From: Natronolimnohabitans innermongolicus JCM 12255
Lineage (GTDB): Archaea > Halobacteriota > Halobacteria > Halobacteriales > Natrialbaceae
Length of the DNA stretch: 64,000 nt
NCBI RefSeq assembly: GCF_000337215.1
Contig: NZ_AOHZ01000075.1
Span: 2,371 to 66,370, forward strand
Direction of reading: 5' to 3'
Shown here piece by piece: positions 1 to 64,000 of this stretch (the stretch's first letter is position 1; the number at the start of each line of letters is the position of its first letter). The notes below the pieces were generated by a model, which saw nothing but the letters and a program-made list of their open reading frames with translations, was not told the origin of the DNA and ran no database searches. Position numbers and translations under genes: made by a program.

Positions 1-297
1 TGAACGGTGAGAAGACTTATTCCGGGGACCATGGTAGTCGCCCGTGGCGCTCGAGGGGGATTGGACTGTTCCTCGGCGTCATCTTCTCAACGTCGTCCGG
101 TGCTGATTGCAACCAGTGGAGTACTGGTATATATAATTATCCGATAGTATGAGATACTGGTAGTTTGTGATGTTAGAAAGGCTTTCAAACGTGATAATCA
201 AGGGCGTGCTGTGAGGTTACAGCGCCGCCTTGAGACGCCGCCGTCTTGCGATTTTGTGTTTTCGGCCCAATCACGATAGACTTTTTAGTAGAGTTGG
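1..297. other. leading intergenic stretch with promoter-like AT-rich patch
   Basis: No gene is seen here. The only distinct signal is an AT-rich run around 125-145 containing a TATA-like tatatataatt, followed by about 150 nt before the first gene. It could be the promoter of the gene starting near 298-310, but the distance would imply a long leader. The left edge may cut an upstream gene. Confidence 0.4.
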
Positions 298-309
298 TTG
301 ACATTCTGT

Positions 310-1143
310 ATGGAGTGGGACGCACCGGTCCTCGAGGCTCGCGATCTCGCGCGCACCTACGACGGCGGTGCGTACAGTGACTCGTGGGCCGCCGTGCTCG
401 ACTTCCAGGCTGTTCTTCGCTACGCCAACACGCATCCGAACAAGGGATCGCACGCGATCTCGAGCGCGCTCGAGATTCCCCGTGGTCGCGTGCGAAGTTG
501 GGTCGGGTACGACAGCAAACCGGACGCCGTGCACGGCATCGAAGTCGCCCGCGAGTACGGCTGGCTCGAAGCGACCCCGCGCGACGACACGTTCCAGGCG
601 CTGAACGCACTCGTTGCGAACGTCTTCTCCGGTGGCTCGATCTCGACGCGGTCATTCGCCCCATCGTTCGCACTGAACCATCGCGAGCACCGCTCTCACG
701 TTCTCGAGACGATCGACGCTACCGGGATCGACTACGAGTTCGCCCACGAAGACGATGACTCGAGGGCGACCGAGGTTCGGCCGACGGCCGACGGAACTGT
801 TCTCGGACGAACGCTCGTCGCGCTCGGTGCGCCGGTCGGTCCGAAGGCGGAACTCGAGCGTCTCTCGCTCCCGTGGTATCTCGACGAGGCGCCGTTCGAG
901 GTTCGCGAGATGTTCGTGTTGGCGTACCTCGCGAATCGGGGAATCCATCACGCAGGGAAGGATACGATCCAAATTCGGGAGGAACGCCCGCAGCGATATC
1001 GAGACGAGCTAGCATCCTTTATCGAAGACATCGCGAAAGAACCAGTCACGTCCACCGAGCACGGGATCACGATCTCGGCGGACGCTGCTCGCTCGCTCGG
1101 ACTTCAGCCACGATATCGGAACCCGAAGACGTCGTTCGAGTGA
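310..1143 (+). CDS. LAGLIDADG-like / homing-endonuclease-related protein, probably catalytically dead
   Basis: A 277-residue protein if the ATG at 310 is used; a TTG at 298 would add four residues. Residues about 25-75 look like a DNA-binding helix-turn-helix region. Two later helices have the shape of the paired LAGLIDADG motifs of monomeric homing endonucleases: NALVANVFSGGSIS, then VLAYLANRGIHHAGKDT. In both, the acidic residue normally at the end of the motif is replaced (Gly in the first, Arg in the second), so DNA cleavage is unlikely. The assignment is by eye and uncertain. It lies at the outer end of an integrase-bearing element and may be a domesticated DNA-binding protein. Confidence 0.5.
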   Translation: MEWDAPVLEARDLARTYDGGAYSDSWAAVLDFQAVLRYANTHPNKGSHAISSALEIPRGRVRSWVGYDSKPDAVHGIEVAREYGWLEATPRDDTFQALNALVANVFSGGSISTRSFAPSFALNHREHRSHVLETIDATGIDYEFAHEDDDSRATEVRPTADGTVLGRTLVALGAPVGPKAELERLSLPWYLDEAPFEVREMFVLAYLANRGIHHAGKDTIQIREERPQRYRDELASFIEDIAKEPVTSTEHGITISADAARSLGLQPRYRNPKTSFE

Positions 1144-1150
1144 GAACGAT

Positions 1151-1423
1151 CTACTGTTCCAGGTCGTCCGCGTCGAGTTCGCCCTGGAGGTACGCACGAC
1201 CTCGGTCGGTGATCTGGTAGAGACCGCGGTCCTCGTCGTAGTACTCAACGAGCCCACCCTGTAGTAACGCGCGGAGTCGCCGCCTCACGTGCGATATTTT
1301 GTAGTCGATATTCGCCTCGACTGTGGCCGGGTTCGCGACGAGTGGCTGATTCCCTTCGTTCAGAAGAAACTCGAGAATCGCGTCGTCGGCTCGCGTCATC
1401 CAGTCCACCCGTGGCCGTCGCAT
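1151..1423 (-). CDS. PhiH1 repressor-like winged-helix regulator
   Basis: A 90-residue protein. Residues about 10-70 form a winged helix: an N-terminal helix (DDAILEFLLNEG), a recognition-helix region (SHVRRRLRALLQGGLVEYYD) and a wing ending YQITDRGRAYL, a C-terminal pattern common in haloarchaeal PhiH1-repressor-type regulators. It is convergent with the upstream gene, whose stop lies 7 nt away. Its promoter side faces a 600-bp gene-free stretch with several strong inverted repeats, one perfect 8-bp-arm palindrome 74 nt before the start, which suits an autoregulated element repressor. The target is inferred, not shown. Confidence 0.75.
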   Translation of the reverse strand: MRRPRVDWMTRADDAILEFLLNEGNQPLVANPATVEANIDYKISHVRRRLRALLQGGLVEYYDEDRGLYQITDRGRAYLQGELDADDLEQ

Positions 1424-1496
1424 TCGCTCGTCATGACACAGAACATCGTGTTAGAAGGATCGGTACGATGGTATTTGTGTATTGTTTGGCCCCTCA

Positions 1497-1518
1497 TAGT
1501 GCATTGTTTGATGCACTA
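1497..1518. promoter_or_regulatory. palindromic operator candidate
   Basis: Perfect inverted repeat TAGTGCAT - 6 nt - ATGCACTA, 74 nt upstream of the leftward winged-helix gene. Eight-base arms with a six-base spacer put the half-sites roughly one helical turn apart, the geometry of a dimeric winged-helix regulator. Binding is inferred. Confidence 0.55.
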
Positions 1519-1564
1519 GTTTGAAGTGGCCCCCGTGAGTGGGTGAGCGCAACGGAAGCCAGAC

Positions 1565-1590
1565 GGACCCGCCGGTACCCGGTCGGGTCC
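1565..1590. repeat. inverted repeat
   Basis: GGACCCG and CGGGTCC arms, perfect over 7 bp with a 12-nt centre that is itself GC-rich and partly self-complementary. It may be a second regulatory site or a hairpin. Confidence 0.45.
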
Positions 1591-1634
1591 TCGTCAGAAA
1601 CGCGGACCCGGTGTTAGGGGCACCGGCCCGCCTG

Positions 1635-1659
1635 GTTTCCGTACCAAAGCTACGGAAAC
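1635..1659. repeat. inverted repeat
   Basis: GTTTCCGTA - 7 nt - TACGGAAAC, perfect over 9 bp. It lies midway between the repressor and the small-protein operon. It is either a regulator site or a transcription-stop hairpin; no T-run follows it. Confidence 0.45.
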
Positions 1660-2036
1660 ATGTACTCGCGCGACCGCGCGGGGGAAAAGTCCCCCGATCG
1701 ACTGCATCTGCCGGGCGTCGGCCCACGGCCCACGCTCACCGGAAAGGGCTTCGGAAATCACCGTTTCCGACAGTATCGCTCTCGAGAGACGATCAACGAC
1801 CCGTTTGCTGCTTATCGGAAAATCGGAAATTCCCCTCAGAGAACTAAGAGGGATGGGTCGAATCGTGATAACCAGCCGACGGACAGCAACCGCACGCGCC
1901 CCCGCTCCTACACAGTGGCGCGCGCGGTTCGTCCGCGGTCCCACTACTGTGAGACCATGCACGCAATCGAACGCAGCCACGGTAAACGTACCGGATACTG
2001 TAACGACACCGATACGCGCCCGCTCGAGGTGGATCG

Positions 2037-2345
2037 ATGACCGACGAGTTCCACGCTTTCGAGCGCCAGGCCGACGCGATGGAACGACAGGCCGCCGCCC
2101 TCGAGGCGATCGCGACGGAACTGCGCTACCAGAACGCGGCGCTCGTCGAGACGATCGACACGATCGACCAGCTGGCCGAACACGTCGACGACCACCACGT
2201 TTCCGAAACCGAGCCGCGGTCGCGATCGGGCACCGCGCTCCAGACGGCGATCGCCGATCGGCTCTTCGAACGCGACGACTGCGAGGATGGGCCGATGAGC
2301 GCGCTTCGTCGCGCGGAACACTGGCAGGAGCGTGATGGACAATGA
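2037..2345 (+). CDS. small coiled-coil protein, element-encoded
   Basis: A 102-residue acidic protein. Residues 5-55 are a run of heptad-like helix (AFERQADAMERQAAALEAIA) predicted as a coiled coil; the C-terminal half is polar. I do not recognise a family. Its TGA overlaps the ATG of the next gene (ATGA), so the two are translationally coupled and form the start of the integrase operon. Such small proteins upstream of integrases in haloarchaeal elements are common but uncharacterised; a role in DNA binding or as an excision partner is only a guess. Confidence 0.65.
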   Translation: MTDEFHAFERQADAMERQAAALEAIATELRYQNAALVETIDTIDQLAEHVDDHHVSETEPRSRSGTALQTAIADRLFERDDCEDGPMSALRRAEHWQERDGQ

Positions 2346-2551
2346 GCCTGTTCGGCACCTGCGAAGACTGCAGCGAGTCGGCAAACCTCCGGTACAAGCC
2401 GGATATGTCCCACGACGCGCAGGCTCGCCCCTCGATCTGCAACCGCTGTCGCATTCGGCGCGAGGAACGGATGCTCGAGCAGGTCCAGGAGGAACGGCCT
2501 GTTCCGCCGCACGTCCCGTCGGTCCCGGAGGAGCGTGGTGACGGTGAGTGA
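2342..2551 (+). CDS. small zinc-ribbon protein
   Basis: A 69-residue protein with two metal-binding knuckles, CEDC near residue 7 and CNRC near residue 35, the usual arrangement of a treble-clef or ribbon zinc site. The C-terminal third is charged and proline-rich. It overlaps the preceding gene by ATGA, and its 3' end overlaps the integrase GTG start by 17 nt, so the three genes form one operon. The function is unknown; nucleic-acid binding is plausible from the fold alone. Confidence 0.65.
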   Translation: MSLFGTCEDCSESANLRYKPDMSHDAQARPSICNRCRIRREERMLEQVQEERPVPPHVPSVPEERGDGE

Positions 2552-3557
2552 GGATCTGCAACCGCTCACGCCGTCCGAGGGCGTCGATATGTTTCTCGAG
2601 CACCGGAAGCCGAGCGTCCGCGAGTCTTCGATGCAGAACGCACGGCACCGACTCTCGGTGTTCCTCGAGTGGTGTGAGGAAGCGGAGATCGACAACCTGA
2701 ACGATCTGACCGGACGCGAGCTATCGTTGTTCGTCAGCTGGCGTCGAGGCGACGTTGCCCCGATCACGTTGCAAAAGCAGCTGAGTAGCGTTCGGATGGC
2801 CCTGCGTTGGTGGGCCGATATCGAGGCCGTCGAGGATGGGCTCGCGGAGAAACTTCACGCGCCCGAGCTGCCGGACGGCGCCGAATCCCGCGAGGTGTTC
2901 CTCGAGGCCGACCGCGCGAAGCAGGCGCTTCGGTACTTCGACCGCCACCACTACGCCAGCCGCGATCACGCGCTTCTCGCGTTGATCTGGCGAACCGGGA
3001 TGCGCCGCGGTGCAGTGCGCGCACTCGACGTCGGGGATCTCGACGAAGATGAACAGGCGATTCGCGTCGAGCACCGACCTGACACCGAAACTCCGCTGAA
3101 GAACGGTGACAGCGGGAGTCGGTGGGTCTACCTCGGTCCGCGGTGGTTCCAGGTCCTCGACGATTACGTCACCAATCCCGACCGGAAGACCGTTGTCGAC
3201 GAGCACGGTCGCCGACCGCTGTTCACGACGCGACAGGGAACGCGACCGACCGGCCACTCGATCTACAAGTGGATCATTCGCGCGTTGCACCCGTGTACGT
3301 ACGCGGAGTGCCCGCACGATCGGACGCCGTCCGACTGCGAAGCACGGGGCGGAAACTCGAGTCCGTCGCGATGCCCGTCTGCGCGATCGCCGCACGCGGT
3401 CCGTCGCGGAGCGATCACGAACCACCTGAACGAGGAAACCGCCCCTGAGACGGTTAGCGAACGGATGGACGTCTCGCTCGAGGTGCTGTACGAGCACTAC
3501 GACGCGAGAACTGAACGAGAGAAGATGACGGTCCGACGCCAGGACGTTCCGGAGTAA
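2535..3557 (+). CDS. tyrosine recombinase / integrase (XerC/D-like, haloarchaeal element type)
   Basis: A 340-residue site-specific recombinase. Residues about 15-105 are the SAM-like core-binding domain (VRESSMQNARHRLSVFLEW). The catalytic domain shows the active-site set: Arg157 in TGMRRGA, His287 and Arg290 in SPHAVRRG, and the nucleophile Tyr319 or Tyr322 in YEHYDARTE. Between the first Arg and the HxxR box is a Cys/His-rich insert (CTYAEC ... DCEARG ... RCPS), a feature I associate with haloarchaeal integrases and probably zinc-binding. All catalytic residues are present, so it may be active. Two tRNA 3'-end copies follow directly downstream, as expected for an integrase at the end of a tRNA-targeted element. 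Confidence 0.92.
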   Translation: MVTVSEDLQPLTPSEGVDMFLEHRKPSVRESSMQNARHRLSVFLEWCEEAEIDNLNDLTGRELSLFVSWRRGDVAPITLQKQLSSVRMALRWWADIEAVEDGLAEKLHAPELPDGAESREVFLEADRAKQALRYFDRHHYASRDHALLALIWRTGMRRGAVRALDVGDLDEDEQAIRVEHRPDTETPLKNGDSGSRWVYLGPRWFQVLDDYVTNPDRKTVVDEHGRRPLFTTRQGTRPTGHSIYKWIIRALHPCTYAECPHDRTPSDCEARGGNSSPSRCPSARSPHAVRRGAITNHLNEETAPETVSERMDVSLEVLYEHYDARTEREKMTVRRQDVPE

Positions 3558-3607
3558 AAATCACGACCCATGATTTGCAAAACTACACGACGAAACGGGA
3601 TTCGACC

Positions 3608-3622
3608 ATCCCGACGAGTCCA
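3608..3622 (+). repeat. att-like tRNA 3'-end remnant, copy 1
   Basis: ATCCCGACGAGTCCA preceded by an imperfect T-arm (cgggattcgacc). It reads as the 3' end of a tRNA gene (T-stem strand plus acceptor strand plus discriminator A), but no matching 5' half exists nearby. It starts 51 nt after the integrase stop, the usual place for an attachment site. Confidence 0.6.
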
Positions 3623-3737
3623 TAATTCTTCGCCGCGAACAAACTCGCGAGCGGCACGAATTATCGTCGAAGTCGGAATTTGAAGCCCTGGAAATCGCAG
3701 CGTGAGCGAAGCGAGCGATCGTCTTCCTTCGGTTCAA

Positions 3738-3752
3738 ATCCCGATGAGTCCA
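3738..3752 (+). repeat. att-like tRNA 3'-end remnant, copy 2
   Basis: ATCCCGATGAGTCCA, 14 of 15 bases identical to the copy 130 bp upstream and in the same orientation, preceded by a better T-loop (ggttcaaat). No complementary GGACTCA acceptor strand is visible nearby, so it is not an intact tRNA. Two nested copies suggest successive integrations into the same tRNA gene. Confidence 0.6.
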
Positions 3753-3962
3753 CTTCTCTTTGCTCTCTCACTCACTCCAGGTAGTGGACCCGCCGTAGTC
3801 ACACTCGCTTCGCTCGCGTGACCCCCCGGCGAGTCACGAGCTCGTGCCGAGAGTCCGTCCGTGAGCGTCACAACCCTCTCGCCGGGACACGAGGACCTCG
3901 AGTGGGACTGCTCGAGCACGACGGCTCCCAGTTTTCGTACCTTTCGGATTGCCTCACGGTTG

Positions 3963-4277
3963 TCAGTTAGCGGACCGATCGCCGTCGAGCCAGTCGACGA
4001 GCCGGTCGACGACGACGTCGGCGACGGTCTCGGCGATACGGTCGGGCGAGTCGGTCAGGTCCCAGACGTACTCGCCGTTGCGGGTGACGGTCACCCACTC
4101 GACGTAGTCGCCGCGATCGAGCTCGAGGAGGAGTTCTTCGAAGACGCGTTCGTCGAGTCGGCAGTCGAGAAGCGTCTCGACGCGGCGAGCGAGCTGTGAC
4201 GTCGTCGCCAGAACCCGCTCGTCGGTCGTCTGTACCGGGCTGGACTGAATGGAGGGGGTGGGCGGCCGATTAGCCAT
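3963..4277 (-). CDS. hypothetical haloarchaeal protein
   Basis: A 104-residue acidic protein. After a Pro/Ser/Thr-rich start of about 20 residues comes a helical region (LATTSQLARRVETLLD) and a region reading YVEWVTVTRNGEYVWDLTDSP, which looks like two short strands, then a C-terminal helix. No motif identifies a family. It lies just outside the att remnants and is divergent from the Bat-type regulator, with about 256 bp between them. The start is set by the only ATG that keeps the whole domain. Confidence 0.55.
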   Translation of the reverse strand: MANRPPTPSIQSSPVQTTDERVLATTSQLARRVETLLDCRLDERVFEELLLELDRGDYVEWVTVTRNGEYVWDLTDSPDRIAETVADVVVDRLVDWLDGDRSAN

Positions 4278-4506
4278 TGTCGATCGGTTGGAAGTGGAGT
4301 ACTATTAACGCTGGTGGTAGTCACGGCTCGAATAGTGTACTCGCGATGGGCACAGTCAAACAGAACTGGTTCCTACCGAGTCGTCCGTTTCCCCTCGTCT
4401 CACTTTAGTTGCGTAAATCACAGATGGCTCGCTCTCTACCATTGTTACACCGTTCATAAAGTTCTGTTAGCTGCGTTACTAGATGTATAAATAACCGTAA
4501 TTATTA

Positions 4507-4513
4507 TTTATAG
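4507..4513 (+). promoter_or_regulatory. TATA box of the Bat-type regulator gene
   Basis: TTTATAG in a long AT-rich run, centred about 25 nt before the ATG at 4534. That spacing puts the transcription start at or next to the start codon, so the mRNA is probably leaderless; this also supports the chosen start. Confidence 0.6.
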
Positions 4514-4533
4514 TAACTGTGTAGCAATATCTC

Positions 4534-5268
4534 ATGCGGTATGTGACATACGTTCTCACGCCTGAACGGGGGTACTTCGATCCGGGGGAACAACTCCTTC
4601 GCGACCACGGCGTAACGCTCCAGACGATTCAGGATCTCGACTATCTGACCGACGGAACGATCGTGACGCGACGCGAGATCCGGGGCGACCGCGACGCGAT
4701 CACGCGCGCACTCGAGCACCCCGATGCGAACATCCTCGAGTACTCCCTGTCGGACGTCAACGGGAGTACGGTCCTGCAGATGCAGTACGAGGCCACCGAT
4801 CTCACGCAGGACGTCCTCGAAATCCACCAGCGCCACGCGGTGTTGCCGGATTATCCCATGGAGTACACCGGACCGGACAACAACCAGCTTCGTATCTCAC
4901 AGATCGGCAGCGAGTCCGAGTTACAGTCGCTGATCGCCGAGACGCGACGGATCGTCGACGTGGAGATCGAACGCCTGGGCCGGTACAATCCGGCCGACGG
5001 CGAGCGATTACTCGATCTGACTGACCGCCAGCGGGAGGTACTGTCCGTCGCGATCGAGGAAGGATACTATCAGGAGCCACGCGAGGTGACCTATCAGGAC
5101 ATCGCCGACCGTCTCGAGTGCTCGGCCGGAACGGTCGGCCAACACCTCCGCCGTATCGAATCGCGATTGATGTCAACGGTCGCTACCGGGGGACCGACCG
5201 ACGACACGAGAGCGACGGGCGACGATTTGACGTCGGGGACGGAGCCGAAACCTCACTCGAGTCGCTGA
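4534..5268 (+). CDS. Bat-type (HTH-10) transcriptional regulator
   Basis: A 244-residue regulator of the bacterio-opsin-activator-like family widespread in haloarchaea. The N-terminal 150 residues are a sensor-like domain without obvious ligand residues. The C-terminal HTH_10 domain starts at LLDLTDRQREVLSVAIEEGYY and continues with VTYQDIADRLECSAGTVGQHLRRIE, the diagnostic pattern. An acidic, Thr-rich tail of about 30 residues follows. It is monocistronic, with its own strong TATA box. The target is unknown. Confidence 0.85.
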   Translation: MRYVTYVLTPERGYFDPGEQLLRDHGVTLQTIQDLDYLTDGTIVTRREIRGDRDAITRALEHPDANILEYSLSDVNGSTVLQMQYEATDLTQDVLEIHQRHAVLPDYPMEYTGPDNNQLRISQIGSESELQSLIAETRRIVDVEIERLGRYNPADGERLLDLTDRQREVLSVAIEEGYYQEPREVTYQDIADRLECSAGTVGQHLRRIESRLMSTVATGGPTDDTRATGDDLTSGTEPKPHSSR

Positions 5269-5362
5269 GCCGAAGCCGACGACGGCATCGGTGCCCGCGG
5301 TTACTCACACGCGGTGAGCGTCGCCCCCGAATCGTTAGGTGCTGGCCGTCGTTGTCGGTCGT

Positions 5363-6409
5363 ATGACAACCGTCTACGCGGCGCTTCGAGACCGCCTCCT
5401 CGTGTACACGAACGACGACGATGCGGCGGACGGCACCGACGCGGATACGTCCGGCCGGACGGCGACCCGCCTCGAGGGCCACGACCTCGAGTGTGTCGCC
5501 GCGTCGCCCGACCGTCCCGAGCGCGTCTTCGTCGGCACCTTCGAGGACGGGCTGTTTCGGACGCGTCACGCTGAATCGGAGCCGACCGACTGCGAGTTCG
5601 AACGTCTCGAGACCGACTTCGTCAGCGACGCCGTGACGGCGCTCGCGATCAGCCCGCACGATCCGGACGTGGTCTACGCCGGCACCGAACCGAGCCGCGT
5701 CTACCGCTCGACCGACGGCGGCGACTCCTGGACAAAGCTTTCGGGGCTGACCGACCTGCCCTCCGCCGACGAGTGGTCGTTCCCGCCGCGGCCCCACACC
5801 CACCACGTCCGCTGGCTCGAGGTCGACCCGTTCGACCGCGAGCGCCTCTACGTCGGCGTCGAAGCCGGCGCGTTCGTGCTGAGCACCGACGGCGGCGAGA
5901 GCTGGACGGGGCGCCCGGAGGGATCGCGACGGGACAATCACACGCTGGCGGTCCACCCGGACCGAGAGGGGCGCGTCTACACCGCTGCGGGCGACGGCTA
6001 CGCGGTGAGCGACGACGGCGGCGAGAGCTGGTCTCATCCGCAGAACGGCCTCGAGCACACCTACTGCTGGGGGCTCGCCGTCGACCCCGGCGATCCCGAC
6101 TCGGTCATCGTCTCGAGTGCGAGCGGCGCCTCGACGGCCCACACGGCCGAGCGAGCGGAGTCGTACGTCTACCGTCGCGCGGGCGACGAACCGTGGGACC
6201 GACTCGAGAATCGGGGGCTGCCGACCGGCGAGGGCGTCGTCCGTGCCGTCTTCGATACGACCGGCGAGGACGGGGTCGTCTACGCCGTGACCAACCGCGG
6301 CCTGTACGCGAGCGAGGATTTCGGTGACTCGTGGACGGAACTCGACGTCTATTGGGAGTCGGGACTCGAGACGCAGGCGCCACGCGGCGTAGTTGTGCTC
6401 GCCAAATGA
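5363..6409 (+). CDS. Asp-box (BNR/sortilin/Ycf48-like) beta-propeller protein
   Basis: A 348-residue protein from the ATG at 5363; an upstream in-frame GTG at 5339 is less likely because the next residues (TTVYAALRD) already begin the first blade. It contains at least four Asp boxes: STDGGDSW, STDGGESW, SDDGGESW and SEDFGDSW, each between strands ending a propeller blade. No signal peptide or membrane helix is seen, so it is probably cytoplasmic. Related haloarchaeal proteins are annotated as glycosyl-hydrolase-like or photosystem II stability-like, but no catalytic residues identify an enzyme. It probably serves as a binding scaffold. Confidence 0.75.
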   Translation: MTTVYAALRDRLLVYTNDDDAADGTDADTSGRTATRLEGHDLECVAASPDRPERVFVGTFEDGLFRTRHAESEPTDCEFERLETDFVSDAVTALAISPHDPDVVYAGTEPSRVYRSTDGGDSWTKLSGLTDLPSADEWSFPPRPHTHHVRWLEVDPFDRERLYVGVEAGAFVLSTDGGESWTGRPEGSRRDNHTLAVHPDREGRVYTAAGDGYAVSDDGGESWSHPQNGLEHTYCWGLAVDPGDPDSVIVSSASGASTAHTAERAESYVYRRAGDEPWDRLENRGLPTGEGVVRAVFDTTGEDGVVYAVTNRGLYASEDFGDSWTELDVYWESGLETQAPRGVVVLAK

Positions 6410-6545
6410 GTGGGACCTGGCAGACGGTTGTTACCTGATCTCCGCTACGGCGACGGATGCATCGACCCGAAGCACCGTTCAGCGGTGCCCGCTTCGAAAT
6501 CCTTTTAGGCGCTACACGGGGATAGTACTGTAACTGAGTGATATC

Positions 6546-6863
6546 ATGGACGTCGACATCGTTTCCGAAACGGAGAATCCCATGTTGCATCGCACGGACG
6601 TGACCTTCGAACTGTCCCACGAGGACGCGACGCCCGAACGGCTGCAGGTTCGGGACAGTCTCGCGGCCAAACTGAACAAGGACGCCGACGAGGTCGTCAT
6701 CCGCAAACTCGACACCAAGTTCGGCATGCGCAAGACCGTCGGCGAGGCCAAGGTCTACGAGACCGCGGACTACGCCCGCGAGGTCGAGCAGGACCACATG
6801 CTCGAGCGCAACAAGATCGGCGCCGACGAGGCCGACGCGGAAGCCGAAGCGGAGGAGGCATAA
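6546..6863 (+). CDS. rps24e: 30S ribosomal protein S24e
   Basis: A 105-residue archaeal/eukaryal small-subunit protein. The start ([14 protein letters not shown]) and the core ([17 protein letters not shown], then [23 protein letters not shown]) match the S24e family over its usual length; the last 15 residues are an Asp/Glu/Ala tail typical of halophiles. A promoter-like cttttag lies about 40 nt upstream. The S27ae gene begins one base after its stop, the conserved archaeal S24e-S27ae pair. Confidence 0.96.
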
Positions 6864-6864
6864 G

Positions 6865-6999
6865 ATGGCACGACACGAACTCTACAACGACGACGGCACC
6901 ACGGAGCGCGAACAGTGTCCCCGCTGTGGCGACTCCTTCCTCGCCGACCACGGCGACCGCACCCACTGCGGCAAGTGCGGCTACACCGAGTGGGAGTAA
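6865..6999 (+). CDS. rps27ae: 30S ribosomal protein S27ae
   Basis: A 44-residue zinc-binding small-subunit protein. The sequence [17 protein letters not shown] is followed by CPRCG at 18-22 and CGKCG at 36-40, giving four intact cysteines for one zinc, and it ends GYTEWE. The ATG follows the S24e stop by one base. It contrasts with the S14 paralogue at 30925-31095, where three of the four zinc positions are lost. Confidence 0.95.
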
Positions 7000-7143
7000 C
7001 GACACCCCAAGCGTAGCGCGGGCGCTCGAACGCACCCCCGAGACCGCGACGCGAGCGACCAACCGGTCGTCCGTGAGCCGGTTCACGGGCGACTATCCGC
7101 TCGCTCGAGGCGTTCGAGCGTACGACTGAACTACCGACGACAC

Positions 7144-8826
7144 GTGAGTTCTACCACCCGAATCCTCGGAATCGAAGGCACCGCCTGGGCGGCGAGCGCG
7201 GCGGTGTACGATTCCGGTACCGACGACGTCTTCATCGAGAGCGACGCCTACGAACCCGACAGCGGCGGCATTCACCCCCGCGAAGCCGCCGAACACATGC
7301 ACGAGGCAATTCCGACCGTCGTCAAGACCGCCCTCGAGCACGCCCGCGAGACGTACGCTGGGCCGGCCGACGAGCCGCCGGTGGATGCGGTAGCCTTCTC
7401 GCAGGGGCCCGGTCTCGGGCCCTGTCTGCGCATCGTCGGGACGGCTGCACGCGCGTTGAGCCAGTCGCTTTCGGTCCCGCTGGTCGGCGTCAACCACATG
7501 GTCGCCCACCTCGAGATCGGGCGCCACACCGCCGACTTCGACTCCCCCGTGTGTCTCAACGCCAGCGGGGCCAACGCCCATCTGCTCGCCTACCGCAACG
7601 GACGCTACCGCGTGCTCGGCGAGACCATGGACACCGGCGTCGGCAACGCCATCGACAAGTTCACCCGCCACGTCGGCTGGTCACACCCCGGCGGGCCGAA
7701 AGTCGAGGCAGCCGCGAAAGACGGCGCGTACGTCGACCTTCCATACGTCGTCAAGGGGATGGACTTCTCGTTTTCGGGGATTATGAGCGCCGCCAAGCAG
7801 CGCTACGACGGCGTCTCCGCGAGCCAAGCGAGCGACAGTGGAGACCCGGCGGACGAGCACGGCGAATCCGACGGTTCGGTGTCGCTCGAGGACGTTTGCT
7901 TTTCCCTGCAGGAGAACATCTTCGGAATGCTCACCGAGGTCGCCGAGCGCGCGCTCTCGCTAACCGGCAGCGACGAACTCGTGCTGGGCGGCGGCGTCGG
8001 CCAGAACGCCCGCCTGCGCGAGATGCTCGAGACGATGTGTACGCAGCGCGGTGCCGACTTCCACGCCCCCGAGCCACGATTCCTGCGCGATAACGCCGGC
8101 ATGATCGCCGTCCTGGGTGCGAAGATGTACGACGCCGGCGACACGATCGCCGTCGAAGACTCTCGCGTCGACCCGAACTACCGGCCGGATCAGGTCGACG
8201 TAACGTGGCGGACGGACGAACCCGACCTCGAGCTCGGTCGCGAGGAGGGGACGGTCCAGGGCGCCGAAGCGCTCGTCGACCTCGAGCCCGAGGCCGGCCG
8301 CGTCAGGAAACGCCGCGCGTCGAAGCAGTACCGGCATCCGTCGCTCGACGAGCGACTTCGACGCGAGCGGACGACGCTCGAGGCCCGTCTCACGAGTCTC
8401 GCGCGCCGCGAGGGCGTGCCGACGCCGGTGCTCGTCGACGTCGACCGACGGGAGGCGCAGCTGGTCTTCGAGTACGTCGGCGATCGAGACCTCCGAGACG
8501 CGCTGACCGTCGAGCGCGTCCGCGACGTCGGCCGTCATCTCGCGCGACTTCACCTGGCGGGGTTCGTTCACGGCGATCCGACGACGCGAAACGTCCGCGT
8601 GGGACCGACGCGGACGTACCTCATCGACTTCGGCCTCGGCTATCACACCGACCACGTCGAGGACTACGCGATGGACGTTCACGTCTTCGATCAGAGCCTC
8701 GTCGGCACCGCCGCCGACCCCGAACCGCTGCGCGAAGCGCTGCGCGAAGGCTACCGCGAGGTCGGCGAGAAACGCGTCCTCGAGCGCCTGCGCGACGTCG
8801 AGGGCCGGGGACGGTACGTCGAGTAG
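7144..8826 (+). CDS. bifunctional tRNA threonylcarbamoyladenosine protein Kae1 / Bud32 kinase
   Basis: A 560-residue fusion of two subunits of the archaeal KEOPS complex, which makes t6A37 on ANN-decoding tRNAs. Kae1 covers residues 1 to about 335: TRILGIEGTAWAAS at the start, the metal-binding HMVAHLEIGRH region, and GGGVGQNARLREM. Bud32, an atypical kinase, covers about 395-560: FVHGDPTTRNV holds the catalytic Asp and YLIDFGLGY is the DFG-like metal site. An acidic insert (about 225-245) and an acidic linker are halophilic features. Translation starts at GTG 7144. The fused form is known from Methanocaldococcus and haloarchaea. It follows the ribosomal pair in the same direction. Confidence 0.95.
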   Translation: MSSTTRILGIEGTAWAASAAVYDSGTDDVFIESDAYEPDSGGIHPREAAEHMHEAIPTVVKTALEHARETYAGPADEPPVDAVAFSQGPGLGPCLRIVGTAARALSQSLSVPLVGVNHMVAHLEIGRHTADFDSPVCLNASGANAHLLAYRNGRYRVLGETMDTGVGNAIDKFTRHVGWSHPGGPKVEAAAKDGAYVDLPYVVKGMDFSFSGIMSAAKQRYDGVSASQASDSGDPADEHGESDGSVSLEDVCFSLQENIFGMLTEVAERALSLTGSDELVLGGGVGQNARLREMLETMCTQRGADFHAPEPRFLRDNAGMIAVLGAKMYDAGDTIAVEDSRVDPNYRPDQVDVTWRTDEPDLELGREEGTVQGAEALVDLEPEAGRVRKRRASKQYRHPSLDERLRRERTTLEARLTSLARREGVPTPVLVDVDRREAQLVFEYVGDRDLRDALTVERVRDVGRHLARLHLAGFVHGDPTTRNVRVGPTRTYLIDFGLGYHTDHVEDYAMDVHVFDQSLVGTAADPEPLREALREGYREVGEKRVLERLRDVEGRGRYVE

Positions 8827-8852
8827 ACGACCGGCGTGTCGGCTGTTAGTTC

Positions 8853-9104
8853 TCAGTCACTCGTCGAGACGTCGTCCGTCTCCGACGGCGCGTCGGGTTC
8901 GGTTGCCGTCGTATCGAGACCGAACAGGAAGTTACCACCGCAGAAGCCGGTCGCGACGTTCTGGAGAAGGCCGGCTCCTGCGATCGCAGCGATCACCGCT
9001 CGCTGGTACGCTCGTTGCTGGATCGCTGCTGCAGCGACCACGAGCAACCAGATCCCAAGTACGCCACGGACGATACGATCGATTCCGCCAACGTTTCGTT
9101 GCAT
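8853..9104 (-). CDS. DUF2892 / YgaP-like inner-membrane protein
   Basis: An 83-residue protein starting MQRNVGGIDRIVRGVLG, which matches the family's N-terminal pattern of a polar start followed by two adjacent membrane helices (about 14-32 and 36-55). The segment NVATGFCGGNFLFGL after the second helix contains the usual conserved Cys; the C-terminal tail is acidic. A longer frame reaches 9320, but its extra residues are not protein-like. No function is known beyond membrane localisation. Confidence 0.8.
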   Translation of the reverse strand: MQRNVGGIDRIVRGVLGIWLLVVAAAAIQQRAYQRAVIAAIAGAGLLQNVATGFCGGNFLFGLDTTATEPDAPSETDDVSTSD

Positions 9105-9273
9105 ACGGTCGCTGACGGACGGCGACGGCAAAAAGCTGTGTGATTCCGAACAGGTGGCGTCGAATCGTCTCGACACACCACTGCCCCAGTACCGGTAGGC
9201 ACTGCCGATATCGCCTCCCTGCTGTGGCGACGATGGCCCAATACTCATATCAGGGGAGGACGTACGTCCGCTC

Positions 9274-9558
9274 ATGGCAGACAAACCGACATCCGGTGAG
9301 ATTCTGGGAGTCCCGTACAACTTCGAACGACCGAGCTTCGGACGAATGCTCTCGTCGTACTGGCAGCCCGGCGAAGGGATGCTCGTCGAGAAGCCCTTCG
9401 GCGTCGGCTACACCCTGAACCTCGCCAACTGGCGCTCGTGGATCGTCGTCCTCGTCGCCGGCGCGCTCCTCTGGCACCAGGAACAGAGCTCCTCGAGCCA
9501 GGAGCAAGCCGAGGAGGACGAACCGGTCGAGGTTATCGTCGACGACGACGAGAAGTAA
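9274..9558 (+). CDS. small membrane protein, DUF5808-like
   Basis: A 94-residue protein: a soluble N-terminus (GVPYNFERPSFGRMLSSYW), then GVGYTLNLANWRSWIVVLVAGALLW, where an N-W motif leads into one membrane helix at about 54-70, and a very acidic tail (DEPVEVIVDDDEK). The G-x-G-Y-x-L-N-x-x-x-W pattern is the recurrent feature of DUF5808 proteins; the assignment is from memory. It is divergent from the DUF2892 gene across a 169-bp region. Confidence 0.7.
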   Translation: MADKPTSGEILGVPYNFERPSFGRMLSSYWQPGEGMLVEKPFGVGYTLNLANWRSWIVVLVAGALLWHQEQSSSSQEQAEEDEPVEVIVDDDEK

Positions 9559-9785
9559 GTCCCGGCCGTACGGACAGAATCCGTTTTCCGCGCCGCCCGT
9601 TTCAACGCCGATAGCGCCTCGCTCGAGCGTGCAATCCATCGGCGAACTGGATCGAACTCGCTATTTCGTAATGGAACGACGGATTGCACCGCTACCAGAC
9701 CGACGTGTGGCGACACGTGTCCGCGGTGTCGCGGGCGGTGAACCGACGGCTATATTCGCCCGGAACCCACCGCCTCGAGTAGCGT

Positions 9786-10340
9786 ATGGCTATTCGATTC
9801 GTCACGAGCAACGAGGGGAAGGTCCGCGAGGCCCGGGAGTACCTCGCCGATATCGAACCCATCGAGCAGATCAACTACGACTACACTGAGGTTCAAAGCG
9901 ACTCGCTCGAGGAGATCGCCACTCACGGCGCCCGCGAGACGTTCGAGGCGCTGAGCAGCGACGAGCCGGTGATCGTCGACGACACCGGGCTGTTCATCGA
10001 TTCTCTCGAGGGGTTCCCGGGGCCGTACTCAGCGTACGTCGAGGACACCGTCGGCGTCGAACGCGTCTGGCGGCTCACAAGCGAGGAGAAGAACAAGCGT
10101 GCCCGCTTCCGCACCGTCCTCGCCTACGCCGACGAGACCGGCACCGAGACGTTCGAGGGGTCGGTCGCCGGCACCCTCGTGGCTCCTCGCGGCGAGGGCG
10201 GGTTCGGTTACGATCCCATCTTCGAGTACAACGGCGAGACGCTGGCCGAGATGGACACCGAGGCGAAAAACGCGATCTCCCACCGCGGTCGCGCGCTCGC
10301 CGAGTTCGCGGAGTGGTACGGCGAGCGGACCGACGACTGA
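9786..10340 (+). CDS. XTP/dITP pyrophosphatase (RdgB/HAM1 family)
   Basis: A 184-residue house-cleaning enzyme that hydrolyses dITP, XTP and ITP to monophosphates, keeping deaminated purines out of nucleic acids. The family markers are all present: FVTSNEGKVREARE (substrate-binding SNxxK), VIVDDTGLFIDSLEGFPGPYSAY (metal-binding Asp and conserved GFPGPYS), GEGGFGYDPIFEYNG, and AISHRGRALAEF near the C-terminus. The length is normal. It is a single gene, convergent with the PIN-like gene whose stop lies 17 nt away. Confidence 0.95.
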   Translation: MAIRFVTSNEGKVREAREYLADIEPIEQINYDYTEVQSDSLEEIATHGARETFEALSSDEPVIVDDTGLFIDSLEGFPGPYSAYVEDTVGVERVWRLTSEEKNKRARFRTVLAYADETGTETFEGSVAGTLVAPRGEGGFGYDPIFEYNGETLAEMDTEAKNAISHRGRALAEFAEWYGERTDD

Positions 10341-10356
10341 CTGCGGTGGGGTCGGG

Positions 10357-10830
10357 CTACGCCCGCGGATCCCGATCCGGTCCCGGATACGCACCGCCCT
10401 CGACGGCTTCGTACAGGCTCTCGGGGTCGAACAGTCGGGCGAACGCGTCCGGCGGACGAACGCTCACGGAGACCCGCGACTGCAGGGAGAGCCCCGCTTC
10501 CGCGGAACCGAGTCCCTCGTCGTAGGACAACAGGTGTGCCGCCCGTCCGCGATAGGCCGAGGCCAGCGCCGGGTGGTCGCCCTCGGGATGGTCGACCGCG
10601 ACGCGTTCCGCCTCCAATCGCTCGCGGTGGGCGGCCGCGAGTTCGGCGTCGGCGAGCGTCGCGACCAGGCGCTCGGTCCGCTCGAGCAGCGGGTCGCTCG
10701 CAACGAGTTCGACCCAGGAGTGGCGTCGAACGTGGTCGAGCGCCTCGCGTGCGTCCTCGCCGACGAGAAGGTCGGCGGCGAGGACCGGCGGATCAGCGAC
10801 GACGCGTGCGGGATTCGGACGCTCAGGCAT
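10357..10830 (-). CDS. PIN-like domain protein (haloarchaeal)
   Basis: A 157-residue protein from MPERPNPARVVADPPVLAADLL. Acidic residues recur at PIN-like positions: ADPPVLAADLLVGED near the start, EGDHPALASAYRG in the middle and HLLSYDEGLGS near the end. These could form the metal site of a PIN nuclease, but the motifs are divergent. The gene overlaps the 3' end of a 43-codon frame by 8 nt, the compact order of toxin-antitoxin pairs. I cannot tell whether it is an active nuclease. Confidence 0.65.
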   Translation of the reverse strand: MPERPNPARVVADPPVLAADLLVGEDAREALDHVRRHSWVELVASDPLLERTERLVATLADAELAAAHRERLEAERVAVDHPEGDHPALASAYRGRAAHLLSYDEGLGSAEAGLSLQSRVSVSVRPPDAFARLFDPESLYEAVEGGAYPGPDRDPRA

Positions 10831-10954
10831 CGTTCTCCGCGCCGGTTTCAGCCGGTTCGTCCGCCTCGAGTGTGGCGGTCGTTTCTCGGACGTCCTCGAG
10901 TGCGACGTCGTGCTCGCTCGCTCGTTCGAAAAGTACACCCCAACTCGATGTCAT
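10823..10954 (-). CDS. small acidic protein upstream of PIN-like gene
   Basis: A 43-residue protein beginning MTSSWGVLFERASEHDVALE. A helix-rich N-terminal half is followed by a Thr/Glu/Asp tail. A longer frame to 11035 exists, but its extra residues look non-coding and pass through an AT-rich promoter-like stretch. It overlaps the downstream PIN-like gene by 8 nt. The size, order and overlap resemble an antitoxin, but no DNA-binding motif is visible. Confidence 0.55.
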   Translation of the reverse strand: MTSSWGVLFERASEHDVALEDVRETTATLEADEPAETGAENDA

Positions 10955-11123
10955 CGGTTGTTCTTCGGCGACCGGACGCAAAAGCGGTCCGTCTCTCGCT
11001 CGGGTCGAAGTTTGATATAGCAAAGTGAAATTCAATAGTTAAATACACTCTCGAAAACGGGCTGCTCCGTTCGCCCGGAAGCGACCAGCACTGCGAACGG
11101 ACGCCGTGACCCCTTCGATCGGC

Positions 11124-12227
11124 TTACGCGCGCCGGGAGAGCATCCAGAAGGCGATCGTGCCGAGTACGAACGCGACTCCGACGTTGACCGCGAGCCCGA
11201 CCGCGCCGACGCCGAGGACCACCGCGAGCGATCGACGGTCGGAGACGGGGTCGAACGCCGCCCGCGCCAGTTCGATCGAGACCACGACGAGCAAGACGCC
11301 GAGGAGGGCCATGGGGAACGCGGCCAGCAACGCGCCGGTGGCCACGAGCGCGAGCGCGAGGTAGCCGACGCCGAGGATGACGTTTGCACCCCCGGTTCGA
11401 GCGCCGAAGGCGTACTTCCCCGCGAGCCCGCCGCTGCCGTGACACATCGGGACGCCGCCGATCGGCACCGCCGTGAGACAGGTCGCACCCATACTCGTCG
11501 AAAGCGTATCCGGTGAGACGTCCCGATCGTAGAGATCGCCACAGAGCAAGGCGGTCGCGATCGCCGCGTTGCCGACCGTCATCCCTAGCTGGGCGACGGT
11601 CCCCTCGAGGGCGGCACCAGAGAACGTCGGCGTCCCCGCGGGAAAGAGCGCCAGTTCGGGCACGCGCGGCGCGGGAATGCCGGCCGTCGCGACGGCCGCC
11701 AGTCCGCCGAGCGCAAGGACGACGAGCACGCTGGCCTGTCGGTAGCCGACGGCGGCGAGAAGCCCGACGACGGCAAGTCCGGCGACGGCGACCGACGCGT
11801 TACCGGCCGAGAGCCCGATCGCGGCCTCGAGCAACAGCAACGCGACGGCGAACTGGATGCCGCGGATCACGGGTTCGCCGACGATCCGCTGGAGTCGGCC
11901 GACGAGCCCTAACGCGCCGACCGCGAGCAAGACGCCGCCGGCGAGGAGGCCGGCCGCGGCGAGTTCGGGATAGGAGAGCGAGCCGACGATCGCCAGCCCG
12001 ATTAGGGCCTTCATCGGCTCGACCGACAGCGGCATCCCGTAGTAGAGCCCCCAGACGATCTGAAAGACGCCGAATCCGAGCAGAACGTGAGGGAGGGAAA
12101 CGCTGGTCGTCGCCGCCAGCGCGACGAGCAACGGCACTACCGTAACCGAATCACCTAGCGCACCCGTCAGTTCCGACGCCGAGAGCTCGAACTCGTGTTC
12201 GCTCGCATACGGCGGTGAATACGCCAT
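11124..12227 (-). CDS. putative molybdate/sulfate transporter (MOT1 family)
   Basis: A 367-residue polytopic protein with about ten membrane segments. Two signature regions match the MOT1/sulfate-permease-like family: PLSVEPMKALIGLAI in the first half and GGVPMCHGSGGLAGKYAFGARTGG in the second. The short soluble N-terminus (HEFELSASELTGALGDSVTVVP) also follows the family pattern. It probably imports molybdate or sulfate into the cytoplasm; the sequence does not decide which. It is divergent from the AIR-synthase-like gene, and 332 bp separate them. Confidence 0.85.
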   Translation of the reverse strand: MAYSPPYASEHEFELSASELTGALGDSVTVVPLLVALAATTSVSLPHVLLGFGVFQIVWGLYYGMPLSVEPMKALIGLAIVGSLSYPELAAAGLLAGGVLLAVGALGLVGRLQRIVGEPVIRGIQFAVALLLLEAAIGLSAGNASVAVAGLAVVGLLAAVGYRQASVLVVLALGGLAAVATAGIPAPRVPELALFPAGTPTFSGAALEGTVAQLGMTVGNAAIATALLCGDLYDRDVSPDTLSTSMGATCLTAVPIGGVPMCHGSGGLAGKYAFGARTGGANVILGVGYLALALVATGALLAAFPMALLGVLLVVVSIELARAAFDPVSDRRSLAVVLGVGAVGLAVNVGVAFVLGTIAFWMLSRRA

Positions 12228-12559
12228 CTACGGTCACTTTCGTGCTCAGATGCTTCACTGTTTCCGGTAATCAGTATTGGTTCCTCTCTCCGTCACGTGT
12301 AGGGTCGTCCGGTTACGAAATCGCCCGGTGGCGTTCGTGGGGGCTGCGAGACGAATCTCCAGCCGGGCGCTCGAGCGTCGTCCGTTTCGCTTCGTCTCGT
12401 TACGCTGCTGGTCGTCTCCCGCCTCTCGAGGGCGATGTTCGATCGTCTCTTGTCTCCCTCTTGCTTCCATCATAAACCACAAATCGGTATATCGAACCGG
12501 CCTTGCCGAGGTCGAGCAGGATCACTACCGCTAAGCCCCTTCGTTCGGAGGTAGCGACC
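12228..12559. other. divergent intergenic region
   Basis: No gene is seen between the transporter and the AIR-synthase-like gene. A TATA-like gtatatcgaacc near 12488-12498 and a ribosome-binding GGAGGT at 12547-12552, eight bases before the GTG at 12560, serve the rightward gene. Confidence 0.45.
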
Positions 12560-13603
12560 GTGAGCGACCTCGGCAAGATCGATCGACAGTTCTTCGAGCG
12601 CCACGTCGCGCCGAACCTCGGCGCCGACCGCGACGACGTCGCCGTCGGCCCGCGCCACGGCGTCGATTTCGGCGTGCTCGATATCGGCGGGCAGGCACTG
12701 GTGACGGCGACCGACCCCGTCTCGATCATGCCCCAGCTCGGCCTCGAGCGCGCCGCCAGATTCGCCCTCGACCTCGTGTTGGCGGACGTGGCCGTCAGCG
12801 GTATCGCCCCGTCGCATCTCTCGATTTGCTTTACGCTGCCCGAGACGATGAGCGACGACGAGTTCGCGACCGTCTGGGAGACGATCCACGAGGAGTGTGC
12901 CGACCTCGGCGTGGCCGTCGTGACGGGGCATACGGCCCGCTATTCCGACCCTTCCCACCCCTGGGTCGGCGCCGCGACCGCGATGGCAGTCGGCGACCAC
13001 GCGGACATCGTTCGCCCGGACGGCGCGCGACCGGGAGATCGGCTGCTCCTCACGACGGGGCCGGCCGTCGAATCGGTCGGCCTCCTGAGCACGCTCTTCG
13101 ACGACCACCTCGAGTTGCCCGCCGACACCGTCTCGAGCGCCCAGGATCGACTCGAGGAAGTCTACTGCGTCCGGGACGCGCTGACCGCGGCCGCGGCGGG
13201 GCCCGTAACGGCGATGCACGACGTGACCGAAGGCGGGCTGGCGGGCGGGCTGAACGAGATGGCCGACGGGGCCGGCGTCCGGTTCTCGATCGACCGAGAC
13301 GCCGTTCCGATGCGCCCCGGCGTGCAGGAAGTGTGTGACCACCTCGGGATCGATCCCTGGGCGATGACCAGCAGCGGCTCGCTGTTGCTCGCGGTCGATC
13401 CGGCGGGATCTGCGGACGTGATCTCGGCGCTCGAGGACCGCGACACCGTCGTCGCGGACATCGGCCGCGTCGAGGCTCTCGATGGCGGGACTAGCGACGA
13501 CGGCGAGGTACTCGTCGACGGCGAACGACTCGAGCACCCGGACGTCGACCCCTCGTGGGCGGCCTACGCCGAACTGGCGGCGACGAGAGAGCGGCGATCC
13601 TGA
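12560..13603 (+). CDS. AIR synthase / HypE-like ATP-grasp-associated family protein
   Basis: A 347-residue protein of the PurM/HypE/SelD/ThiL superfamily, which uses ATP to activate carbonyl or carboxylate oxygens. The N-terminal domain has VLDIGGQALVTATDPVS (metal and ATP site Asp), LDLVLADVAVSGIAP, and ARYSDPSHPWVGAATAMAVG; the C-terminal domain has GPVTAMHDVTEGGLAGGLNE and DPWAMTSSGSLLLAV. These resemble HypE most, but no hydrogenase genes are nearby, so the substrate is unknown. A GTG start at 12560 is favoured by a GGAGGT eight bases upstream; the upstream in-frame ATG at 12503 encodes non-conserved residues. Confidence 0.85.
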   Translation: MSDLGKIDRQFFERHVAPNLGADRDDVAVGPRHGVDFGVLDIGGQALVTATDPVSIMPQLGLERAARFALDLVLADVAVSGIAPSHLSICFTLPETMSDDEFATVWETIHEECADLGVAVVTGHTARYSDPSHPWVGAATAMAVGDHADIVRPDGARPGDRLLLTTGPAVESVGLLSTLFDDHLELPADTVSSAQDRLEEVYCVRDALTAAAAGPVTAMHDVTEGGLAGGLNEMADGAGVRFSIDRDAVPMRPGVQEVCDHLGIDPWAMTSSGSLLLAVDPAGSADVISALEDRDTVVADIGRVEALDGGTSDDGEVLVDGERLEHPDVDPSWAAYAELAATRERRS

Positions 13604-13615
13604 TCGGGAGAGTGG

Positions 13616-14497
13616 CTACGATTTTCGGAGGTACTGCAACACGCCGGCCACGTCTCCTTCGAGGCCCATGCCCTTCCACTCCGGGCGGAGTTGGTCGGCG
13701 ATTGCCCCCGGGTCGTCGGTCGTCTCGGCGGCGTGTTCGACGGCATCGACCCACTCGGGAAGCATGGTTTCGTAGGTCTCGAGCCTGGTTGGCGCATCGG
13801 TCGCTACCCCGAAGTGCGGATAACAGTTTACGGCTGGCTCGAGCGAGCGAAGCTCGCGGACGGTTTCGACGGCGTCTTCGAGGTCGAAGCTCGGCGGCTG
13901 GGTCGTCGGACGGATCTCACCGTCGAACAGCATCCCGGCGGCGTCGGCGGCAAACAGCACGTCGGTTGTCTCATCGAACAGACAGGCCTGATGGGGTGCG
14001 TGGCCGGGCGCGTCGACGACCTCGAGAGTCCGGTCGCCGAGGTCGATCGCGTCACCGCCGGCGATCGAACGGGTACGATCGGCGGGGACGACCTCCGGGT
14101 CGCCGTACGGTTCCGGCATCCCGATCGCGTCCTCGACGCTCGCTTTCAGCTTCTCGAGGAGCGCCGGATCGGTAAGGAAATCGATACCGCGCTCGTGGCA
14201 GTGGACGGTAGCGTTCGGACAGGCCGCCGCCAGTTCGCCGGTTCCGCCGGCGTGATCGAGGTGGACGTGCGTCGGGATCAGATGGGCGAGCTCGTCGCGT
14301 TCGATGTCGAGTTTCTCGAGTGCCGCGAGAACGGCGTCGGGCGTCGTGTCGGCCGTTCCGGTGTCGACCAGCGCCGGCTTCGGCGTATCGAGGACGTACA
14401 CTGCGAGTTGGCCGGGTTCGCCGAACAGACGGCCGTCGACGCGATAGATCGATTCGGTGCCGGGGACGCGTTCGACGTCAGGATCGCGCTCAGTCAC
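13616..14497 (-). CDS. MBL-fold metallo-hydrolase
   Basis: A 293-residue metallo-beta-lactamase-fold protein. The metal motif is intact: PTHVHLDHAGGTGEL (HxHxDH), a later His in CHERG, GHAPHQACLF and the Asp in LFAADAAGMLF, then a C-terminal helical extension. This pattern gives a binuclear zinc or iron hydrolase related to the glyoxalase II and lactonase group; the substrate cannot be read from sequence. It is convergent with the AIR-synthase-like gene (12 nt between stops). Confidence 0.85.
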   Translation of the reverse strand: MTERDPDVERVPGTESIYRVDGRLFGEPGQLAVYVLDTPKPALVDTGTADTTPDAVLAALEKLDIERDELAHLIPTHVHLDHAGGTGELAAACPNATVHCHERGIDFLTDPALLEKLKASVEDAIGMPEPYGDPEVVPADRTRSIAGGDAIDLGDRTLEVVDAPGHAPHQACLFDETTDVLFAADAAGMLFDGEIRPTTQPPSFDLEDAVETVRELRSLEPAVNCYPHFGVATDAPTRLETYETMLPEWVDAVEHAAETTDDPGAIADQLRPEWKGMGLEGDVAGVLQYLRKS

Positions 14498-14598
14498 GGC
14501 TCTACAGTCGGACCGTGACGTCTTGAATCCCCGTCGAAACTGACTCGGCGCCGGAATCAGCGATTCGGAGACCAGAAGACTGATTCGGTAACTGACTG

Positions 14599-14634
14599 GT
14601 ATACTGTCGGACCATTACCGCTTAGTATAACCGG
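14599..14634. promoter_or_regulatory. imperfect palindrome upstream of thiD, promoter region
   Basis: GGTATACT and AGTATAACC arms flank a 19-nt centre; the right half holds a TATA-like sequence (ttagtataacc). The 13 bases TATACTGTCGGAC at 14600-14612 recur exactly at 37081. It is either the thiD promoter/operator or part of a dispersed hairpin repeat family. Confidence 0.4.
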
Positions 14635-14640
14635 TCTATA

Positions 14641-14658
14641 CGTTCTCGCATGAGAACG
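14641..14658 (+). promoter_or_regulatory. hairpin with thiD start codon in its loop
   Basis: CGTTCTC - GCAT - GAGAACG is a perfect 7-bp inverted repeat centred on the ATG of thiD (14650). In RNA it would hold the start codon in or at the loop, so it may affect translation. This is seen in sequence; any effect is inferred. Confidence 0.4.
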
Positions 14659-16032
14659 CCAGCACCCAACGTGCGCCCGGTTGGACTGACGATCGCGGGC
14701 AGCGACTCCGGTGGCGGCGCCGGCATTCAGGCTGACCTCGCGACGATGGCCGCCCACGGCGTCTTCGGCACGTCGGCGATCACCGCCGTCACCGCCCAGC
14801 ACACTCGCGGCGTCGAGTCCTCCCACGTCCTTCCGCTCGAGGAGATTCGCGCACAGATCGACGCCGTCACCGGCGACTTCGACGTCGGCGCGGCGAAGAC
14901 GGGTATGCTCGCGACGACCGAAATCGTACAGACGGTCGCTGACTACGCGCGGGAGTTCGACTTCCCGCTGGTCGTCGATCCCGTGATGGTCGCCACGTCG
15001 GGCGACCGACTGCTCGAACCCGAGGCCGAACGGGCCTACGAGGATCTGCTCGGCGCGGCGACACTGGCGACGCCGAACGCCGACGAGGTCGAAGTGTTGA
15101 CCGACGTGACGGTCACGGACGAGGCGACCGCCCGCGAAGCCGGCGAAGCGATCCTCGAGACGGGCGTCGACGCCGTCCTCGTCAAGGGCGGCCACGTCCC
15201 CGGCGAGCGGGTTCGGGACACGCTCGTCACGTCGGAGACCGTCCGCACGTTCGAACATCCGCGCGTCGATACCGACGCGACCCACGGCTCGGGCTGTACG
15301 CTGGCCGCGGCGATCACGGCTCGCCTCGCGGCGGGTGAGCACCTCGAGTCGGCCGTCGAGGGAGCGATCGACTTCCTCGCCCACGCGATCCGGTATCACT
15401 ACGACGTCGGCGAAGGCCCCGGCGCGGTCAACCACTTCGTCGACCTCCGGGACGACGCCAGCCGAGAGCCGACCGCGGAGGCGGTTCAGGCGGTCGTCGA
15501 CCGACTCGTCGACGCCGACGTTTCCGCACTCGTCCCCGAGGTGGGGATGAACGTCGTCGGTGCGACCCCGTCGGCCGAGTCCGTCGCCGACGCGGCCGCC
15601 GTCGAGGGCCGAATCACGCGGACGCTCTCCGGGATCAATCCTAACCGCGGCGTCCGCTTCGGTACCTCGAGCAGCGTCGCACCGATCCTCCTCGCGGCCC
15701 GCGAGTCCCACCCGACGCTGCGTTTCGCCGCGAACTGTCGGTTCGACGCCGACGTCGAGGCCGCACTCGACTCTCTCGAGCGGGACGTTCTCGAGGTCGA
15801 CGCGGGCGCTGTCGACGATATCGCGAGTGGGTCGAGCCTCGAGACGCCCAGCACCGACGACGGGACCGAACCGCGAACCACGGTATCGTCGCTCGCCGAC
15901 CGCGAGGTGCCGCCGGCGGCCCTCCTCGACCGCGGCGACGTCGGCCGCGAGGCGACGGTGACGGTACTCGCGACCGATCCCGAGACGCTGGCTGAGCGGC
16001 TGCTCGCGCTGGACAGCGAGGTGGACCGATGA
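14650..16032 (+). CDS. thiD: bifunctional HMP/HMP-P kinase and thiamine-phosphate synthase (ThiD-ThiN)
   Basis: A 460-residue fusion in thiamine biosynthesis. Residues 1 to about 260 are ThiD, which phosphorylates hydroxymethylpyrimidine twice: GLTIAGSDSGGGAGIQADL at the N-terminus, VVDPVMVATSGDRLL, LATPNADEVEVL, VLVKGGH and ATHGSGCTLAAAI (ATP and catalytic site). Residues about 285-460 are ThiN, the archaeal thiamine-phosphate synthase, with RFGTSSSVAPILL and RFAANCR motifs. The two together convert HMP and thiazole phosphate to thiamine phosphate. The fused form is normal in archaea. Its TGA overlaps the ATG of the next gene (ATGA). Confidence 0.93.
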   Translation: MRTPAPNVRPVGLTIAGSDSGGGAGIQADLATMAAHGVFGTSAITAVTAQHTRGVESSHVLPLEEIRAQIDAVTGDFDVGAAKTGMLATTEIVQTVADYAREFDFPLVVDPVMVATSGDRLLEPEAERAYEDLLGAATLATPNADEVEVLTDVTVTDEATAREAGEAILETGVDAVLVKGGHVPGERVRDTLVTSETVRTFEHPRVDTDATHGSGCTLAAAITARLAAGEHLESAVEGAIDFLAHAIRYHYDVGEGPGAVNHFVDLRDDASREPTAEAVQAVVDRLVDADVSALVPEVGMNVVGATPSAESVADAAAVEGRITRTLSGINPNRGVRFGTSSSVAPILLAARESHPTLRFAANCRFDADVEAALDSLERDVLEVDAGAVDDIASGSSLETPSTDDGTEPRTTVSSLADREVPPAALLDRGDVGREATVTVLATDPETLAERLLALDSEVDR

Positions 16033-17009
16033 CGGCGAGTGCGTCGGCCCTCGACGTTGGGCTGATCCTCCCCCAGTACGGCACCGACGTAGAGACCGTT
16101 CGCGAGACCGCCCTCGAGGCCGAGTCGCGGGGCTACCACGCCGTCTGGCTCGAGGACCACTTCCAGTCGTGGATCGGCGACCCGCGCCGCGGCGCTCACG
16201 AGCCCTGGACGACGCTCGCCGCCCTCGCGGAGGCCACCGAACGAATTCGCCTCGGCACGCTCGTCACGAGCCAGTCCTACCGTCACCCCGCCGTGCTCGC
16301 GAAGATGGCTGCGCAGGTAGACCGGCTCAGCGACGGCCGACTCGAGCTCGGCCTCGGCGCGGGCTGGTACGCCGAGGAGTACGACCGCTTCGGCTACGAG
16401 TTCCGAGAACCGCCCGCCGAACGCCTCCGCCGGCTCGCGGAGACGGTCGAAATCCTGCAGGGACTGTGGACGAACGAGCGCTACACGCACGCGGGCGAAC
16501 ACCTCGACGTCGACCTCGAGGACGCCTTCTGTGCACCCGAGCCGGTACAGGATCCGCATCCGCCGATCTGGATCGGCGGCGGCGGCGAACAGTTCACGCT
16601 GCGCTACGCCGCCGACCTCGCCGACGGCTGGAACTACGGCACGCTCGAGCCGGCGGGCTTTGCGGACAAACTCGCGGTGCTGCGCGAACACTGCGAGAGC
16701 GACGAGCGGTACGAAGCGATCACGAAGTCCGCCGAACTGTTCGTCTTCGTCGACGAGACGACCGACGGGGCGGAACGAAAGCGCGAGCGATTCCGCGAGG
16801 AGTTCCTCCCCGACGAGCCCGCGGAGCCGCGGGAGTTCTTCCTCGCGGGCTACCTCGAGTCGGCGCCGACGGGGACGCCCGACGAAATCCGCGACCGGCT
16901 CGACGACTACGCCGACGTCGGCATCGAGACGGTCATGCTCTCGGTTCCGAACGCGGTCGACGACGGCGACGAGAGTCTGGCACTACTCGCCGACGAACTG
17001 GTCGCGTAG
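16029..17009 (+). CDS. F420-dependent LLM-class oxidoreductase
   Basis: A 326-residue luciferase-like (TIM-barrel) flavin/F420 oxidoreductase. Typical elements are GLILPQYGTDVETVRETA at the start, HAVWLEDHFQSW, RIRLGTLVTSQSYRHPAVLAK, LSDGRLELGLGAGWYAEEYD and PPIWIGGGGEQFTLR. Archaeal members usually use F420, which the GW-Y-EE region fits. The substrate is unknown. It overlaps the end of thiD by four bases (ATGA), so the two are co-translated; the shared role, if any, is not evident. Confidence 0.88.
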   Translation: MTASASALDVGLILPQYGTDVETVRETALEAESRGYHAVWLEDHFQSWIGDPRRGAHEPWTTLAALAEATERIRLGTLVTSQSYRHPAVLAKMAAQVDRLSDGRLELGLGAGWYAEEYDRFGYEFREPPAERLRRLAETVEILQGLWTNERYTHAGEHLDVDLEDAFCAPEPVQDPHPPIWIGGGGEQFTLRYAADLADGWNYGTLEPAGFADKLAVLREHCESDERYEAITKSAELFVFVDETTDGAERKRERFREEFLPDEPAEPREFFLAGYLESAPTGTPDEIRDRLDDYADVGIETVMLSVPNAVDDGDESLALLADELVA

Positions 17010-17163
17010 CGGGGCGGCTCGGATCGAGGTTCTTCCGTCTGGATAGTGAGCAGAGATCGGTCTCGGTGTCGGCTGTTTTGTTATTGGTGTCGGCTGTTTC
17101 CGGGAGATGTCGCATATACGAACCCGGCGGAGAACGGAGAACACCGGCGCTGTCGGGTCTGAA

Positions 17164-19131
17164 TTAGCAGGTTCGATCTGGCGGCTCCCACTCGGTGTAC
17201 TCGAGCAGGTCCGGGTTCGCCGGCTCACACAGCGGCGCGGGGTCGACGATGCTCTCGGATCGCATGCCGGAGACCGTCCCCTCGAGTGCTGTGAGGGCTT
17301 CGGTCGCCGGGGCACGGGCGAGCGTCGGCGTGCCGTCGACGCGGTGTAGCTCCTGGTCGACTGGATCCGTCGGAGCGTGTGAACGGTCGAGGACCGCCTC
17401 GTCGGTGGTAACGTCCGGTGATCCGATCGCTCCGTGCCAGAAGTTCCCCTCGCCGTCCTCGCTCCAGACCCGGAGCGTGCCGATTCGGGCGTTCGCGTGG
17501 TTGTCGTTTCCGACGAAGTCGTTCCCGGTCACCTCGTTGGTCGGGAGGTGGTTGTTCGCCGCTACACCCACGACGTTACCCGCGAGGACGTTCCCCTCGT
17601 AAATCGAGTTGCCCGCACCGGTGGTCAGACCGACGTCCGTGTCGGTGACGAGGTTGTCGGCGACGTACGAGCGCGAACCGGCCATGAGAATCCCCCGCGA
17701 GACGTTTCGCACCTCGTTGCCAACGACGGCGTTGTGTTCGGGGTCGGTCATTACGTCGATCCCCGTCGAGGTCGCGTCTTCGATCCGATTATCCGCGAGT
17801 AGCGTGCCCGAGGAGTACATCAGGTGGACGCCGATTCGGTTGTTCTCGAGTGCGTTGTTTCGCAAGACGACGCCGTCCGAACGGTGGAGGTAGATCCCGT
17901 CGCGGCCGTCGACAAGCGTCGAGTCCTCGACGACGGCCCCCGGGGAGCGGATCGTCGTGACGGCCATGTCGCCGTCGCCCCACTGATCGTTTCCGTGGAC
18001 GGTGACGTTTCGGACGACGCTCTCGGGCGCGTCGCGAAGCAGGACGCCGGTTGTCGGCGTTTCGATCGTCACGTTCTCGACCAGCGCGTTCGAAGCCTCG
18101 TCGAGTTCGACGCCGACGTCGCCCTGACCGTACGCTCCCTCGATAACGTCGTCGCTGTCGGCTCGTTCGTCGTCCGTTGCCTCCGTCGCGTCGCCGACGC
18201 CGTCGATCCGCAGGTCCGAGATCGCCGCGCGGTCGGACGCGAGGACGAGAACGGAGCCGTTGCCGTCGCCGCGAAGGGTGGTCTCGGCGTCCGTTTCGGC
18301 GCCGTCGCCGCCACCCTGCCCGACGATCGTGATCGGTCGGTCCACCTCGATTTCGTCCGGTACCTCGTGGACGCCCTCGGGGACGACGACCGTCGACTCG
18401 GCAGGCGCGGTTTCGACGGCCTCCTCGAGCGTGGCGGCGTCCTCGCCGACGACGACGTCGGCCGGACGATCCCGAAGGGACGTTGCCGCTGCGGTCAGTT
18501 CGTCGGCGCGGGCGTGGCGCTGGTCGACGCGGTCCCGGATCACAGCCGCGTCGTCGATCGCAAATTCGTGCTCGAGCAGCCCCTCCCAACTGACGACGGT
18601 GCCGCCGTAGTCGTCGACAAACGCGTCGGCATCCTCGCGGTCGGCGAAGGGAACGACCGTCTCGCCCGCAGGCGTTCGGGCGTCGCTGTCGACGACGAAC
18701 ACCGCCGATTCGGCCTCGATCCAGTCTGCGTTCCCGTCCTCGAGCGTCGGGTATCCCTCTTCGGTGAGTTGTACGTCGCCGCCGCTCGCGCCGTAATCCG
18801 TGACGTACACCGCGAGCGGGTAGCCGAACCGTTCTTCGTGGCCCGACGCGCCGTGGGCGTCGACGAAGCGTTCGATGCCTCGATAGCCGACGACGTACTC
18901 GTATTGGGAGTAGAACACCTGCGCTTTCGGCACGTCGACTTCGTCGAGGTCGTCTTCCGTCCCCACGTTCTCGAGGGCGACGCCTGTAGTGACGGTGTCG
19001 TGGAACGGGACCGGTTCCGTAGACGACGCTTCTGACCCCGCGTCGACGGCGAAGAGCCCGACGGCCCCAGCGAGGGCGATCGCGACGACGAGACCAACTG
19101 CAAGCGGACGGAGGCGATGGAAGGAAGCCAT
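17164..19131 (-). CDS. NosD-like exported right-handed beta-helix protein
   Basis: A 655-residue exported protein. Residues 8-30 are a hydrophobic signal/anchor (LAVGLVVAIALAGAVGLFAV). The first 230 residues resemble the lipoprotein NosL region seen in NosL-NosD fusions; from about 255 onward PbH1 repeats make a right-handed beta-helix (DGIYLHRSDGVVLRNNALEN and similar turns every 22-24 residues). NosD proteins help load copper into nitrous-oxide reductase. No nosZ is in the window, and the neighbours upstream (TauE/SafE-like and SCO) point to a more general copper or respiratory-complex role. Confidence 0.82.
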   Translation of the reverse strand: MASFHRLRPLAVGLVVAIALAGAVGLFAVDAGSEASSTEPVPFHDTVTTGVALENVGTEDDLDEVDVPKAQVFYSQYEYVVGYRGIERFVDAHGASGHEERFGYPLAVYVTDYGASGGDVQLTEEGYPTLEDGNADWIEAESAVFVVDSDARTPAGETVVPFADREDADAFVDDYGGTVVSWEGLLEHEFAIDDAAVIRDRVDQRHARADELTAAATSLRDRPADVVVGEDAATLEEAVETAPAESTVVVPEGVHEVPDEIEVDRPITIVGQGGGDGAETDAETTLRGDGNGSVLVLASDRAAISDLRIDGVGDATEATDDERADSDDVIEGAYGQGDVGVELDEASNALVENVTIETPTTGVLLRDAPESVVRNVTVHGNDQWGDGDMAVTTIRSPGAVVEDSTLVDGRDGIYLHRSDGVVLRNNALENNRIGVHLMYSSGTLLADNRIEDATSTGIDVMTDPEHNAVVGNEVRNVSRGILMAGSRSYVADNLVTDTDVGLTTGAGNSIYEGNVLAGNVVGVAANNHLPTNEVTGNDFVGNDNHANARIGTLRVWSEDGEGNFWHGAIGSPDVTTDEAVLDRSHAPTDPVDQELHRVDGTPTLARAPATEALTALEGTVSGMRSESIVDPAPLCEPANPDLLEYTEWEPPDRTC

Positions 19132-19239
19132 CGGTAGCGTTGTGCTATCTAGGCCGGTTGCTGCAATAGTCGGTCTGGTACGGCTATCGAAGGATCGAAC
19201 GCGCGAGCCCGCGGATCCGCAGCGTCCGACCGTAGTAGT

Positions 19240-20124
19240 TTACAGGGGTTGATAGTGTGGCAAGGGGATGTGCGGAAGGTGGATACCGAGCGTCGCGAGC
19301 CCGTGTTGAAGCGGGATGTACCCGAGCACAACGAACGCGACGCCGAGTACACGGTGGAGTTTCATCCTGGTCTCGAGGCTAAGCGACTGGAACACGGTAC
19401 CGTACAGGAACATCGACGGGACGGTTCCCGCTCCGAGCGCGGCCAGCGCGAGGACGCCGCCCGACGGCGATCCCTGGACGAACGCGTAGAGAAATGCCGG
19501 GTACAGTAGCGGACAGGGGAGCAAGCCGTGTACCGCGCCGAGACCAGCGATCCGGCTATCGCCGACCCAGGTGTCGACGTTCGCGAGGAGCCGACCGTGA
19601 ACTCGTTCGAGGACCGGCTGAACGAGCGGCAAATCGACTGCGCCGCCGACGAGACCGCGCCCGACGAGGTAGTGGATGCCCATCGCGACGATCAGCGCGC
19701 CGACGACGATCCCGGCGATCGCGTGAACGTCGGTCGCGACTGCGGTCACCGCCTGTGGGGAGACGAAAACAAGCGATCCCGCGAGACCGAACAGTCCGCC
19801 GATAAGCGCGTAGCTGACCGTCCGGCCGAGGTTGAACAGCGCGTGCTGTTTGACCATGCCGACCGTCAGTTCGTTTCGGGCCGACGGCCCGCTGTTCTGG
19901 GCGCGCAACCGATCCGAGTACGTCGTCACCAGCGGGCCGCACATCCCCAGACAGTGTGCGCCGCCCAGGAGTCCAATCAGCGCGAAGACGACGAGGCTGA
20001 CCGGCTCGATCGCGGTCGGATCGATCGCCGGATCGTAACACTGCTCGAGGACGACCTGCGAGACGGACAGCGAAGGCGGCGGCGACCAGGACTCGAGTCC
20101 GAACCCGTTGACGATCTCTCTCAT
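19240..20124 (-). CDS. TauE/SafE (DsbD_2-like) membrane protein with HCxGMCG motif
   Basis: A 294-residue protein with six or seven membrane helices. The signature LLGGAHCLGMCGPLVTTYSD at the start of the first helix pair carries two cysteines and a histidine; related proteins accompany cytochrome-oxidase and copper-handling genes and may move copper or electrons across the membrane. The SCO gene ends 3 nt before its ATG, so both are one operon; the NosD gene follows after 108 nt. A 40-residue N-terminus precedes the first helix. Confidence 0.85.
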   Translation of the reverse strand: MREIVNGFGLESWSPPPSLSVSQVVLEQCYDPAIDPTAIEPVSLVVFALIGLLGGAHCLGMCGPLVTTYSDRLRAQNSGPSARNELTVGMVKQHALFNLGRTVSYALIGGLFGLAGSLVFVSPQAVTAVATDVHAIAGIVVGALIVAMGIHYLVGRGLVGGAVDLPLVQPVLERVHGRLLANVDTWVGDSRIAGLGAVHGLLPCPLLYPAFLYAFVQGSPSGGVLALAALGAGTVPSMFLYGTVFQSLSLETRMKLHRVLGVAFVVLGYIPLQHGLATLGIHLPHIPLPHYQPL

Positions 20125-20127
20125 TGG

Positions 20128-20799
20128 TCACTCGAAGCCGTCGGTAACCTGTTCGAGATCCGCTGTGATCTGTTCCGGGTCGGGGTCTTCCCCACGATAG
20201 GCTCGCTCGACGTATCCGTCGGGGTTGACGAGGAACGTGACCGTGATGTGCATAAAGTCGTACTCGGATCCGACACCCTCGCGCTCGAATAAGATGCCGA
20301 GGTCGTCATAAACGACGGACGTGGCCATCTCGTGGTCCTCGGGCCGAAGGTAGTGCCAGTTATCCGCCTCGTAATCGATTTCCATCATGTCGGCGTGCTC
20401 TCGAAGCGCATCGGCAGTGTCTCGTTCGGGATCGAACGTCACCGCGAGGAACCGAGTCTCGTCTTCGAGACCCCGTTCGTCCGCGTTCGTCTGGACCTGT
20501 GAGAACGAACTCATCAGCGGAATACATTCCGTGGGACAGGACGCGAAAAAGGCAGTTACGACGAGCGTGTCCGTGAGGGACTCGACGTCGATGGTCGTCT
20601 CGGCGATCGGGTCCTCGAGTTCGAACGCCGGGAACGGTTCTCCGTAGGTCTGGTAGGAGGGATCTCCCTGAATGTCCTCCTCTGGCGGCTCGAGGACGAC
20701 GTTTTCGGCTGAATCGTCGTCTAGCAGACCGGTCAGGCAACCGGCGAGAGTCGTCAGTCCGGCCGTTACTCCGAGGGACAACGCGCGGCGGCGGTTCAT
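20128..20799 (-). CDS. SCO1/SenC family copper chaperone lipoprotein
   Basis: A 223-residue thioredoxin-fold protein. It has a twin-Arg start (MNRRRALSLGVTAGLTTLAGC) with a lipobox Cys near residue 21, so it is probably a Tat-exported lipoprotein. The copper-binding CxxxC is present as CPTEC, and the third ligand His lies in FMHITVTFLV. SCO proteins deliver copper to the CuA site of cytochrome oxidase or nitrous-oxide reductase. It is the first gene of a three-gene minus-strand cluster. Confidence 0.92.
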   Translation of the reverse strand: MNRRRALSLGVTAGLTTLAGCLTGLLDDDSAENVVLEPPEEDIQGDPSYQTYGEPFPAFELEDPIAETTIDVESLTDTLVVTAFFASCPTECIPLMSSFSQVQTNADERGLEDETRFLAVTFDPERDTADALREHADMMEIDYEADNWHYLRPEDHEMATSVVYDDLGILFEREGVGSEYDFMHITVTFLVNPDGYVERAYRGEDPDPEQITADLEQVTDGFE

Positions 20800-20925
20800 T
20801 ACGAGAAACTAGCTATTGGACGCGCAAGTAGCATCTGGTATAAACGTCGAATACGGGCCGAAGAAGCGTTGTTTCGACGGAACGACAATTCGAACGTGCA
20901 GCGACACGACGTCGACGGGCTGACG

Positions 20926-21008
20926 TATAGCAGCTCTTGCAACGATGTACACACTGACCGCAATGCGGTCCTGCGATCGGGTGTGCAGTGACTTGCAAGA
21001 GCTACTAT
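20926..21008. repeat. dispersed palindromic repeat, family A, copy 1
   Basis: Left arm TATAGCAGCTCTTGCAA (20926-20942) and right arm TTGCAAGAGCTACTAT (20993-21008) are complementary with one mismatch, about 50 nt apart. The centre carries GTGTGCAGTGAC. It lies between the SCO gene start and the PUA gene end. Confidence 0.65.
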
Positions 21009-21055
21009 CGTTTCGCAGTTCGGCGATGGCCTTCGAGTGGCCGAACGAGCGACGA

Positions 21056-21535
21056 CTAGCCCGAGAACTCGTAGAGTTCGTCGCCGACGTGGTGCAGCGA
21101 GTCGATGACCTTGCCTTCGTCGCCGGTCATCTCCGCTCCCTCGACGCGGGCGCGGCCGACGGCCAGCACCTTCCCGTGGGACTCTTCGGCGATGACGACT
21201 AGATCCTCCGGCGAGATGTCGTCGGTGGCCTCGGTGATCCCCGGCCGCATCACGTCGGCGCCGTCGCTGACAAAGGAGATTGCGCCCGAATCGACGGTCA
21301 CTACGCGCTTTTCGGGCTCGTAGGCGTTGGCGCCACGAACCGTCACGAACGGTTCCTCGTCGAAGTAGGCGACCTGCGGTTCGCCGTCGATGAGGACGAC
21401 TTCCCAGTCGGTGTCCTCGAACTCGACGCGCTCGTAGGCGTCTCCGTCGGGCGTGACGCCGAGGTGGTCCTCGAGCGCCGCCTCGACGTCCGAGACGGCG
21501 TCGCTTCGGAGGTGATGTCGAGACTTGACCTGCAT
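21056..21535 (-). CDS. PUA-domain RNA-binding protein (MCT-1-like)
   Basis: A 159-residue protein starting MQVKSRHHLRSDAVSDVEAAL. Residues about 70-155 form a PUA domain: KRVVTVDSGAISFVSDGADVMRPGI, then DLVVIAEESHGKVLAVGRARV, the classic PUA strand order. Archaeal proteins of this type bind structured RNA, probably tRNA or rRNA. An in-frame ATG at 21577 would add 14 residues that do not match the family. It is divergent from the TMEM175-like gene. Confidence 0.85.
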   Translation of the reverse strand: MQVKSRHHLRSDAVSDVEAALEDHLGVTPDGDAYERVEFEDTDWEVVLIDGEPQVAYFDEEPFVTVRGANAYEPEKRVVTVDSGAISFVSDGADVMRPGITEATDDISPEDLVVIAEESHGKVLAVGRARVEGAEMTGDEGKVIDSLHHVGDELYEFSG

Positions 21536-21659
21536 ACCCGCCCTTCCCTCCAGACCCATATAACAGATCGGGTTCATCGCTCGACGGCGCTGGCGGCGGT
21601 GTCGTCGCTGCTACTGGAACGAGGGATGAGTATTCGTCCTCTCGAGCCGTAGACGACCT

Positions 21660-22298
21660 ATGCTCGGAGCGCTCGGCGGCGAGGGAACGGATCGAATGGA
21701 GGCGTTGAGCGACGGTCTGTTCGCGATCGTGCTCACGCTGTTGGTGTTGCAGTTCGAGGTCCCGGACGTCCCCGCAGCCGAGTTGCCGGGAGCCGTCGCC
21801 GACCAGGAGACGCTGCTGCTCACCTACCTGCTGAGCTTTCTCGTCGTCGGCCTCTACTGGGTCATCCACCACAATCTCTTCCAGTACATCGAGGGCCACG
21901 ACCGCCTGTTGCTGTGGCTCAACCTCTTTTTTCTGCTCTCGATCTCGTTTCTCCCGTATCCGACGGAGCTGGTGGGGCTGTACGGAACGCGGTTCGCCTG
22001 GACGCTGTACGCCGCCAACTTCGTTGTCGTCGGCCTGCTGTTGACCGCGCTGTGGAGCTACGCCGCTCGAGCGGGCCACACCGTCGACGCGATCGACGCG
22101 CGAACCGAGCGACTGGTCGCCGTTCGAGGACTGATCTCTCCGGCCGTCTTCGGACTCTCGGTCGCGGTCGCCGCGGTCTCGCTTCCGGCCGCGTTCGTCA
22201 CGCCCGTACTGATCGTCCCGCTGCAACTCCTCTGGGTTCGCTACTACCGCCGCGGGTGCGATTCTCGCGTCGACGGCGACGTGGCCGGAGGGGCATAG
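21660..22298 (+). CDS. TMEM175-family (DUF1211) ion channel
   Basis: A 212-residue protein with six membrane helices. The start RMEALSDGLFAIVLTLLVLQFEVP matches the first-helix signature of TMEM175 potassium channels (R-x-x-[FL]-S-D-x-x-x-A-I), and HHNLFQYIEGHDRLLLWLNLFFLL follows as in bacterial members. Archaeal and bacterial homologues carry one such repeat and assemble as tetramers. Selectivity for potassium is inferred from family knowledge. Confidence 0.85.
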   Translation: MLGALGGEGTDRMEALSDGLFAIVLTLLVLQFEVPDVPAAELPGAVADQETLLLTYLLSFLVVGLYWVIHHNLFQYIEGHDRLLLWLNLFFLLSISFLPYPTELVGLYGTRFAWTLYAANFVVVGLLLTALWSYAARAGHTVDAIDARTERLVAVRGLISPAVFGLSVAVAAVSLPAAFVTPVLIVPLQLLWVRYYRRGCDSRVDGDVAGGA

Positions 22299-22426
22299 TC
22301 GCTCCCCCCCGTCCGGCCTCGAGCGGGGCCGAACAACCCCGCTCAGTGACCGATTGCGCGTCCTGAGAGTCGGAACAGGTGACGAATGCGACAATTGCTA
22401 AGTATTAGCACGACCTCTGTAAGCGT

Positions 22427-22720
22427 ATGTGGCCCTCCCGGACCAACACTGAGACGGTCACGTGTCTCGCCTGTGGCGACGAGGTGACGCGGTCGAAGGC
22501 CCGCGAGTACGACAAACACGGCGACCGGTGGGATCGCGACGACAAGGAGTTCGAACACCTATGCAAATCCTGTCACGATGAGCTCTGTCACTACCCGCGG
22601 GACGAACTCGAGGACGTGCTCGTCGAGAGTCGCGCCGGCGAAACCTCGCAGACGGCGTTTCTCTCGACGTATCTCGAAACTGTCGAGGAGCGGTACGGCA
22701 CGCTCGAGGAGGAGTCCTGA
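22427..22720 (+). CDS. small zinc-finger protein
   Basis: A 97-residue protein. CLACG near residue 13 and CKSCHDELC near residue 46 supply metal ligands spaced like a treble-clef finger. The region between is highly charged (SKAREYDKHGDRWDRDDKEFEH). The C-terminal third is helical and acidic. It precedes the RNB-type ribonuclease by about 126 bp in the same direction; whether they are co-transcribed is unclear. The function is unknown. Confidence 0.7.
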   Translation: MWPSRTNTETVTCLACGDEVTRSKAREYDKHGDRWDRDDKEFEHLCKSCHDELCHYPRDELEDVLVESRAGETSQTAFLSTYLETVEERYGTLEEES

Positions 22721-22846
22721 GCGACTGCGGTTCTCGATGTTCGTTTGTTCGACGGTGGCGTGGGGACCCGAGTCCGCGACTCGAGAACGGTCGACCGCGA
22801 CGCCCATCCCGACACGACTTTCACCCTTTCGTCCGTAGGCCCCGGT

Positions 22847-24145
22847 ATGAGTAACGACGCACAGGCCGAGGCCGGCACGGCCGAAGGCCAGGGCCCCGTC
22901 GAAATCTCCGACGACCTCGCGCGCCATCTCGAGAACAAACGCGAGGAACTCTTCGAGAAGTTCGAGATCCGGGACGAGTTCCCGGCCGAGGTCCTCGAAG
23001 AAGCGAAGGAGTTGACGGGCGACGTCCAGGCGGACATCGACGACGAGATCGACGAGCGAACGGATCTGCGCGACCTGACGACGTGGACGACCGACCCGAT
23101 CGACGCCCAGGACTTCGACGACGCGCTCTCGATCGAGGAGCGCGACGACGAGTACGTTCTCTGGGTACACATCGCCGACGTCACCCACTACGTCAATCCC
23201 GAGACGGCGATGTGGGACGAGGCCGTCGAGCGCTCGAACACGGTCTACCTCCCGGGCTACACCATCCACATGCTGCCGCCGATTCTGGCGGAGTCGGTCT
23301 GTTCGCTCGTGCCCGACGAGGAGCGCTTCGCCCACACCGTCGAGATGCACCTCGACAAGGAACACCTCGGCTACGAGAATATCGAGATCTACAAGTCGGT
23401 CATCGAGTCCGACGAACGACTCACCTACTCGCAGGCCGAGAACCGACTGGACGACCCCGACGCCCCGCTCCACGAGGAGAACAAACTCGTCCACGAACTC
23501 GCCGATCGGATGCACGAACAGCGCAAGGAAGACGGTTCCCTCGTGCTCAACCCCTCCCGCGACCGCGCCCACACCATCATCGAGGAGTGTATGCTGAAGG
23601 CCAACAAGGCTGTCACGCACACACTGATGTGGGAACGCGGCGTCGAAGCGATGTACCGCGTCCACCCGCAGCCAAGCCCCGACGAGTGGTCCGAAGCGCT
23701 ACGGGAGATTCAGGACTTAGACGGCGTCTCCATCCCCGGCGATTCCTGGGACGATCCACGGAAGGCCGTCAACGCGACGCTCGAGGAGGCCCCTGGCCGG
23801 CAACTCGACAAGATCCAGTGGGCCGTGATGAAGGTCATGCCCCGCGCGAAGTACATGAACGACCCGTTCGGCGGCCACCACGCGCTGAACTTCGAGATCT
23901 ACGGCCACTTCACGAGCCCGATTCGACGGCTCTCGGACCTGATCAACCACTGGATCGTCTACCAGAACGACGTTCCCGAGAACCTGATCGAACTCTGCGA
24001 TCGCGCCAGCGATAAGCAAAAGGACGCCGAGCAGTGCGAACGCGAGTACAAGCAGTTCCTTCAGGAGGTCGGTCTCGATCCGATGGCGGTCAACAACCGC
24101 GGCATCGAGGTCGTAGACGAAAGCGAGGCCGAGAAGACGCTGTAG
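22847..24145 (+). CDS. RNB-domain ribonuclease (RNase II/R family)
   Basis: A 432-residue 3'-5' exoribonuclease core. The catalytic acidic cluster is DPIDAQDFDDALSI, followed by LWVHIADVTHYV, the usual second strand, and NTVYLPGYTIHMLPPIL. The C-terminal signature is FTSPIRRLSDLINHWI. Unlike bacterial RNase R (about 800 residues), it has no evident cold-shock or S1 domain. The ATG at 22847 is preferred; an upstream start at 22745 encodes non-conserved residues. Confidence 0.9.
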   Translation: MSNDAQAEAGTAEGQGPVEISDDLARHLENKREELFEKFEIRDEFPAEVLEEAKELTGDVQADIDDEIDERTDLRDLTTWTTDPIDAQDFDDALSIEERDDEYVLWVHIADVTHYVNPETAMWDEAVERSNTVYLPGYTIHMLPPILAESVCSLVPDEERFAHTVEMHLDKEHLGYENIEIYKSVIESDERLTYSQAENRLDDPDAPLHEENKLVHELADRMHEQRKEDGSLVLNPSRDRAHTIIEECMLKANKAVTHTLMWERGVEAMYRVHPQPSPDEWSEALREIQDLDGVSIPGDSWDDPRKAVNATLEEAPGRQLDKIQWAVMKVMPRAKYMNDPFGGHHALNFEIYGHFTSPIRRLSDLINHWIVYQNDVPENLIELCDRASDKQKDAEQCEREYKQFLQEVGLDPMAVNNRGIEVVDESEAEKTL

Positions 24146-24226
24146 GCTCGGCCGATCCGGTCACGCTCGGTGTTTCCCGTTCCGCTCGAGAAGGTCCAAG
24201 ACTGCTTCGACGAACCGCTCGTCATG

Positions 24227-24310
24227 TATAGTCGCCACTGACCGTCACTGCACACCTGCTCGCAGTACGGCGTTTTGATCCGTGTAAAACTCGTTTCAGT
24301 GGCTACTATA
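24227..24310. repeat. dispersed palindromic repeat, family A, copy 2
   Basis: Left arm TATAGTCGCCACTGA (24227-24241) and right arm TCAGTGGCTACTATA (24296-24310) pair with one mismatch. The centre holds GTCACTGCACACC, which occurs in reverse complement (GTGTGCAGTGAC) in the copy at 20926-21008. It lies between convergent genes and may act as a bidirectional terminator. Confidence 0.65.
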
Positions 24311-24351
24311 GAACGTCCCAACGTATCGCTTCGCGACAGCACTCGACGCAC

Positions 24352-24864
24352 TCAGGGATCGGCGAGCGAACGGTCGTAGACGTGCTCCTCGAGTCCGTCG
24401 CCCAGATCCGACGGTCTCGTCTCGAGGCGGTCGAACCCGGCCGATTCGTAGAACGAGACGCCCACCTCGTTGGCCGCGAGGACGACCGCTCGGAGCCGAT
24501 CACACGGTGGTCGAAGCTCGGCCTCGACGCGCTCGAGGAGCGCCGTTCCGGCGCCGTCGCCCCATCGATCAGGGCGAACGTACAGACGAGACAACAGGGC
24601 CGTTCCGCCGCCGTCGAGGCGGCCGGCGTGGGCGAATCCCGCTCCCTCGTCGTTCGCGGTCGCGAGCAGGAACGCGGCGCCGTCCCGCGTTCTCGCGTCG
24701 TCGATCGACGCCTCGAGGTCGTCGGCGGCGTACCAGTCGGAAACCGTCTCGTCGACCGTCTCCGGACCGAGGAGGTCGTCGTAGGCGGCGTGCCAACTCT
24801 CGCGAGCGACCTCGCGGACGGTCGCTGCGTCGGCCGGCGTCGCATAACGGACTGTCCAGTCCAT
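24352..24864 (-). CDS. GNAT family N-acetyltransferase
   Basis: A 170-residue GCN5-type acetyltransferase. It starts MDWTVRYATPADAATVREVARESW, continues with HAAYDDLLGPETVDETVSDWY, and has the acetyl-CoA-binding motif RPDRWGDGAGTALLERVEAEL and the C-terminal VGVSFYESAGFDRLE. The substrate is unknown. Its closest relative in the window is the GNAT at 27888-28532, which shares ASWHAAYDD[LI]LG; the two flank the propeller-nuclease gene. Confidence 0.9.
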   Translation of the reverse strand: MDWTVRYATPADAATVREVARESWHAAYDDLLGPETVDETVSDWYAADDLEASIDDARTRDGAAFLLATANDEGAGFAHAGRLDGGGTALLSRLYVRPDRWGDGAGTALLERVEAELRPPCDRLRAVVLAANEVGVSFYESAGFDRLETRPSDLGDGLEEHVYDRSLADP

Positions 24865-24997
24865 ACGAATCGGAGCGATCGATCGATCAAAAGTGTCCGG
24901 GCGGGTTCTCAGCCGTCCGTCTCGTTCCTCGGGCGCTTCGCTCGCCTCGTGATAGGATCGAATCGCTTTGTTTCGGTGAACTCGAGGGTCCCGTCGA

Positions 24998-27694
24998 TCA
25001 CCGGGGTGGAACGAGCGGCGACTGATTTAACAGGTTCACCAATCGGGTTCCATCGACGAGTTCGAGTCGGTCGCCGTACGTTCGGGCCTCGTCGCGTGCC
25101 GGTTGGGTAAACGAGGAACTCGTGACGACGATGGCCCTGTCGAAGCCGCGCGGTAAGAGTCCCCCCGTTTCGCGGACGACGCCGTTGCTGACCGTGTTGT
25201 CGGCCGCGTAGTTCTTGACCTGAATGGCGATCCGTTCTCGTCCATTTTCCGCGACGACGTCGATGCCCATGTCGCCCGTCTGCTTTTCGACGACGGTTCG
25301 GTAGCCCATCTCCGCCCAGAGGTCGCCGATCAGCACCTCGAAGTCGGCCCAGTGAAACGAGTGGAGATCGGCGGTCGTCCAGATGGCCTCCTCCATCCGG
25401 GAGATTCGGTTCACGTGTTCCGCGAGGATCGACGAGTCCCGTTGCTCGAGCGCTCGCCGAACCGCGGCTCGGAGCGTTCCGTCGTCGATTCCAGTGTACT
25501 CCGGTCGGTTTCGATCCCGGAACGAGTCAACCGCTCGCACCTGCTCCTGGAGGGTTTCGCACGCACGTACCGTCTCGGAGAGGCGCCGCGGCGGTTCCCG
25601 TCGGTTCCGAACGGCGTCGGCGAGTTGCTCCCAGCAGTCGTCGGTTTCGACGCGCCCCCACTCGTCGACGCGAGCGAGTCGCTCGACGAGTTCGGTAGTC
25701 CTCTCACAGCGACTGAGTTCGGCCGTCACGTCGGCGTCGTCGTCGGTCTCGGCCACCGCGAGCGACTCGAGTTGCGATCGCAACGCGGCCACGCCCGGAG
25801 CGCCGGCGTAGGGGCCGAGGTCCTGAAGCAGGTCATCACGCTCTTCGGCCCGCTCGAGCGTTTCGGCGGCGGTCTGAAGCTGTTCCCGACGGGTGACGAT
25901 CTCGGCGGTCGATCCCGTTCGAACCTCGTCTCGAGCGGCGGCTATCACGTCTACGATGGGGTCGGCGCGTACCGGCGTGTCGAGTCGTTCGTGCCGCGTC
26001 TCGACCCGCTCTGCCCTGTCGAGGAGGTTCTCGTAGGCGTCGAGGGTGTTCTCGAACCGCTCGAGCGTCGCTTCGATTTCGTCGAACGGCGCGTCGGCAC
26101 TCGGTCGGACGTTCTCGGGGAGCGTTTCGAGGCCGGTCGTCCCGCCGTCCAGCCTCACTGCCAACTCGTCACAGCGCGACTCGAGTCGGTCGAACGATTC
26201 GGCGGCTCGCGTTCGTCGACGGCTGTCGTACGCGCGTTTCCCGGCGTAGCCGGTTGCGCCGGCGACGACGCCGAGACCGGTGCCACCGACGAGGAGGTCC
26301 GCCCCGTTCTGCCGTCGTTCGGCGCTCTCGAGGGCCTCCTCCGCTCGGTCGTACTCGCCCGCTTCGAGAGATGCTCGCGCGTCGTCCACCTTTCCCGGCT
26401 TGCCGAAGTACGCCGCCAGCGTCGCCGACAGCCGACCGAACGTCCCCTGCTCGTCGACTTCCTCGATCCGGCTACCGACGGCCGCTCGCCGACCGACGTA
26501 GGACGTGATCTCGGTTCGATCGGCGACGTAGAATCGATCCGTTCCGATCGCCCAGCCGTCGATCGTCGTCGCGAGCGCGTGCTCACCGAGTCGATCCCCC
26601 GTCGCCGGATCGAGGAAGACGAGTTCGTCCCCGTCGACCACGGCGACCAGCAGTCCGTCGAGGATCCCGGCGCGCCAGACCGGACCGAGGTCCGCGCTCC
26701 AGACGATCGACTCGCGCTCGAGATCGATCGCGGTGAGCCCGCCGACCGAACTCACGTACCAGTTGTCCGCCCGGGTAAACGCCGCCGTCGCGGTCCCCTC
26801 GAGCGTCGTCTCGGCGATCGAGAACCGGTCGCGTCCGTCGGCCGGATCGTACGCCGAGACGGAACCCTCGAACTCGGGGAGCAACACGGTATCGTCGACG
26901 ATCGACGGGAAGTCGAAGTTGCCCGCCGGCGTTCGTTCCCAGCGGAGCGCGCCCGACTCGAGGTTCCGACACTGCAGCGTCCGCGGCTCGATCGTCAACT
27001 CGAACTCCGGGAAGCCCGACCACGCTCCGTTCATGACGTAGAACTGGCCGTTGTCGCGGTCGACGACGGGCGCGTAGAACCCGGATCCGTGCGCTTCCCA
27101 CTCCTTTCGCCCCGTCTCGCGGTCGAACGCCTCGACGGCGCCGCCGTCGTCATCGGTTCGGTGCCGATAGTCCCCCTCGTAGGTGATCGAACTCACGAGA
27201 AACAGGTCCTCGCCTACCGACGCCCGAGTCGGGTGTCGCCCCGCCGTCTCCCGGCGCCACCGTTCGCTGCCGTCGTCTCTCGAAACGGCGAACACCGTCT
27301 CCGTGCCGGAAATCACCAGCGTCTCCTCGAGAACGGCGGGCTGACTGAGTTGCTCGTCGTAGCCGGCGAGCCACTCGACCGATCCCGTCTCCGCGTCGAC
27401 GGCGGCGAGAAATGCGTCGTACTCGCCGAACCCCGCCGACTCCCTGTTGTGAACGGTATAGATCGTCGATCCGGCGACGGTCATGCGCTGACTACCTGGA
27501 ACAGTCTCTCCGGAGACGTTCCAGTCCGACGGCGGGTCGGCGATGATATTCGCAGTCCACTCCGCGACCGGCGGAAGGCCGTACGCCGCCGCGGCGTCGT
27601 CCGGCGCTCCCCGAACGCGGTCCATCCCGGTCGCGGCGCCGACCACGCCGAGCGTCGCCGCCCCACCTGTCAGAAGAAAATCCCGTCGAAACAT
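24998..27694 (-). CDS. exported beta-propeller, membrane helix, coiled coil and Mrr restriction endonuclease fusion
   Basis: An 898-residue protein from MFRRDFLLTGGAATLGVVGA, a twin-Arg-like signal. Residues about 40-405 are a PQQ-type propeller with repeats such as AAVDAETGSVEW, FAVSRDDGSERW and EAFDRETGRKEW. Residues 464-484 (GADLLVGGTGLGVVAGATGYA) form a hydrophobic segment followed by KRAYDSRRRTR, which should keep the rest inside the cell. Residues 490-770 are helical and acidic. Residues 778-898 are an Mrr-type nuclease: FHWADFEVLIGDLW, GYRTVVEKQTGDMGIDVV with catalytic Asp812, and IQVKNY with Gln825 and Lys827. The active site looks complete. The promoter and a palindrome directly before 27694 support this start rather than an upstream ATG. 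The role is unknown; a sensor-linked defence or DNA-uptake nuclease is inferred. Confidence 0.85.
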   Translation of the reverse strand: MFRRDFLLTGGAATLGVVGAATGMDRVRGAPDDAAAAYGLPPVAEWTANIIADPPSDWNVSGETVPGSQRMTVAGSTIYTVHNRESAGFGEYDAFLAAVDAETGSVEWLAGYDEQLSQPAVLEETLVISGTETVFAVSRDDGSERWRRETAGRHPTRASVGEDLFLVSSITYEGDYRHRTDDDGGAVEAFDRETGRKEWEAHGSGFYAPVVDRDNGQFYVMNGAWSGFPEFELTIEPRTLQCRNLESGALRWERTPAGNFDFPSIVDDTVLLPEFEGSVSAYDPADGRDRFSIAETTLEGTATAAFTRADNWYVSSVGGLTAIDLERESIVWSADLGPVWRAGILDGLLVAVVDGDELVFLDPATGDRLGEHALATTIDGWAIGTDRFYVADRTEITSYVGRRAAVGSRIEEVDEQGTFGRLSATLAAYFGKPGKVDDARASLEAGEYDRAEEALESAERRQNGADLLVGGTGLGVVAGATGYAGKRAYDSRRRTRAAESFDRLESRCDELAVRLDGGTTGLETLPENVRPSADAPFDEIEATLERFENTLDAYENLLDRAERVETRHERLDTPVRADPIVDVIAAARDEVRTGSTAEIVTRREQLQTAAETLERAEERDDLLQDLGPYAGAPGVAALRSQLESLAVAETDDDADVTAELSRCERTTELVERLARVDEWGRVETDDCWEQLADAVRNRREPPRRLSETVRACETLQEQVRAVDSFRDRNRPEYTGIDDGTLRAAVRRALEQRDSSILAEHVNRISRMEEAIWTTADLHSFHWADFEVLIGDLWAEMGYRTVVEKQTGDMGIDVVAENGRERIAIQVKNYAADNTVSNGVVRETGGLLPRGFDRAIVVTSSSFTQPARDEARTYGDRLELVDGTRLVNLLNQSPLVPPR

Positions 27695-27697
27695 ACG

Positions 27698-27731
27698 CTC
27701 TTCGCGAAGAGAGACTCTTCGCGAGATTAAA
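27698..27731 (-). promoter_or_regulatory. promoter and operator palindrome of the propeller-nuclease gene
   Basis: On the minus strand a TTTAAT box (27726-27731) is followed by CTCGCGAAGAG and a perfect 14-bp palindrome CTCTTCGCGAAGAG (27698-27711) ending three bases before the ATG. CTCTTCGCGA is repeated 17 bp apart. A site over the transcription start would suit repression. Confidence 0.5.
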
Positions 27732-27887
27732 CGCTTGGGTCGGCGCCGCGGACGAATCACTCGACGGCGTCGGGCTCGTCGCTCTCGAGCAGCCGTTTCG
27801 AACGCGATGGAACGTCGATCCGACTCGGTGTGCGAGGCGGTCCGCGTCGTCGAGACGAAGCGGCCGGTGACTCGAGAGCCGCTCTCG

Positions 27888-28532
27888 CTACCGGTTTGCG
27901 TCCGCGATCGGTTTCTCGTAGACGTACTCTTCGAGTCCCGCGGCCAGCCCGTTCGGCCGCCTCGAAACGGGGTCGAACCCCCGCGATTCGGCGAACGAGC
28001 GGCCGCCGTCGTTGTCCGCGAGGACGGCCAGTCGGAGTCGATCGAACGACCCCCGAAGCTCGTCCTCGAGGGCGGTCACGAGCGCCGTTCCGGTGCCGTC
28101 GCGCCAGACGTCCGGACTGACGTGGAGGCGCGCGAGGTAGGCGACCGAATCGTCCTCCGGCCACGGTATCGCGTGGACGAATCCGGCGCACTCGCGGTCG
28201 AACTCGGTGCGGTCCGCGTCGGGTCGTCCGCCGTCGGTCCTGGAGTTCGCTTCGGCGTTCACGGCGGCGCTTGGTCCGTCGACGGTCGTCTCCCTGGTGT
28301 GCGTCCCGCGGTCCGCGGTTCGCGGCTCGGCGACGAGAAAAACAGCATCGGCGCGGTCCGTCGTCCCCGCTATCGCCGACTCGAGGTCGCCGAGTGCGTA
28401 CCACTCGTCGACGACGTCGTCGACCCGCTCGGCGCCGAGAATGTCGTCGTAGGCGGCGTGCCAGCTGGCGCGGGCGGTCTCGTGAATCGCCCAGACGTCC
28501 TCGAGCGTCGCCGGCCGCACGTCTCGCGTCAC
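27888..28532 (-). CDS. GNAT family N-acetyltransferase, paralogue with acidic insert
   Basis: A 214-residue acetyltransferase related to the gene at 24352-24864: it shares ASWHAAYDDILGAERVDDVVDEWY and the CoA motif SPDVWRDGTGTALVTALEDEL, and ends GRSFAESRGFDPV. It carries an insert of about 40 polar residues (near 80-115, including PSAAVNAEANSRTDGG) missing from the shorter one. The propeller-nuclease lies between the two, on the same strand. Confidence 0.88.
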   Translation of the reverse strand: MTRDVRPATLEDVWAIHETARASWHAAYDDILGAERVDDVVDEWYALGDLESAIAGTTDRADAVFLVAEPRTADRGTHTRETTVDGPSAAVNAEANSRTDGGRPDADRTEFDRECAGFVHAIPWPEDDSVAYLARLHVSPDVWRDGTGTALVTALEDELRGSFDRLRLAVLADNDGGRSFAESRGFDPVSRRPNGLAAGLEEYVYEKPIADANR

Positions 28533-28702
28533 GTGTCGGTGTAGTGGGCCGACGACAAAAAGTCCGTGGCCGGCCCGTGAGCGGTGTTACAGGCGCTGAT
28601 ACGTTCGTTTGCGACTTTCTCGAGCTCGTTGTATATCGGTCAGTTTGGTCGTTCGATGTGGCCGGTTCCGGTCGATGGCATCCCGTGTTCGGCGTCGCCG
28701 CC

Positions 28703-29122
28703 TCACTCGACCGTAAACGTCTCCGAATCGATCCGATCGCCGCCGACCCAACACTCCTTGGCGAACCAGGCGAAGTAGCCCACGACTCCGAGCGTGAGGA
28801 CGGCCTCGAGCGGGCCGAGTCCGGTGATGCCGTCGCCGGTGAGGAGACTCGCCGCGCTGACGACGCCCCAGCCGACCGCGAGCAGGCCGATCGCGATGCC
28901 GGCGAGGCGCGGCCACTCGAGGGTGGTCGAGCCGAGGAGGACGCGCTCCCAGCGGCCGGCGGCGAACATCGCGAGGCCGACGAGGGCGAGCCAGACGACG
29001 ACGCCGACCGTTCCGGGGGTCGTCGGCACGCCGAGGACGACGACGAAGCTGGCGGCCAGCAACAGCGTGACGAATCCGCCGCCGACGAGGCCGTGGCGAA
29101 TCACGCGCTTCTGTGCGTTCAT
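28703..29122 (-). CDS. small four-helix membrane protein
   Basis: A 139-residue protein with four predicted membrane segments (about 12-30, 38-55, 70-92 and 103-120) and a short acidic C-terminus (GGDRIDSETFTVE). The N-terminus MNAQKRVIRHG is positive and should be inside. No conserved catalytic or ligand residues are apparent, and I do not recognise the family. It is a single gene; the GNAT start lies about 170 bp downstream. Confidence 0.7.
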   Translation of the reverse strand: MNAQKRVIRHGLVGGGFVTLLLAASFVVVLGVPTTPGTVGVVVWLALVGLAMFAAGRWERVLLGSTTLEWPRLAGIAIGLLAVGWGVVSAASLLTGDGITGLGPLEAVLTLGVVGYFAWFAKECWVGGDRIDSETFTVE

Positions 29123-29361
29123 CGGCCGCCAGTTCGGACGCCGTCGTCGTTAACCGTTCGGATCGCTAGCGTGATGCCGCCCGGACGGTGTGAGAGTGTG
29201 CCGGTCGATTCTCGGTGGGGCGTCGGGGACCGGGTCGGTGGCGAAATCGGAATCGAGACGGCCCAACTGGATCGAACTGACGCCGCACAGGGACTCATAC
29301 GGGTTACCGTCCGTCAGTTCCGGCGCAACCGCCGCTCGGGTCGCAGTTGCGCCGGGACATC

Positions 29362-29380
29362 GGTACAGCAATCCGTCTCA
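29362..29380 (+). repeat. dispersed repeat, family B, copy 1
   Basis: GGTACAGCAATCCGTCTCA. It matches TACAGCAGTCCGTCTCA at 62888-62904 with one mismatch and, inverted, 31093-31109. With the latter it bounds the FAD enzyme and S14-paralogue genes. Confidence 0.6.
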
Positions 29381-29460
29381 CTCGTCGTCGCATGCTGGCG
29401 GCGGTTTCGGCTGGTGGCCGGAGGGGCGTCCATCACCCATCAGTGTTGCACTGCACCGTA

Positions 29461-29490
29461 GTTATTAATATAGGTAGTCGAAATAATAAC
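29461..29490 (+). promoter_or_regulatory. TATA box with flanking inverted repeat before the FAD gene
   Basis: TTATTAATA at 29462-29470 is a plausible TATA box. The same bases form the left arm of GTTATTA - 16 nt - TAATAAC, a perfect inverted repeat that would place a regulator over promoter and transcription start. The GTG start lies 13 nt after the right arm. Confidence 0.5.
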
Positions 29491-29502
29491 AGTCGAGAAC
29501 CA

Positions 29503-30756
29503 GTGGTTGACACGACTGTGACGATCGTCGGCGGCGGGGTACACGGCGTCCACCTGGCGATCAGACTGCTCGAATCGGGACTCGTCGATCGATCCGAACT
29601 GCGAATCGTCGAACCGGACGGCCTCCTCGGCGGCTTTCGTCGCAAGTGCGCCCAGTGTGGCATGGCCGAACTCAGGTCGCCGTTCGTCCACCACGTCGAC
29701 TCGGATCCGTTCTCGCTGCGAGACTTCGCTCGTCGCCGAAACCGCGGCGACGAACTCGTCGGAAGCGAGGTGGGTGCCGATCGGCCGACGCTCTCGTTGT
29801 TCTTCGATCATGCCGATGCGGTCTGTGAGCGGGTCGATCTCGAATCGCTCGTCGTCGAGGCGGCCGTCACCGACGTCACCGACAGCGGCGATCGTGTCGT
29901 CCTCGAGACGTCGGCCGGCCGCCACACTACGCGGTGGTGTCTCCTCGCCGTCGGCCACGATCGGTCCCATACCTGTCCAGACTGGGCGGCAGACCTTCCA
30001 GCGTCGGCACCGGTCTCGCACGTCTGGGATCGCGAGTTCGATCCCGACGCGATCGACGAATTCGCTTCGGCCGGCGTCGTCGGCGGCGGAATCACGGCGG
30101 CGCAGGTTGCGACCATGCTCGCACAACCGGGTCGAGACGTGACGCTGTTCGCTCGGAGCCCGTTTCGCGTCGAATCCCTCGAGGCCGGGACCGACTGGAT
30201 GCATTTCTCGGGACCCGTCGCGGACCTCCGAGAACTGCCGCCGGCGTCCGAGGACCGGGCTCGAACGGTCGCCGACGCGCGCCACGACGGCGCCATGCCG
30301 CCGTACGTCTTTCGTCGGTTGCGGCGGGCGATCGATACGGGCTCGGTCGCCCTCGAGCGAACGGCGATCACGACTGCGACCGCGGCCGGCGGCACCGTCG
30401 TCGTCACCTGTCGGGACGGCACTGCACGGTGTCTCGACCGGCTCGTCTGTGCGACGGGCTTCGACTCGCCGTACGACGGTGCGTTGTTCTCTCGCCTCCG
30501 GGCTGATCCGTCGCTTCGGACCGGATACCGAGGTGCGCCGGTGCTCGAAGACGACACGCTCCGCTGGCTTCGGGCCGACGGCTCGCCGTCGCGGATCGCG
30601 GTCTCCGGCGTCGCCGCCCAGCAGGCCCTCGGTCCGTTCGCCCGCAACGTCATCGGCGCCCGGCGAGCCGGGACGGTCGTTCTCGACTGGCTCGACGACG
30701 AACTCGAAACGTCGCCATCAGCTTCGGGGTCGTCCGCCGTTCGAACACGTGAGTAG
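29503..30756 (+). CDS. FAD/NAD(P)-binding oxidoreductase
   Basis: A 417-residue flavoprotein starting with GTG at 29503, just before TVTIVGGGVHGVHLAIRLLE (FAD-binding GxGxxG). A second dinucleotide site is SAGVVGGGITAAQVATMLAQ near the middle. KCAQCGMAELRSPFVHHVDSD carries a CxxC and the H-x-R-S-P-x-V-x-H pattern seen in N-monooxygenase-like (SidA/PvdA-related) proteins, so hydroxylation of an amine is possible but not shown. Upstream frames extend to 29347 but lack protein-like sequence and cross the promoter. It is followed in the same direction by the zinc-poor S14 paralogue, 168 bp on. Confidence 0.82.
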   Translation: MVDTTVTIVGGGVHGVHLAIRLLESGLVDRSELRIVEPDGLLGGFRRKCAQCGMAELRSPFVHHVDSDPFSLRDFARRRNRGDELVGSEVGADRPTLSLFFDHADAVCERVDLESLVVEAAVTDVTDSGDRVVLETSAGRHTTRWCLLAVGHDRSHTCPDWAADLPASAPVSHVWDREFDPDAIDEFASAGVVGGGITAAQVATMLAQPGRDVTLFARSPFRVESLEAGTDWMHFSGPVADLRELPPASEDRARTVADARHDGAMPPYVFRRLRRAIDTGSVALERTAITTATAAGGTVVVTCRDGTARCLDRLVCATGFDSPYDGALFSRLRADPSLRTGYRGAPVLEDDTLRWLRADGSPSRIAVSGVAAQQALGPFARNVIGARRAGTVVLDWLDDELETSPSASGSSAVRTRE

Positions 30757-30924
30757 TCGGGCGTCGTCGATTCGATGTTCGCCTCGCACCGAACACGGGC
30801 TCCCCGAATTTTAATAAACCATCCTCTGCTATTAGCAACTTATTTTCCCCTCGAGCCTGTACCCTGCCTACGGCGATCGGCGCAACGGAACGAGGCCATA
30901 GCGCGCCACGTCGCTGAGACACCG

Positions 30925-31095
30925 ATGACTGACGACACTGAATCCACGGACGAAGCGGAGGAACGAACAGGTCAAACCCGCGTCTGCAGAGCGACCGGTC
31001 GCGAGCAAGGACTAATCGGCAAGTACGATATCTGGTTAAGTCGACAGGCGTTTCGCGAGATGGCTCGCGATATCGGCTTTCGAAAGTACGACTGA
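30925..31095 (+). CDS. 30S ribosomal protein S14 paralogue lacking most zinc ligands
   Basis: A 56-residue protein that aligns with archaeal S14 (about 55-58 residues) over its full length: GREQGLIGKYDIWLSRQAFREMARDIGFRKYD is the S14 core. Normal archaeal S14 binds zinc with CxxC and CxxC. Here the four positions are Cys21, Thr24, Ser39 and Ala42, so zinc cannot bind in the usual way. Bacteria keep comparable zinc-free ribosomal paralogues for zinc shortage; a similar role here is inferred. The stop codon TGA begins a dispersed repeat. A TATA-like ttttaataaa lies about 110 nt upstream. Confidence 0.88.
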   Translation: MTDDTESTDEAEERTGQTRVCRATGREQGLIGKYDIWLSRQAFREMARDIGFRKYD

Positions 31096-31109
31096 GACGG
31101 ACTGCTGTA
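31093..31109 (-). repeat. dispersed repeat, family B, copy 2 (with following palindrome)
   Basis: TGAGACGGACTGCTGTA starts at the stop codon of the S14 paralogue. It is continued by inverted repeats: TTACCGCCG (31115-31123) with CGGCGGTAA (31147-31155), and CTGCTGTA with TACAGTAG (31161-31168, one mismatch). The whole 75-nt unit lies between convergent genes and probably also ends transcription. Confidence 0.6.
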
Positions 31110-31204
31110 ACGATTTACCGCCGATCGCCGAACCCGTCCTGTCGACCGGCGGTAATTGACTACAGTAGACCGTATGAGCGAGTAAGCGCCCGTTCGACCG
31201 CCGA

Positions 31205-34168
31205 TCAGTCGTCGTCCATCGGCGCCGTCACGGGCTCGACGCGCTCGCCGCGGGGCCCCTCGAGATCCACCTTCGGGAGCAGGTCGCGCAGGTAGCGACC
31301 CGTGTGCGAGTCCTCGAGTTGGGCGACTTCCTCGGGCGTGCCGGTGGCGACGATTTCGCCGCCGTGCTCGCCGCCTTCCGGACCGAGGTCGATGATGTGG
31401 TCCGCGTTTTTGACGAGGTCGAGTTCGTGCTCGATGACGACGGCGGTGTTGCCGTTGTCGGTCAGCCGGTGGAGCACCTCGATCAGCTTGCGCTCGTCCT
31501 CGTGGTGGAGTCCGGTCGTCGGCTCGTCGAGCAGATAGAGGGTGTCGCCGGTGTCTTTTTTCCCCAACTCTTCGGCGAGTTTGATCCGCTGGGCCTCACC
31601 ACCGGAAAGCGTCGTCGAGGGCTGGCCGAGGGTCATGTAGTCGAGTCCGACGTCTTTCAACAGCTTGAGGCGGCGACGGATCTGGGAGTTCGACTCGAAG
31701 AACTCGTAGGCTTCGTCGACCTCCATGTCGAGTACGTCCGAGATGGTCTTGCCCTTGTAGGTGACGTCCAGCGTGGCGTCGTTGTAGCGGGCCCCCTCAC
31801 ACTCTTCGCAGGGAACGTAGACGTCGCTCAGGAAGTTCATCTCGATCTTGACGGTGCCCTGGCCGCCACACTCCTCGCAGCGACCGTCCTTGACGTTGAA
31901 CGAGAAGCGCCCCTTCTCGTAGCCTCGCTGTTTGGCGAGTTTGGTCTGGGCGAACAGCTCGCGGATGTAATCGAAGACGCCGGTGTAGGTCGCGGGGTTC
32001 GATCGCGGCGTGCGGCCGATCGGCGACTGGTCGATCAGCCGCACGGTCTCGATCTCCGCGAGTCCCTCGAGGGCGTCGTGCTCGCCCGGGATGACGCTCG
32101 TGTTATCGTTCATCTCGCGTGCGAGACCCTTGTAGAGCACCTCGTGCATCAGGGTGGACTTTCCGGAGCCGGAGACGCCCGTGATGGCCGTCATACAGCC
32201 AAGCGGGATATCGACGTCGACGTCCGCGAGGTTGTGCTGGCGGGCGCCGCGGATCGTCAGCGCCCCCGCCGGATCGCGTCGCTCGTCGGGAACGGGAATC
32301 TGGCGGCGGCCGGAGAGGTAGTCGCCGGTGATCGAGTCTTCGGTCGCTTTGACCTCCTCGACGGAGCCGTTGACGACGACCTCGCCGCCGCGCTTGCCGG
32401 GGCCGGGCCCCATGTCGATGACGTTGTCCGCGCGGCGCATCGTCTCCTCGTCGTGTTCGACGACGAGCAGGGTGTTACCCAGGTCGCGAAGCTCACAGAG
32501 CGTGTCCAGCAGGCGGTCGTTGTCCCGCTGGTGGAGCCCGATCGAGGGCTCGTCTAAGACGTAGAGGACGCCGACGAGGCCCGAACCGATCTGCGTCGCG
32601 AGTCGGATGCGCTGGCTCTCGCCGCCCGACAGGGTGGCGGCCTCCCGGTCGAGGGTCAGGTACTCGAGTCCGACCTCGACCATGAAGCTCAGCCGCGCGC
32701 GGATCTCTTTCAGAATCTCCTCGGCGATCACCTTCTCGCGCTCGGTGAGGTCCGCCTCGAGCGACTCGAAGTGCGCCAGAGCGTCGCCGATGCTCATCGC
32801 GTTGATCTCGGTGATCGCCGTTCCGTCGACGAGCACGGCGCGGCTGGCGGGCTTGAGGCGGGTCCCGTCGCAGGACGGACACTCCGTCGCCGACATGTAG
32901 TCCTCGATGTGTTCCCGGGTCGAGTCCGAGTCGGTCTCGAGGTAGCGTCGCTCGAGGTTGGGGATGACGCCCTCGAAGCGCTTGCGCTTGCGACGCGTGC
33001 CGTTTCGCGTGCTTCGCTCGAACGTGACCTTCTCGCTGGTACCGTAGAGGAATGCCTGCTGAACGTCGTCGTCGAGCTCCTCGAACAGCGTCGTCAGCGA
33101 GACGTCGAAGTGTTCGGCGACGGCGTCGAGCCGGGTCTGGTAGTACGAGCGGTTGTAGCTCCAGGCCTCGAAGACGTGTTTCAGCGGTTTGGACTCGTCC
33201 TGGATGACGAGATCCTCGTCGACCTCCTTGGTCTCGCCCAGCCCCTCGCACTCGGGACAGGCGCCGTGGGGCGAGTTAAACGAGAAGGAGCGGGTCTCGA
33301 TCTCGGGGACGTCGATCCCGCAGTGCGTACAGGCCAGATCCTTCGAGAACTCGACGACGAAGCGGTCGTCATCCTCGCCGTCGTCGCCCAGCGCGCCCGT
33401 GCGTCGGGCCTCTTCGCCCAGGTCTTCGGCGGCCTCGGCCGGTGCGTCGGGGAGGATGACCTTCAGGACGCCCTCGGCCTCGTCTAAGGCCGTCTCGACG
33501 CTGTCGACGATCCGCGGGCGGTCCTCGGCGGAGACCTTCACGCGGTCGACGATGACGTCGATCGTGTGGTCGAAATTCTCGTCTAAGTCTGGTTTCTCGA
33601 GCGTGAGGTCGTGTTCCTCGCCGTCGACCTCGACGCGGGCGTACCCCTCCGAGACGAGTTCGTCGAAGAGGTCCTCGAAAGCGCCCTTCTGGTCGCGGAC
33701 GACCGGGGCCGCGAGTTTGGCCTTCGTTCCTTCCGGAAGCTCGAGGATGCGCTCGACCATGTTCTGGGCCGACTGTTCGCCGACTTCGCGGCCACAATCG
33801 GGACAGTGGGGGGTGCCGACGCGGGCGTAGAGAAGACGGAGATAGTCGTGAAGCTCCGTGACGGTCCCCACCGTCGATCGCGGGTTGTTCGCGGCGTTCT
33901 TCTGATCGATCGAGATCGCCGGGGAGAGTCCCTCGACGGTCTCGACCTGTGGCTTGTCCATCTGGCCGAGGAAGTTCCGGGCGTACGCCGAGAGACTCTC
34001 GATATAGCGTCGCTGGCCTTCGGCGTAGATGGTCTCGAACGCAAGCGAGGATTTCCCCGACCCCGAGAGTCCGGTGACGACGGTAAACTCCTCGCGGGGG
34101 ATGGTGACGTCGAGATCCTTGAGGTTATGCTCTTCTGCCCCCCGTACTTCGATGTAGTCTTTGCTCAT
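31205..34168 (-). CDS. uvrA: excinuclease ABC subunit UvrA
   Basis: A 987-residue DNA-damage sensor of nucleotide excision repair. Two ABC ATPase halves carry Walker A motifs GLSGSGKSSLAFETI (near residue 32) and GVSGSGKSTLMHEVL, and signature segments LSGGESQRIRLA and LSGGEAQRIKLA. Zinc-finger cysteine pairs are seen in HCPDCGREVG, CPSCDGTRLKP and CEECGGQGT with VPCEECEG. The start MSKDYIEVRGAEEHNLKDL matches the family; an ATG 24 bases upstream is a less likely alternative. It is a single gene, convergent with the S14 module. Confidence 0.97.
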   Translation of the reverse strand: MSKDYIEVRGAEEHNLKDLDVTIPREEFTVVTGLSGSGKSSLAFETIYAEGQRRYIESLSAYARNFLGQMDKPQVETVEGLSPAISIDQKNAANNPRSTVGTVTELHDYLRLLYARVGTPHCPDCGREVGEQSAQNMVERILELPEGTKAKLAAPVVRDQKGAFEDLFDELVSEGYARVEVDGEEHDLTLEKPDLDENFDHTIDVIVDRVKVSAEDRPRIVDSVETALDEAEGVLKVILPDAPAEAAEDLGEEARRTGALGDDGEDDDRFVVEFSKDLACTHCGIDVPEIETRSFSFNSPHGACPECEGLGETKEVDEDLVIQDESKPLKHVFEAWSYNRSYYQTRLDAVAEHFDVSLTTLFEELDDDVQQAFLYGTSEKVTFERSTRNGTRRKRKRFEGVIPNLERRYLETDSDSTREHIEDYMSATECPSCDGTRLKPASRAVLVDGTAITEINAMSIGDALAHFESLEADLTEREKVIAEEILKEIRARLSFMVEVGLEYLTLDREAATLSGGESQRIRLATQIGSGLVGVLYVLDEPSIGLHQRDNDRLLDTLCELRDLGNTLLVVEHDEETMRRADNVIDMGPGPGKRGGEVVVNGSVEEVKATEDSITGDYLSGRRQIPVPDERRDPAGALTIRGARQHNLADVDVDIPLGCMTAITGVSGSGKSTLMHEVLYKGLAREMNDNTSVIPGEHDALEGLAEIETVRLIDQSPIGRTPRSNPATYTGVFDYIRELFAQTKLAKQRGYEKGRFSFNVKDGRCEECGGQGTVKIEMNFLSDVYVPCEECEGARYNDATLDVTYKGKTISDVLDMEVDEAYEFFESNSQIRRRLKLLKDVGLDYMTLGQPSTTLSGGEAQRIKLAEELGKKDTGDTLYLLDEPTTGLHHEDERKLIEVLHRLTDNGNTAVVIEHELDLVKNADHIIDLGPEGGEHGGEIVATGTPEEVAQLEDSHTGRYLRDLLPKVDLEGPRGERVEPVTAPMDDD

Positions 34169-34448
34169 GTGTTCGTGACAGTCGGTGTCCAAATATCTGC
34201 GCGACTCGCTGCTCGATTCACTGTGACTAAGTCAGCGGCCGAAGCAACTTAACGGGTCTGAAAGCGCAGTAGGGTGGTGTGTGCTAGCAATTTTCTCACT
34301 CGCCGCATCCCTCTCACGCGTGCGCGAAGCCAGTTCAGACGCCGGCCGGCCCAGACGCCGATCGAGACCGTCGTCCAGATCGGACGGCGGTCCGACGACG
34401 CCTTCGTCGGACCAAACTGACTTCGGTCGGTAGCCCCAATGGACGTCC

Positions 34449-35006
34449 ATGACGGACGATACCGGATCCGGCCTGCCGGTCGACGACGTCGTCGACTACT
34501 GTCACACCCAGGCGGGGTTGCTCTCGGGGCGCGTCGAGACGATGCGCGACGAAGCCGACGCGTTGCTCGCCGAGATCGACGAGACCATGGCCGAACTCCG
34601 GAGCTACCTCGAGGACCACACGAACGCGACCCCGGCGACAGACGGTCCGTCGACGCCGGCGGGACCGGACGGTGGCGGGCCCGATATCGAGGCGTTCGAG
34701 GACTTAGAGCAGGACGTCGAGAAGAAGCAGCTGCTCGTCGAGGCGAAACAGACGCGGATGCAGGCGTTCCAGAATCTGGCCGCCGACTACACCGAACTCG
34801 CCGCCGAACTCCAGACCGACGTCGAGGACGGCGACGAGGCGCTGACTCGAGTCGTCCAGTTCGAGGCCGACCGGGACGCGCCGGCGTACTTCGAGGAGCG
34901 CGAAACGATGCTCGAGACCGCCCAGAGCGCGGGCGAGAGGAGTGAAACGGGCGATGGGACCGAAGCAGACGACGCAGATAGCCAGGACGACGCGACCGGC
35001 GAGTGA
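34449..35006 (+). CDS. conserved haloarchaeal coiled-coil protein
   Basis: A 185-residue acidic protein. Residues 10-55 (VDYCHTQAGLLSGRVETMRD and on) and 90-150 (DLEQDVEKKQLLVEAKQTRM and on) are long helices with heptad character, joined by a Thr/Pro/Gly linker. No enzymatic motif is present, and the tail is disordered and acidic. Many haloarchaea carry such a gene near uvrA; I know no function. It is convergent with the universal-stress-protein gene. Confidence 0.7.
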   Translation: MTDDTGSGLPVDDVVDYCHTQAGLLSGRVETMRDEADALLAEIDETMAELRSYLEDHTNATPATDGPSTPAGPDGGGPDIEAFEDLEQDVEKKQLLVEAKQTRMQAFQNLAADYTELAAELQTDVEDGDEALTRVVQFEADRDAPAYFEERETMLETAQSAGERSETGDGTEADDADSQDDATGE

Positions 35007-35033
35007 GCGCGACGCGAGGACGTCCGTCCAGTT

Positions 35034-35867
35034 TCAGTTTCCACCGGCCGCTCGAACCGTGAGCACCGGCACCGTCGCCTGCCGCAACACGCGTTCCGTA
35101 ACGCTGCCGAGCAGCAGTCGATCGAGTCCGCTGCGACCGTGCGTGCCCATTACGAGCAGGTCCGCCTCCACGTCGTCGACGTACGAACGAATCGTTCGAT
35201 GTGCCGAGCCGTACTTGACGGCCGTTTCCGTCTCGATACCTGCGCGGTCGGCTCCCGCCGCTTCCTCGCCGACGACCGACTGGGCGTGGCGCTCGAGTCG
35301 GTCGAGTCTGAGGTCGTCTCGCTCGTCGATCGCCGCCGGCGTCACGTCGACGACCGAGAGCAGGTGTACCGTCGCGTCGTGGTGATTCGCCACGGTGAGG
35401 GCCCGCTCGAGGGCGGCACTCGCGTGACCGCTGCCGTCGGTCGGAACGACGATCGTTTCGAGCGGATACCGGCGCCGAACGTCGGCTGCGCCGCGGACGA
35501 CGAGCACGGGGACCGGGGCGTCGCGGACGATCGACTCGGTGACGCTGCCGAGGATGAGCCGGCCGACGCCCTGTCGGCCGCGGGTCCCCATCACGATGGC
35601 GTCGACGTCGTGTTCGGCGGCGGCCTCGAGGATCGCATCTCGTGGCTCGCCGGTTTCGACACTGTCGACGATGGGGCCGTCCGTCTCGCTTGCCCATTCG
35701 CGGCTGTCCTCGAGCAACGCCTCGACGTCGGCCGGGTCCGCGTCCGGATCGCGGACGTGGAGCACGTGAACGGTCGTCGCTTCGACAGCTGCGATCTCTC
35801 CGGCGTACTCGAGGGCGGCGTTCGCCGGACCGCTTCCATCGGTCGGAACGAGGATGCGATCGAACAT
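35034..35867 (-). CDS. universal stress protein, tandem UspA domains
   Basis: A 277-residue protein with two UspA domains. Each starts with a nucleotide-binding strand (ILVPTDGSGPANAALEYA and VVPTDGSGHASAALERAL) and ends with an ATP-binding loop of the G-x2-G-x9-G-[ST] type (GTRGRQGVGRLILGSVTE and GTHGRSGLDRLLLGSVTE). Tandem USPs often bind ATP and sense energy or stress state. It is separated by 59 bp from the upstream aminotransferase gene, on the same strand. Confidence 0.93.
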   Translation of the reverse strand: MFDRILVPTDGSGPANAALEYAGEIAAVEATTVHVLHVRDPDADPADVEALLEDSREWASETDGPIVDSVETGEPRDAILEAAAEHDVDAIVMGTRGRQGVGRLILGSVTESIVRDAPVPVLVVRGAADVRRRYPLETIVVPTDGSGHASAALERALTVANHHDATVHLLSVVDVTPAAIDERDDLRLDRLERHAQSVVGEEAAGADRAGIETETAVKYGSAHRTIRSYVDDVEADLLVMGTHGRSGLDRLLLGSVTERVLRQATVPVLTVRAAGGN

Positions 35868-35926
35868 ACGCTATCGACGCGCCGACGGGACTTACAAGTA
35901 CAGTGTGTTCCCACCCCGCGGGAGCG

Positions 35927-37054
35927 TCAGCTCGCCTCGAGACCCTCGAGCAGCGCGTCGACGTCCTCGCGGGTGTTGAACGCGTGGATCGAGGCGCGAA
36001 TCGCGTCGGGTCGGGGAAGCGACCGGAGGACGATCCCGCGGTCGCCGAGTCGTTCGACCGTCCCCTCTGGGTCGTCGACGTCGATCGTGACCAGCCCGGA
36101 TTCGAACGACTGCGGACTCAGCACCCGCTCCGACGGGAGCCCGTCCTTCAACCGGTTGGTCAGCGTTTCGATCCGTCCCTCGATCGTCTCGAGGCCGATC
36201 GACTCGAGCAGGTCGATCGACGCGGTCAGGCCGGCGTGGGGCGCCGGGCTCGCGGTGGCGACCTCGAACCGTCGGGCGTCGGGTGCGAGCTCGTACGCCG
36301 CGGCGTTCTCGTCGACGACGCTGCGGTAGCCGATCGCGGCGGGAGCGAGTTCGCGTACGTGCTCGTCGACGAGTCCCTCGCGCACGTAGAGAAAGCCGGA
36401 GCCGAAGGGGCCGAGCAGCCACTTGTGGCCCGCGGCGGCGACGAAGTCGGCGCCCCACTCGCGCACGTCGATGGGGACCTGTCCGGGCGCCTGCACGGCG
36501 TCGACCAGTACGAGCGCACCGGCGTCGTGGGCGATTTCGACGAGATCCGCGATCGGCAGTCGGGTGCCGTGGGTCCAGGTGAGCGAACTCACGCAGAACA
36601 GCGTCGCCTCGTCGGCGACGGCTGTTACGTCTTCGAGGTCGATCCGGCCGCAGTCGGTCTCGAGGACGCGCACGTCGACTCCGTGCTCGCGCTCGAGGCG
36701 CTGGAAGGGGAGGATGCCGGCCGAGTGTTCGAGGTCGGTGCGGACGACGACGTCGTCGCCGCTCCACTCGAGTGCGCCCACGACGCGGTTGATCGCGTCC
36801 GTCGTACTCTCCGTCAGCGCGACCGCCGCCGGTGAGGCGCCGATCAGTCCGGCGATCGCCTCGCGGGCCTCGTCGTAGGCGTCGAACGCCGCGGGATACT
36901 GCCCCTCGGCGGTCGGGGCGTCGTACTCGTGGTGCTCGAGGGCCGATTCGGCCGCCTCGACGACGCGTCGCGGGCTCGGACCGCCCGCGCCCCAGTTGAG
37001 GTAGTGTCCGGACTCGAGCGCCGGCATCGTCTCGCGGAGTTCCGTGGGGGTCAT
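35927..37054 (-). CDS. class-V PLP-dependent aminotransferase / cysteine desulfurase-like enzyme
   Basis: A 375-residue fold-type I PLP enzyme. Seen are HYLNWGAGGPSPRRVVEA near the start, ALTESTTDAINRVVGAL, VLVDAVQAPGQVPIDV with the Asp that pairs with the pyridine nitrogen, and the Schiff-base lysine in AAAGHKWLLGPFGSGFLYV. No desulfurase active-site cysteine loop is apparent, so it may act on an amino acid such as an isopenicillin-epimerase or selenocysteine-lyase relative. The substrate is unknown. Confidence 0.88.
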   Translation of the reverse strand: MTPTELRETMPALESGHYLNWGAGGPSPRRVVEAAESALEHHEYDAPTAEGQYPAAFDAYDEAREAIAGLIGASPAAVALTESTTDAINRVVGALEWSGDDVVVRTDLEHSAGILPFQRLEREHGVDVRVLETDCGRIDLEDVTAVADEATLFCVSSLTWTHGTRLPIADLVEIAHDAGALVLVDAVQAPGQVPIDVREWGADFVAAAGHKWLLGPFGSGFLYVREGLVDEHVRELAPAAIGYRSVVDENAAAYELAPDARRFEVATASPAPHAGLTASIDLLESIGLETIEGRIETLTNRLKDGLPSERVLSPQSFESGLVTIDVDDPEGTVERLGDRGIVLRSLPRPDAIRASIHAFNTREDVDALLEGLEAS

Positions 37055-37080
37055 GGTCGGTCGTTCGGTCCCCGTCGTGT

Positions 37081-37192
37081 TATACTGTCGGACAGACCGA
37101 GTTGACGATCGGCCGCGCTACTGCGGTCGTCGCCGTCGGAGCCGACCGCGAATTCGCGCCCGACGGCTCACTGACTGCTGTCCGGCAGTATA
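37081..37192. repeat. long-spaced inverted repeat
   Basis: TATACTGTCGGACA (37081-37094) and TGTCCGGCAGTATA (37179-37192) are complementary with one mismatch, 84 nt apart, between divergent genes. The first 13 bases match 14600-14612 upstream of thiD exactly. It may belong to the same broad class of terminal-TATA palindromes as family A. Confidence 0.5.
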
Positions 37193-37306
37193 GTGGCGGT
37201 GTTTCCGGCACCCGACGCCGTCGGAAGGAGGACACGAGACCCGACGTTCCCGACGGCCGGAAACCTGGCGTAGACTTTTATTCGGTCGCCGACCAACGGG
37301 TAACTG

Positions 37307-38083
37307 ATGAGCATAGCGCTGACGCCGGGGATCTCGCTCGACGCGAGCGATCCCGAAACGACGGTCGCGATCGGACAGTTGTTCGCGTACCTCGCTATCG
37401 GTATCGCGGCGATCGTCCTGTTGTACTACACGTCGATTTACGTCCGCGACGTCCTCGCCGCCGACGTCAGCGAGGCCAAGTGGTACCTGTTCGTCGGCAT
37501 CGGCGCCGCGGTCGTCTACGCCGCTGCCGGCACCGGCACGCTCTTTTTCGAGACGGAGTGGCTCGCACTGTTCGCGGAGGGGGCCATCCTGTTTTTCATC
37601 CTCTTTCTCGCGCTCGGCATCCGCGGGATGTACCACGCCGAGCGGTCCGGCGCCGGACGATCACGGCTGTTGCCAGCCTGGGCCGACGTCGTGGTTATCG
37701 CCGTCTTCGTCGCCGCGTGGTGGGGTACCTTCCTGGTCAGCACCGACTGGACCCGACCCGTCGTCGCGGTCGGGTGGGTCCTCACGTCGGCGTGGGCGGT
37801 CCTCTACGGCGTGCAGGCCGTCCGCGTCCACGAAGGGACGACGCTGGCCGCGCTGACACGACACCTGCTGCCCGCGATCGTCTGCGTCGTCGCCGTCGTC
37901 TTCGTCGACCTCGTAACGAGCTACCTCGACGGCTACGGCGCCCTGGCCGACGCCGCCTGGATCGTCGGCACGACGCTCGTCGCCGCCTTCCTCTTCAACA
38001 CCGCCGTGGCGATCCGCCAGCAAGGCGGCGAACTCGAGCGACTCTACGACTGGACGACCTGGCGCGAGCAGTCCCTCGAGTAG
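37307..38083 (+). CDS. seven-helix membrane protein
   Basis: A 258-residue protein with seven predicted membrane segments: about 22-48, 59-82, 87-110, 125-144, 150-172, 187-206 and 212-235. The layout, with a short outside N-terminus and a charged C-terminal tail (ELERLYDWTTWREQ), is that of microbial rhodopsins, but the last helix (AAWIVGTTLVAAFLFNTA) has no lysine to hold retinal. It is therefore not a standard rhodopsin. I do not recognise a family. It has its own upstream region with an inverted repeat. Confidence 0.65.
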   Translation: MSIALTPGISLDASDPETTVAIGQLFAYLAIGIAAIVLLYYTSIYVRDVLAADVSEAKWYLFVGIGAAVVYAAAGTGTLFFETEWLALFAEGAILFFILFLALGIRGMYHAERSGAGRSRLLPAWADVVVIAVFVAAWWGTFLVSTDWTRPVVAVGWVLTSAWAVLYGVQAVRVHEGTTLAALTRHLLPAIVCVVAVVFVDLVTSYLDGYGALADAAWIVGTTLVAAFLFNTAVAIRQQGGELERLYDWTTWREQSLE

Positions 38084-38170
38084 CGCGGGTGGCGGTCCCG
38101 CGTTCGGTTCGTGTCCTCGGTGTTCCGGCGTCACCAACCCTTATTATTCGCGATCGTATCAATCAAACAG

Positions 38171-39055
38171 ATGGTCCTCCAATACGTATTCGGCGCCGTC
38201 CTGCTCGCCGTCGGCGCGTACTTCCTCCGAAACGTCCGGACGTACGTCGGCCAGTATCGAACGGTCTCGAGTGTCGACCCGGACGCGACGCCGACGATGC
38301 AACCCGGCGAGACGGTAACGCTGGTCGGACGCGCTCGCGTTCTCGAACCGGCGCCGACGCCGGATCCGCGAGACGGAACGGACGCCGGCGCTGAACCGAC
38401 CCCTGTCGACGGGTCGACGTCGACGACCGGCGACCGCGAATCAGCCAATACCGACGGCGTCGACCCCGGTCCCGACCCCGGATTCGTCGCCTGGCGCGTC
38501 CGTCGCCGGAAACGAAAGCGCAGTTCCAGTTCGAACTCCGGCACCAGACACCGGTGGACGACCGAACGCGCCGGCCTCGAGGTCGGCGACCTCGAGATCG
38601 AAGCCGACGCGGGGACGGTTCGTCTCGACCGCGACGCCGCTCGGGATCTCCTCCCCGGCGGCGTGACCGACTGGACGACGGCCGATCCCTGGGATTCCGC
38701 CGGGCTCCACCTCGGCGATCCCGACGTCGACGCGCGGATCGACGATCCGCGCGATTTCGGCCCCGACCTTCCGGTCGATATCAACCTCGGCCCGCTCAGC
38801 ACCGGCGAGCGATCCCGGTTTCAGGTCAACCGGATCGACGACGGCCAGCAGGTGCTCGTCCACGGCGAACTCGCGATGGGCGACCACGGCCTCACGCTGA
38901 CCAGCGGCCCGGCGGCGTCGCTCGTCCTCTCGAGCGGCTCGGTCGGCGATCTGACCGGTCGTCTCCGGTGGAAGATCGCCAAGAACACCCTTCTCGCGCT
39001 CGTCTTGCTCGCGTTCGCCGGCGCGAGCTTCGGCGGGTTCCTCGAGTTCTCCTGA
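38171..39055 (+). CDS. GIDE/E3-ligase-like membrane protein
   Basis: A 294-residue protein. An N-terminal helix (VLQYVFGAVLLAVGAYFL) is followed by TMQPGETVTLVGRARVLEP, the opening of a GIDE-type domain (related to the membrane domain of the MUL1 ubiquitin ligase), a disordered acidic/Thr-rich linker, and another globular part ending in a C-terminal helix (KNTLLALVLLAFAGASFGGF). There is no RING domain, so ligase activity is not implied. The ATG at 38171 begins the helix; an upstream frame start at 38111 is less likely. Confidence 0.72.
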   Translation: MVLQYVFGAVLLAVGAYFLRNVRTYVGQYRTVSSVDPDATPTMQPGETVTLVGRARVLEPAPTPDPRDGTDAGAEPTPVDGSTSTTGDRESANTDGVDPGPDPGFVAWRVRRRKRKRSSSSNSGTRHRWTTERAGLEVGDLEIEADAGTVRLDRDAARDLLPGGVTDWTTADPWDSAGLHLGDPDVDARIDDPRDFGPDLPVDINLGPLSTGERSRFQVNRIDDGQQVLVHGELAMGDHGLTLTSGPAASLVLSSGSVGDLTGRLRWKIAKNTLLALVLLAFAGASFGGFLEFS

Positions 39056-39262
39056 CGGACGAGTCACTCGAGACGAGGACCGGCGTCCACCAGAGGTAGC
39101 AGACGGGGAACGCCCACGGCACCGCTCGCTCGAGGACGCCCAGCCGCACCGACTTCGCGACCATACCGCCGATACGTCGGCGAGCTACTTCTCCGTGAGC
39201 CCGGCGGGCTCACCCGTCGACCGACGGGCCCACTTATTGTTCGCTCGAGCGTAGTAGACGGG

Positions 39263-39943
39263 ATGCTCGAGCAACGAGCCGATCGACTCTGGACGCACGC
39301 GGAATCGCTTCGCTTCGCCGGGGTCGAACTCGGCCGGATCATGACCGTCATCGAACTCTCGAGCGGCGGACTCTTCGTCCAGTCGCCGGCCGAACTGACG
39401 CCCGCCCTCGAGGCGGCGCTCGACGAACGTGGCGACGTTCGGTTCGTCGCCCCGGCGAGCAAACTCCACGGGCACCTGTACATGGAGCAGTACGCGACCG
39501 CCTACCCCGACGCCGAACTGCTCGCGGCGCCCGGCCTCGCGGCGCGGCGTCCCGATCTGACGTTCGATCACCTACTCGGCGACACGCCCGATCCCCGGTG
39601 GGCGCCCGATATCGATCAGGTCGCGATCGTCGGCCACCGCTGGCTCACCGAACTCGCCTACTTCCACCGCCCGAGTCGAACGCTCGTTCTGGGCGACGTC
39701 GGCTTCCACATCGGTTCGAGCAGCCCGCTGAAAACGCGGCTCGTCGCTCGAGCGCTCCGGGTGTACGAACGCGTCGGGCCGCCGGTCGAGTTTCGGCTGA
39801 CGATCGCGAACGCGGAGAGCTTCCGGCGTTCGATTCGGGACGTCCTCGCGTGGGACTTCGACCGGGTGATTCCCGGTCACGGCGAAATCGTCGAAACGGG
39901 CGGGAAACGGGCCGTTCTCGAGGGGTTCGACTGGCTTCGCTAA
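39263..39943 (+). CDS. MBL-fold-like DUF4336 protein
   Basis: A 226-residue protein with the layout of DUF4336: MTVIELSSGGLFVQSPAELT, then VRFVAPASKLHGHLYMEQYA with Gly-His in place of the usual HxHxD, DQVAIVGHRWLTELAYFHRPS, LVLGDVGFHI (conserved Asp) and VIPGHGEIVE. The metal ligands are partly altered, so hydrolase activity is uncertain. Its stop overlaps the last bases of the minus-strand lipoprotein gene (convergent, 4-nt overlap). Confidence 0.78.
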   Translation: MLEQRADRLWTHAESLRFAGVELGRIMTVIELSSGGLFVQSPAELTPALEAALDERGDVRFVAPASKLHGHLYMEQYATAYPDAELLAAPGLAARRPDLTFDHLLGDTPDPRWAPDIDQVAIVGHRWLTELAYFHRPSRTLVLGDVGFHIGSSSPLKTRLVARALRVYERVGPPVEFRLTIANAESFRRSIRDVLAWDFDRVIPGHGEIVETGGKRAVLEGFDWLR

Positions 39944-40359
39944 CAGTTGTCGGCGTGAAATTCGCACTCTCTGCTGACCGGCATCGACGGCGGAGTCGTC
40001 GTCTGGTGTACCATAACGTGTACTGCCGCACACGATTCGTCGGGGTCCGTCACGTCTCGTTCTTCCCACTCGTCGTCGGCGTCGAGCCGAGCGGCGACGA
40101 CGAAGTGGCCGGGGTCCGACGGCCACGTACAGTCGAGAACGCGCCCGCTATCTTCCGGTTCGAACTCGTACGTGACCTCCTCGACGACCGCCTCGCCGAG
40201 GATGACCCGCACCTGAACGGCGGTCGCCTCGTCGGTCCAGTTGATCACGCCGACGCGGAGGAGTTCCACCGCAGCGTCCTCCTCGAAAAGAGCGGTACAC
40301 CCGGCCATCCCGGCCGCGGTTCCGGCTCCGATCGCGGACACGAGTTCTCTCCGGTTCAC
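39940..40359 (-). CDS. exported lipoprotein
   Basis: A 139-residue protein starting MNRRELVSAIGAGTAAGMAGC, a twin-Arg-like signal with lipobox AGC at residue 21. The mature part is small and beta-rich (VGVINWTDEATAVQVRVILG) with two further cysteines near the C-terminus (RECEFHADNC) and one at ESCAAVHV, so a disulfide is possible. No family is recognised; it is probably a surface-anchored immunoglobulin-like domain. Confidence 0.75.
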   Translation of the reverse strand: MNRRELVSAIGAGTAAGMAGCTALFEEDAAVELLRVGVINWTDEATAVQVRVILGEAVVEEVTYEFEPEDSGRVLDCTWPSDPGHFVVAARLDADDEWEERDVTDPDESCAAVHVMVHQTTTPPSMPVSRECEFHADNC

Positions 40360-40551
40360 GAGCGGAATTCGTGACAGTAATCGAAAAATCTTGTGTGAAG
40401 TACCGCTCCGGATGGCCGTTCCCCCTCGGGACGGTGGTATCGGATCGGCGGTCCGCTTCGGCGCCGCGTCGAACGCCGAATCGTCTCAGACGACCCGCCG
40501 TCCGTTTCGACGACGTCGTCGACCCGTTTCCGACGGCAAGCGATGTCGAGG

Positions 40552-40791
40552 TCAGATGTCGCCGCGCAGTCTGATCTCGTCGCCGACGGACTCGAGCATG
40601 TCCTCGGTGACGAGGTAGTCCTCCTCATCGTCGCCCTCGACGCCGATCTTCGCCAGCAGGTGTTCGGCGACGGAGGGGTTCGGATCGACGTAGGCGCGAT
40701 CGCGTTCGACCTTCGCGACGATGCCGAGTTCCTTGCCCTCGGCGTCGATCACCGTCTTGCCGACCTCGTCGTCGGTCAGTTGTGGCGTCAT
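40552..40791 (-). CDS. PRC-barrel-like protein
   Basis: A 79-residue protein from MTPQLTDDEVGKTVIDAEGK. The strand pattern KTVIDAEGKELGIVAKVERDRAYV is typical of a PRC-barrel, and it ends VTEDMLESVGDEIRLRGDI. Proteins of this type are common in haloarchaea, alone or fused, and can bind RNA or other proteins. An upstream start at 40806 would add five residues. Confidence 0.8.
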   Translation of the reverse strand: MTPQLTDDEVGKTVIDAEGKELGIVAKVERDRAYVDPNPSVAEHLLAKIGVEGDDEEDYLVTEDMLESVGDEIRLRGDI

Positions 40792-41017
40792 AGTCGACGC
40801 TACCACGACCGCCGGGATAACGATCCGGCCGTCTCGTGCCGGTCAGTGGGACGGAGACTCGTGGAGCGGTACGGGGCGAGGAACACGACGGCGACGGCGG
40901 GGATGAGCACCGAAGACGAACGGCGAATACAGAGCGGCGAACGACTGACTGCAAACGCGTCCCCGGACTATATGCCGTCGGGCGACGACGGTCTGTTCGG
41001 AGGTGTCCGCCCCCACC

Positions 41018-41167
41018 ATGAGCCACACTATCGAGATCAGCGACGAGATGAAAGAGCGACTCGAGACCCACTGCGAAGAGGGTGAAACGTACGAGGAGTT
41101 CCTGGAGGAGTTGCTCACGATCTACGAGACCGAAGGCGCGTTTCTGCGGGAAGGATACTCCGAGTGA
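41018..41167 (+). CDS. small acidic protein, antitoxin-like
   Basis: A 49-residue protein: MSHTIEISDEMKERLETHCE, then ETYEEFLEELLTIYE and a short tail. The first strand (HTIEIS) and following helix resemble the dimerising part of ribbon-helix-helix or VapB-like antitoxins widespread in haloarchaea. No toxin follows; instead the TIM-like gene begins at its stop codon, with the TGA overlapping a possible GTG start. The function is unknown. Confidence 0.75.
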   Translation: MSHTIEISDEMKERLETHCEEGETYEEFLEELLTIYETEGAFLREGYSE

Positions 41168-41172
41168 CCGGG

Positions 41173-41859
41173 ATGGCCCTCGAGTATCCGTACTTTTTGG
41201 TTAACTACAAGACGGCGACGGAGACGGTCGGCGAGGACGGAGTGGCGTTCACTCGGACGATCGACCGCGTCGCCCGGGAGACGGAGACGCGATTTGCCGT
41301 CGCGCCACAGCCGACCGACATCCGCCTCGTCGCGTCAACGACGGACCTGCCGATCGTCGCGCAGTTCGCGACGCGACGCGAAGACGCCGCGCTCGGCACG
41401 CCGACGCTCGAGGCCGTCGCGGCCGCCGGCGCCGACGCCGTCTTCGTCAACCACCCGCAAAACGAGGCGACGTTCGCCGACGTCCCGCGGCTGCTCGAGC
41501 GGTGTTCGGAGCTCGGACTCGAGTCGATCGTCTGCGTCAACAGCCGCGAGCAGACTCGCGCGGCGCTGACGTACGACCCTGACTGCCTGCTTTTCGAACG
41601 ACCGGCCGACATCGCGAGCGAGGCGGGACTGATTCGAACGCATCCGGAGCGGATCGCGTCGTTCGTCGAAACGGTCGAGGCGGCGGCGCCGGCGACGCGG
41701 ACGTTCGTCGGGGGCGGCGTTCGGACTGCCGACGACGTCGAGCGGGCGTTCGACTGCGGCGTCGACGCCACGGGGGCGGCCTCGGCGGCGCTCGAGGCCG
41801 ACGACCGCGAAGCGTGGCTTCGGTCGATCGCCAACGCCGTCCCTGGGGCGCTTGAGTAG
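41173..41859 (+). CDS. triosephosphate isomerase-like protein
   Basis: A 228-residue TIM barrel. It keeps the TIM layout: Lys in FLVNYKTATE, His in FVNHPQNEA (archaeal TIM has NHSEN), Glu in LLFERPADI (TIM: VEPPEL), and the phosphate loop FVGGGVRTADD. All three catalytic residues are therefore present, but the motifs are divergent from canonical haloarchaeal TpiA, so this may be a second isomerase with another substrate. ATG at 41173; GTG at 41164 overlaps the preceding stop and is possible. It is co-directional with the small antitoxin-like gene. Confidence 0.75.
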   Translation: MALEYPYFLVNYKTATETVGEDGVAFTRTIDRVARETETRFAVAPQPTDIRLVASTTDLPIVAQFATRREDAALGTPTLEAVAAAGADAVFVNHPQNEATFADVPRLLERCSELGLESIVCVNSREQTRAALTYDPDCLLFERPADIASEAGLIRTHPERIASFVETVEAAAPATRTFVGGGVRTADDVERAFDCGVDATGAASAALEADDREAWLRSIANAVPGALE

Positions 41860-41906
41860 CATTGCTAACGGAAGCGGTGGAACAAACGCGAAAACGGTGG
41901 GTCGTT

Positions 41907-43256
41907 TCAGTCGTGTGCGACCGGTTCGCGGTCCTGTTCGTGTTCCTGTTTCTCCTGGAGGTGCTCGATCGCGTGGAGTTCGACGACCGGGATGACCTTG
42001 GCGATGCTGAGGAAGAACAGGACGACCATGCCGATCGTTCCGAGGATCGAGGCGAACTCGATGAGACTCGGGAAGTACTCGCCGGGCGTCGCCGCGTAGA
42101 CGTCCATCGTCGGGTACATGAAGCCCTCGACGACGAAGAGGATCTTCTCGAGCAGCGTGGCCGCCAGCACGGCGAGACCGCAGATGACGGCCCGCTTTCT
42201 CGTGAACAGCGCGGGACGGATCGTCTGGGCGAAGATGAACGCCAACACGATGCCGACGAGCCCCATCGAGAGGATGTAGATCGGATGGGTGAGCGTCGCG
42301 AACGCGACCTGGCTCACGTCGAGCGGCGCGGCGAAATTGCCGGTGGTCATCTGCTGAAGCTGGAGCCAGAGGAACAGCAGGCTGAAGAAGCCGAGCCAGA
42401 GCGTCAGCCCGCGGAAGATGTCGTCGGTGATGATGTGATCCCAGTCGTACGCCCAGCGGAAGGCGTAGGAGAGGAGAATTACGCCGCTGATCGCCGACGT
42501 CAGCGCGATGGTGAGAAACTGCGGCCCCTGGACGGCGCCGAACCAGCCGGGCATCGTCGGGATGACGGCGAACAGCCACGGAATGACGCCGCCGTGGAGC
42601 AACAGCGGCGCCATGATGATGATCGCCAGCGCGAGCCACCAGACCATTCGCTGGACGATTTCGTCCTCTTTCTCCGAGTACCCGATCGTCAGGAGCTTGT
42701 AGATCGGTTCGAAGTGGTCCGGCAGCTGATCGCGCAGCCGCGTGACGTCGTAGCGGATCGTCAACGCGAGGTAGGTCGCCGTCAGGACGAAGTAGGCCGT
42801 AATGACGGTCACGTCCCAGACCAGCGGCGAGTTGTGAATCGTGATATGGTAGTGACCGAGCACGCTGGTGACCATTCGGTCCGGACGGCCCATGTGGACG
42901 ATGACGTAGAAGCCGGCGGCTGAGAGGCCGGCGAGTGTCAACAGTTCTGCCAGCCGGGCGACGGGCATGTACCGCTCCATTCCCAGCAGCCTGACGGCCG
43001 CCGAGAGGATGATCCCCCCGTGTGCGATCCCGACCCACCAGATGAACGCACCGATGTACAGCCCCCAGGTGACGCCGCCGCCGGTCCCCCAGTCGGAGAG
43101 TCCCGTCACGACCATCCCTTCGTAGAGTTGGTACATCCAGCCCACGAGGAAGAGCGCGAACGCAAGCCCAGCGACACCGGCCAGTGCGAAGTACTTCGTC
43201 GACGTATTCTGTATCGGCCGCAGGATATCGGCCTTCTGTGGCGTTTTAGTACTCAT
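41907..43256 (-). CDS. NrfD/PsrC-type quinol-interacting membrane subunit
   Basis: A 449-residue protein with about ten membrane helices. YEGMVVTGLSDWGTGGGVTWG, then GGIILSAAVRLLGMERYMPVARLAE and GRPDRMVTSVLGHYHITIHNSPLVW are characteristic of NrfD-family subunits, which oxidise quinol for a partner Fe-S or molybdoenzyme. The C-terminal tail is charged (LQEKQEHEQDREPVAHD). The start is the ATG at 43256; an upstream frame to 43826 is not protein-like. The partner Fe-S and catalytic subunits are not adjacent, which is unusual. Confidence 0.88.
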   Translation of the reverse strand: MSTKTPQKADILRPIQNTSTKYFALAGVAGLAFALFLVGWMYQLYEGMVVTGLSDWGTGGGVTWGLYIGAFIWWVGIAHGGIILSAAVRLLGMERYMPVARLAELLTLAGLSAAGFYVIVHMGRPDRMVTSVLGHYHITIHNSPLVWDVTVITAYFVLTATYLALTIRYDVTRLRDQLPDHFEPIYKLLTIGYSEKEDEIVQRMVWWLALAIIIMAPLLLHGGVIPWLFAVIPTMPGWFGAVQGPQFLTIALTSAISGVILLSYAFRWAYDWDHIITDDIFRGLTLWLGFFSLLFLWLQLQQMTTGNFAAPLDVSQVAFATLTHPIYILSMGLVGIVLAFIFAQTIRPALFTRKRAVICGLAVLAATLLEKILFVVEGFMYPTMDVYAATPGEYFPSLIEFASILGTIGMVVLFFLSIAKVIPVVELHAIEHLQEKQEHEQDREPVAHD

Positions 43257-43561
43257 CGTGACAGTGCTTCTCAAGCGTACCGTAAGGAGCGCCGTTAGTC
43301 CATGCGTTGGCCTTGCAAGCAAATCTGAGCCGAACGGTGTCTCCCGATAGCGGTGGCTTCGAGGCTGTTTTCGACCACCGAAATGCTGTATTGGGACGTA
43401 ATCGACGCGCCGTCGACTGTCGGCCCGAGTCGGTAACAGGTAATTTCGGCCCGTCGGCCGAAATATGCCGCCGAAACCGGAGGGTACTCCGGTCGGCTCC
43501 CGATTCTGTGTGTCGGACGCTAACACAATACAGTAAAGTGTTCGCTCGCCCAAGCGCTTGC
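43257..43561. other. divergent intergenic region
   Basis: About 305 bp between the NrfD gene and the universal-stress-protein gene. The main structure is a perfect 9-bp inverted repeat ATTTCGGCC - 4 nt - GGCCGAAAT (43443-43464), either a hairpin or a regulator site. No gene is seen. Confidence 0.5.
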
Positions 43562-43975
43562 ATGACGCTGTTAGTCGCCCTCGACGACTCCGACCCCAGT
43601 TGGGCGGCACTCGAGTACGCGCTCGAGGAACACCACGACGACGTCGTCGTCGCACACGTGGTCGACGTGCGCGAGAGCGGCTACGGCGAGTTCGCACACC
43701 TGGGGACAACGACCCTCCGCGAACAGCGGGAGGCGCAGGCGGAGGCGTTGTTCGACGCTGCTCACGAACTGGCGGCCGAGTTCGGTCGTGAGGTCGAGAC
43801 GACGCTGTTGATCGGTCGTCCCGCATCAGAAGTCGTCGAGTGTGCGGCCGACCGGGACGTCGACCGAATCATCGTCGGCAGTCACGGCCGATCCGGCGTG
43901 TCACGCGTCGTACTCGGGAGCGTGGCAGAGCAGATCGCCCGTCGATCGCCCGTTCCGGTGACGATCGTCAGGTGA
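43562..43975 (+). CDS. universal stress protein, single UspA domain
   Basis: A 137-residue protein starting MTLLVALDDSDPSWAALEYA with the nucleotide-binding first strand, and a phosphate loop GSHGRSGVSRVVLGSVAEQI near the C-terminus (G-x2-G-x9-G-S). An in-frame start at 43307 adds 85 residues of non-conserved sequence and is rejected. It is divergent from the NrfD gene. It resembles either half of the tandem USP at 35034-35867. Confidence 0.92.
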   Translation: MTLLVALDDSDPSWAALEYALEEHHDDVVVAHVVDVRESGYGEFAHLGTTTLREQREAQAEALFDAAHELAAEFGREVETTLLIGRPASEVVECAADRDVDRIIVGSHGRSGVSRVVLGSVAEQIARRSPVPVTIVR

Positions 43976-44087
43976 CGCCGTCAACACCGACTTGCGGCGG
44001 TCTCCGGAGTCGAGCCGTTGGTTTCGACCGGAAATATCGGGTGACTACTCGTTAGTTGGGAGCGGATACTCCGGCGTGACTGAATAA

Positions 44088-44094
44088 ACTAATA
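44088..44094 (+). promoter_or_regulatory. TATA box of the lipid reductase gene
   Basis: ACTAATAT in an AT-rich run (aataaactaatatg), centred about 27 nt before the ATG at 44119, consistent with a leaderless transcript. Confidence 0.5.
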
Positions 44095-44118
44095 TGTCTC
44101 CGAAATAGTTTCGCGGGT

Positions 44119-45363
44119 ATGAACGACCACTACGATGTGGTGATTGCCGGCGCCGGTCCGGCGGGTGGCCAGTGCGCACGGGACCTCGCGAGCAGGGGCT
44201 ACGACGTCGTCGTCCTCGAGACCGAGGCCGAAGACGAGTTCCCGCGCCAGAGCAACAAGTCCACCGCGGGGACGTTCCCCTCGATGATGGCTTCCTTCGG
44301 GATTCCGGACGACGTGGTCATGCAGTACACCGACAAGGTCGTCCTCGAGTCGCCGATGAACCACTACGTCCGCGACCAACCCGGTGCCGTCCTCGAGTTC
44401 GCCGACTTCAAGCGATTCCTCGTCTCCGACAGTCGCGAAGACGGCGCGGAGTACCGCTTCGACGCCCGCGTCACCGCGCCGATTACGGAAGGCGGCGAGA
44501 TCGTCGGCGTCCGGTACAACGGCGATCAGGAAGTCTACGGCGACATCGTCATCGACGCGACCGGGCCAGCCGCGCCGCTGGCGAAGAAACTCGACGTCGT
44601 CGATCTCAAACGGGAAAACCACGCGATCGGCATCGAGTACGAGTTCGAGGGGATCGATATCGACCGTCCCGGCTTCGCGGATCTGCGCGACGCGATGATG
44701 CTTCGCCTCGATCACAACATCGCTCCCGGCGGCTACTCGTGGATCTTCCACACCGGCGAGGATACCGCGAAGGTCGGCCTCTGTTACATCCAGAACGAAC
44801 ACCACTCCCGGTACGCCACGGACGGGTTCGGGATCGACGACTACCTCGAGCACTGGCTCGAGACCGACCCGCGCTTTGCGAACGCGACCAAACTCGAGGG
44901 CAAGATGCACCGCGGCTCGGCTCACATCCAGCTGCCCGACACGATGCACACCGATCGATTCATGGCCATCGGCGACACCGTGCCGACGGTCGACCCGCTC
45001 TGGGGTGAGGGGATCAACAAGTGCATGCAGTCGGGTCGCGTCGCCGCCGTCGCGGCCGACAGCTGCCTGAAACACGGCGACGTCGAGCCGACCGCCGAGA
45101 ACCTCGAGGTCTACGACACGCTCTGGCACCGCGACGTGGCGCCGAACCAGCGCAAGCGGCTGCTGATGACTCAGCTGCTGTATCTCGCGCCGAACGATCG
45201 CTACGACGAGTTCATGCGCGACCTCGAGCAACTCGACGACGAGGTTCTGGCGAAGGCCAACCGCGGGGATTTCACCGCCATCACCCGTCTCTTCCACCTC
45301 GAGGACGTCCCGATGCTCGCGCAGTTTGCCAAACAGCGGTTCGGTTCTGGTCTCCTTCCGTAA
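44119..45363 (+). CDS. digeranylgeranylglycerophospholipid reductase (geranylgeranyl reductase family)
   Basis: A 414-residue FAD enzyme that saturates the isoprenoid chains of archaeal membrane lipids. VVIAGAGPAGGQCARDLASRGYDVVVLET is the FAD-binding N-terminus; IDATGPAAPLAKKL and GDTVPTVDPLWGEGINKCMQSGR are family signatures (ATG and GD boxes). The length is typical of archaeal reductases. It is a single gene with its own TATA box. Confidence 0.9.
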   Translation: MNDHYDVVIAGAGPAGGQCARDLASRGYDVVVLETEAEDEFPRQSNKSTAGTFPSMMASFGIPDDVVMQYTDKVVLESPMNHYVRDQPGAVLEFADFKRFLVSDSREDGAEYRFDARVTAPITEGGEIVGVRYNGDQEVYGDIVIDATGPAAPLAKKLDVVDLKRENHAIGIEYEFEGIDIDRPGFADLRDAMMLRLDHNIAPGGYSWIFHTGEDTAKVGLCYIQNEHHSRYATDGFGIDDYLEHWLETDPRFANATKLEGKMHRGSAHIQLPDTMHTDRFMAIGDTVPTVDPLWGEGINKCMQSGRVAAVAADSCLKHGDVEPTAENLEVYDTLWHRDVAPNQRKRLLMTQLLYLAPNDRYDEFMRDLEQLDDEVLAKANRGDFTAITRLFHLEDVPMLAQFAKQRFGSGLLP

Positions 45364-45451
45364 CGACCCCCCCGGCTTCCGGCTCCCCGTTTCCGCCGAG
45401 GGGCGTCCGCAGCCGAACGGTTAATGACCCTCGCCTGCGAGACGTGTCAGT

Positions 45452-46582
45452 ATGTTGCCTTCCCCGCGACGCGACGGTGCCGACGGCTCACGACGTGGCG
45501 TCTCCGCCCCGCTTTCACGGCGCGCGACGCTCGCCGCCGCCGGCGTCGCGCTCGTCACCGCGACGGCCGGCTGTTCGGACGTCTTCGACGACGATTCGGG
45601 CGATTCCGACGACGAGAACGACGAAGACGCGCTCGTCGCCAAAACGCCGTCGGAGACGCCGCTTCTCGCCCACCTCGACGTCGCCCAGATCGCGGGCGAC
45701 GACGCCGAGGCCGAACTCGAGGCGCTCGTTGCGGCCGATCCGGGCGACGTCGACGGCGCAATGACGGCGTTCGCCGCCAGAACGGGCCTCGATCCCCTCG
45801 AGGCGGACGAACTGCTCGTCTTCGGGGAAGCAGATGCCGACGCCGACGCTGACGCTAACAGTGACGCCGACAACGGCGATCTGGCCGACGATATTCTCGT
45901 CCGCGGCGGCTGGGAGACCGCCGACGTCGTGGACTCGCTCGAGGCCCAAACCGGAATCACGTACGAGGAGACGACCTATCTGGACGAGGCGGTGCTGTAC
46001 GAACCGTCCGAGTCGGGTCCGGTCGACGTGACGCTCGATACGACGCTCGGGGACGAATCCGAGGACGACACGCCCGACGACGCGACGACCGTCGAACCGG
46101 CGGTTCTCGGCGTCCTCGAGGACGACGCGTTCGTCGTCGGCTCCGAGAGCGTCGTCGAGGCGGTGCTCGACGTCGAGTACGACGGCGCCGACGCCGTCTC
46201 CGGATTCGTTCGAGACGCCTACGGCCGCGCTCGCGGCGCCCAGTTGACCGTCGCCTCCGAGTCGGTCGGCACGATCGTCCCCGAGCAGTATCGGATGCTC
46301 ATCGACGACGACCCGTTCGAGGACGCCGAGGCTATCGGCCGCAGCTACGCCGTTACCGACGCTGGCATCGCTCTCGAGGTCGGCCTCCACGCGGCCGACG
46401 AGGACGAGGCTGCAGACCTCGAGGCCGACCTCGAGGGAACGTACGTGCCGATCCTCGCCGACGTCAACGACGCGTTCGACGAGGCCCGCGACGACCTCGA
46501 GATCGACCGAGATGGTACCGTCGTCGAACTCCGCTACGAAGGCGACTCCGAGGCCGTCTTCGCCCTGCTCGACGAGGTGTAG
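45452..46582 (+). CDS. exported acidic lipoprotein
   Basis: A 376-residue protein. The N-terminus has RRGVSAPLSRRATLAAAGVALVTATAGC, a Tat-like signal ending in a lipobox Cys near residue 41. A disordered Asp/Ser stretch (DDSGDSDDENDED) follows, then a mixed alpha/beta domain. Repeated phrases such as EPAVLGVLEDDAFVVGSESV suggest an internal structural duplication. The ABC permease starts 6 bp after its stop, so it probably belongs to that operon; its cargo or role is unknown. Confidence 0.78.
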   Translation: MLPSPRRDGADGSRRGVSAPLSRRATLAAAGVALVTATAGCSDVFDDDSGDSDDENDEDALVAKTPSETPLLAHLDVAQIAGDDAEAELEALVAADPGDVDGAMTAFAARTGLDPLEADELLVFGEADADADADANSDADNGDLADDILVRGGWETADVVDSLEAQTGITYEETTYLDEAVLYEPSESGPVDVTLDTTLGDESEDDTPDDATTVEPAVLGVLEDDAFVVGSESVVEAVLDVEYDGADAVSGFVRDAYGRARGAQLTVASESVGTIVPEQYRMLIDDDPFEDAEAIGRSYAVTDAGIALEVGLHAADEDEAADLEADLEGTYVPILADVNDAFDEARDDLEIDRDGTVVELRYEGDSEAVFALLDEV

Positions 46583-46588
46583 CCCCGC

Positions 46589-47653
46589 GTGGATCTGCTC
46601 GCACTGTTGCGCAAGGAGGCCATCGGCAGCCGGCGGAACCTGGGGCTGCTCGTCGTCCTGTTGCTCGTCCTCCCCGGCGGAATCGTCGCCGGCACCGCCG
46701 TCTTCGAACAGACCGTCCCGCAGGACGTTCCCGTCGGCGTCGTCGCGGACGAGGAGGCGAGCGAGGGCGACGTCGCCATCACGACGATGGCGATGGAGCA
46801 GTTCGCGACGCCGGTCGAATACGACTCCGACGAGGAGGCCCGCGACGACCTCCAGCGCGAGGAAATCTACCTCGTGGTGCACGTCCCCGGCGGGATCATG
46901 GACGAGGAGACCGACGCGAACGTAACCGTCGTCTCCGACCACGCCTTCGCACCGCTCGAGGAGCCGATCAACGAGAGCCTCGGAATCGCCGAATCCGAAC
47001 TCGACGGCGCCGTCGCGTCGAACGCGAGCATCGACCACGACCAGGTTGGCGACGAGCGCAGCCTCTCGGAGTTTCTCGTGCCGACCGGCGTGTTCGTCTT
47101 CGTGACCCTCTACGCGCTGGTCTACCTGCCGTACCAGCTCCGCTCGGAGCGGCTGGTTCTCGACCGCCTGCAGACGGAGTCCAGACTCGAGACCGTCGTG
47201 GCGAGCAAACTGCTGTTCTACGGCGCGGCGCTCGTCGTGTCGCTTTCTGCCGTCGCCGCCGTCGGCTGGTGGCTCGGCTACAACGTGGCGACGCTGTCGC
47301 CGCTCACGCTCGGCGTGGTCGGCGTGACGTTTCTCTATCTGGCCGCCATCGGCCTGGCCGTCACCTTCGCGCTCGGCCTCCGACAGACGGCGCTGTTCGT
47401 CAACCTCGGGCTCGCGCTCGCGATTTTCGGGCTCTCGAGTCTGGTCTATCCGACCGGCTTCTTCTCCTCGAGACAGGGGACGATTTCGGAGCTGCTGCCG
47501 ACGTACTACTCGTCGGTGACGACACGAAGTGCGATGTTGCGCGACGCGCCGGCCTCGCTGTACGCCGACTACCTGCTGTGGCTCGCCGCGACGGCGTTCG
47601 GCTCGCTCGTCCTCTTGCAACTGTCCCTGATCTGGTACCGACGGAGGCGATAA
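46589..47653 (+). CDS. ABC transporter permease (ABC-2 type)
   Basis: A 354-residue permease starting with GTG at 46589, 6 bp after the lipoprotein stop. Helices lie near residues 14-34 (NLGLLVVLLLVLPGGIVAG), then after a large outside domain (about 35-160) a cluster of five from about 170 on. The topology, one helix, large extracellular loop, five helices, fits ABC-2 exporters. It pairs with the ATPase directly downstream, 2 nt after its stop. Confidence 0.88.
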   Translation: MDLLALLRKEAIGSRRNLGLLVVLLLVLPGGIVAGTAVFEQTVPQDVPVGVVADEEASEGDVAITTMAMEQFATPVEYDSDEEARDDLQREEIYLVVHVPGGIMDEETDANVTVVSDHAFAPLEEPINESLGIAESELDGAVASNASIDHDQVGDERSLSEFLVPTGVFVFVTLYALVYLPYQLRSERLVLDRLQTESRLETVVASKLLFYGAALVVSLSAVAAVGWWLGYNVATLSPLTLGVVGVTFLYLAAIGLAVTFALGLRQTALFVNLGLALAIFGLSSLVYPTGFFSSRQGTISELLPTYYSSVTTRSAMLRDAPASLYADYLLWLAATAFGSLVLLQLSLIWYRRRR

Positions 47654-47655
47654 CC

Positions 47656-48384
47656 GTGCCCGATTCCGACACCACGAACACGAACACGGACGCGAACACG
47701 ACCACGACCACAACCATGACTGACGACGCCGACCTCGCGCTCGTCGACGTCACGAAACGCTACGGCGAGACGACCGCCCTCGAGACCCTCTCGCTCGAGT
47801 TCCGACCCGGAACGTTCCACGGCCTGATCGGTCCGAACGGCTCCGGCAAGACGACGCTGTTCGCCATGCTCGCCGGACTCACGCGTCCCACCAGCGGTCG
47901 AATCGAACGCTCGTCGGCGACGACCGTCGGCTACAGCTTTCAGGAACCACGATTCTACCCCAGCCTGACCGTCCGCGAGAACCTCGAGATCTTCCGTGGC
48001 TTCGCTGACGACCCGCCGCCGGCGTCGTGGCTCGAGACGCTGCTCGAGGAACTGCGACTCGAGCCCGCAGCGGACCGCCGGGCCGACGAGCTCTCGGGCG
48101 GGTTCCGCAAGAAACTCGACCTCGGACTCGCGCTGATCAAGCGACCCCAGTATCTCCTGCTCGACGAACCCCTGGCCGACGTCGACGACTACTCCCGCCG
48201 GCGGATCAGGGCGTTCCTCGACGACTACTGCGAGGGCGACCGAACAGTCGTCGTCTCGACGCACAACGTCGCCGCCTTCGCCGACGCCCTCGATCGGCTC
48301 ACCGTCGTCGTCGACGGCGACCTTCGGTACGACGGCGCTCCCGAGGACGACGTCGTCTCCCAGTATCGCTCGCTGCTCGAGTGA
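47656..48384 (+). CDS. ABC transporter ATP-binding protein
   Basis: A 242-residue ATPase: Walker A GLIGPNGSGKTTLFAML, Q-loop YSFQEPRFYPSLTVREN, signature LSGGFRKKLDLGLAL and Walker B QYLLLDEPLADVD with the H-loop STHNVAAF. A GTG at 47656 yields an N-terminal tail of Asn/Thr/Asp repeats; the ATG at 47716 (after the run) is an alternative and gives a normal start (MTDDADLALVDVTKRYG). It is the third gene of the lipoprotein-permease-ATPase operon. Confidence 0.9.
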   Translation: MPDSDTTNTNTDANTTTTTTMTDDADLALVDVTKRYGETTALETLSLEFRPGTFHGLIGPNGSGKTTLFAMLAGLTRPTSGRIERSSATTVGYSFQEPRFYPSLTVRENLEIFRGFADDPPPASWLETLLEELRLEPAADRRADELSGGFRKKLDLGLALIKRPQYLLLDEPLADVDDYSRRRIRAFLDDYCEGDRTVVVSTHNVAAFADALDRLTVVVDGDLRYDGAPEDDVVSQYRSLLE

Positions 48385-48489
48385 CCGCGGCCGCTCCCGG
48401 TCGATCGGTCGTCGGTCGCCGTCCCCGTGGTAATTTGGTTCTCCGCCTCGACACTCGAGTCGAATCGAGTCACGTCGAGTCCACTCACG

Positions 48490-49288
48490 ATGGTCGCCCT
48501 CGAGAACCTCGCGCTGGTCTTCGTCGCCGGACTAATTACGGCGCTCGCGACCGGCCTCGGTGCACTCCCCTTTCTCGTCGTCGAGACCATCGGCGACCGC
48601 CGGCGCGTTCTCCTCTGGGGATTTGCCTCCGGGATCATGCTCGCCGCGTCGATATTCGGACTGCTCGAGGAAGGGCTGGCCGCGGGCTCGATCTGGCAGC
48701 TCTCGATCGGCGTCGTCGCGGGAATCGCACTCGTCGTCGTCGCTCGCGACGTCCTGCTCGACGCCGATATCGACCCTCGCGAGTACGAGGTAGGCCGACT
48801 TCGCGAAGCTCGTGCTTATCCTCGGCGTCCTCACCGTTCACAGCTTTCCGGAGGGCGTCGCCATCGGGGTCTCGTTCGCCGACCTCGGCCTCGAGGGCGG
48901 CACCGAACTGCTCGGCTTTACCGTGCCGCTACTGGCCATCTTCATGACTGTCGCTATCTCGATCCACAACGTTCCGGAGGGAACCGCCATCGCCATCCCC
49001 CTGTCCTCGATGGGCGTCAGCGACTGGAAACTCGTCTGGTGGGCCGTCTTCTCGAGTCTCCCCCAGCCCATCGGCGCCGTCGTCGCGTTCGCGTTCGTCC
49101 GCTACGCTCGGGAGTTCCTCGCCTACGGCTTCGGCTTCGCCGCGGGCGCGATGTGCTATCTCGTCCTCACCGAGTTCGTCCCCGAGGCGCTCGAGACCGG
49201 TCGCGGCCTTCCGCGCGACGGGAAGCCGGAACTGGCTGCCGGCATCGCCCTCGGCGTGGTCGTTATGGTGCCGCTCGCGTTCCTCTGA
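48490..49288 (+). pseudogene. ZIP family metal transporter, interrupted by a frameshift
   Basis: The first part (from ATG 48490) reads MVALENLALVFVAGLITALA and continues as ZIP helices I-III up to about residue 101, then loses homology. From about 48793 the +1 frame continues ADFAKLVLILGVLTVHSFPEG, with the two hallmark boxes HSFPEGVAIG and HNVPEGTAIAIP, and ends at 49288. Removing one base (the T at 48791, gagGTAG to gagGAG) restores an unbroken 265-residue ZIP protein. ZIPs import zinc, iron or manganese. It may be a real mutation or a sequencing error; both readings are possible. Confidence 0.85.
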
Positions 49289-49332
49289 CGCGTTCGGAGC
49301 GTACCGCTCGCGTTCGTGCCGTGTCGCCCGCT

Positions 49333-49338
49333 TTTATA
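49333..49338 (+). promoter_or_regulatory. TATA box of the RidA gene
   Basis: TTTATA centred about 27 nt upstream of the ATG at 49363, giving a leaderless transcript. Confidence 0.5.
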
Positions 49339-49362
49339 CGCTCGCGGCCCGACCACTCGAGT

Positions 49363-49743
49363 ATGAAACGCGTCACCGAAACCGACGCCGCACCGGCCGC
49401 CGTCGGCGCCTACAGCCAGGCAACGAGCACCGACGACCTGCTGTTCACCGCCGGCCAGATCCCCATGACCCCCGACGGCGACCTGCTCGACGACGAACCG
49501 ATCGCCGCCCAGACCGAACAGGCGCTGGACAACCTCCTCGCCATCCTCGAGGCGGACGGCGCCGCCGCCGAAGACGTCCTCAAAGTCACCGTCTTCCTCG
49601 ACGACATCGACGACTTCGAGGCGATGAACGACGCCTACGCCGACTACTTCGACGACGAACCGCCCGCCCGCAGCGCCATCGAAGTCGCCGCCCTCCCCAA
49701 AGGCGTCGGCATCGAAATCGAAGCCGTCGCCACCCTCGAGTGA
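49363..49743 (+). CDS. RidA family enamine/imine deaminase
   Basis: A 126-residue trimeric Rid protein. Family signatures are VGAYSQATSTDDLLFTAGQIPMTPDGDL near the start, TEQALDNLLAILEADGA in the middle, and PARSAIEVAALPKGVGIEIEAVATL at the end, with the conserved Arg. RidA hydrolyses reactive enamines from PLP enzymes. The next gene starts three bases after its stop. Confidence 0.95.
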   Translation: MKRVTETDAAPAAVGAYSQATSTDDLLFTAGQIPMTPDGDLLDDEPIAAQTEQALDNLLAILEADGAAAEDVLKVTVFLDDIDDFEAMNDAYADYFDDEPPARSAIEVAALPKGVGIEIEAVATLE

Positions 49744-49746
49744 GTC

Positions 49747-50016
49747 ATGTCCGTACTCGGTCTTCGCCCCCGCGTCAAGGCAGCGCTGCTGTGGGGTGCC
49801 GTCGGGTCCATGGCCTTCCTGGTGCTCGTCCAGGGCTACGCGCTGCTCGTCGACCCGCTCGTCTCGCTCGCACGAGGCGCGGCCATCGCGGTCCTCGTGG
49901 GCGCGATGACGACAGGGTGTGCGTACCGACTCGAGCACCGCGTCGCCGAGTGGGCGGCTCGTCGCGCACGGCGTGGCGACGAGTCACACGGCGTCGACGG
50001 TAAAAGTAAGAGTTAA
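49747..50016 (+). CDS. small two-helix membrane protein
   Basis: An 89-residue protein with two hydrophobic segments (about 14-33 and 42-57) and a basic C-terminus (EHRVAEWAARRARRGDESHG). No motif is recognised; it is probably a membrane anchor or small regulator. It follows ridA directly and precedes the tRNA-Ser gene by 27 bp. Confidence 0.7.
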   Translation: MSVLGLRPRVKAALLWGAVGSMAFLVLVQGYALLVDPLVSLARGAAIAVLVGAMTTGCAYRLEHRVAEWAARRARRGDESHGVDGKSKS

Positions 50017-50043
50017 ACGGCGGACGCGGTTAGGATGAGATGG

Positions 50044-50124
50044 GCCAGGATGGCCGAACGGTAAGGCGCACGCCTGGAAAGCGTGTTCCCTTTGGGATTC
50101 AGGGTTCAAATCCCTGTCCTGGCG
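50044..50124 (+). tRNA. tRNA-Ser (GGA anticodon)
   Basis: An 81-nt class II tRNA. Acceptor GCCAGGA pairs with TCCTGGC, then discriminator G. The anticodon arm is CACGC-CTGGAAA-GCGTG with GGA anticodon, reading UCC/UCU serine codons. A long variable arm (ttccctttgggattc) identifies serine. The T-arm is CAGGG-TTCAAAT-CCCTG. No intron and no encoded CCA. A T-run (ttttt) follows directly, likely its terminator. Confidence 0.93.
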
Positions 50125-50128
50125 TTTT
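50110..50128 (+). repeat. tRNA 3'-end direct repeat, left copy
   Basis: ATCCCTGTCCTGGCGTTTT, spanning the end of the T-loop to just past tRNA-Ser. It matches 51535-51553 at 17 of 19 positions. The preceding bases are TTCAA. Confidence 0.6.
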
Positions 50129-50269
50129 TGGACGATTGTTGAATAACCCACAGACAATATGATATGTGTCAATATTCGACAGAACGTATCCTCATCACCA
50201 ACGCTATTCTCACCGCGATATTTTCCCCTTACATTCAATTTATACTGATTCACCAATTACTGAAATGTA

Positions 50270-51490
50270 GTGGCTGATGACGACTTCCTGAGACGCACCG
50301 CGATTACCCGTCTCTTGCTCAGCGACCACCAGCGGCAGATACTCGAGCAAACGCTCCGTGAGTGGCAAATGGCGTGTAACATCAGCAGTCGCATCGGGTG
50401 GAACGCAGGAGAATCGCGGAAGATGCAACTCCAGCAACTCGCGTACGAGGACGTCCGCGAGCAAACCCGTCTCGGGAGTCAACACGCAGTTCTCGCCACA
50501 CATCAGGCTGCAGCAGCACTCTCTGGTATCGAAGAGATCGAATCGTTGGACGAGGAGTACGACACCTCTCGTCCGACATTCACCAGCGATACGCTCGTAT
50601 ACGACTCACGCTCGATGACGGTGTTCGACGATGACTCCGTGTCGCTGGCGACGGTCGAAAACCGAATTCGATGTGATCTTTCACTTCCCGACGACAGTGA
50701 CGGCTATCAGCGACGATATCTCGAGTCTGAGGAGTGGGAACTCACTGAATCGACGATGTCGAAACGAGATGGTGACTGGTATCTCCACCTCGGGTTTCGC
50801 AAACCGAATCCACAGCCAAAACTCGAGACGAACGACGGGAACAGGACAGTTCTCGGAGTCGATCTCGGTATCGTTAACATCGCAACGACCAGCACAGCCT
50901 ACTTCGCGTCAGGACGAGAACTGCGCCACCGGCACCGCGAGTTCGATCGGATTCGATCGAATCTGCAACGAATCGGTACTCAGTCGGCACATCGTACCCT
51001 CGAGCAAATAAGCGGGCGAGAATCACGATATCTTCGAGAGACGTTGCACATCGTCGCCAACGATATTCTCGAAGAAGCGATCACGCACGGTTGCGAGTAT
51101 ATCGTTTTCGAGAATCTGAAACACATTCGCGAGCGTGCACCGCCGGTAAAGGAGTTCCATCAATGGGCCCACCGGCAACTCGTCGATCTGGTCGAGTACA
51201 AAGCCGAGGCCGAAGGCGTCCGCGTCGAGTTCGTCTCGCCGGAGTACACGAGTCGCCGGTGCCCGGAATGTGGTCACACGTGCGCAGAAAACCGGGTTCG
51301 GCAGGCTGTCTTCGAGTGTGTCGAATGCAGTGCGACGGCCAACGCCGATTACGTTGGTGCAAAGAACGTCGGATGGCGTTTTGTCCGCCGGGGCCTACAG
51401 TCGTCTCGGCGGACGGGCGACGGTCAACTCGCCCTGAAGTCAGGAACCGTGAAACCGGTGCAGGGGTTCGTTCCCGCCCGTTCTGGGTAA
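50270..51490 (+). CDS. tnpB: TnpB (IS200/IS605 family RNA-guided nuclease)
   Basis: A 406-residue haloarchaeal TnpB. The RuvC catalytic triad is complete: Asp198 in GVDLGIVN, Glu281 in IVFENLKHI, Asp360 in ANADYVGAKN. The zinc finger has Cys331/334 (CPECG) and Cys350/353 (CVEC). YEDVREQTRLGSQHAVLATHQAA and GRELRHRHREF match other haloarchaeal TnpBs. GTG start at 50270; no ATG in frame before the conserved start. No TnpA partner is nearby, so the element may be unable to transpose by itself. It begins 145 bp after tRNA-Ser. Confidence 0.93.
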   Translation: MADDDFLRRTAITRLLLSDHQRQILEQTLREWQMACNISSRIGWNAGESRKMQLQQLAYEDVREQTRLGSQHAVLATHQAAAALSGIEEIESLDEEYDTSRPTFTSDTLVYDSRSMTVFDDDSVSLATVENRIRCDLSLPDDSDGYQRRYLESEEWELTESTMSKRDGDWYLHLGFRKPNPQPKLETNDGNRTVLGVDLGIVNIATTSTAYFASGRELRHRHREFDRIRSNLQRIGTQSAHRTLEQISGRESRYLRETLHIVANDILEEAITHGCEYIVFENLKHIRERAPPVKEFHQWAHRQLVDLVEYKAEAEGVRVEFVSPEYTSRRCPECGHTCAENRVRQAVFECVECSATANADYVGAKNVGWRFVRRGLQSSRRTGDGQLALKSGTVKPVQGFVPARSG

Positions 51491-51534
51491 CGGTTGGGTT
51501 CACTGACAAGCCCTGCTTGCTCAGGGTCGTTGAC
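51380..51534 (+). ncRNA. predicted omega-RNA / right-end region of the tnpB element
   Basis: The guide RNA of TnpB elements normally comes from the 3' end of tnpB and the right end. Here the right end appears to be near 51534: after the stop comes GGTTCACTGACAAG and a hairpin CCCTG-cttgct-CAGGG (51511-51526), then GTTGAC. The 5' limit given is approximate. Transcription is not shown. Confidence 0.4.
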
Positions 51535-51553
51535 ATCCCAGTCTTGGCGTTTT
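51535..51553 (+). repeat. tRNA-Ser 3'-end direct repeat, right copy (predicted TnpB guide)
   Basis: ATCCCAGTCTTGGCGTTTT follows directly after the element's apparent right end and repeats the end of tRNA-Ser (17 of 19 bases). By position, this is also the segment that would serve as guide in an omega-RNA. Confidence 0.55.
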
Positions 51554-51641
51554 CGTCATCTTCAAGGTATCTTCCAGAGCCGTCCGTGTACTCTCGCCTT
51601 AAAAATGAATGACGGAAACGACGCTGTGAAAACGAACCCGA

Positions 51642-51752
51642 CTACCGCGTTATCTCGGCAGGCGAGTCGGTCGTAATCCAGCAGTCGGGGTCGTTCGGGT
51701 CGCGAAGCTCGAGTTCCCCGCTTTGACACACCACCAGTTCGTATCGATCCAT
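51642..51752 (-). CDS. very small acidic protein
   Basis: A 36-residue protein: MDRYELVVCQSGELELRDPN, then DPDCWITTDSPAEITR. Two Cys and the D-P-[DE]-x-x-[AC]-W-I-x-x-D pattern recur in small haloarchaeal proteins of unknown function, recalled from memory. It lies on the strand opposite to the tnpB and HMCES/YedK-like genes. Confidence 0.55.
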   Translation of the reverse strand: MDRYELVVCQSGELELRDPNDPDCWITTDSPAEITR

Positions 51753-51929
51753 TGGAAGACGCTATCGACTACTGAGAGACGACCGACTATCGTAACGGGG
51801 AGCCTACTTCCCGTTCCGGCGGGAGTACGGACGTCATACCACACTGACAGATGCCAGGTCACACGACGGTTCCGCAGCCGGCACGCGCGAGCGGACAACG
51901 ATTTACCCACCCGGCCCCTCGAGAACGGT

Positions 51930-52694
51930 ATGTGCGGACGTTACACCCTGCTGATCGAGCAGGACGAGCTCGAGGAGCGGTTCGACGCTCGGTTCGCCGA
52001 CTCGGAGCCCGAATTCGAGCCGCGGTACAACGCGGCGCCGGGCCAGGAGCTGCCGGTGATCACGAACGACGCGCCCGACGAGATTCGCCGCCTCGAGTGG
52101 GGGCTCGTGCCCTCGTGGGCGGAAGACGACAGCGGCGGGATCATCAACGCGCGGGCGGAGACGATCGACGAGAAGGCGAGCTTTCGGGCGGCCTACGAGC
52201 GACGCAGGTGTTCTCGCGAGGGGAACGAGCGAGAGCTCGACACGCCTTCGGCGGGTCGGTGTCTCGTTCCGACGGACGGCTTCTACGAGTGGGTCGGGAC
52301 GGAACGCGGGAAGCAACCGTACAGAGTTGCCTTCGAGGACGACCGTCCGTTCGCGCTGGCGGGGTTGTGGGAGCGCTGGGAGCCGGACGACGAGACGACG
52401 CAGACGGGACTTGACGCGTTCGGCGGCGGCGTCGACGAGACAGCTCCGGCAGCGGGTCCCCTCGAGACGTTTACGATCGTTACGACCGAGCCGAACGAAC
52501 TGGTCGCCGACCTCCACCACCGGATGGCCGTCATCCTCGAGCCCGGCGACGAGCGGGAGTGGCTGACGGCGGACGATCCGAGCGAGTTGCTCGAGCCGTA
52601 TCCGGCCGAGGGACTGCACGCGTATCCGGTGTCGACGGCGGTCAACGATCCGTCGATCGACGAGCCGTCGCTGATCGAACCGCTCGAGTCCTAA
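51930..52694 (+). CDS. HMCES/YedK-like DNA-protein crosslink protein (SRAP domain)
   Basis: A 254-residue SRAP protein. It begins MCGRYTLLIE, with the catalytic Cys2 that crosslinks abasic sites in single-stranded DNA. Other sites are EPRYNAAPGQELPVI (Asn and Arg), EWGLVPSW, INARAETIDEKASF, RCLVPTDGFYEW with catalytic Glu, and the conserved His in ADLHHRMAVIL. It protects the DNA at abasic lesions. The start is fixed because the Cys must follow the initiator Met. Confidence 0.95.
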   Translation: MCGRYTLLIEQDELEERFDARFADSEPEFEPRYNAAPGQELPVITNDAPDEIRRLEWGLVPSWAEDDSGGIINARAETIDEKASFRAAYERRRCSREGNERELDTPSAGRCLVPTDGFYEWVGTERGKQPYRVAFEDDRPFALAGLWERWEPDDETTQTGLDAFGGGVDETAPAAGPLETFTIVTTEPNELVADLHHRMAVILEPGDEREWLTADDPSELLEPYPAEGLHAYPVSTAVNDPSIDEPSLIEPLES

Positions 52695-52909
52695 CGTTCT
52701 GGAATCGTACCTGTCCTTCCCCTCGGTGGAATTGCTGCCCGAACCGCTATCCAACAATATTTAAGTATGGCGGAGATGCCGGCTCAGTCTGTGAGAGAGC
52801 TGGGTGTTAGCGACCAACACATATTATCTCGAATTAGACCGCATTCTTGCGGTTTTCCCGCTTCAATGTACTCGAGTCGTGATCGGTACGGATCTCGAAT
52901 ACCACAACA

Positions 52910-52917
52910 TTTATATA
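52910..52917 (+). promoter_or_regulatory. thermosome gene promoter
   Basis: TTTATATA preceded by CGAATACCACAACA, about 30 nt before the ATG at 52945. The spacing supports a start at or near this codon and argues against the upstream ATG at 52930. Confidence 0.65.
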
Positions 52918-52944
52918 GAATCACAATCAATGATTCGGCTGACT

Positions 52945-54609
52945 ATGAGCCAGCGAATGCAGCAGGGACAGCCGATGATCGTGATGAGCGAGGACTCCCA
53001 GCGCGTCAAGGACAAGGACGCGCAGGATTACAACATCAGCGCCGCTCGTGCGGTCGCTGAATCCGTTCGCTCGACACTCGGTCCGAAGGGGATGGACAAG
53101 ATGCTCGTCGACTCGATGGGATCGGTAACGATCACCAACGACGGCGTCACCATCCTTCAGGAGATGGACATCGACAACCCGACGGCCGAGATGATCATTG
53201 AGGTCGCCGAGACGCAGGAAGACGAGGCCGGCGACGGCACTACGACGGCCGTCGCGATCGCCGGCGAACTGCTCAAAAACGCCGAGGATCTCATCGAGCA
53301 GGACATCCACCCGACGGCGATCATCAAGGGCTTCCACATGGCAAGCGAGCAGGCCCGCGAGGAGATCGACGACATCGCTCAGGACGTCGACACTGACGAC
53401 GAGGAGCTCCTGCGCTCGGTCGCCGAGACCTCGATGACCGGCAAGGGGACCGAGGTCAACAAGGAGTACCTCGCCGAGCTCATCATCGACGCCGTCAGTC
53501 AGGTCACCGTCGAGAACGAGGACGGCGACAACGTCGTCGACCTCGAGTTCCTCAACATCGAGACCCAGACCGGCCGCAGCGCCGGCGAGTCCGACCTCCT
53601 CGAGGGCGGCATCATCGACAAGGATCCCGTCCACGACAACATGCCGACCGAGGCGACGGACGCCGATATCCTGCTGCTGAACTCCCCGATCGAGGTCGAG
53701 GAGACCGACATCGACACCGAGGTTTCGGTCACCGATCCCGACCAGCTTCAGCAGTTCTTAGACCGCGAGGAGAAACAGCTCAAGGAGAAGGTCGAGCAGA
53801 TTGTCGACACCGGCGCCGACGTCGTCTTCTGCCAGAAGGGCATCGACGACCTCGCCCAGCACTACCTCGCCAAGGAGGGCATCCTCGCCGTCCGCCGCGC
53901 CAAGAAAAGCGACCTGGAGTTCCTCTCGGAAGTCGTCGGCGCCTCGGTCGTCACTGACCTCGCCAACGCGAGCGCCGAGGACCTCGGCCACGGTGACGTC
54001 ACCCGCGACGACGAGGACGAACTGTTCTACGTCGAGGGCGAGGACGCCCACGGCGTCACGCTCTTGCTCGCCGGCTCGACCGACCACGTCGTCGACGAAC
54101 TCGAGCGCGGCGTCCACGACGCGCTCGACGTCGTCGCTCAGACCGTCTCCGACGGCCGCGTGCTGGCCGGCGGCGGTGCCATCGAGGTCGAACTCGCCTC
54201 GCGCCTGCGTGACTACGCCGACTCCGTTTCCGGCCGCGAGCAGCTGGCCGTCGAGGCCTTCGCCGACTCGCTCGAACTCGTCCCGCGCGTGCTCGCCGAG
54301 AACGCCGGACTCGACTCCATCGACACGCTCGTCGACCTCCGTGCGGCCCACGACGACGGCGACGTCGAAGCCGGCCTGAACGTCTTCACGGGCGACGTCG
54401 AAGACACGTTCGAGGCTGGCGTCGTCGAACCGGCCCACGCCAAAGAACAGGCCGTTACCTCGGCTGCCGAGGCCGCGAACCTCGTGCTCAAGATCGACGA
54501 CATCATCTCCGCCGGCGACCTCTCCACCGACAAGGGTGGCGACGAGGAAGGCGGCGCACCCGGCGGCGGCATGGGCGGTATGGGCGGCGGCATGGGCGGC
54601 ATGATGTGA
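52945..54609 (+). CDS. thermosome subunit (group II chaperonin)
   Basis: A 554-residue chaperonin subunit. ATP-binding sites are [29 protein letters not shown] and [18 protein letters not shown]; the C-terminal intermediate/equatorial part has [17 protein letters not shown]. The C-terminus is a Gly/Met-rich tail ([15 protein letters not shown]), typical of archaeal thermosomes. It forms eight-membered rings that fold proteins using ATP; heat induction is expected. The TATA box and the following hairpins frame a monocistronic unit. Confidence 0.95.
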
Positions 54610-54610
54610 G

Positions 54611-54663
54611 ACTAACTTTTGCTCTGCGAGCGCGGCGAAGCCGCGCTCTCGGCAAAAGTTAGT
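54611..54663 (+). terminator. strong hairpin after thermosome
   Basis: Two nested perfect repeats: outer ACTAACTTTTGC / GCAAAAGTTAGT (54611-54622 and 54652-54663) and inner GAGCGCGGC / GCCGCGCTC (54628-54636 and 54640-54648) with a GAA loop. It begins 2 nt after the stop. The outer arm itself contains a T-run. A probable terminator of a highly expressed gene. Confidence 0.65.
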
Positions 54664-54691
54664 ATAAAAGCACTCCTCCTTCAGTTCGCTC

Positions 54692-54763
54692 GAGTGCGGC
54701 GAAGCCGCACTCGTCGCTCACATCAGTCGTCGGCCCGAGCACGGCGCGTGACGCCGTGCTCGG
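54692..54763 (+). repeat. second and third related hairpins
   Basis: Hairpin 2: GAGTGCGGC - GAA - GCCGCACTC (54692-54712), very like the inner hairpin of the first. Hairpin 3: CCGAGCACGGCG - CGTGA - CGCCGTGCTCGG (54735-54763), a perfect 12-bp stem. The series is spaced about 45-60 nt apart and lies in the gene-free stretch after the thermosome gene. Confidence 0.6.
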
Positions 54764-54974
54764 CGAACGGCGCCCGTTCGGGTTCTCCGAACCGCTCACT
54801 CGCCGATGCTCGTCCGGAGCGAATACCCGAGTGTAGTAGTTTCCGCGGTTGGTGCTGCCTGCTGTGAATGGTTCCTCACTCGAGTAGCGCCCACCGCTCT
54901 CGATCCCATCGCTCGAGTCGCACCCTGTTTCTGGCAAGCCCGTGATCTTTTGTACTGGCAGTCGTACGCCGGCC

Positions 54975-55118
54975 ATGGCGTTTCAAACCACGTTCGGTTG
55001 GTCGCTGATCTCCTCGGGCATCGTCACGCTCATCCTGATCGTGCTTCCCGGCGATTCCCTCTGGTGGGGACTGTTGCTGTTGGCACTCGGGATCGCAGTT
55101 CTGTACGTTCGGTACTGA
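54975..55118 (+). CDS. small two-helix membrane protein
   Basis: A 47-residue protein: MAFQTTFGWSLISSGIVTLI, then a Gly/Trp turn (LPGDSLWWGLLL) and a second helix ending VLYVRY. Two hydrophobic stretches fill nearly the whole length. It starts with an ATG at 54975. It lies between the thermosome hairpins and the Lrp-family gene, which is convergent. The function is unknown. Confidence 0.6.
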   Translation: MAFQTTFGWSLISSGIVTLILIVLPGDSLWWGLLLLALGIAVLYVRY

Positions 55119-55209
55119 CGCCTTCGCGGACATCGCGATGACAGAACAGACGCTCGAGTCGTTCGGAACCGCTCGAGAAAATCGTCGCGCTATCGCTGAA
55201 CCGAACTGC

Positions 55210-55671
55210 TCAGGCGTCGTCGACCTCGAGTTCGAACTGTTCGTTCTCGCTGACGGTGTTGAGGACGACGCTCGTATTCGAGGCTTTGATGTCGGGATCG
55301 GTCAATAGCTGTTTGATCTGGTCGTTCATCCCGTCGGTGTTCTTGAACTTCCCGATGGCGATGACGTCGTAGTCGCCGGTGACCTCGTAGACAGATGTCA
55401 TCTGCTGGTGGTCGCGCAGCGTTTCGGTGACGTCTGGAAGGGCGTTCCCCTCGACTTGCAACTGGATCACTGCGGTGACGTCGTATCCGACCGCATCGTA
55501 GTCGACTCTCGGTGTGTAGCCTTCGATGACACCTTCGTCTTCGAGATCGGAGAGGTGATTCGAAACGGTCGTCACGGAAACGTCGAGTTCCTCGGCGAGG
55601 CTTCGAAGGCTCGCTCGCCCGTCGCCGAGAAGTGCATTCACTAGTTTTGCATCGAGATTTTCGTACGTCAT
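55210..55671 (-). CDS. Lrp/AsnC family transcriptional regulator
   Basis: A 153-residue regulator. [23 protein letters not shown] followed by [21 protein letters not shown]. The C-terminal RAM domain ([21 protein letters not shown] through [12 protein letters not shown]) binds amino acids or partners. It is divergent from glnA, a common arrangement in haloarchaea in which an Lrp protein regulates glutamine synthetase; regulation here is inferred from position. Confidence 0.92.
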
Positions 55672-55797
55672 CACACTCACCCTCTCACTCGAGCCTTTAG
55701 AACTTTACGAATATACAGTTTCTCCGGGTGCAGAGAAGATTTGCTTGGAGCAGTAGGGTTTTAGTAGCAGAGTTACTTGGATACCACGACGAGAAAG

Positions 55798-57153
55798 ATG
55801 ACAAGCGGAAACATCACTGAGACGGAACAGGCGGTACTCGACGAGATTGAGGAGAAAGACGTCGACTTCCTCCGTCTACAGTTTACTGACATTCTTGGGA
55901 CCGTAAAGAACGTTTCTGTTCCGGCTCGACAGGCTGAGAAGGCGTTCTCCGAGGGGATCTATTTCGACGGTTCCTCGATCGAAGGGTTCGTCCGCATTCA
56001 GGAATCGGACATGCGTCTCGTTCCTGACCCCGACACGTTCGCCGTCTTGCCGTGGCGCAAGAAAGAAGAGAGCGCCGCGGCCCGAATGATCTGTGACGTC
56101 TACGATACGTATACGGGCGAGCCGTTCGAGGGCGATCCGCGACGCGTGCTACAGAACGCCCTCGACCGCGCCGAGGAGATGGGCTACACCGTCAACGCCG
56201 CGCCAGAACCCGAGTTCTTCCTCTTCGAAGAGGACGACGAAGGTCGCGCGACGACCGATACGAACGACGCCGGCGGCTACTTCGACCTCGCGCCGAAAGA
56301 CCTCGCCTCTGACGTCCGTCGCGACATTATCTACGGCCTCGAGGACATGGGCTTCGAAATCGAAGCCAGCCATCACGAGGTCGCCGAGGGACAACACGAG
56401 ATCAACTTCGAGTACGACGACGCGCTCGCGACGGCCGACAACGTCGCCACGTTCCGAACCGTCGTCCGCGCCATCGCGGCCCAGCACGACCTCCACGCGA
56501 CGTTCATGCCCAAGCCGATCCCGAAGATCAACGGCTCGGGGATGCACACGCACCTCTCGCTGTTCACCGAAGACGGCGAGAACGCCTTCCACGACGAGGA
56601 CGACGAGTTCAACCTCTCGGAGGAAGCCCGCGCGTTCACCGCCGGGTTGCTCGAGCACGCGCCGGCGATCACGGCGGTCGCCAACCCCACCGTCAACAGC
56701 TACAAGCGACTGGTCCCCGGGTACGAAGCACCCGTCTACGTCGCCTGGTCCGACCGCAACCGCTCGTCGCTGATCCGCAAGCCCGCGGCTCGCGTCCCCG
56801 CGGCCTCGCGCGTCGAACTGCGCTCGCCCGATCCGTCGTGTAACCCCTACCTCGCACTCGCCGTCATGATCCACGCCGGTCTCGAGGGCATCGAGAACGA
56901 CCTCGAGTGCGCCGACCCGGTTCGCGAGAACATCTACGAGTTCGACGAGGACAAACGCGAGGAGTACGGCATCGAGACGCTGCCGTCGAACCTCGGTGCT
57001 GCGGTCGACGCCCTCGAGGAAGACGAAATTATCTACGACGCGCTCGGCGAGCACGTCGCACCGAAGTTCGTCGAGGCCAAGCGCCAGGAGTTCGAGGAGT
57101 ACCTCGTCGACGTCTCCGAGTGGGAACTCGACCGCTACCTCGAGACGTTCTAA
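55798..57153 (+). CDS. glnA: glutamine synthetase type I
   Basis: A 451-residue enzyme that makes glutamine from glutamate, ammonia and ATP. Motifs: [59 protein letters not shown] (ATP/metal), [23 protein letters not shown] and [16 protein letters not shown]. The Tyr of the bacterial adenylylation site is not evident, so it is probably of the alpha type. ATG at 55798 is preferred over a TTG at 55777. It faces the Lrp-family regulator divergently. Confidence 0.96.
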
Positions 57154-57241
57154 GACGGCCGGCCACGCGAATCGATTTTCGACCGTTCGCTCTCGTTTTC
57201 GATTCACCGCGATACGCTCCGCCTTTTCGAGCCCGTTCCCG

Positions 57242-58150
57242 TCAGCCCGTCACTTCCGAGCGCGAGCGTCGGGCGTCCGGGTGCCTGACGTGGCCCGGAA
57301 GCCCGACGACGATCAGTCCGCCGACGAGTCCGACGAGCAGCCAGACGACCGCGGCGTCGACGACGAGCAAGACGAGCGCGACGATCCCGAGCACGGCGAG
57401 GCCCAGCGCGGCGTGGGCGAAGACGCGGATCGACGCCGACCACGGCTCCCGGGACGGCGTCGCGTACTGCCAGGCCAGCGCGGCGCCGACGCAACCGCCG
57501 AAGAGCGCCACCGCATCGGGTCGGCCGCTGGTGGCGAACGCGGCGAGCGAGAGCACCGCTGCGAGCGTGAACATCGCGCCCGTGGCGGCGTGGTGGTCGC
57601 GAGCCAGCAGGCGATTGCGAACCGCGAGCATTCCCGCGACGTAGACGACGCCGACGACTGCCCCGACGAGGACGTCGATCGGAAAGTGAACGCCCGCGCC
57701 GACTCGAGCGAACGAGACGAGACCGACCATCGCGGCCGCACCCGCCCACCGCTGGCCCCTCGTTCCGACGTCGAACTCGAGGGCGAGCATCGTCCAGACG
57801 ACGACCGCGGCGATGGCGTGACCGCTCGGGAAACTGGTCGTGTGGACTTCGACGGCCGGCGCGTACAGCACGGCGACGACCGTCGGGAGCGACTCGGGTG
57901 CGATCGCGGGGCCGACGCCGGGACGCGGCGTCTCGAATACGCCTTTCAGGCCGAGCATAACGGCGTAGCCGCCCATAACGATCCCGAGCCACGACGCGAA
58001 GCGATGTCGGTCGCGGAACCAGAAGGCGAGTACGACCGCCGGCGCGACGAACCAGACGCTCCCGAGATAGGAGAGAAACGCGAAGAGAAAGGCCATCCAC
58101 TCGGGAAAGGCGTCGCGGACGAGTTCAACCTGTGTCGGTTCGAACCACAT
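57242..58150 (-). CDS. PAP2-family membrane phosphatase
   Basis: A 302-residue protein with about eight membrane helices. The PAP2 catalytic set is complete: KGVFETPRPG (K..RP), TTSFPSGHAIAA (PSGH) and FARVGAGVHFPIDVLVGA (R-x5-H-x3-D). It removes phosphate from a lipid phosphate such as undecaprenyl- or dolichyl-diphosphate. The second half is four more helices with no motif. It is convergent with glnA. Confidence 0.92.
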   Translation of the reverse strand: MWFEPTQVELVRDAFPEWMAFLFAFLSYLGSVWFVAPAVVLAFWFRDRHRFASWLGIVMGGYAVMLGLKGVFETPRPGVGPAIAPESLPTVVAVLYAPAVEVHTTSFPSGHAIAAVVVWTMLALEFDVGTRGQRWAGAAAMVGLVSFARVGAGVHFPIDVLVGAVVGVVYVAGMLAVRNRLLARDHHAATGAMFTLAAVLSLAAFATSGRPDAVALFGGCVGAALAWQYATPSREPWSASIRVFAHAALGLAVLGIVALVLLVVDAAVVWLLVGLVGGLIVVGLPGHVRHPDARRSRSEVTG

Positions 58151-58466
58151 ATATTAGTTATACTATTGTGCTGTTATTATTTTCTCTAGTGTGGCGAGTA
58201 ATAGTTGTTTCGCCGACCACGCCTCGCGGCCAGGGCCGAACCCGTGATCGTGATCGTGAGCCTCGAACGACGGCGTATCGTCGTCGACGTCCGTTCCCAG
58301 GTGGGTACGAGACTTGACCACACGGCAGCCCGCGATATCGGCCTCTCGATGGCCGTGGCGGTGCCCGACCTGGAGCGCGTGGTCGGGCTCGAGCGCACGA
58401 TAGCACTCGTAGCGTCTCGCGCCGGTCGGGGTCGGCTGCGTGAGCGTCGCCGCCTCACTGCTCGCT
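58151..58466. other. intergenic region with a possible broken coding frame
   Basis: On the minus strand, 58163 to about 58440 holds a frame with protein-like content (RYECYRALEPDHALQVGHRH, then a His/Asp-rich end HDHDHGFGPG), but there is no start codon before its first third. It may be the remains of a small metal-binding protein or chance. The left part is AT-rich promoter-like sequence for the PAP2 gene. Confidence 0.35.
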
Positions 58467-59312
58467 CTACGCTTCCGCCTGTTCGATCCACTCCTCGGCG
58501 TCGCTCTCCGAGACGTCAGCGGCCTCGGTGATCGTCTCGGCGTCGGTACGAACGAGATCGTCGACCGTCGCGATACCGGCCTCTGAAAGCTGTTCGCGGA
58601 CGCTCTCGTCGATGCCCTCGATGGACTCGAGCGTGTGCTCTGGGTCGGTTTCGATCTTCGTGTGGGCCTCGACCGACTGCTGGTTCTCGAGTCGCCGGGT
58701 GACCGCTTCGCTCTGGTCCTCGAGTTGCTCTTGGAACGCCTCGATCTGTTCGGCCTGTCGTTCAAGCAGGGTCGCGACGTCTCCCGTCTGTTGGTCGAGT
58801 TGCTCCTCGAGTCGGTCCTGAAGCTCCTGTGTCCGCTCGAGTTGCTCGCGAAGCTGTCCCGAGAGCTCGTCGACGCTCTCGACCGTCTGATCCTCGACGG
58901 ACCGAGTCATCTCGAGGAACTGGTGGGTCTGGTCGTCGAGAGCGTCGACGAACTCGCCGGAGAACTCGTCGGCGGTGTCGACGTCCCGCTCGAGTTCGCG
59001 CTCGAGGGCGTCGTAGAACTCAGCGTGGGTCGTCTTCAGCTGTGCGAACGTTTCATCGGTGACACGGTGCGCGTCGGACGGCTCGTCGCCGGGGAGAATC
59101 GCGGCCGTCGCGTCGACGTAGCTGTGGGCCATCGCCTGCGCGAGCTCGAGTTGCTGGCGCTGGAGCGACTCCTGGCCTTTGAGCCCCGTAAGCGCCATGG
59201 AGTCGACGTTGCGCTGGACGGAGAGACCCTGCTTGAACAGCTGCTGGCTCTGTTTCACTGCGGTTCGCTGTACGTCGAACATCGCTCGGATGGGGGATTC
59301 TGACTGACTCAT
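58467..59312 (-). CDS. coiled-coil protein with C-terminal helix-hairpin-helix
   Basis: A 281-residue protein from MSQSESPIRAMFDVQRTAVK. Residues about 8-55 and 90-200 are long helices rich in Glu/Gln (QLREQLERTQELQDRLEEQL). The N-terminal part resembles phasin-like granule-binding proteins. The last 60 residues (LESIEGIDESVREQLSEAGI, then TVDDLVRTDAETITEAADV) form a helix-hairpin-helix domain, usual for DNA or protein contact. The combination suggests a scaffold; the function is unknown. An upstream ATG at 59378 adds non-conserved residues. Confidence 0.78.
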   Translation of the reverse strand: MSQSESPIRAMFDVQRTAVKQSQQLFKQGLSVQRNVDSMALTGLKGQESLQRQQLELAQAMAHSYVDATAAILPGDEPSDAHRVTDETFAQLKTTHAEFYDALERELERDVDTADEFSGEFVDALDDQTHQFLEMTRSVEDQTVESVDELSGQLREQLERTQELQDRLEEQLDQQTGDVATLLERQAEQIEAFQEQLEDQSEAVTRRLENQQSVEAHTKIETDPEHTLESIEGIDESVREQLSEAGIATVDDLVRTDAETITEAADVSESDAEEWIEQAEA

Positions 59313-59506
59313 GTTCGTCGAGCACGGATCGGACTCGACGAGGGATAAATGGTGAGCTTGCATACCACTGATTACCATCTAATGGCATCGAATGGTGCAG
59401 AAGAGTGATACTCGCCCGTTCGATTCGCTTTCGGTAATTTTCCCCATCGGTGACTATCACGACGAGCCGCATTCAGTATTATGAGCGAGTTTGTGGTCCG
59501 TTCACT

Positions 59507-60025
59507 ATGGTCGATAGTCGAAGCTACGCGTTCGAGGGAACAGAACCGACGGTCGACGAGTCGGCGGCAGTGAGCCGGGACGCGACGCTCGTCGGCGACG
59601 TCCGCGTCGAAGCCGATGCGAGCGTCTGGCCGGGCGTCGTGTGCCGCGGAGACATCGGACCCGTTCGCATCGGTCGCGAGACGCACGTCGGCGACAACGC
59701 GACGATCCACGCGTCGGAACTCGCGGATCGCGTCATGGTCGGCCACGGCGCCGTCCTCAACGAGGCGACCGTCGAGGAGGGGGCGCTGGTCGGGTTCAAC
59801 GCGACGATCAACACGGGATCGACGGTCGGCTCGGGCAGCGTCGTCGCCGCCGGAACGGTCGTCCCCGACGAGTACGAGATTCCGCCGTCGTCGTTCGTCC
59901 GCGGAGTACCCGCCGAAATCACGCCACTCGAGGAGACGACGATCGACGCCGAGGAACTGTTCGAGACGTTTTCGACGGGCGACTACACCAACCTCGCGGG
60001 CCGCCACAAGGAACTGTTCGAGTGA
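59507..60025 (+). CDS. gamma-carbonic-anhydrase-like hexapeptide-repeat protein, altered zinc site
   Basis: A 172-residue left-handed beta-helix protein. The core DATLVGDVRVEADASVWPGVVCRGDIGPVRIG matches the gamma-CA family. Of three zinc-binding histidines, His68 (ATIHAS) and His80 (VGHGAV) are present, but the third position (five after His80) is Asn85 (VLNEAT). Active gamma-CA needs three. It may bind another metal or be an acyltransferase-like relative. It is convergent with the CBS gene. Confidence 0.82.
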   Translation: MVDSRSYAFEGTEPTVDESAAVSRDATLVGDVRVEADASVWPGVVCRGDIGPVRIGRETHVGDNATIHASELADRVMVGHGAVLNEATVEEGALVGFNATINTGSTVGSGSVVAAGTVVPDEYEIPPSSFVRGVPAEITPLEETTIDAEELFETFSTGDYTNLAGRHKELFE

Positions 60026-60032
60026 GGCGGTG

Positions 60033-60482
60033 TTAATCGCCGGCCGAGATGACCCCGCCCTCGTCGGCGTCGATCCGCACGGGATCGCCCCGCCAGTCGA
60101 TCTCGAGTCGGCGACGCGAGAGGGAGGGAGCGAGCGTCGACGCGGAGACGAGTCCCCGGTAGGTCTCGCCGTCTGCGACCACGAGGTGTTTCACGCCGTC
60201 GGCGCGCATGCGTTCGGCGGCGGTCACGATCGATTCGCTCGGTGCGATTGTCGACACCGGGGCAGACATGATCGCCGAAACTGGGTGGGAACCGCGCGTC
60301 TCGGCCACGAACGCGACGATATCGGACTCGGTAACGATGCCGACTGGTGACTCCGCGTCGAGAACGACCAGCGCCGGGACGTCGGGATCTCGGAGGCGCT
60401 GTGCTGCCTCTCTGACCGGCGTCTCCGGGTGGAGCGGCCGCCGAATTGGCGTGGTCACATCGTCGATTGGTATCTCGAGCAT
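60033..60482 (-). CDS. CBS-domain protein
   Basis: A 149-residue protein with two CBS domains: PLHPETPVREAAQRLRDPDV with VGIVTESDIVAFV, and MSAPVSTIAPSESIVTAAER with HLVVADGETYRGLVSAS. The pair forms one Bateman module, which usually binds AMP, ATP or SAM. ATG at 60482 (MLEIPIDDV) matches the family start; one at 60509 adds nine residues. Convergent with the gamma-CA-like gene (7 nt). Confidence 0.9.
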   Translation of the reverse strand: MLEIPIDDVTTPIRRPLHPETPVREAAQRLRDPDVPALVVLDAESPVGIVTESDIVAFVAETRGSHPVSAIMSAPVSTIAPSESIVTAAERMRADGVKHLVVADGETYRGLVSASTLAPSLSRRRLEIDWRGDPVRIDADEGGVISAGD

Positions 60483-61062
60483 GAGTTGGTGTATGTTACC
60501 ATACGCCACATCATAGTCCCTGTGGACATACGTCCTTTAAATCCTAGTATCGATTGCAGGTGAGGGTGAAAGGCGCGACTAACTGAGCGATTGGATTAGA
60601 AATCGAGCTATTTCTGAAAGGAGTCTGTTGGCTGTCCCGTGAACAACGTTAGTATCGGCTCGCCGTCGACCGAAGGACACCGCCGCAATCCGGACAGTTC
60701 GATCGATACGAAACCGGGTGGACCTTCATCGAACAATCACGGCATTCGTATCTGTCTTTGTATTCCTTCATTCTATATCCCCTCCGTTACCTTGGAAGAT
60801 ATTGGATCTAATAAATCTTTTCCCACCCATTTGGTCATTTGGGATGCTAGTCGAGTCCTCGAACGACGTGGCGACACTCGAGTCTGTGAGTGCTTTCGAA
60901 CGCGGACCCAATTACCCTTCAACTTGCACGATCAGGTAGTCACTCGCGAACGATACCGGCGTCGGGAAACGACTGCATCTTCGATTCGCTGTAGCCGGCC
61001 TCGGTGAAAGACGTGCCGACAATGACGTTCGACGGCGTACGAAACCGGCCGCGCGACTGGAC
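60483..61062. other. long gene-free, partly AT-rich region
   Basis: About 580 bp with no convincing gene. The middle (about 60740-60850) is much more AT-rich than the surroundings (long stretches such as attggatctaataaat), and the frames through it are not protein-like. It may be remains of a transposon or foreign DNA, or a long control region upstream of the CBS gene. Confidence 0.45.
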
Positions 61063-62703
61063 TTACGATTTCGCCTCTTCCGTGTCTTCTTCCTCGAGTA
61101 CGACGTCGAACCGGTCGCGCAGTCGCTTCTTGTCGAACTTGCCCGTCGAGGTCTTGGGAATCTCCTCGACGAACTCGTAGATGTCCGGGAGCCACCAGCT
61201 CGGGAACGTCTCCGCGAGGTGGTCTTCGAGTTCGGTGCCGGTCGGATCGGCGCCCTCGGTAGGGACGACGACTGCGAGCGGCCGCTCCTGCCACCGCTCG
61301 TGCTCGGCGGCGACGACCGACGCCTCGGCGACGCCCTCGTGGGCCATCAGTTCGTTCTCCAACTGGACCGAGGAGATCCATTCGCCGCCGGATTTGATCA
61401 TGTCCTTGTCGCGATCGACGACGTCGATGTAGCCGAGTTCGGTCCGCACCGCGACGTCGCCGGTCTCGAGGTAGCCGTCCTCGGTGAACGACTGCTCGTT
61501 CTCCTCGGGGCGGTCGAGGTAGCCGTCGGTCACCCACGGCCCGCGGACCTGGAGTTCGCCCATCGTTTCGCCGTCCCGCGGGACCTCCTCGCCGTCGTCA
61601 CCGATGATGCGGACCTCGATGCCCGGTACCGGGAAGCCCGCCATCGAGCGGTACTCGTACTGCTCCTCCGGCGGGAGCTCCTCGACTTCCTTGCGGAGCG
61701 TGCTGAGCGTCCCCAGCGGCGAGGTCTCGGTCATCCCCCAGCCCTGGATGATCGGCGCGTCGTACTCCTCGTCGTACTTCCGGATGAGCGACTCCGGCGG
61801 CGCCGACCCGCCGACCGTCAGCCGGTCGATGTTCGAGATGTCGACGTCCGGATTCTCATCCAGGAACTCGGCCATCTCGAGCCAGATGGTCGGGACGGCC
61901 GCCGAGAACGTCACCTCCTCTTCGTCGATCAGTCGCGCGATGGACTCGGGATCCGTGTGGACCGAGGGGAACACCTGTTTCGCGCCCGCGAAGGTCGCGG
62001 CGTAGGGGGTCCCCCAGCCGTTGGCGTGGAACATCGGGACGACGGGCAGCGAGACGTCGCTTTCGCCGATGCCGTTGGCGTCGACGTGACCGCACATGAT
62101 GCTGTGGAGGTACATCGCCCGGTGCGTGTAGGGTACGCCCTTCGGGAGGCCGGTCGTCCCCGAGGTGTGACACAGCCCATACTCCGCGTCCTCGTCGATG
62201 TCGGGCCACTCGTACTCGGTCGGATGGCCCTCGAGCAGCGACTCGTAGTCGGTCACCGGCTCGAGGTCGGTTTCGGGCAGTTCGTCCGGCCCGCACAGGA
62301 CGACGTATTGCTCGACGCTCTCGAGTTGGTCGGCGTTGGCCTCGACCTTCCCGATGAGTCCCGGATCGACGAAGATCACCTCGTCATCGGCGTCCTCGAT
62401 CGTGTGGACGAAGTGGTGGTCCGGGAGCCGCATGTTGCACATGTGGATCGACCGCCCCGTGCAGGCCGGCCCGAAGTAGAGCTCGAAGTGGCGGTAGTGG
62501 TTGGTCGCGACGACGCCGACCCGCGTGCCCTCCTCGAGTCCCAGTTCGTCGAGCGCGTGCGCGAGCTGGCAGATGCGCTCGTACGCGTCGCCGTACGTGT
62601 AACGGTGGACGCTGCCGTCCGGCAGTTTCGTCACCAGTTCCCGCTCCGGGAAGAGGTCGACCGCGCGTTCGATAATCCTGTCAAGCGTTAACTGTGTGCT
62701 CAT
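61063..62703 (-). CDS. long-chain fatty-acid/acyl-CoA ligase (AMP-forming)
   Basis: A 546-residue ANL-superfamily ligase. The P-loop is CHTSGTTGLPKGVPYTHR; other motifs are QGWGMTETSPLGT (A5), YLETGDVAVRTELGYIDVVDRDKDMIKSGGEWI (A7/A8 hinge) and the catalytic lysine in PKTSTGKFDKKRL. It activates a carboxylic acid as the adenylate, then the CoA thioester; chain length is not certain. Two adjacent ATGs (62706 and 62703) make the exact start uncertain by one codon. The R2lox-like gene lies upstream on the same strand, 198 bp before it. Confidence 0.92.
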   Translation of the reverse strand: MSTQLTLDRIIERAVDLFPERELVTKLPDGSVHRYTYGDAYERICQLAHALDELGLEEGTRVGVVATNHYRHFELYFGPACTGRSIHMCNMRLPDHHFVHTIEDADDEVIFVDPGLIGKVEANADQLESVEQYVVLCGPDELPETDLEPVTDYESLLEGHPTEYEWPDIDEDAEYGLCHTSGTTGLPKGVPYTHRAMYLHSIMCGHVDANGIGESDVSLPVVPMFHANGWGTPYAATFAGAKQVFPSVHTDPESIARLIDEEEVTFSAAVPTIWLEMAEFLDENPDVDISNIDRLTVGGSAPPESLIRKYDEEYDAPIIQGWGMTETSPLGTLSTLRKEVEELPPEEQYEYRSMAGFPVPGIEVRIIGDDGEEVPRDGETMGELQVRGPWVTDGYLDRPEENEQSFTEDGYLETGDVAVRTELGYIDVVDRDKDMIKSGGEWISSVQLENELMAHEGVAEASVVAAEHERWQERPLAVVVPTEGADPTGTELEDHLAETFPSWWLPDIYEFVEEIPKTSTGKFDKKRLRDRFDVVLEEEDTEEAKS

Positions 62704-62828
62704 CATGGTCGCAAAAGTTGTCACTGCCGACCCTCTTAATTGCTTGGTCGGTGCCACATCCGTTGAGAACCGCCCCGCCGACTGGTCCCCGCCGGCTCCG
62801 GCGAGTTTCGTCCCGTAATTCGTCCGGT

Positions 62829-62904
62829 CTGCTGTACGCCGTTTCCGGTGCGATCCGACCAGTTCGTCGGTCCCACCGGTCCAGCGGTACAGCAGTCCGT
62901 CTCA
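62829..62904. repeat. dispersed repeat, family B, copy 3 with inverted arm
   Basis: CTGCTGTAC (62829-62837) pairs perfectly with GTACAGCAG (62887-62895); TACAGCAGTCCGTCTCA at 62888-62904 is family B, ending at the TCA that is the reverse complement of the R2lox-like gene's stop codon. Confidence 0.6.
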
Positions 62905-63837
62905 GTCGTCACCCTCGAGTCGAACGAGTTCGTCGACGTCCGGAATGTCGGCCGCGGCGTCGGTGATCTGTTGCATGCGATCCGTGTGCTTGTCGACCGC
63001 GTAGGCGGCCAGTTCGCCGTCCTCGAGGCCGAGGCGCTCGTCCGGATCGTCGGGCTGGTACCGTTCGTCCTCGGTGATGCCCTGGACGAGCGGAAGGAGT
63101 TCGTTTACGGTCTCCTCGATCAGTTTTGGATCGACGTTCTCCTCCCGAATCAGCGTCTTGAGCTGATTCATTCCGAAGCCGACGTGGCGACCCTCGTCGC
63201 TTCTGATCTTCGTAAAGCCCTCGACGAGCCCCGGCAGGTGCGGAAGGTCCTCGAACTCGCCGCCGTAGGAAGTCTGCATTCCGTAGTAGCCCGTCTGGGC
63301 GAGGATCCCTTCGACGGTGAGGTGGTAGTGGCAGTACGCCGTCGCTCGGTTTTCGGGCGTGTCGTCCTCGAGCAGCCGATACTGGGCTCTCCTGTTGCGA
63401 TCGAACAGTTCGACGTAGGGCTCGTTGAACCACCGATCGTCGCGGGGATTCGACCGCTCCCAGCCCAGTTCGTCCTCGACGGTCCAGATCACCTCTCGCC
63501 AGTAGCGATCGAAGAAGTCCGCGTGCTTTGCTTCCTCGTAGAGCTGGGTCGTCAGGAACAGCTGGTCGTCGATGTCCTCCAGGACGGTCGCCAACGGTGC
63601 GAGATCTTCGGTGACGGCATCCTCGCCGGCGCCGAACTTCGCGATGCCGTTTAGCGTCCTGGCCCACGCCTGGTCGTCGAACCCCTCCCGCCGATCGATG
63701 TACGCGAGCAGGTTCTCGACGTCCTGCTCGAGGTCGATCTCGCCGGGATCCCAGTGGCGTTCGACCGCGTTTCGGAAGTACCGGTTCGATCGCGATTCGC
63801 GATCCATCAGGTCGGATGGTGTGTATTCTGTTGACAC
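62902..63837 (-). CDS. R2-like ligand-binding oxidase (R2lox), ferritin-like
   Basis: A 311-residue di-metal protein of the ribonucleotide-reductase R2/ferritin class. Metal-binding ExxH motifs are EEAKHADFF and DEGRHVGFG, and YCHYHLTVEGILAQTGYYG carries another ligand Glu. R2lox proteins bind a Mn/Fe site and a fatty-acid-like ligand instead of making the R2 radical. No reductase large subunit is nearby. The adjacent acyl-CoA ligase suits a lipid-related job, which is an inference. Confidence 0.8.
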   Translation of the reverse strand: MSTEYTPSDLMDRESRSNRYFRNAVERHWDPGEIDLEQDVENLLAYIDRREGFDDQAWARTLNGIAKFGAGEDAVTEDLAPLATVLEDIDDQLFLTTQLYEEAKHADFFDRYWREVIWTVEDELGWERSNPRDDRWFNEPYVELFDRNRRAQYRLLEDDTPENRATAYCHYHLTVEGILAQTGYYGMQTSYGGEFEDLPHLPGLVEGFTKIRSDEGRHVGFGMNQLKTLIREENVDPKLIEETVNELLPLVQGITEDERYQPDDPDERLGLEDGELAAYAVDKHTDRMQQITDAAADIPDVDELVRLEGDD

Positions 63838-63912
63838 ACAACACCGTACGTGACGCTCGTATTAAAATTCGAGTCTTCGATCGGTCCGGTCGAAATCGAA
63901 CGAAACGCGCGT

Positions 63913-64000
63913 TCAGGATTGCTGGGGTGCGTCGCCGATCTCGAAGATTTCGGCGTAGAGGCCCTTTGCAAGCGCATCGATGTTCTCTTCCGCTTCGTCG
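63913..64000 (-). CDS. C-terminal end of a gene running off the window
   Basis: A minus-strand frame enters at the right edge and ends TGA at 63913-63915. The visible 28 residues end with AKGLYAEIFEIGDAPQQS. The protein-like codon use and acidic character suit a real gene of this genome. The family cannot be told from so short a piece. Confidence 0.5.
   Translation of the reverse strand, partial: DEAEENIDALAKGLYAEIFEIGDAPQQS

Follow-up and report, generated by a model that had tools for sequence, protein, structure and literature searches.

Here, we describe a haloarchaeal gene whose product, P0001, joins a Tat-type export signal, a BamB/PQQ-like beta-propeller, a conserved polar-free segment with a positively charged flank, a mostly helical region and an Mrr nuclease domain with its active-site residues in one chain. 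We propose that P0001 is a single-chain membrane-anchored defence-type nuclease, which would cut foreign DNA at the membrane, and regard this proposal as an even call. The gene is located in the window, i.e., the whole stretch of 64,000 nucleotides from Natronolimnohabitans innermongolicus JCM 12255 that was analysed, which contains the following features (residue numbers are those of P0001):

24998..27694, minus strand: complete fusion gene P0001, 898 aa (ORF and Pfam)
27605..27694, minus strand: Tat-type signal peptide, residues 1–30, beginning MFRRDFLLTGGAATLGVVGAATG (RR and L7 invariant in the aligned full-length relatives)
26495..27583, minus strand: BamB/PQQ-like beta-propeller, residues ~38–400 (Pfam PQQ_2; AF2 strands 43–400; Foldseek to BamB)
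26306..26491, minus strand: helical hairpin linking the propeller to the hydrophobic segment, residues 402–463 (AF2 helices 402–470; conserved A439 and Y448)
26240..26296, minus strand: polar-free Gly/Ala-rich segment LLVGGTGLGVVAGATGYAG, residues 467–485, probable single membrane helix (sequence windows; low-confidence in AF2)
26195..26239, minus strand: positive flank KRAYDSRRRTRAAES, residues 486–500 (net +4)
25364..26239, minus strand: mostly helical region, residues 486–777 (AF2 helices 492–778; alignment with relatives)
25028..25363, minus strand: Mrr_cat nuclease domain, residues 778–889, with E786, D812, Q825 and K827 (Pfam E = 4e-24; residues invariant or conservatively kept)
24352..24864, minus strand: GNAT acetyltransferase flanking the fusion gene (Pfam)
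27888..28532, minus strand: paralogous GNAT acetyltransferase on the other flank (Pfam; adjoins its partner in the congener G001)
27698..27711, no strand: perfect 14-bp palindrome CTCTTCGCGAAGAG, preceded by a TATA-like TTTAAT and followed by the start codon, not shared across the family

The gene is a single intact open reading frame that starts with ATG and contains neither an internal stop nor a frameshift. A frameshifted or merged reading frame, such as an assembly merge, was excluded by the uniform GC3 over the frame (0.75–0.91) and by collinear fusions in nine other haloarchaeal genomes. Thus, the claim of a first-pass annotation, made from the sequence alone, that this is one genuine propeller-Mrr fusion holds, and most of its domain assignments could be reproduced. 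The twin-arginine export signal it named corresponds to the Tat motif RRDFLL at residues 3–8, of which the RR and the following L are invariant across the aligned full-length set, despite a sequence identity of only 20–30%. The propeller, placed there up to about residue 405, is represented by a PQQ_2 (PF13360) match at residues 66–290 (E = 6e-21, 75.6 bits vs. a cut-off of 27.6) and by the AF2 strands between residues 43 and 400, and the AF2 propeller matches BamB in Foldseek with E ~1e-17. The nearest matches of the propeller are the extracytoplasmic proteins BamB, YxaL and tetrathionate hydrolase. BamB/PQQ-type propellers are usually extracytoplasmic. The suggested stretch of about 280 helical residues amounts to about 290 mostly helical residues (AF2 helices 492–778). 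The Mrr_cat domain (PF04471) matches residues 778–889 with E = 4e-24 and 85.3 bits, compared to a curated cut-off of 21, and the active-site pattern E, D, (Q/E)xK is retained in every full-length member; Asp812, Gln825 and Lys827 are in place with the numbering given before, and E786 is invariant, too. A comparison of the helical-Mrr part with PDB sequences yielded no credible relative. By its domain matches, P0001 is assigned to both the Mrr nuclease family and the BamB-like propeller family.

Whole-genome searches revealed that the order of Tat signal, propeller, hairpin, polar-free segment, helical region and Mrr domain is shared by relatives at 20–30% identity in nine other haloarchaeal genomes, namely G041 (938 aa), G030 (Natronococcus occultus SP4, 953 aa), G480 (Halorientalis persicus, 938 aa), G273, G250, G370, G408, G459 and G529. 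The fusion shows a patchy distribution, being present in about 10 of the 441 genomes searched from three families, each time in a different genus. The relatives from G408, G459, G480 and G529 were found with profiles that had been built without them; a contig scan with a narrow pattern gave one full-length relative, and the whole-genome searches gave more. No additional full-length member was present in a phylum-wide draw, nor did a scan of IMG/VR with query A2 return a relative, so that a viral origin is unsupported, and the Mrr tree did not separate one origin of the propeller fusion from several. Absence of the fusion in close relatives, which had been named beforehand as a finding that would speak against it, applies to the sole congener sampled, which is without the whole gene; the fusion is retained in haloarchaea that are less closely related. 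In G273, G250, G370 and G459, the relatives end with a DnaJ domain, mostly after a Cys-rich ribbon:

L096:7701-10775, propeller-Mrr protein with terminal DnaJ domain
L097:8002-11028, propeller-Mrr protein with terminal DnaJ domain
L099:9625-12765, minus strand, propeller-Mrr protein with terminal DnaJ domain
L132:5125-8190, minus strand, propeller-Mrr protein with terminal DnaJ domain

The J-domains and Cys-rich ribbons of these four relatives fit a cytosolic C-terminal part, and the DnaJ ends also hint at an involvement of Hsp70.

The hydrophobic segment, which had been placed at residues 464–484, was found, with its boundaries shifted to 467–485. These 19 residues are free of D, E, K, R, H, N and Q and make up the longest polar-free stretch of P0001 besides the signal itself. 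As noted before, positive residues come next (KRAYDSRRRTR), and the flank of residues 486–500 has a net charge of +4, which is in the top 1% of the 15-mers of this acidic protein. Both properties recur among the nine distinct proteins that were compared. On a crude insertion scale, the segment after the hairpin ranks first or second among the membrane-helix windows of the chain in 9/9 proteins. Likewise, the 15 residues behind it carry a net charge of +2 to +5 in all nine, which is among the most positive values of otherwise negative chains. The segment is Gly/Ala-rich throughout, and its polar-free length is 18–22 residues in the subgroup of the window protein and exactly 15 in the other six proteins. 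It is only weakly hydrophobic, the crude insertion energies being positive in all nine proteins. Tat-dependent transmembrane (TM) segments have been described as combining low hydrophobicity with C-terminal positive charges (PMC5449189), and this sequence pattern is present in each of the nine. Described Tat membrane proteins mostly have one TM segment, located at either the N- or the C-terminus (PMC10924467). AF2 models of P0001 and of the G030 relative (mean pLDDT 69.6 and 69.0), which rest on shallow alignments of 6 and 10 rows, resolved the propeller and the Mrr fold in both cases and showed the segment as a low-confidence coil between the hairpin and the helical region (pLDDT ~30). Thus, the models do not bury the segment within a soluble domain, which had been named as an observation against a membrane helix, nor do they form a membrane helix. 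P0001 probably crosses the membrane once, at residues 467–485; we call this crossing probable only, because the segment is weakly hydrophobic and unstructured in the two AlphaFold models. The earlier suggestion that the protein spans the membrane with the nuclease inside gains from the conserved polar-free segment and its positive flank in 9/9 proteins, which make a single crossing likely, and also from the J-domains and Cys-rich ribbons, from exchanges of TM modules and from a split version of the protein.

In these exchanges, the helical-Mrr part stays and the module ahead of it changes. The propeller is replaced by a TM-ectodomain-TM module in L103 and L109, by polytopic modules in L033 and L150 and by two TMs in L108; HhH DNA-binding domains precede the helical-Mrr part in L100 and L134, and soluble helical parts in L098 and L104. 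The split version, found in G280 and G374, consists of a Tat-propeller protein and a helical-Mrr protein encoded in one gene cluster, and the clusters (L105 and L106) have matching neighbours in the two genomes. Here, the Tat-propeller protein ends with a strong C-terminal TM (G374, L106:11255-12865), and the Mrr protein has a TM of its own (G280, L105:4631-5806). These independent split arrangements appear to tie an outside propeller to an inside Mrr domain. Several further observations were made on the exchanged modules. The proteins L103:9141-11186 and L109:8176-10221 (both minus strand) are 88% identical across two genera, and another Mrr gene adjoins the helical-Mrr gene in divergent orientation. 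On plasmids of Halomicrobium mukohataei (L104) and Halarchaeum (L179), a soluble helical-Mrr gene is located among Ser/Thr kinase genes, which include kinase-propeller fusions in L104; HEAT/PDS5-like, chaperonin and AAA genes are also present in these neighbourhoods, which possibly represent another conflict system. A haloarchaeal type with reversed order, consisting of an N-terminal Mrr domain, two to three TM segments, propeller-like repeats and TPR-like helices, forms a distinct, well-supported branch of the Mrr tree:

L035:2725-4917, minus strand, reversed-order Mrr-TM-propeller-like protein
L036:3074-5299, minus strand, reversed-order Mrr-TM-propeller-like protein
L037:2482-4575, minus strand, reversed-order Mrr-TM-propeller-like protein
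L038:5681-7666, minus strand, reversed-order Mrr-TM-propeller-like protein

With regard to genomic context, the two GNAT genes on either side of the fusion gene are in tandem in G001, 132 bp apart, which represents an empty site. This suggests that the fusion gene was either inserted in the window genome or lost in G001. Its GC content equals that of the surroundings, which argues against a recent low-GC arrival. The window copy has no defence or conjugation genes as neighbours, and no Rfam element was found near the fusion gene. A VirB4-like ATPase is encoded within 10 kb of the fusion in three of the ten loci (G250, G408 and G030), accompanied by a relaxase and VirD4 at G250, by TrbL at G408 and by an integrase at G030; a post hoc placement calculation gave a chance of ~4e-4 for such a neighbour in at least three of ten loci. 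The G273 copy belongs to a defence island, which also encodes TmtA, two DUF1156 methylases and a KAP ATPase that resembles PifA. The G370 copy resides on a 375-kb plasmid and is annotated only as 'restriction endonuclease'. A cassette of 6.2 kb with 93% identity, which comprises a PLD-domain gene, the fusion gene and a gene for a 604-aa protein, is common to G041 and G480, which belong to two families. The search for other propeller-Mrr chains and their neighbourhoods that the first-pass annotation had proposed led to nine further genomes, with mobile or defence contexts at several of them. In H. persicus (G480), a small second Mrr gene (L166:7612-9572, minus strand) and a PLD-domain gene are located directly beside the propeller-Mrr gene. 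Contigs C4 and C5 of G459 (L132 and L133) share 10,210 identical bp, inverted at the contig starts and including the fusion gene, which is either a terminal repeat or an assembly effect. Roughly 21 kb away from the fusion gene, the gene at 2535-3557 of the window is 43% identical to an ORF of G041 (L031:16983-18128) that resembles a putative tyrosine recombinase/integrase.

A perfect palindrome over the promoter had been taken as a sign of tight repression. The palindrome exists: it is located in the core promoter region just downstream of the TATA-like TTTAAT and belongs to a repeat that can form a hairpin (z = -2.6). The window contains 15 perfect palindromes with a length of 14 bp or more, the sequence in question has a single site in the genome, and no palindrome of at least 14 bp was found upstream of eight relatives. 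It therefore carries little weight for regulation, since such palindromes are common in the window and this one is unique in the genome and unconserved, so that the claim of tight repression is not supported. A function as a regulon operator was rejected on account of the single genomic occurrence and the absence in relatives.

According to the mechanism that we propose, the Tat pathway would export the folded propeller, the Gly-rich segment would halt the transfer and span the membrane, and the parts C-terminal to it, both helical and Mrr, would remain in the cytoplasm. Membrane anchoring would keep the nuclease away from the chromosome, and the Mrr domain would cut virus genomes, or DNA that enters via cell contact, at the point of entry. 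The outer propeller might recognise a surface event or a partner that positions or activates the enzyme. The best reading of our analysis is a putative defence or exclusion nuclease, which would work in a SNIPE-like manner but stand outside the SNIPE family. Defence is suggested because of the patchy distribution, the mobile and defence contexts, the kept Mrr residues and the precedent of SNIPE. Somewhat more tentatively, at just short of an even call, we suggest that P0001 is a Tat-inserted archaeal single-chain transmembrane receptor-nuclease, whose folded propeller faces the exterior, whose Gly-rich stop-transfer helix crosses the membrane once and whose Mrr effector, of about 410 residues, is located in the cytoplasm. 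If true, this would be a Tat topology that is so far unreported, and P0001 would head an archaeal family that swaps membrane or DNA-sensing modules onto one helical-Mrr effector.

The same domain anatomy would fit receptor-triggered self-killing by abortive infection: on sensing an attached virus or a damaged envelope, the propeller would cause the Mrr domain to cut the DNA of the cell itself instead of incoming DNA. In one study, direct immunity was found for 7 of the 11 E. coli systems that contain a component for DNA binding or cleavage, so that the other 4 were abortive (PMC9519451), and a palindrome in the promoter might indicate that expression has to be controlled, though such palindromes are frequent in the window and this one is unconserved. 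Since the window copy has no adjacent antitoxin or partner gene and a SNIPE-like anchoring favours direct action, we consider self-killing unlikely. It is rather more doubtful that the protein serves entry exclusion or DNA processing at the mating junction and thereby protects the conjugative elements that carry its gene. The VirB4-like ATPases with relaxase, VirD4 and TrbL at three of ten loci and the integrase near one speak for such a role, but seven of the ten loci, including the window, are without such neighbours, and defence cargo aboard conjugative elements would look alike.

Other explanations concern the location or activity of the domains. P0001 might be a soluble cytoplasmic protein without an export signal, in which residues 467–485 are a linker and the propeller and the Mrr domain act together in the cytosol. 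This would agree with a weakly hydrophobic segment that is a coil in AF2, with the cytoplasmic kinase-propeller proteins that adjoin soluble Mrr relatives and with an E. coli propeller-Mrr defence protein, for which an export signal is not described (PMC9519451). We judge it slightly less probable still than the conjugation-linked role, as the Tat motif is invariant in 9/9 distinct proteins, the propeller is nearest to extracytoplasmic ones and the Tat-propeller protein of the split version has a strong C-terminal TM. Export of the whole protein, which would then cut environmental DNA outside the cell or at its surface, would make use of the Tat signal and suit the J-domain subgroup, which is without a strong TM segment. 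It is nevertheless very improbable, because the J-domain and Cys-rich ribbon of four relatives require the cytosol and homologous helical-Mrr parts sit after real TM helices in other proteins. Hardly credible is an Mrr fold that serves as a DNA-binding or scaffold domain, like the NACHT-associated inactive REase domains (PF22722): this model also matches P0001 (E = 4e-6), but PF04471 scores far better, and E, D and (Q/E)xK are kept in all full-length members.

The proposed membrane-anchored nuclease would add to archaeal defence, which is little known beyond CRISPR and restriction (PMC12988326). Proteins of this kind carry the bare annotation 'restriction endonuclease'. If the proposal is true, they would correspond, in archaea, to DNA cutters anchored at the membrane such as SNIPE and Zorya, telling self from non-self by place and not by sequence, and P0001 would offer a clear test case for whether the Tat pathway is able to insert proteins whose C-terminal domain is large and cytoplasmic. 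SNIPE (PD-lambda-1) is a membrane-bound anti-phage nuclease of E. coli, whose anchor holds the nuclease away from the chromosome; upon TM removal, it becomes toxic (Saxton et al. 2026, PMC13190303). Like SNIPE, which has a variable N-terminal membrane module, a middle part and a C-terminal nuclease in the cytoplasm, P0001 is a single chain that ends in a nuclease, which is predicted to be anchored at the membrane on the cytoplasmic side. SNIPE, however, combines a short N-terminal region with DUF4041 and a GIY-YIG nuclease, whereas P0001 has an Mrr domain and a propeller of about 370 residues with a Tat signal for export; neither DUF4041 nor GIY-YIG had a Pfam match in P0001 or its relatives. 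In Zorya type I, ZorAB acts as the sensor and ZorD is a helicase with an Mrr-like nuclease (PMC11890865). As is proposed for P0001, sensing at the membrane or envelope is coupled to an Mrr-like nuclease, and the Mrr part of P0001 matches ZorD, at its C-terminal Mrr end only. Zorya comprises four proteins with a MotAB-like motor and peptidoglycan binding, whereas P0001 is a single chain, and no ZorA/ZorB motor or ZorD helicase genes are located beside P0001, which is flanked by the two GNAT genes. Peptidoglycan is not known from haloarchaea. Mrr-family type IV modification-dependent restriction enzymes (PF04471; PADLOC mREase_IV, PDC-S02) share the nuclease domain and active-site residues with P0001 but have no counterpart to its propeller, Tat signal and segment. 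The matches are limited to its C-terminal part: the match to the PADLOC models begins no earlier than position 122 of the 390 model positions and otherwise covers the Mrr part only. BamB/PQQ-type propellers (PF13360) resemble the N-terminal half in fold and sequence, whereas BamB is an outer-membrane assembly lipoprotein and P0001 an archaeal propeller joined to a nuclease. An E. coli anti-phage protein in which a 7-bladed propeller follows an N-terminal Mrr nuclease has been shown to defend (Vassallo et al. 2022, PMC9519451) and likewise holds Mrr and a beta-propeller in one chain. In this protein, the Mrr domain comes first, and a Tat signal or TM is not described in the available text of the report (PMC9519451), whereas in P0001 the propeller comes first and the Mrr domain last. 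Judged from its sequence features, P0001 is neither SNIPE, nor Zorya, nor the E. coli propeller-Mrr protein. The first-pass annotation had stated that the architecture is unknown from described defence systems. This stands for the exact combination of a Tat-exported propeller, a TM, a helical region and a C-terminal Mrr domain, which was not found among described defence systems; it does not stand for the general kind, given the E. coli propeller-Mrr protein (PMC9519451) and SNIPE (PMC13190303). Propeller-Mrr defence proteins as a category are already known from E. coli, and the domain order and Tat export of P0001 are a variation on it.

What the first reader, a model, noticed from the sequence alone, without database searches (positions are those of the whole stretch)
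50110..51553. TnpB guide region matches the 3' end of the neighbouring tRNA-Ser, next to a TTCAA motif
Seen: 51535-51553 follows the element's right end and equals 50110-50128 of tRNA-Ser at 17 of 19 bases; in the tRNA the match is preceded by TTCAA. Knowledge: TnpB omega-RNA guides are the bases just past the right end, and a short TTxxx target-adjacent motif precedes the target. Inference: either the element once entered the T-loop of a tRNA-Ser gene and the tRNA was rebuilt, or a tRNA-targeted element duplicated the tRNA end. In the first case TnpB with this guide could cut its own tRNA unless mismatches prevent it; the two differences may be protective.
Basis: partly seen in the sequence, partly recalled or inferred. 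Interest (0 to 1): 0.82.

Follow-up and report, generated by a model that had tools for sequence, protein, structure and literature searches.

The report
DNA cutter paired with recoded tRNA
In salt-loving archaea an RNA-guided DNA-cutting enzyme (TnpB) sits right behind an essential tRNA gene and carries a guide that matches the version of that tRNA gene found in relatives but not its own altered version, so it looks like a natural "cut the rival's gene, keep your own resistant copy" element, although cutting has not yet been tested.

Summary
Observation confirmed: 51535-51553 equals 50110-50128 at 17 of 19 bases. It is not a one-off. Of 177 related TnpB loci examined, 54 lie beside a tRNA gene whose sequence after the T-loop TTCRA matches the guide (14 tRNA species). 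Free copies show independently that TTCAA is the target motif. The own tRNA is never a good target: 45 of 45 with TTCAA have two or more mismatches; of 9 with TTCGA, 4 match perfectly over positions 1-13. Own T-stems stay fully paired (270 of 270), so the tRNA gene is recoded on both strands. Guides instead match tRNA alleles of relatives. The nuclease triad is intact, guides are conserved while flanks are not, left ends are lost. Best reading: a TnpB plus recoded-tRNA cassette that cuts rival tRNA alleles and spares its own, like intronless homing or cleave-and-rescue. Cleavage and spread are inferred; an anti-mobile-element guard is the main rival. No description found in print.

The parts
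50044..50124 (+). tRNA-Ser(GGA), the recoded ('resistant') copy; T-stem CAGGG/CCCTG
   Evidence: ARAGORN and Rfam; T-stem 5/5 paired
50105..50109 (+). TTCAA in the T-loop = target-adjacent motif (TAM) of this TnpB clade
   Evidence: sequence; 5-mer before the left end in free copies is TTCAA in 39 of 54
50110..50124 (+). would-be self target, mismatched to the guide at positions 6 and 10
50125..50269 (+). spacer between tRNA and tnpB without the left-end sequence of free copies
   Evidence: left-end-like sequence in 3 of 51 tRNA-linked loci (each at the 3-mismatch limit; none at this locus) against 84 of 102 free ones
50270..51490 (+). tnpB, 406 aa, GTG start, RuvC triad D198/E281/D360 intact
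   Evidence: NCBIfam guided_TnpB above cut-off
51501..51534 (+). 3' part of the omega-RNA scaffold: box CACTGACAAG, hairpin 51510-51527, tail ending GTTGAC
   Evidence: same layout before the guide in related loci
51535..51549 (+). guide, 15 nt, ATCCCAGTCTTGGCG; matches the other tRNA-Ser(GGA) allele (CCCAG) except one C-to-T (wobble) at position 10
51550..51553 (+). TTTT after the guide, shared with the tRNA's own T-run; sequence beyond is not conserved
   Evidence: next 30 nt only 0.40 identical between lineage-A relatives

Best explanation
A two-part cassette: (1) TnpB with an omega-RNA whose 15-nt guide is the 3' part of a tRNA gene following the T-loop TTCAA, and (2) the adjacent tRNA gene, recoded so that its own guide does not fit (flipped T-stem and acceptor-strand bases) or its TAM is altered (TTCAA to TTCGA). 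When DNA carrying the ordinary allele shares a cell with the cassette (mating, transformation, or among the many chromosome copies), TnpB cuts that tRNA gene and repair from the cassette-bearing copy would install recoded tRNA, TnpB and guide together; a cell that regains the ordinary allele would be attacked. This works like intronless homing / cleave-and-rescue. Shown from sequence: anatomy, TAM, recoding of both tRNA strands, self-avoidance rule, match to relatives' alleles, conservation of guide and nuclease, linkage of TnpB lineage and tRNA allele. Inferred: transcription, cleavage, killing or conversion, spread.
For: (a) 54 of 177 TnpB loci examined lie beside a tRNA whose 15 nt after TTCRA match the guide: mean 3.0 mismatches against 6.2 for shuffled partners; guides start exactly at T-loop+1 and the 5 bases before are the scaffold tail, TTCRA in 0 of 54. 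(b) Self-avoidance: TTCAA-bearing own tRNAs with no mismatch in positions 1-12: 0 of 45; TTCGA-bearing: 4 of 9 (Fisher 4e-4; ignoring wobble-compatible differences 0 of 45 against 6 of 9, 3e-6). TTCGA occurs in tRNA-Ser(GGA) of 3 of 392 genomes; two of the three carry TnpB with a perfect guide. (c) Own T-stems 270 of 270 pairs, but 216 of 270 if the guide replaced the 3' strand: recoding on both strands. (d) Guides match relatives' TTCAA alleles: in 41 loci of four surveyed tRNAs mean 1.05 mismatches (8 with 0, 27 with 1, 6 with more) against 2.88 to the own tRNA; 31 of 43 residual differences are C-to-T, i.e. wobble. (e) At tRNA-Ser(GGA) TnpB lineage A goes with allele CCCTG in 9 of 9 and lineage B with CCCAG in 7 of 7, also inside three genera. 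(f) Guide identity 0.87-1.00 within five groups, next 30 nt 0.23-0.40; triad 52 of 52; dN/dS 0.05-0.30 in 10 of 12 pairs. (g) Left ends lost, scaffold kept.
Against: No transcript or cleavage data. The guide of most Ser(GGA) loci differs by one C-to-T from every allele seen, so cutting of the presumed target must tolerate one wobble. L165 (Asp) has TTCAA and matches at positions 1-11, differing only at 12-15; L128 has a decayed guide; L127's guide is nearer its own TTCGA tRNA than any other listed allele. A recoded tRNA-Thr or tRNA-Ser(CGA) also occurs without TnpB in several genomes (L260, L262-L265), and a TTCGA tRNA-Ser(GGA) in G405 without TnpB. For Gly, Pro and Ser(TGA) I did not survey whether TTCGA is simply the usual T-loop. 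Counts are not corrected for relatedness.
Confidence: 0.6

Rival explanations
1. Anti-mobile-element guard: integrative elements that use tRNA genes carry an attP copy of the ordinary tRNA 3' end; TnpB with this guide cuts them, and the host tRNA was recoded to escape both cutting and integration.
For: tRNA-Ser(GGA) looks like an integration hot spot: duplicated 3' ends preceded by the T-loop lie downstream in relatives without TnpB (L007, L015, L017, L020). Hand count of the 62 genomes printed: 0 of 9 with TnpB and 19 of 53 without have such a copy (two-sided p 0.047).
Against: The exclusion may only reflect occupancy of the site. Canonical targets in IMG/VR: one contig for Ser(GGA), none for Thr(GGT). 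The guides match chromosomal tRNA alleles of relatives, which this reading needs only through attP mimicry.
Confidence: 0.2
2. Passive footprint: an insertion sequence once entered the T-loop of a tRNA gene, the tRNA was rebuilt by recombination, and the right copy is a decaying remnant without function.
For: The match starts exactly at TTCRA+1, where insertion 3' of the TAM would leave the old tRNA end; some guides are decayed (L128, L060).
Against: Guides stay 0.87-1.00 identical while the next 30 nt are near random; nuclease triad 52 of 52 and dN/dS well below 1; the self-avoidance pattern is not expected of drift.
Confidence: 0.08
3. Regulatory use: TnpB binds or nicks near tRNA genes to control their transcription or replication rather than cut rival alleles.
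For: Stable association with tRNA genes and loss of mobility sequences.
Against: Triad intact in 52 of 52, unlike nuclease-dead regulators; the own tRNA is a worse match than another known allele in most surveyed loci.
Confidence: 0.06
4. att duplication made by a tyrosine integrase at the tRNA gene, with TnpB a passenger.
For: Integrase-type duplications exist at the same tRNA in relatives.
Against: Those copies include the T-loop; in TnpB loci the five bases before the copy are TTCRA in 0 of 54 and are the scaffold tail instead.
Confidence: 0.02

Closest known systems
TnpB of IS200/IS605 elements (RNA-guided nuclease; PMC8612924, passages read)
   Same: Protein family, RuvC triad, omega-RNA from the right end with guide just outside it, TAM equal to the insertion motif
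   Different: No left end, no TnpA among the neighbours scanned; tied to a recoded tRNA gene; motif plus target is present intact in relatives, not only as an empty site
TnpB gene drive of insertion sequences in plasmids (PMC11870625, outline, abstract and two passages read)
   Same: TnpB cuts the element-free allele and favours the carrier
   Different: Here the locus is an essential chromosomal tRNA gene and a resistant recoded copy travels along
Intronless homing by free-standing phage homing endonucleases, e.g. SegF, and SegB between tRNA genes (PMC2988022, passages read)
   Same: Nuclease gene near its target; the related allele is cut and flanking DNA co-converted
   Different: Protein-recognised sites in phages there; RNA-guided, tRNA coding sequence, archaeal chromosomes here
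Synthetic cleave-and-rescue / home-and-rescue drives (PMC7951863, PMC7968924, search listing only)
   Same: Nuclease against an essential gene plus a recoded, uncuttable copy
   Different: Those are engineered; this would be natural
TldR, TnpB-like RNA-guided transcription factors (PMC13418256, search listing only; nuclease-dead: recalled)
   Same: TnpB relatives kept with a fixed guide
   Different: Catalytic triad intact here

Membership tests
TnpB (OrfB/RNA-guided nuclease) | TnpB/Cas12f-like domains | tested here: met
   Pfam OrfB_IS605 and Cas12f1-like_TNB above cut-offs; NCBIfam guided_TnpB 147 bits over cut-off 100
TnpB (OrfB/RNA-guided nuclease) | RuvC D-E-D triad | tested here: met
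   D198, E281, D360; 52 of 52 near-full-length tRNA-linked relatives
TnpB (OrfB/RNA-guided nuclease) | omega-RNA scaffold at the right end with adjacent guide | tested here: met
   sequence and structure layout; not shown as RNA
TnpB (OrfB/RNA-guided nuclease) | RNA-guided cleavage next to a TAM | not testable with these tools
   needs biochemistry
IS200/IS605 insertion sequence (complete, mobile) | left end | tested here: not met
   3 of 51 linked against 84 of 102 free loci have a left-end-like sequence; none at this locus
IS200/IS605 insertion sequence (complete, mobile) | TnpA transposase beside tnpB | tested here: inconclusive
   not among the 8 neighbouring ORFs scanned; smaller ORFs not scanned
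Intronless homing element | nuclease gene beside its target, own allele resistant, rival allele matching | tested here: met
   (by sequence only)
Intronless homing element | cleavage followed by biased inheritance/co-conversion | not testable with these tools
   linkage of TnpB lineage and tRNA allele across genera is only suggestive
Cleave-and-rescue drive | essential target and recoded rescue copy | tested here: met
   usually one intact tRNA-Ser(GGA) end with T-loop and T-stem per printed genome; recoding on both strands; essentiality is from general knowledge
TldR | inactivated RuvC | tested here: not met
Integrase att duplication | duplicated stretch includes the T-loop | tested here: not met
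   0 of 54

The most novel reading that the evidence does not exclude
A natural RNA-guided cleave-and-rescue drive: haloarchaeal TnpBs repeatedly captured tRNA genes of at least 14 kinds, because the conserved T-loop contains their TAM TTCAA, and spread as units of nuclease, guide and recoded essential tRNA. At tRNA-Ser(GGA) two rival cassettes (A with tRNA CCCTG and guide against CCCAG; B the reverse) would each attack the other's tRNA. The conserved extra C-to-T in the guides would act as a second mismatch that sharpens discrimination between own and rival allele.
Probability: 0.42. Interest if true: 0.95.

Novelty: new variant of a known kind. Interest (0 to 1): 0.87.

Why it matters
If true, nature built the 'cut the essential gene, carry a recoded copy' drive before engineers did, with an RNA-guided relative of Cas12 and with tRNA genes as the target. 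It would explain why lone tnpB genes persist without a transposase, why haloarchaeal tRNA T-stems switch between alleles, and would give a directly testable case of RNA-guided nucleases shaping tRNA evolution. It also offers a set of natural guide/target pairs for measuring TnpB mismatch and TAM discrimination.

Tried and rejected
Considered and set aside: integrase att duplication (match never includes the T-loop); chance; a guide aimed at some other tRNA of the same genome (closest TTCAA site in G000 is the neighbouring tRNA with 2 mismatches); nuclease-dead regulator; the passive remnant. L051 and L081 looked linked (0 mismatches) but the match is a neighbouring tRNA-Leu itself; L055 had a tRNA 2.4 kb away and no guide match; all three were dropped, leaving 54 of 57 loci with a tRNA in the fetched stretch. 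For L060, L167 and L217 I set the guide position by hand from the scaffold tail because the automatic best match fell elsewhere or was weak. L001, L047 and L054 were dropped as duplicates. The 177 loci are the protein matches that I chose to fetch, mostly the best ones, not all matches, so 54 of 177 is not a prevalence. The TTCGA-versus-linked Fisher test printed mixes samples and is not used. A first omega-RNA alignment included one sequence on the wrong strand and is not used. The shuffles keep single-base, not dinucleotide, composition. The tree is a quick FastTree tree with long branches; it needs at least 10 switches between linked and free on its well-supported branches, but gains and losses are not separated. 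In one search the nearest other allele is the best of several listed alleles, which favours it somewhat; for Ser(GGA) only one or two alternatives exist. No structure was predicted.

Full report
What was checked. The tRNA-Ser(GGA) gene is at 50044-50124 and tnpB at 50270-51490. The sequence 51535-51553 equals 50110-50128 at 17 of 19 bases; no other site within 3 mismatches exists in the window, and shuffles give 0.02 sites on average. In the tRNA the match is preceded by TTCAA of the T-loop. The protein is a TnpB: Pfam OrfB_IS605 and Cas12f1-like_TNB, NCBIfam guided_TnpB above cut-off, and sequence matches to Cas12f and TnpB chains in the PDB. Neighbours include an L-PSP (Rid) family protein, an SRAP protein, a TCP-1/cpn60 chaperonin, an Lrp/AsnC-type regulator, glutamine synthetase and an ABC transporter.

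The clade and its TAM. All 41 genomes of a first sample have a match to the tRNA-Ser region, and TnpBs of the same clade sit directly behind the same tRNA in six further genomes of that sample. Free-standing copies of the clade have unrelated guides; where their left end starts, the preceding 5 bases are TTCAA in 39 of the 54 copies in which the script recognised a left end. So the motif in the tRNA T-loop is the element's own target motif, shown independently of tRNAs.

How general it is. I examined 177 TnpB places, chosen among the protein matches (genomes searched there: 41, 125, 392, 30 and 48, overlapping). A tRNA lies in the fetched stretch of 57; in 54 of them the 15 bases after the tRNA's TTCRA match the guide, in 14 tRNA species: Ser(GGA) 19, Thr(GGT) 12, Ser(CGA) 8, Met(CAT) 3, Gly(CCC) 2, Ile(GAT) 2, and one each of Arg(GCG), Asp(GTC), Gly(GCC), Leu(CAA), Lys(CTT), Pro(CGG), Pro(TGG), Ser(TGA). 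In three (Lys, Asp, one Ser(CGA)) the tRNA is downstream and inverted. Mean mismatch is 3.0 of 15, against 6.2 when tRNAs are shuffled among loci. L151 became a 55th case when more upstream DNA was read: a recoded tRNA-Thr 1.8 kb upstream and a tRNA-end copy directly before TnpB (L259). The quick tree needs 14 switches between linked and free, at least 10 on well-supported branches.

The own tRNA is spared. Of 45 own tRNAs with TTCAA, none is without mismatch over positions 1-12 and all have at least two mismatches in 15; of 9 with TTCGA, 4 have none over positions 1-13 (Fisher 4e-4) and 6 have none that is not wobble-compatible (3e-6). Mismatches in the TTCAA group pile up at positions 6 (30 of 45), 9 (22), 7 (21), 10 (18) and 4 (11). 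TTCGA in tRNA-Ser(GGA) was found in 3 of 392 genomes: G007 and G352, both with TnpB and a perfect 15-nt guide (L028, L177), and G405, which has no TnpB there. In a Sulfolobus TnpB, the A-to-G change at the fourth TAM position (TTTAA to TTTGA) makes a weak TAM that the cell survives, while a strong TAM tolerates single mismatches (PMC11043419, passages read). That agrees with two routes to safety here: a changed TAM, or two or more mismatches.

The tRNA, not just the guide, is recoded. Own T-stems are paired in 270 of 270 positions (268 Watson-Crick); with the guide's bases as 3' strand only 216 would pair. In the surveys the guides equal alleles of other genomes: the tRNA-Thr(GGT) end TTCAA-ATCCCGGCCTAGGCT, common in the printed part, is the exact target of L056, L119, L123 and L172; L168's guide equals the Ser(CGA) allele of nine printed genomes of its own genus while its own tRNA is different; L159's guide equals the commonest printed Ile(GAT) end over 14 of 15 bases while its own allele was printed for no other genome. 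Over 41 loci of four surveyed tRNAs, the guide differs from the own tRNA by 2.88 bases and from the nearest other TTCAA allele by 1.05 on average (8 with none, 27 with one, 6 with two or more); 31 of 43 residual differences are C-to-T, which would pair as a U-G wobble. The listings are cut off, so the allele lists are incomplete.

Two rival cassettes at one locus. At tRNA-Ser(GGA) the TnpB lineage of the window (A) goes with own allele CCCTG and a guide against CCCAG in 9 of 9 loci; lineage B goes with CCCAG and a guide of the CCCTG kind in 7 of 7 (one of them, L128, decayed). Both occur within the genera g1, g14 and g42, so host genus does not set the allele. Fisher gives 8.7e-5, uncorrected for relatedness. 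Three further Ser(GGA) loci (L028, L177, L205) belong to neither lineage and are left out of this count. In the printed part the tRNA-Ser(GGA) alleles of the family were CCCTG or CCCAG followed by TCCTGGCG, with one CCCCG; none had the guides' extra C-to-T together with an intact T-stem.

Selection. Within five groups of like loci the guide is 0.87-1.00 identical but the following 30 nt only 0.23-0.40. The RuvC triad is intact in 52 of 52 linked TnpBs of near full length, 51 without a stop. dN/dS is 0.05-0.30 in 10 of 12 pairs and 0.42 in two nearly identical Thr pairs. A left-end-like sequence is left in 3 of 51 linked loci (each with three mismatches) but in 84 of 102 free ones; the omega-RNA tail is kept, with hairpins of changing sequence (53 of 54 loci folded, 33 with z below -1.5 against mononucleotide shuffles, some segments chosen poorly by the script). 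L261 has a recoded tRNA-Thr followed by only an N-terminal TnpB remnant, as expected of a decayed cassette, while L260 and L262-L265 are recoded without any detected TnpB.

Reading. The sequence evidence points to a nuclease under selection, a guide under selection that matches relatives' alleles of the neighbouring tRNA, and a neighbouring tRNA that escapes it. The simplest use of such a pair is to attack the ordinary allele while being immune: homing with co-conversion of the recoded tRNA, or killing of cells that lose it. Haloferax volcanii can repair CRISPR-inflicted chromosome cuts by homologous recombination (PMC7521656, search listing only), which makes conversion plausible. The alternative that the target is the attP of integrative elements is not excluded; tRNA-Ser(GGA) ends are duplicated in relatives, and the small exclusion effect (0 of 9 against 19 of 53, hand-counted; p 0.047) fits both. 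None of this was tested at the bench.

Literature. Searches for TnpB with tRNA genes, haloarchaea, homing, gene drive, target site, domestication and self-targeting returned no title or abstract describing tRNA-linked TnpB; the library lacks most subscription papers and most preprints. The nearest are the TnpB gene drive in plasmids (PMC11870625, outline, abstract and two passages) and free-standing phage homing endonucleases (PMC2988022, passages). Haloarchaeal omega-RNAs are known to be expressed (PMC12558985, passages).

Noticed in passing
L179, L181, L182, L184-L198 (family f17, genera g40, g54, g75): Sampled genomes of these genera carry one TnpB relative (46-49% identical to the query) with no recognisable omega-RNA end after the stop (by eye): possibly a domesticated TnpB.
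   Followed up: partly
L007, L015, L017, L020 downstream of tRNA-Ser(GGA): Short (about 100-150 bp) stretches end in a second copy of the tRNA 3' end including the T-loop, some with an inverted GGGATTTGAATCAGGG-type sequence; probably remnants of integrase-borne elements.
   Followed up: partly
L261 2879-3130: Recoded tRNA-Thr followed by only the first 68-83 codons of a TnpB: a decayed cassette that left the recoded tRNA behind.
   Followed up: partly
L153 (Lys), L165 (Asp), L127 (Ser-CGA): The tRNA lies downstream of TnpB in inverted orientation, yet the guide still matches its end; L165 keeps TTCAA and positions 1-11, an exception to the self-avoidance rule.
   Followed up: no
51535-51549 and the other Ser(GGA) guides: Lineage A and B guides keep one extra C-to-T at position 9 or 10 that no intact tRNA allele shows (L128 excepted); it is absent in the two loci whose tRNA has TTCGA.
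   Followed up: partly
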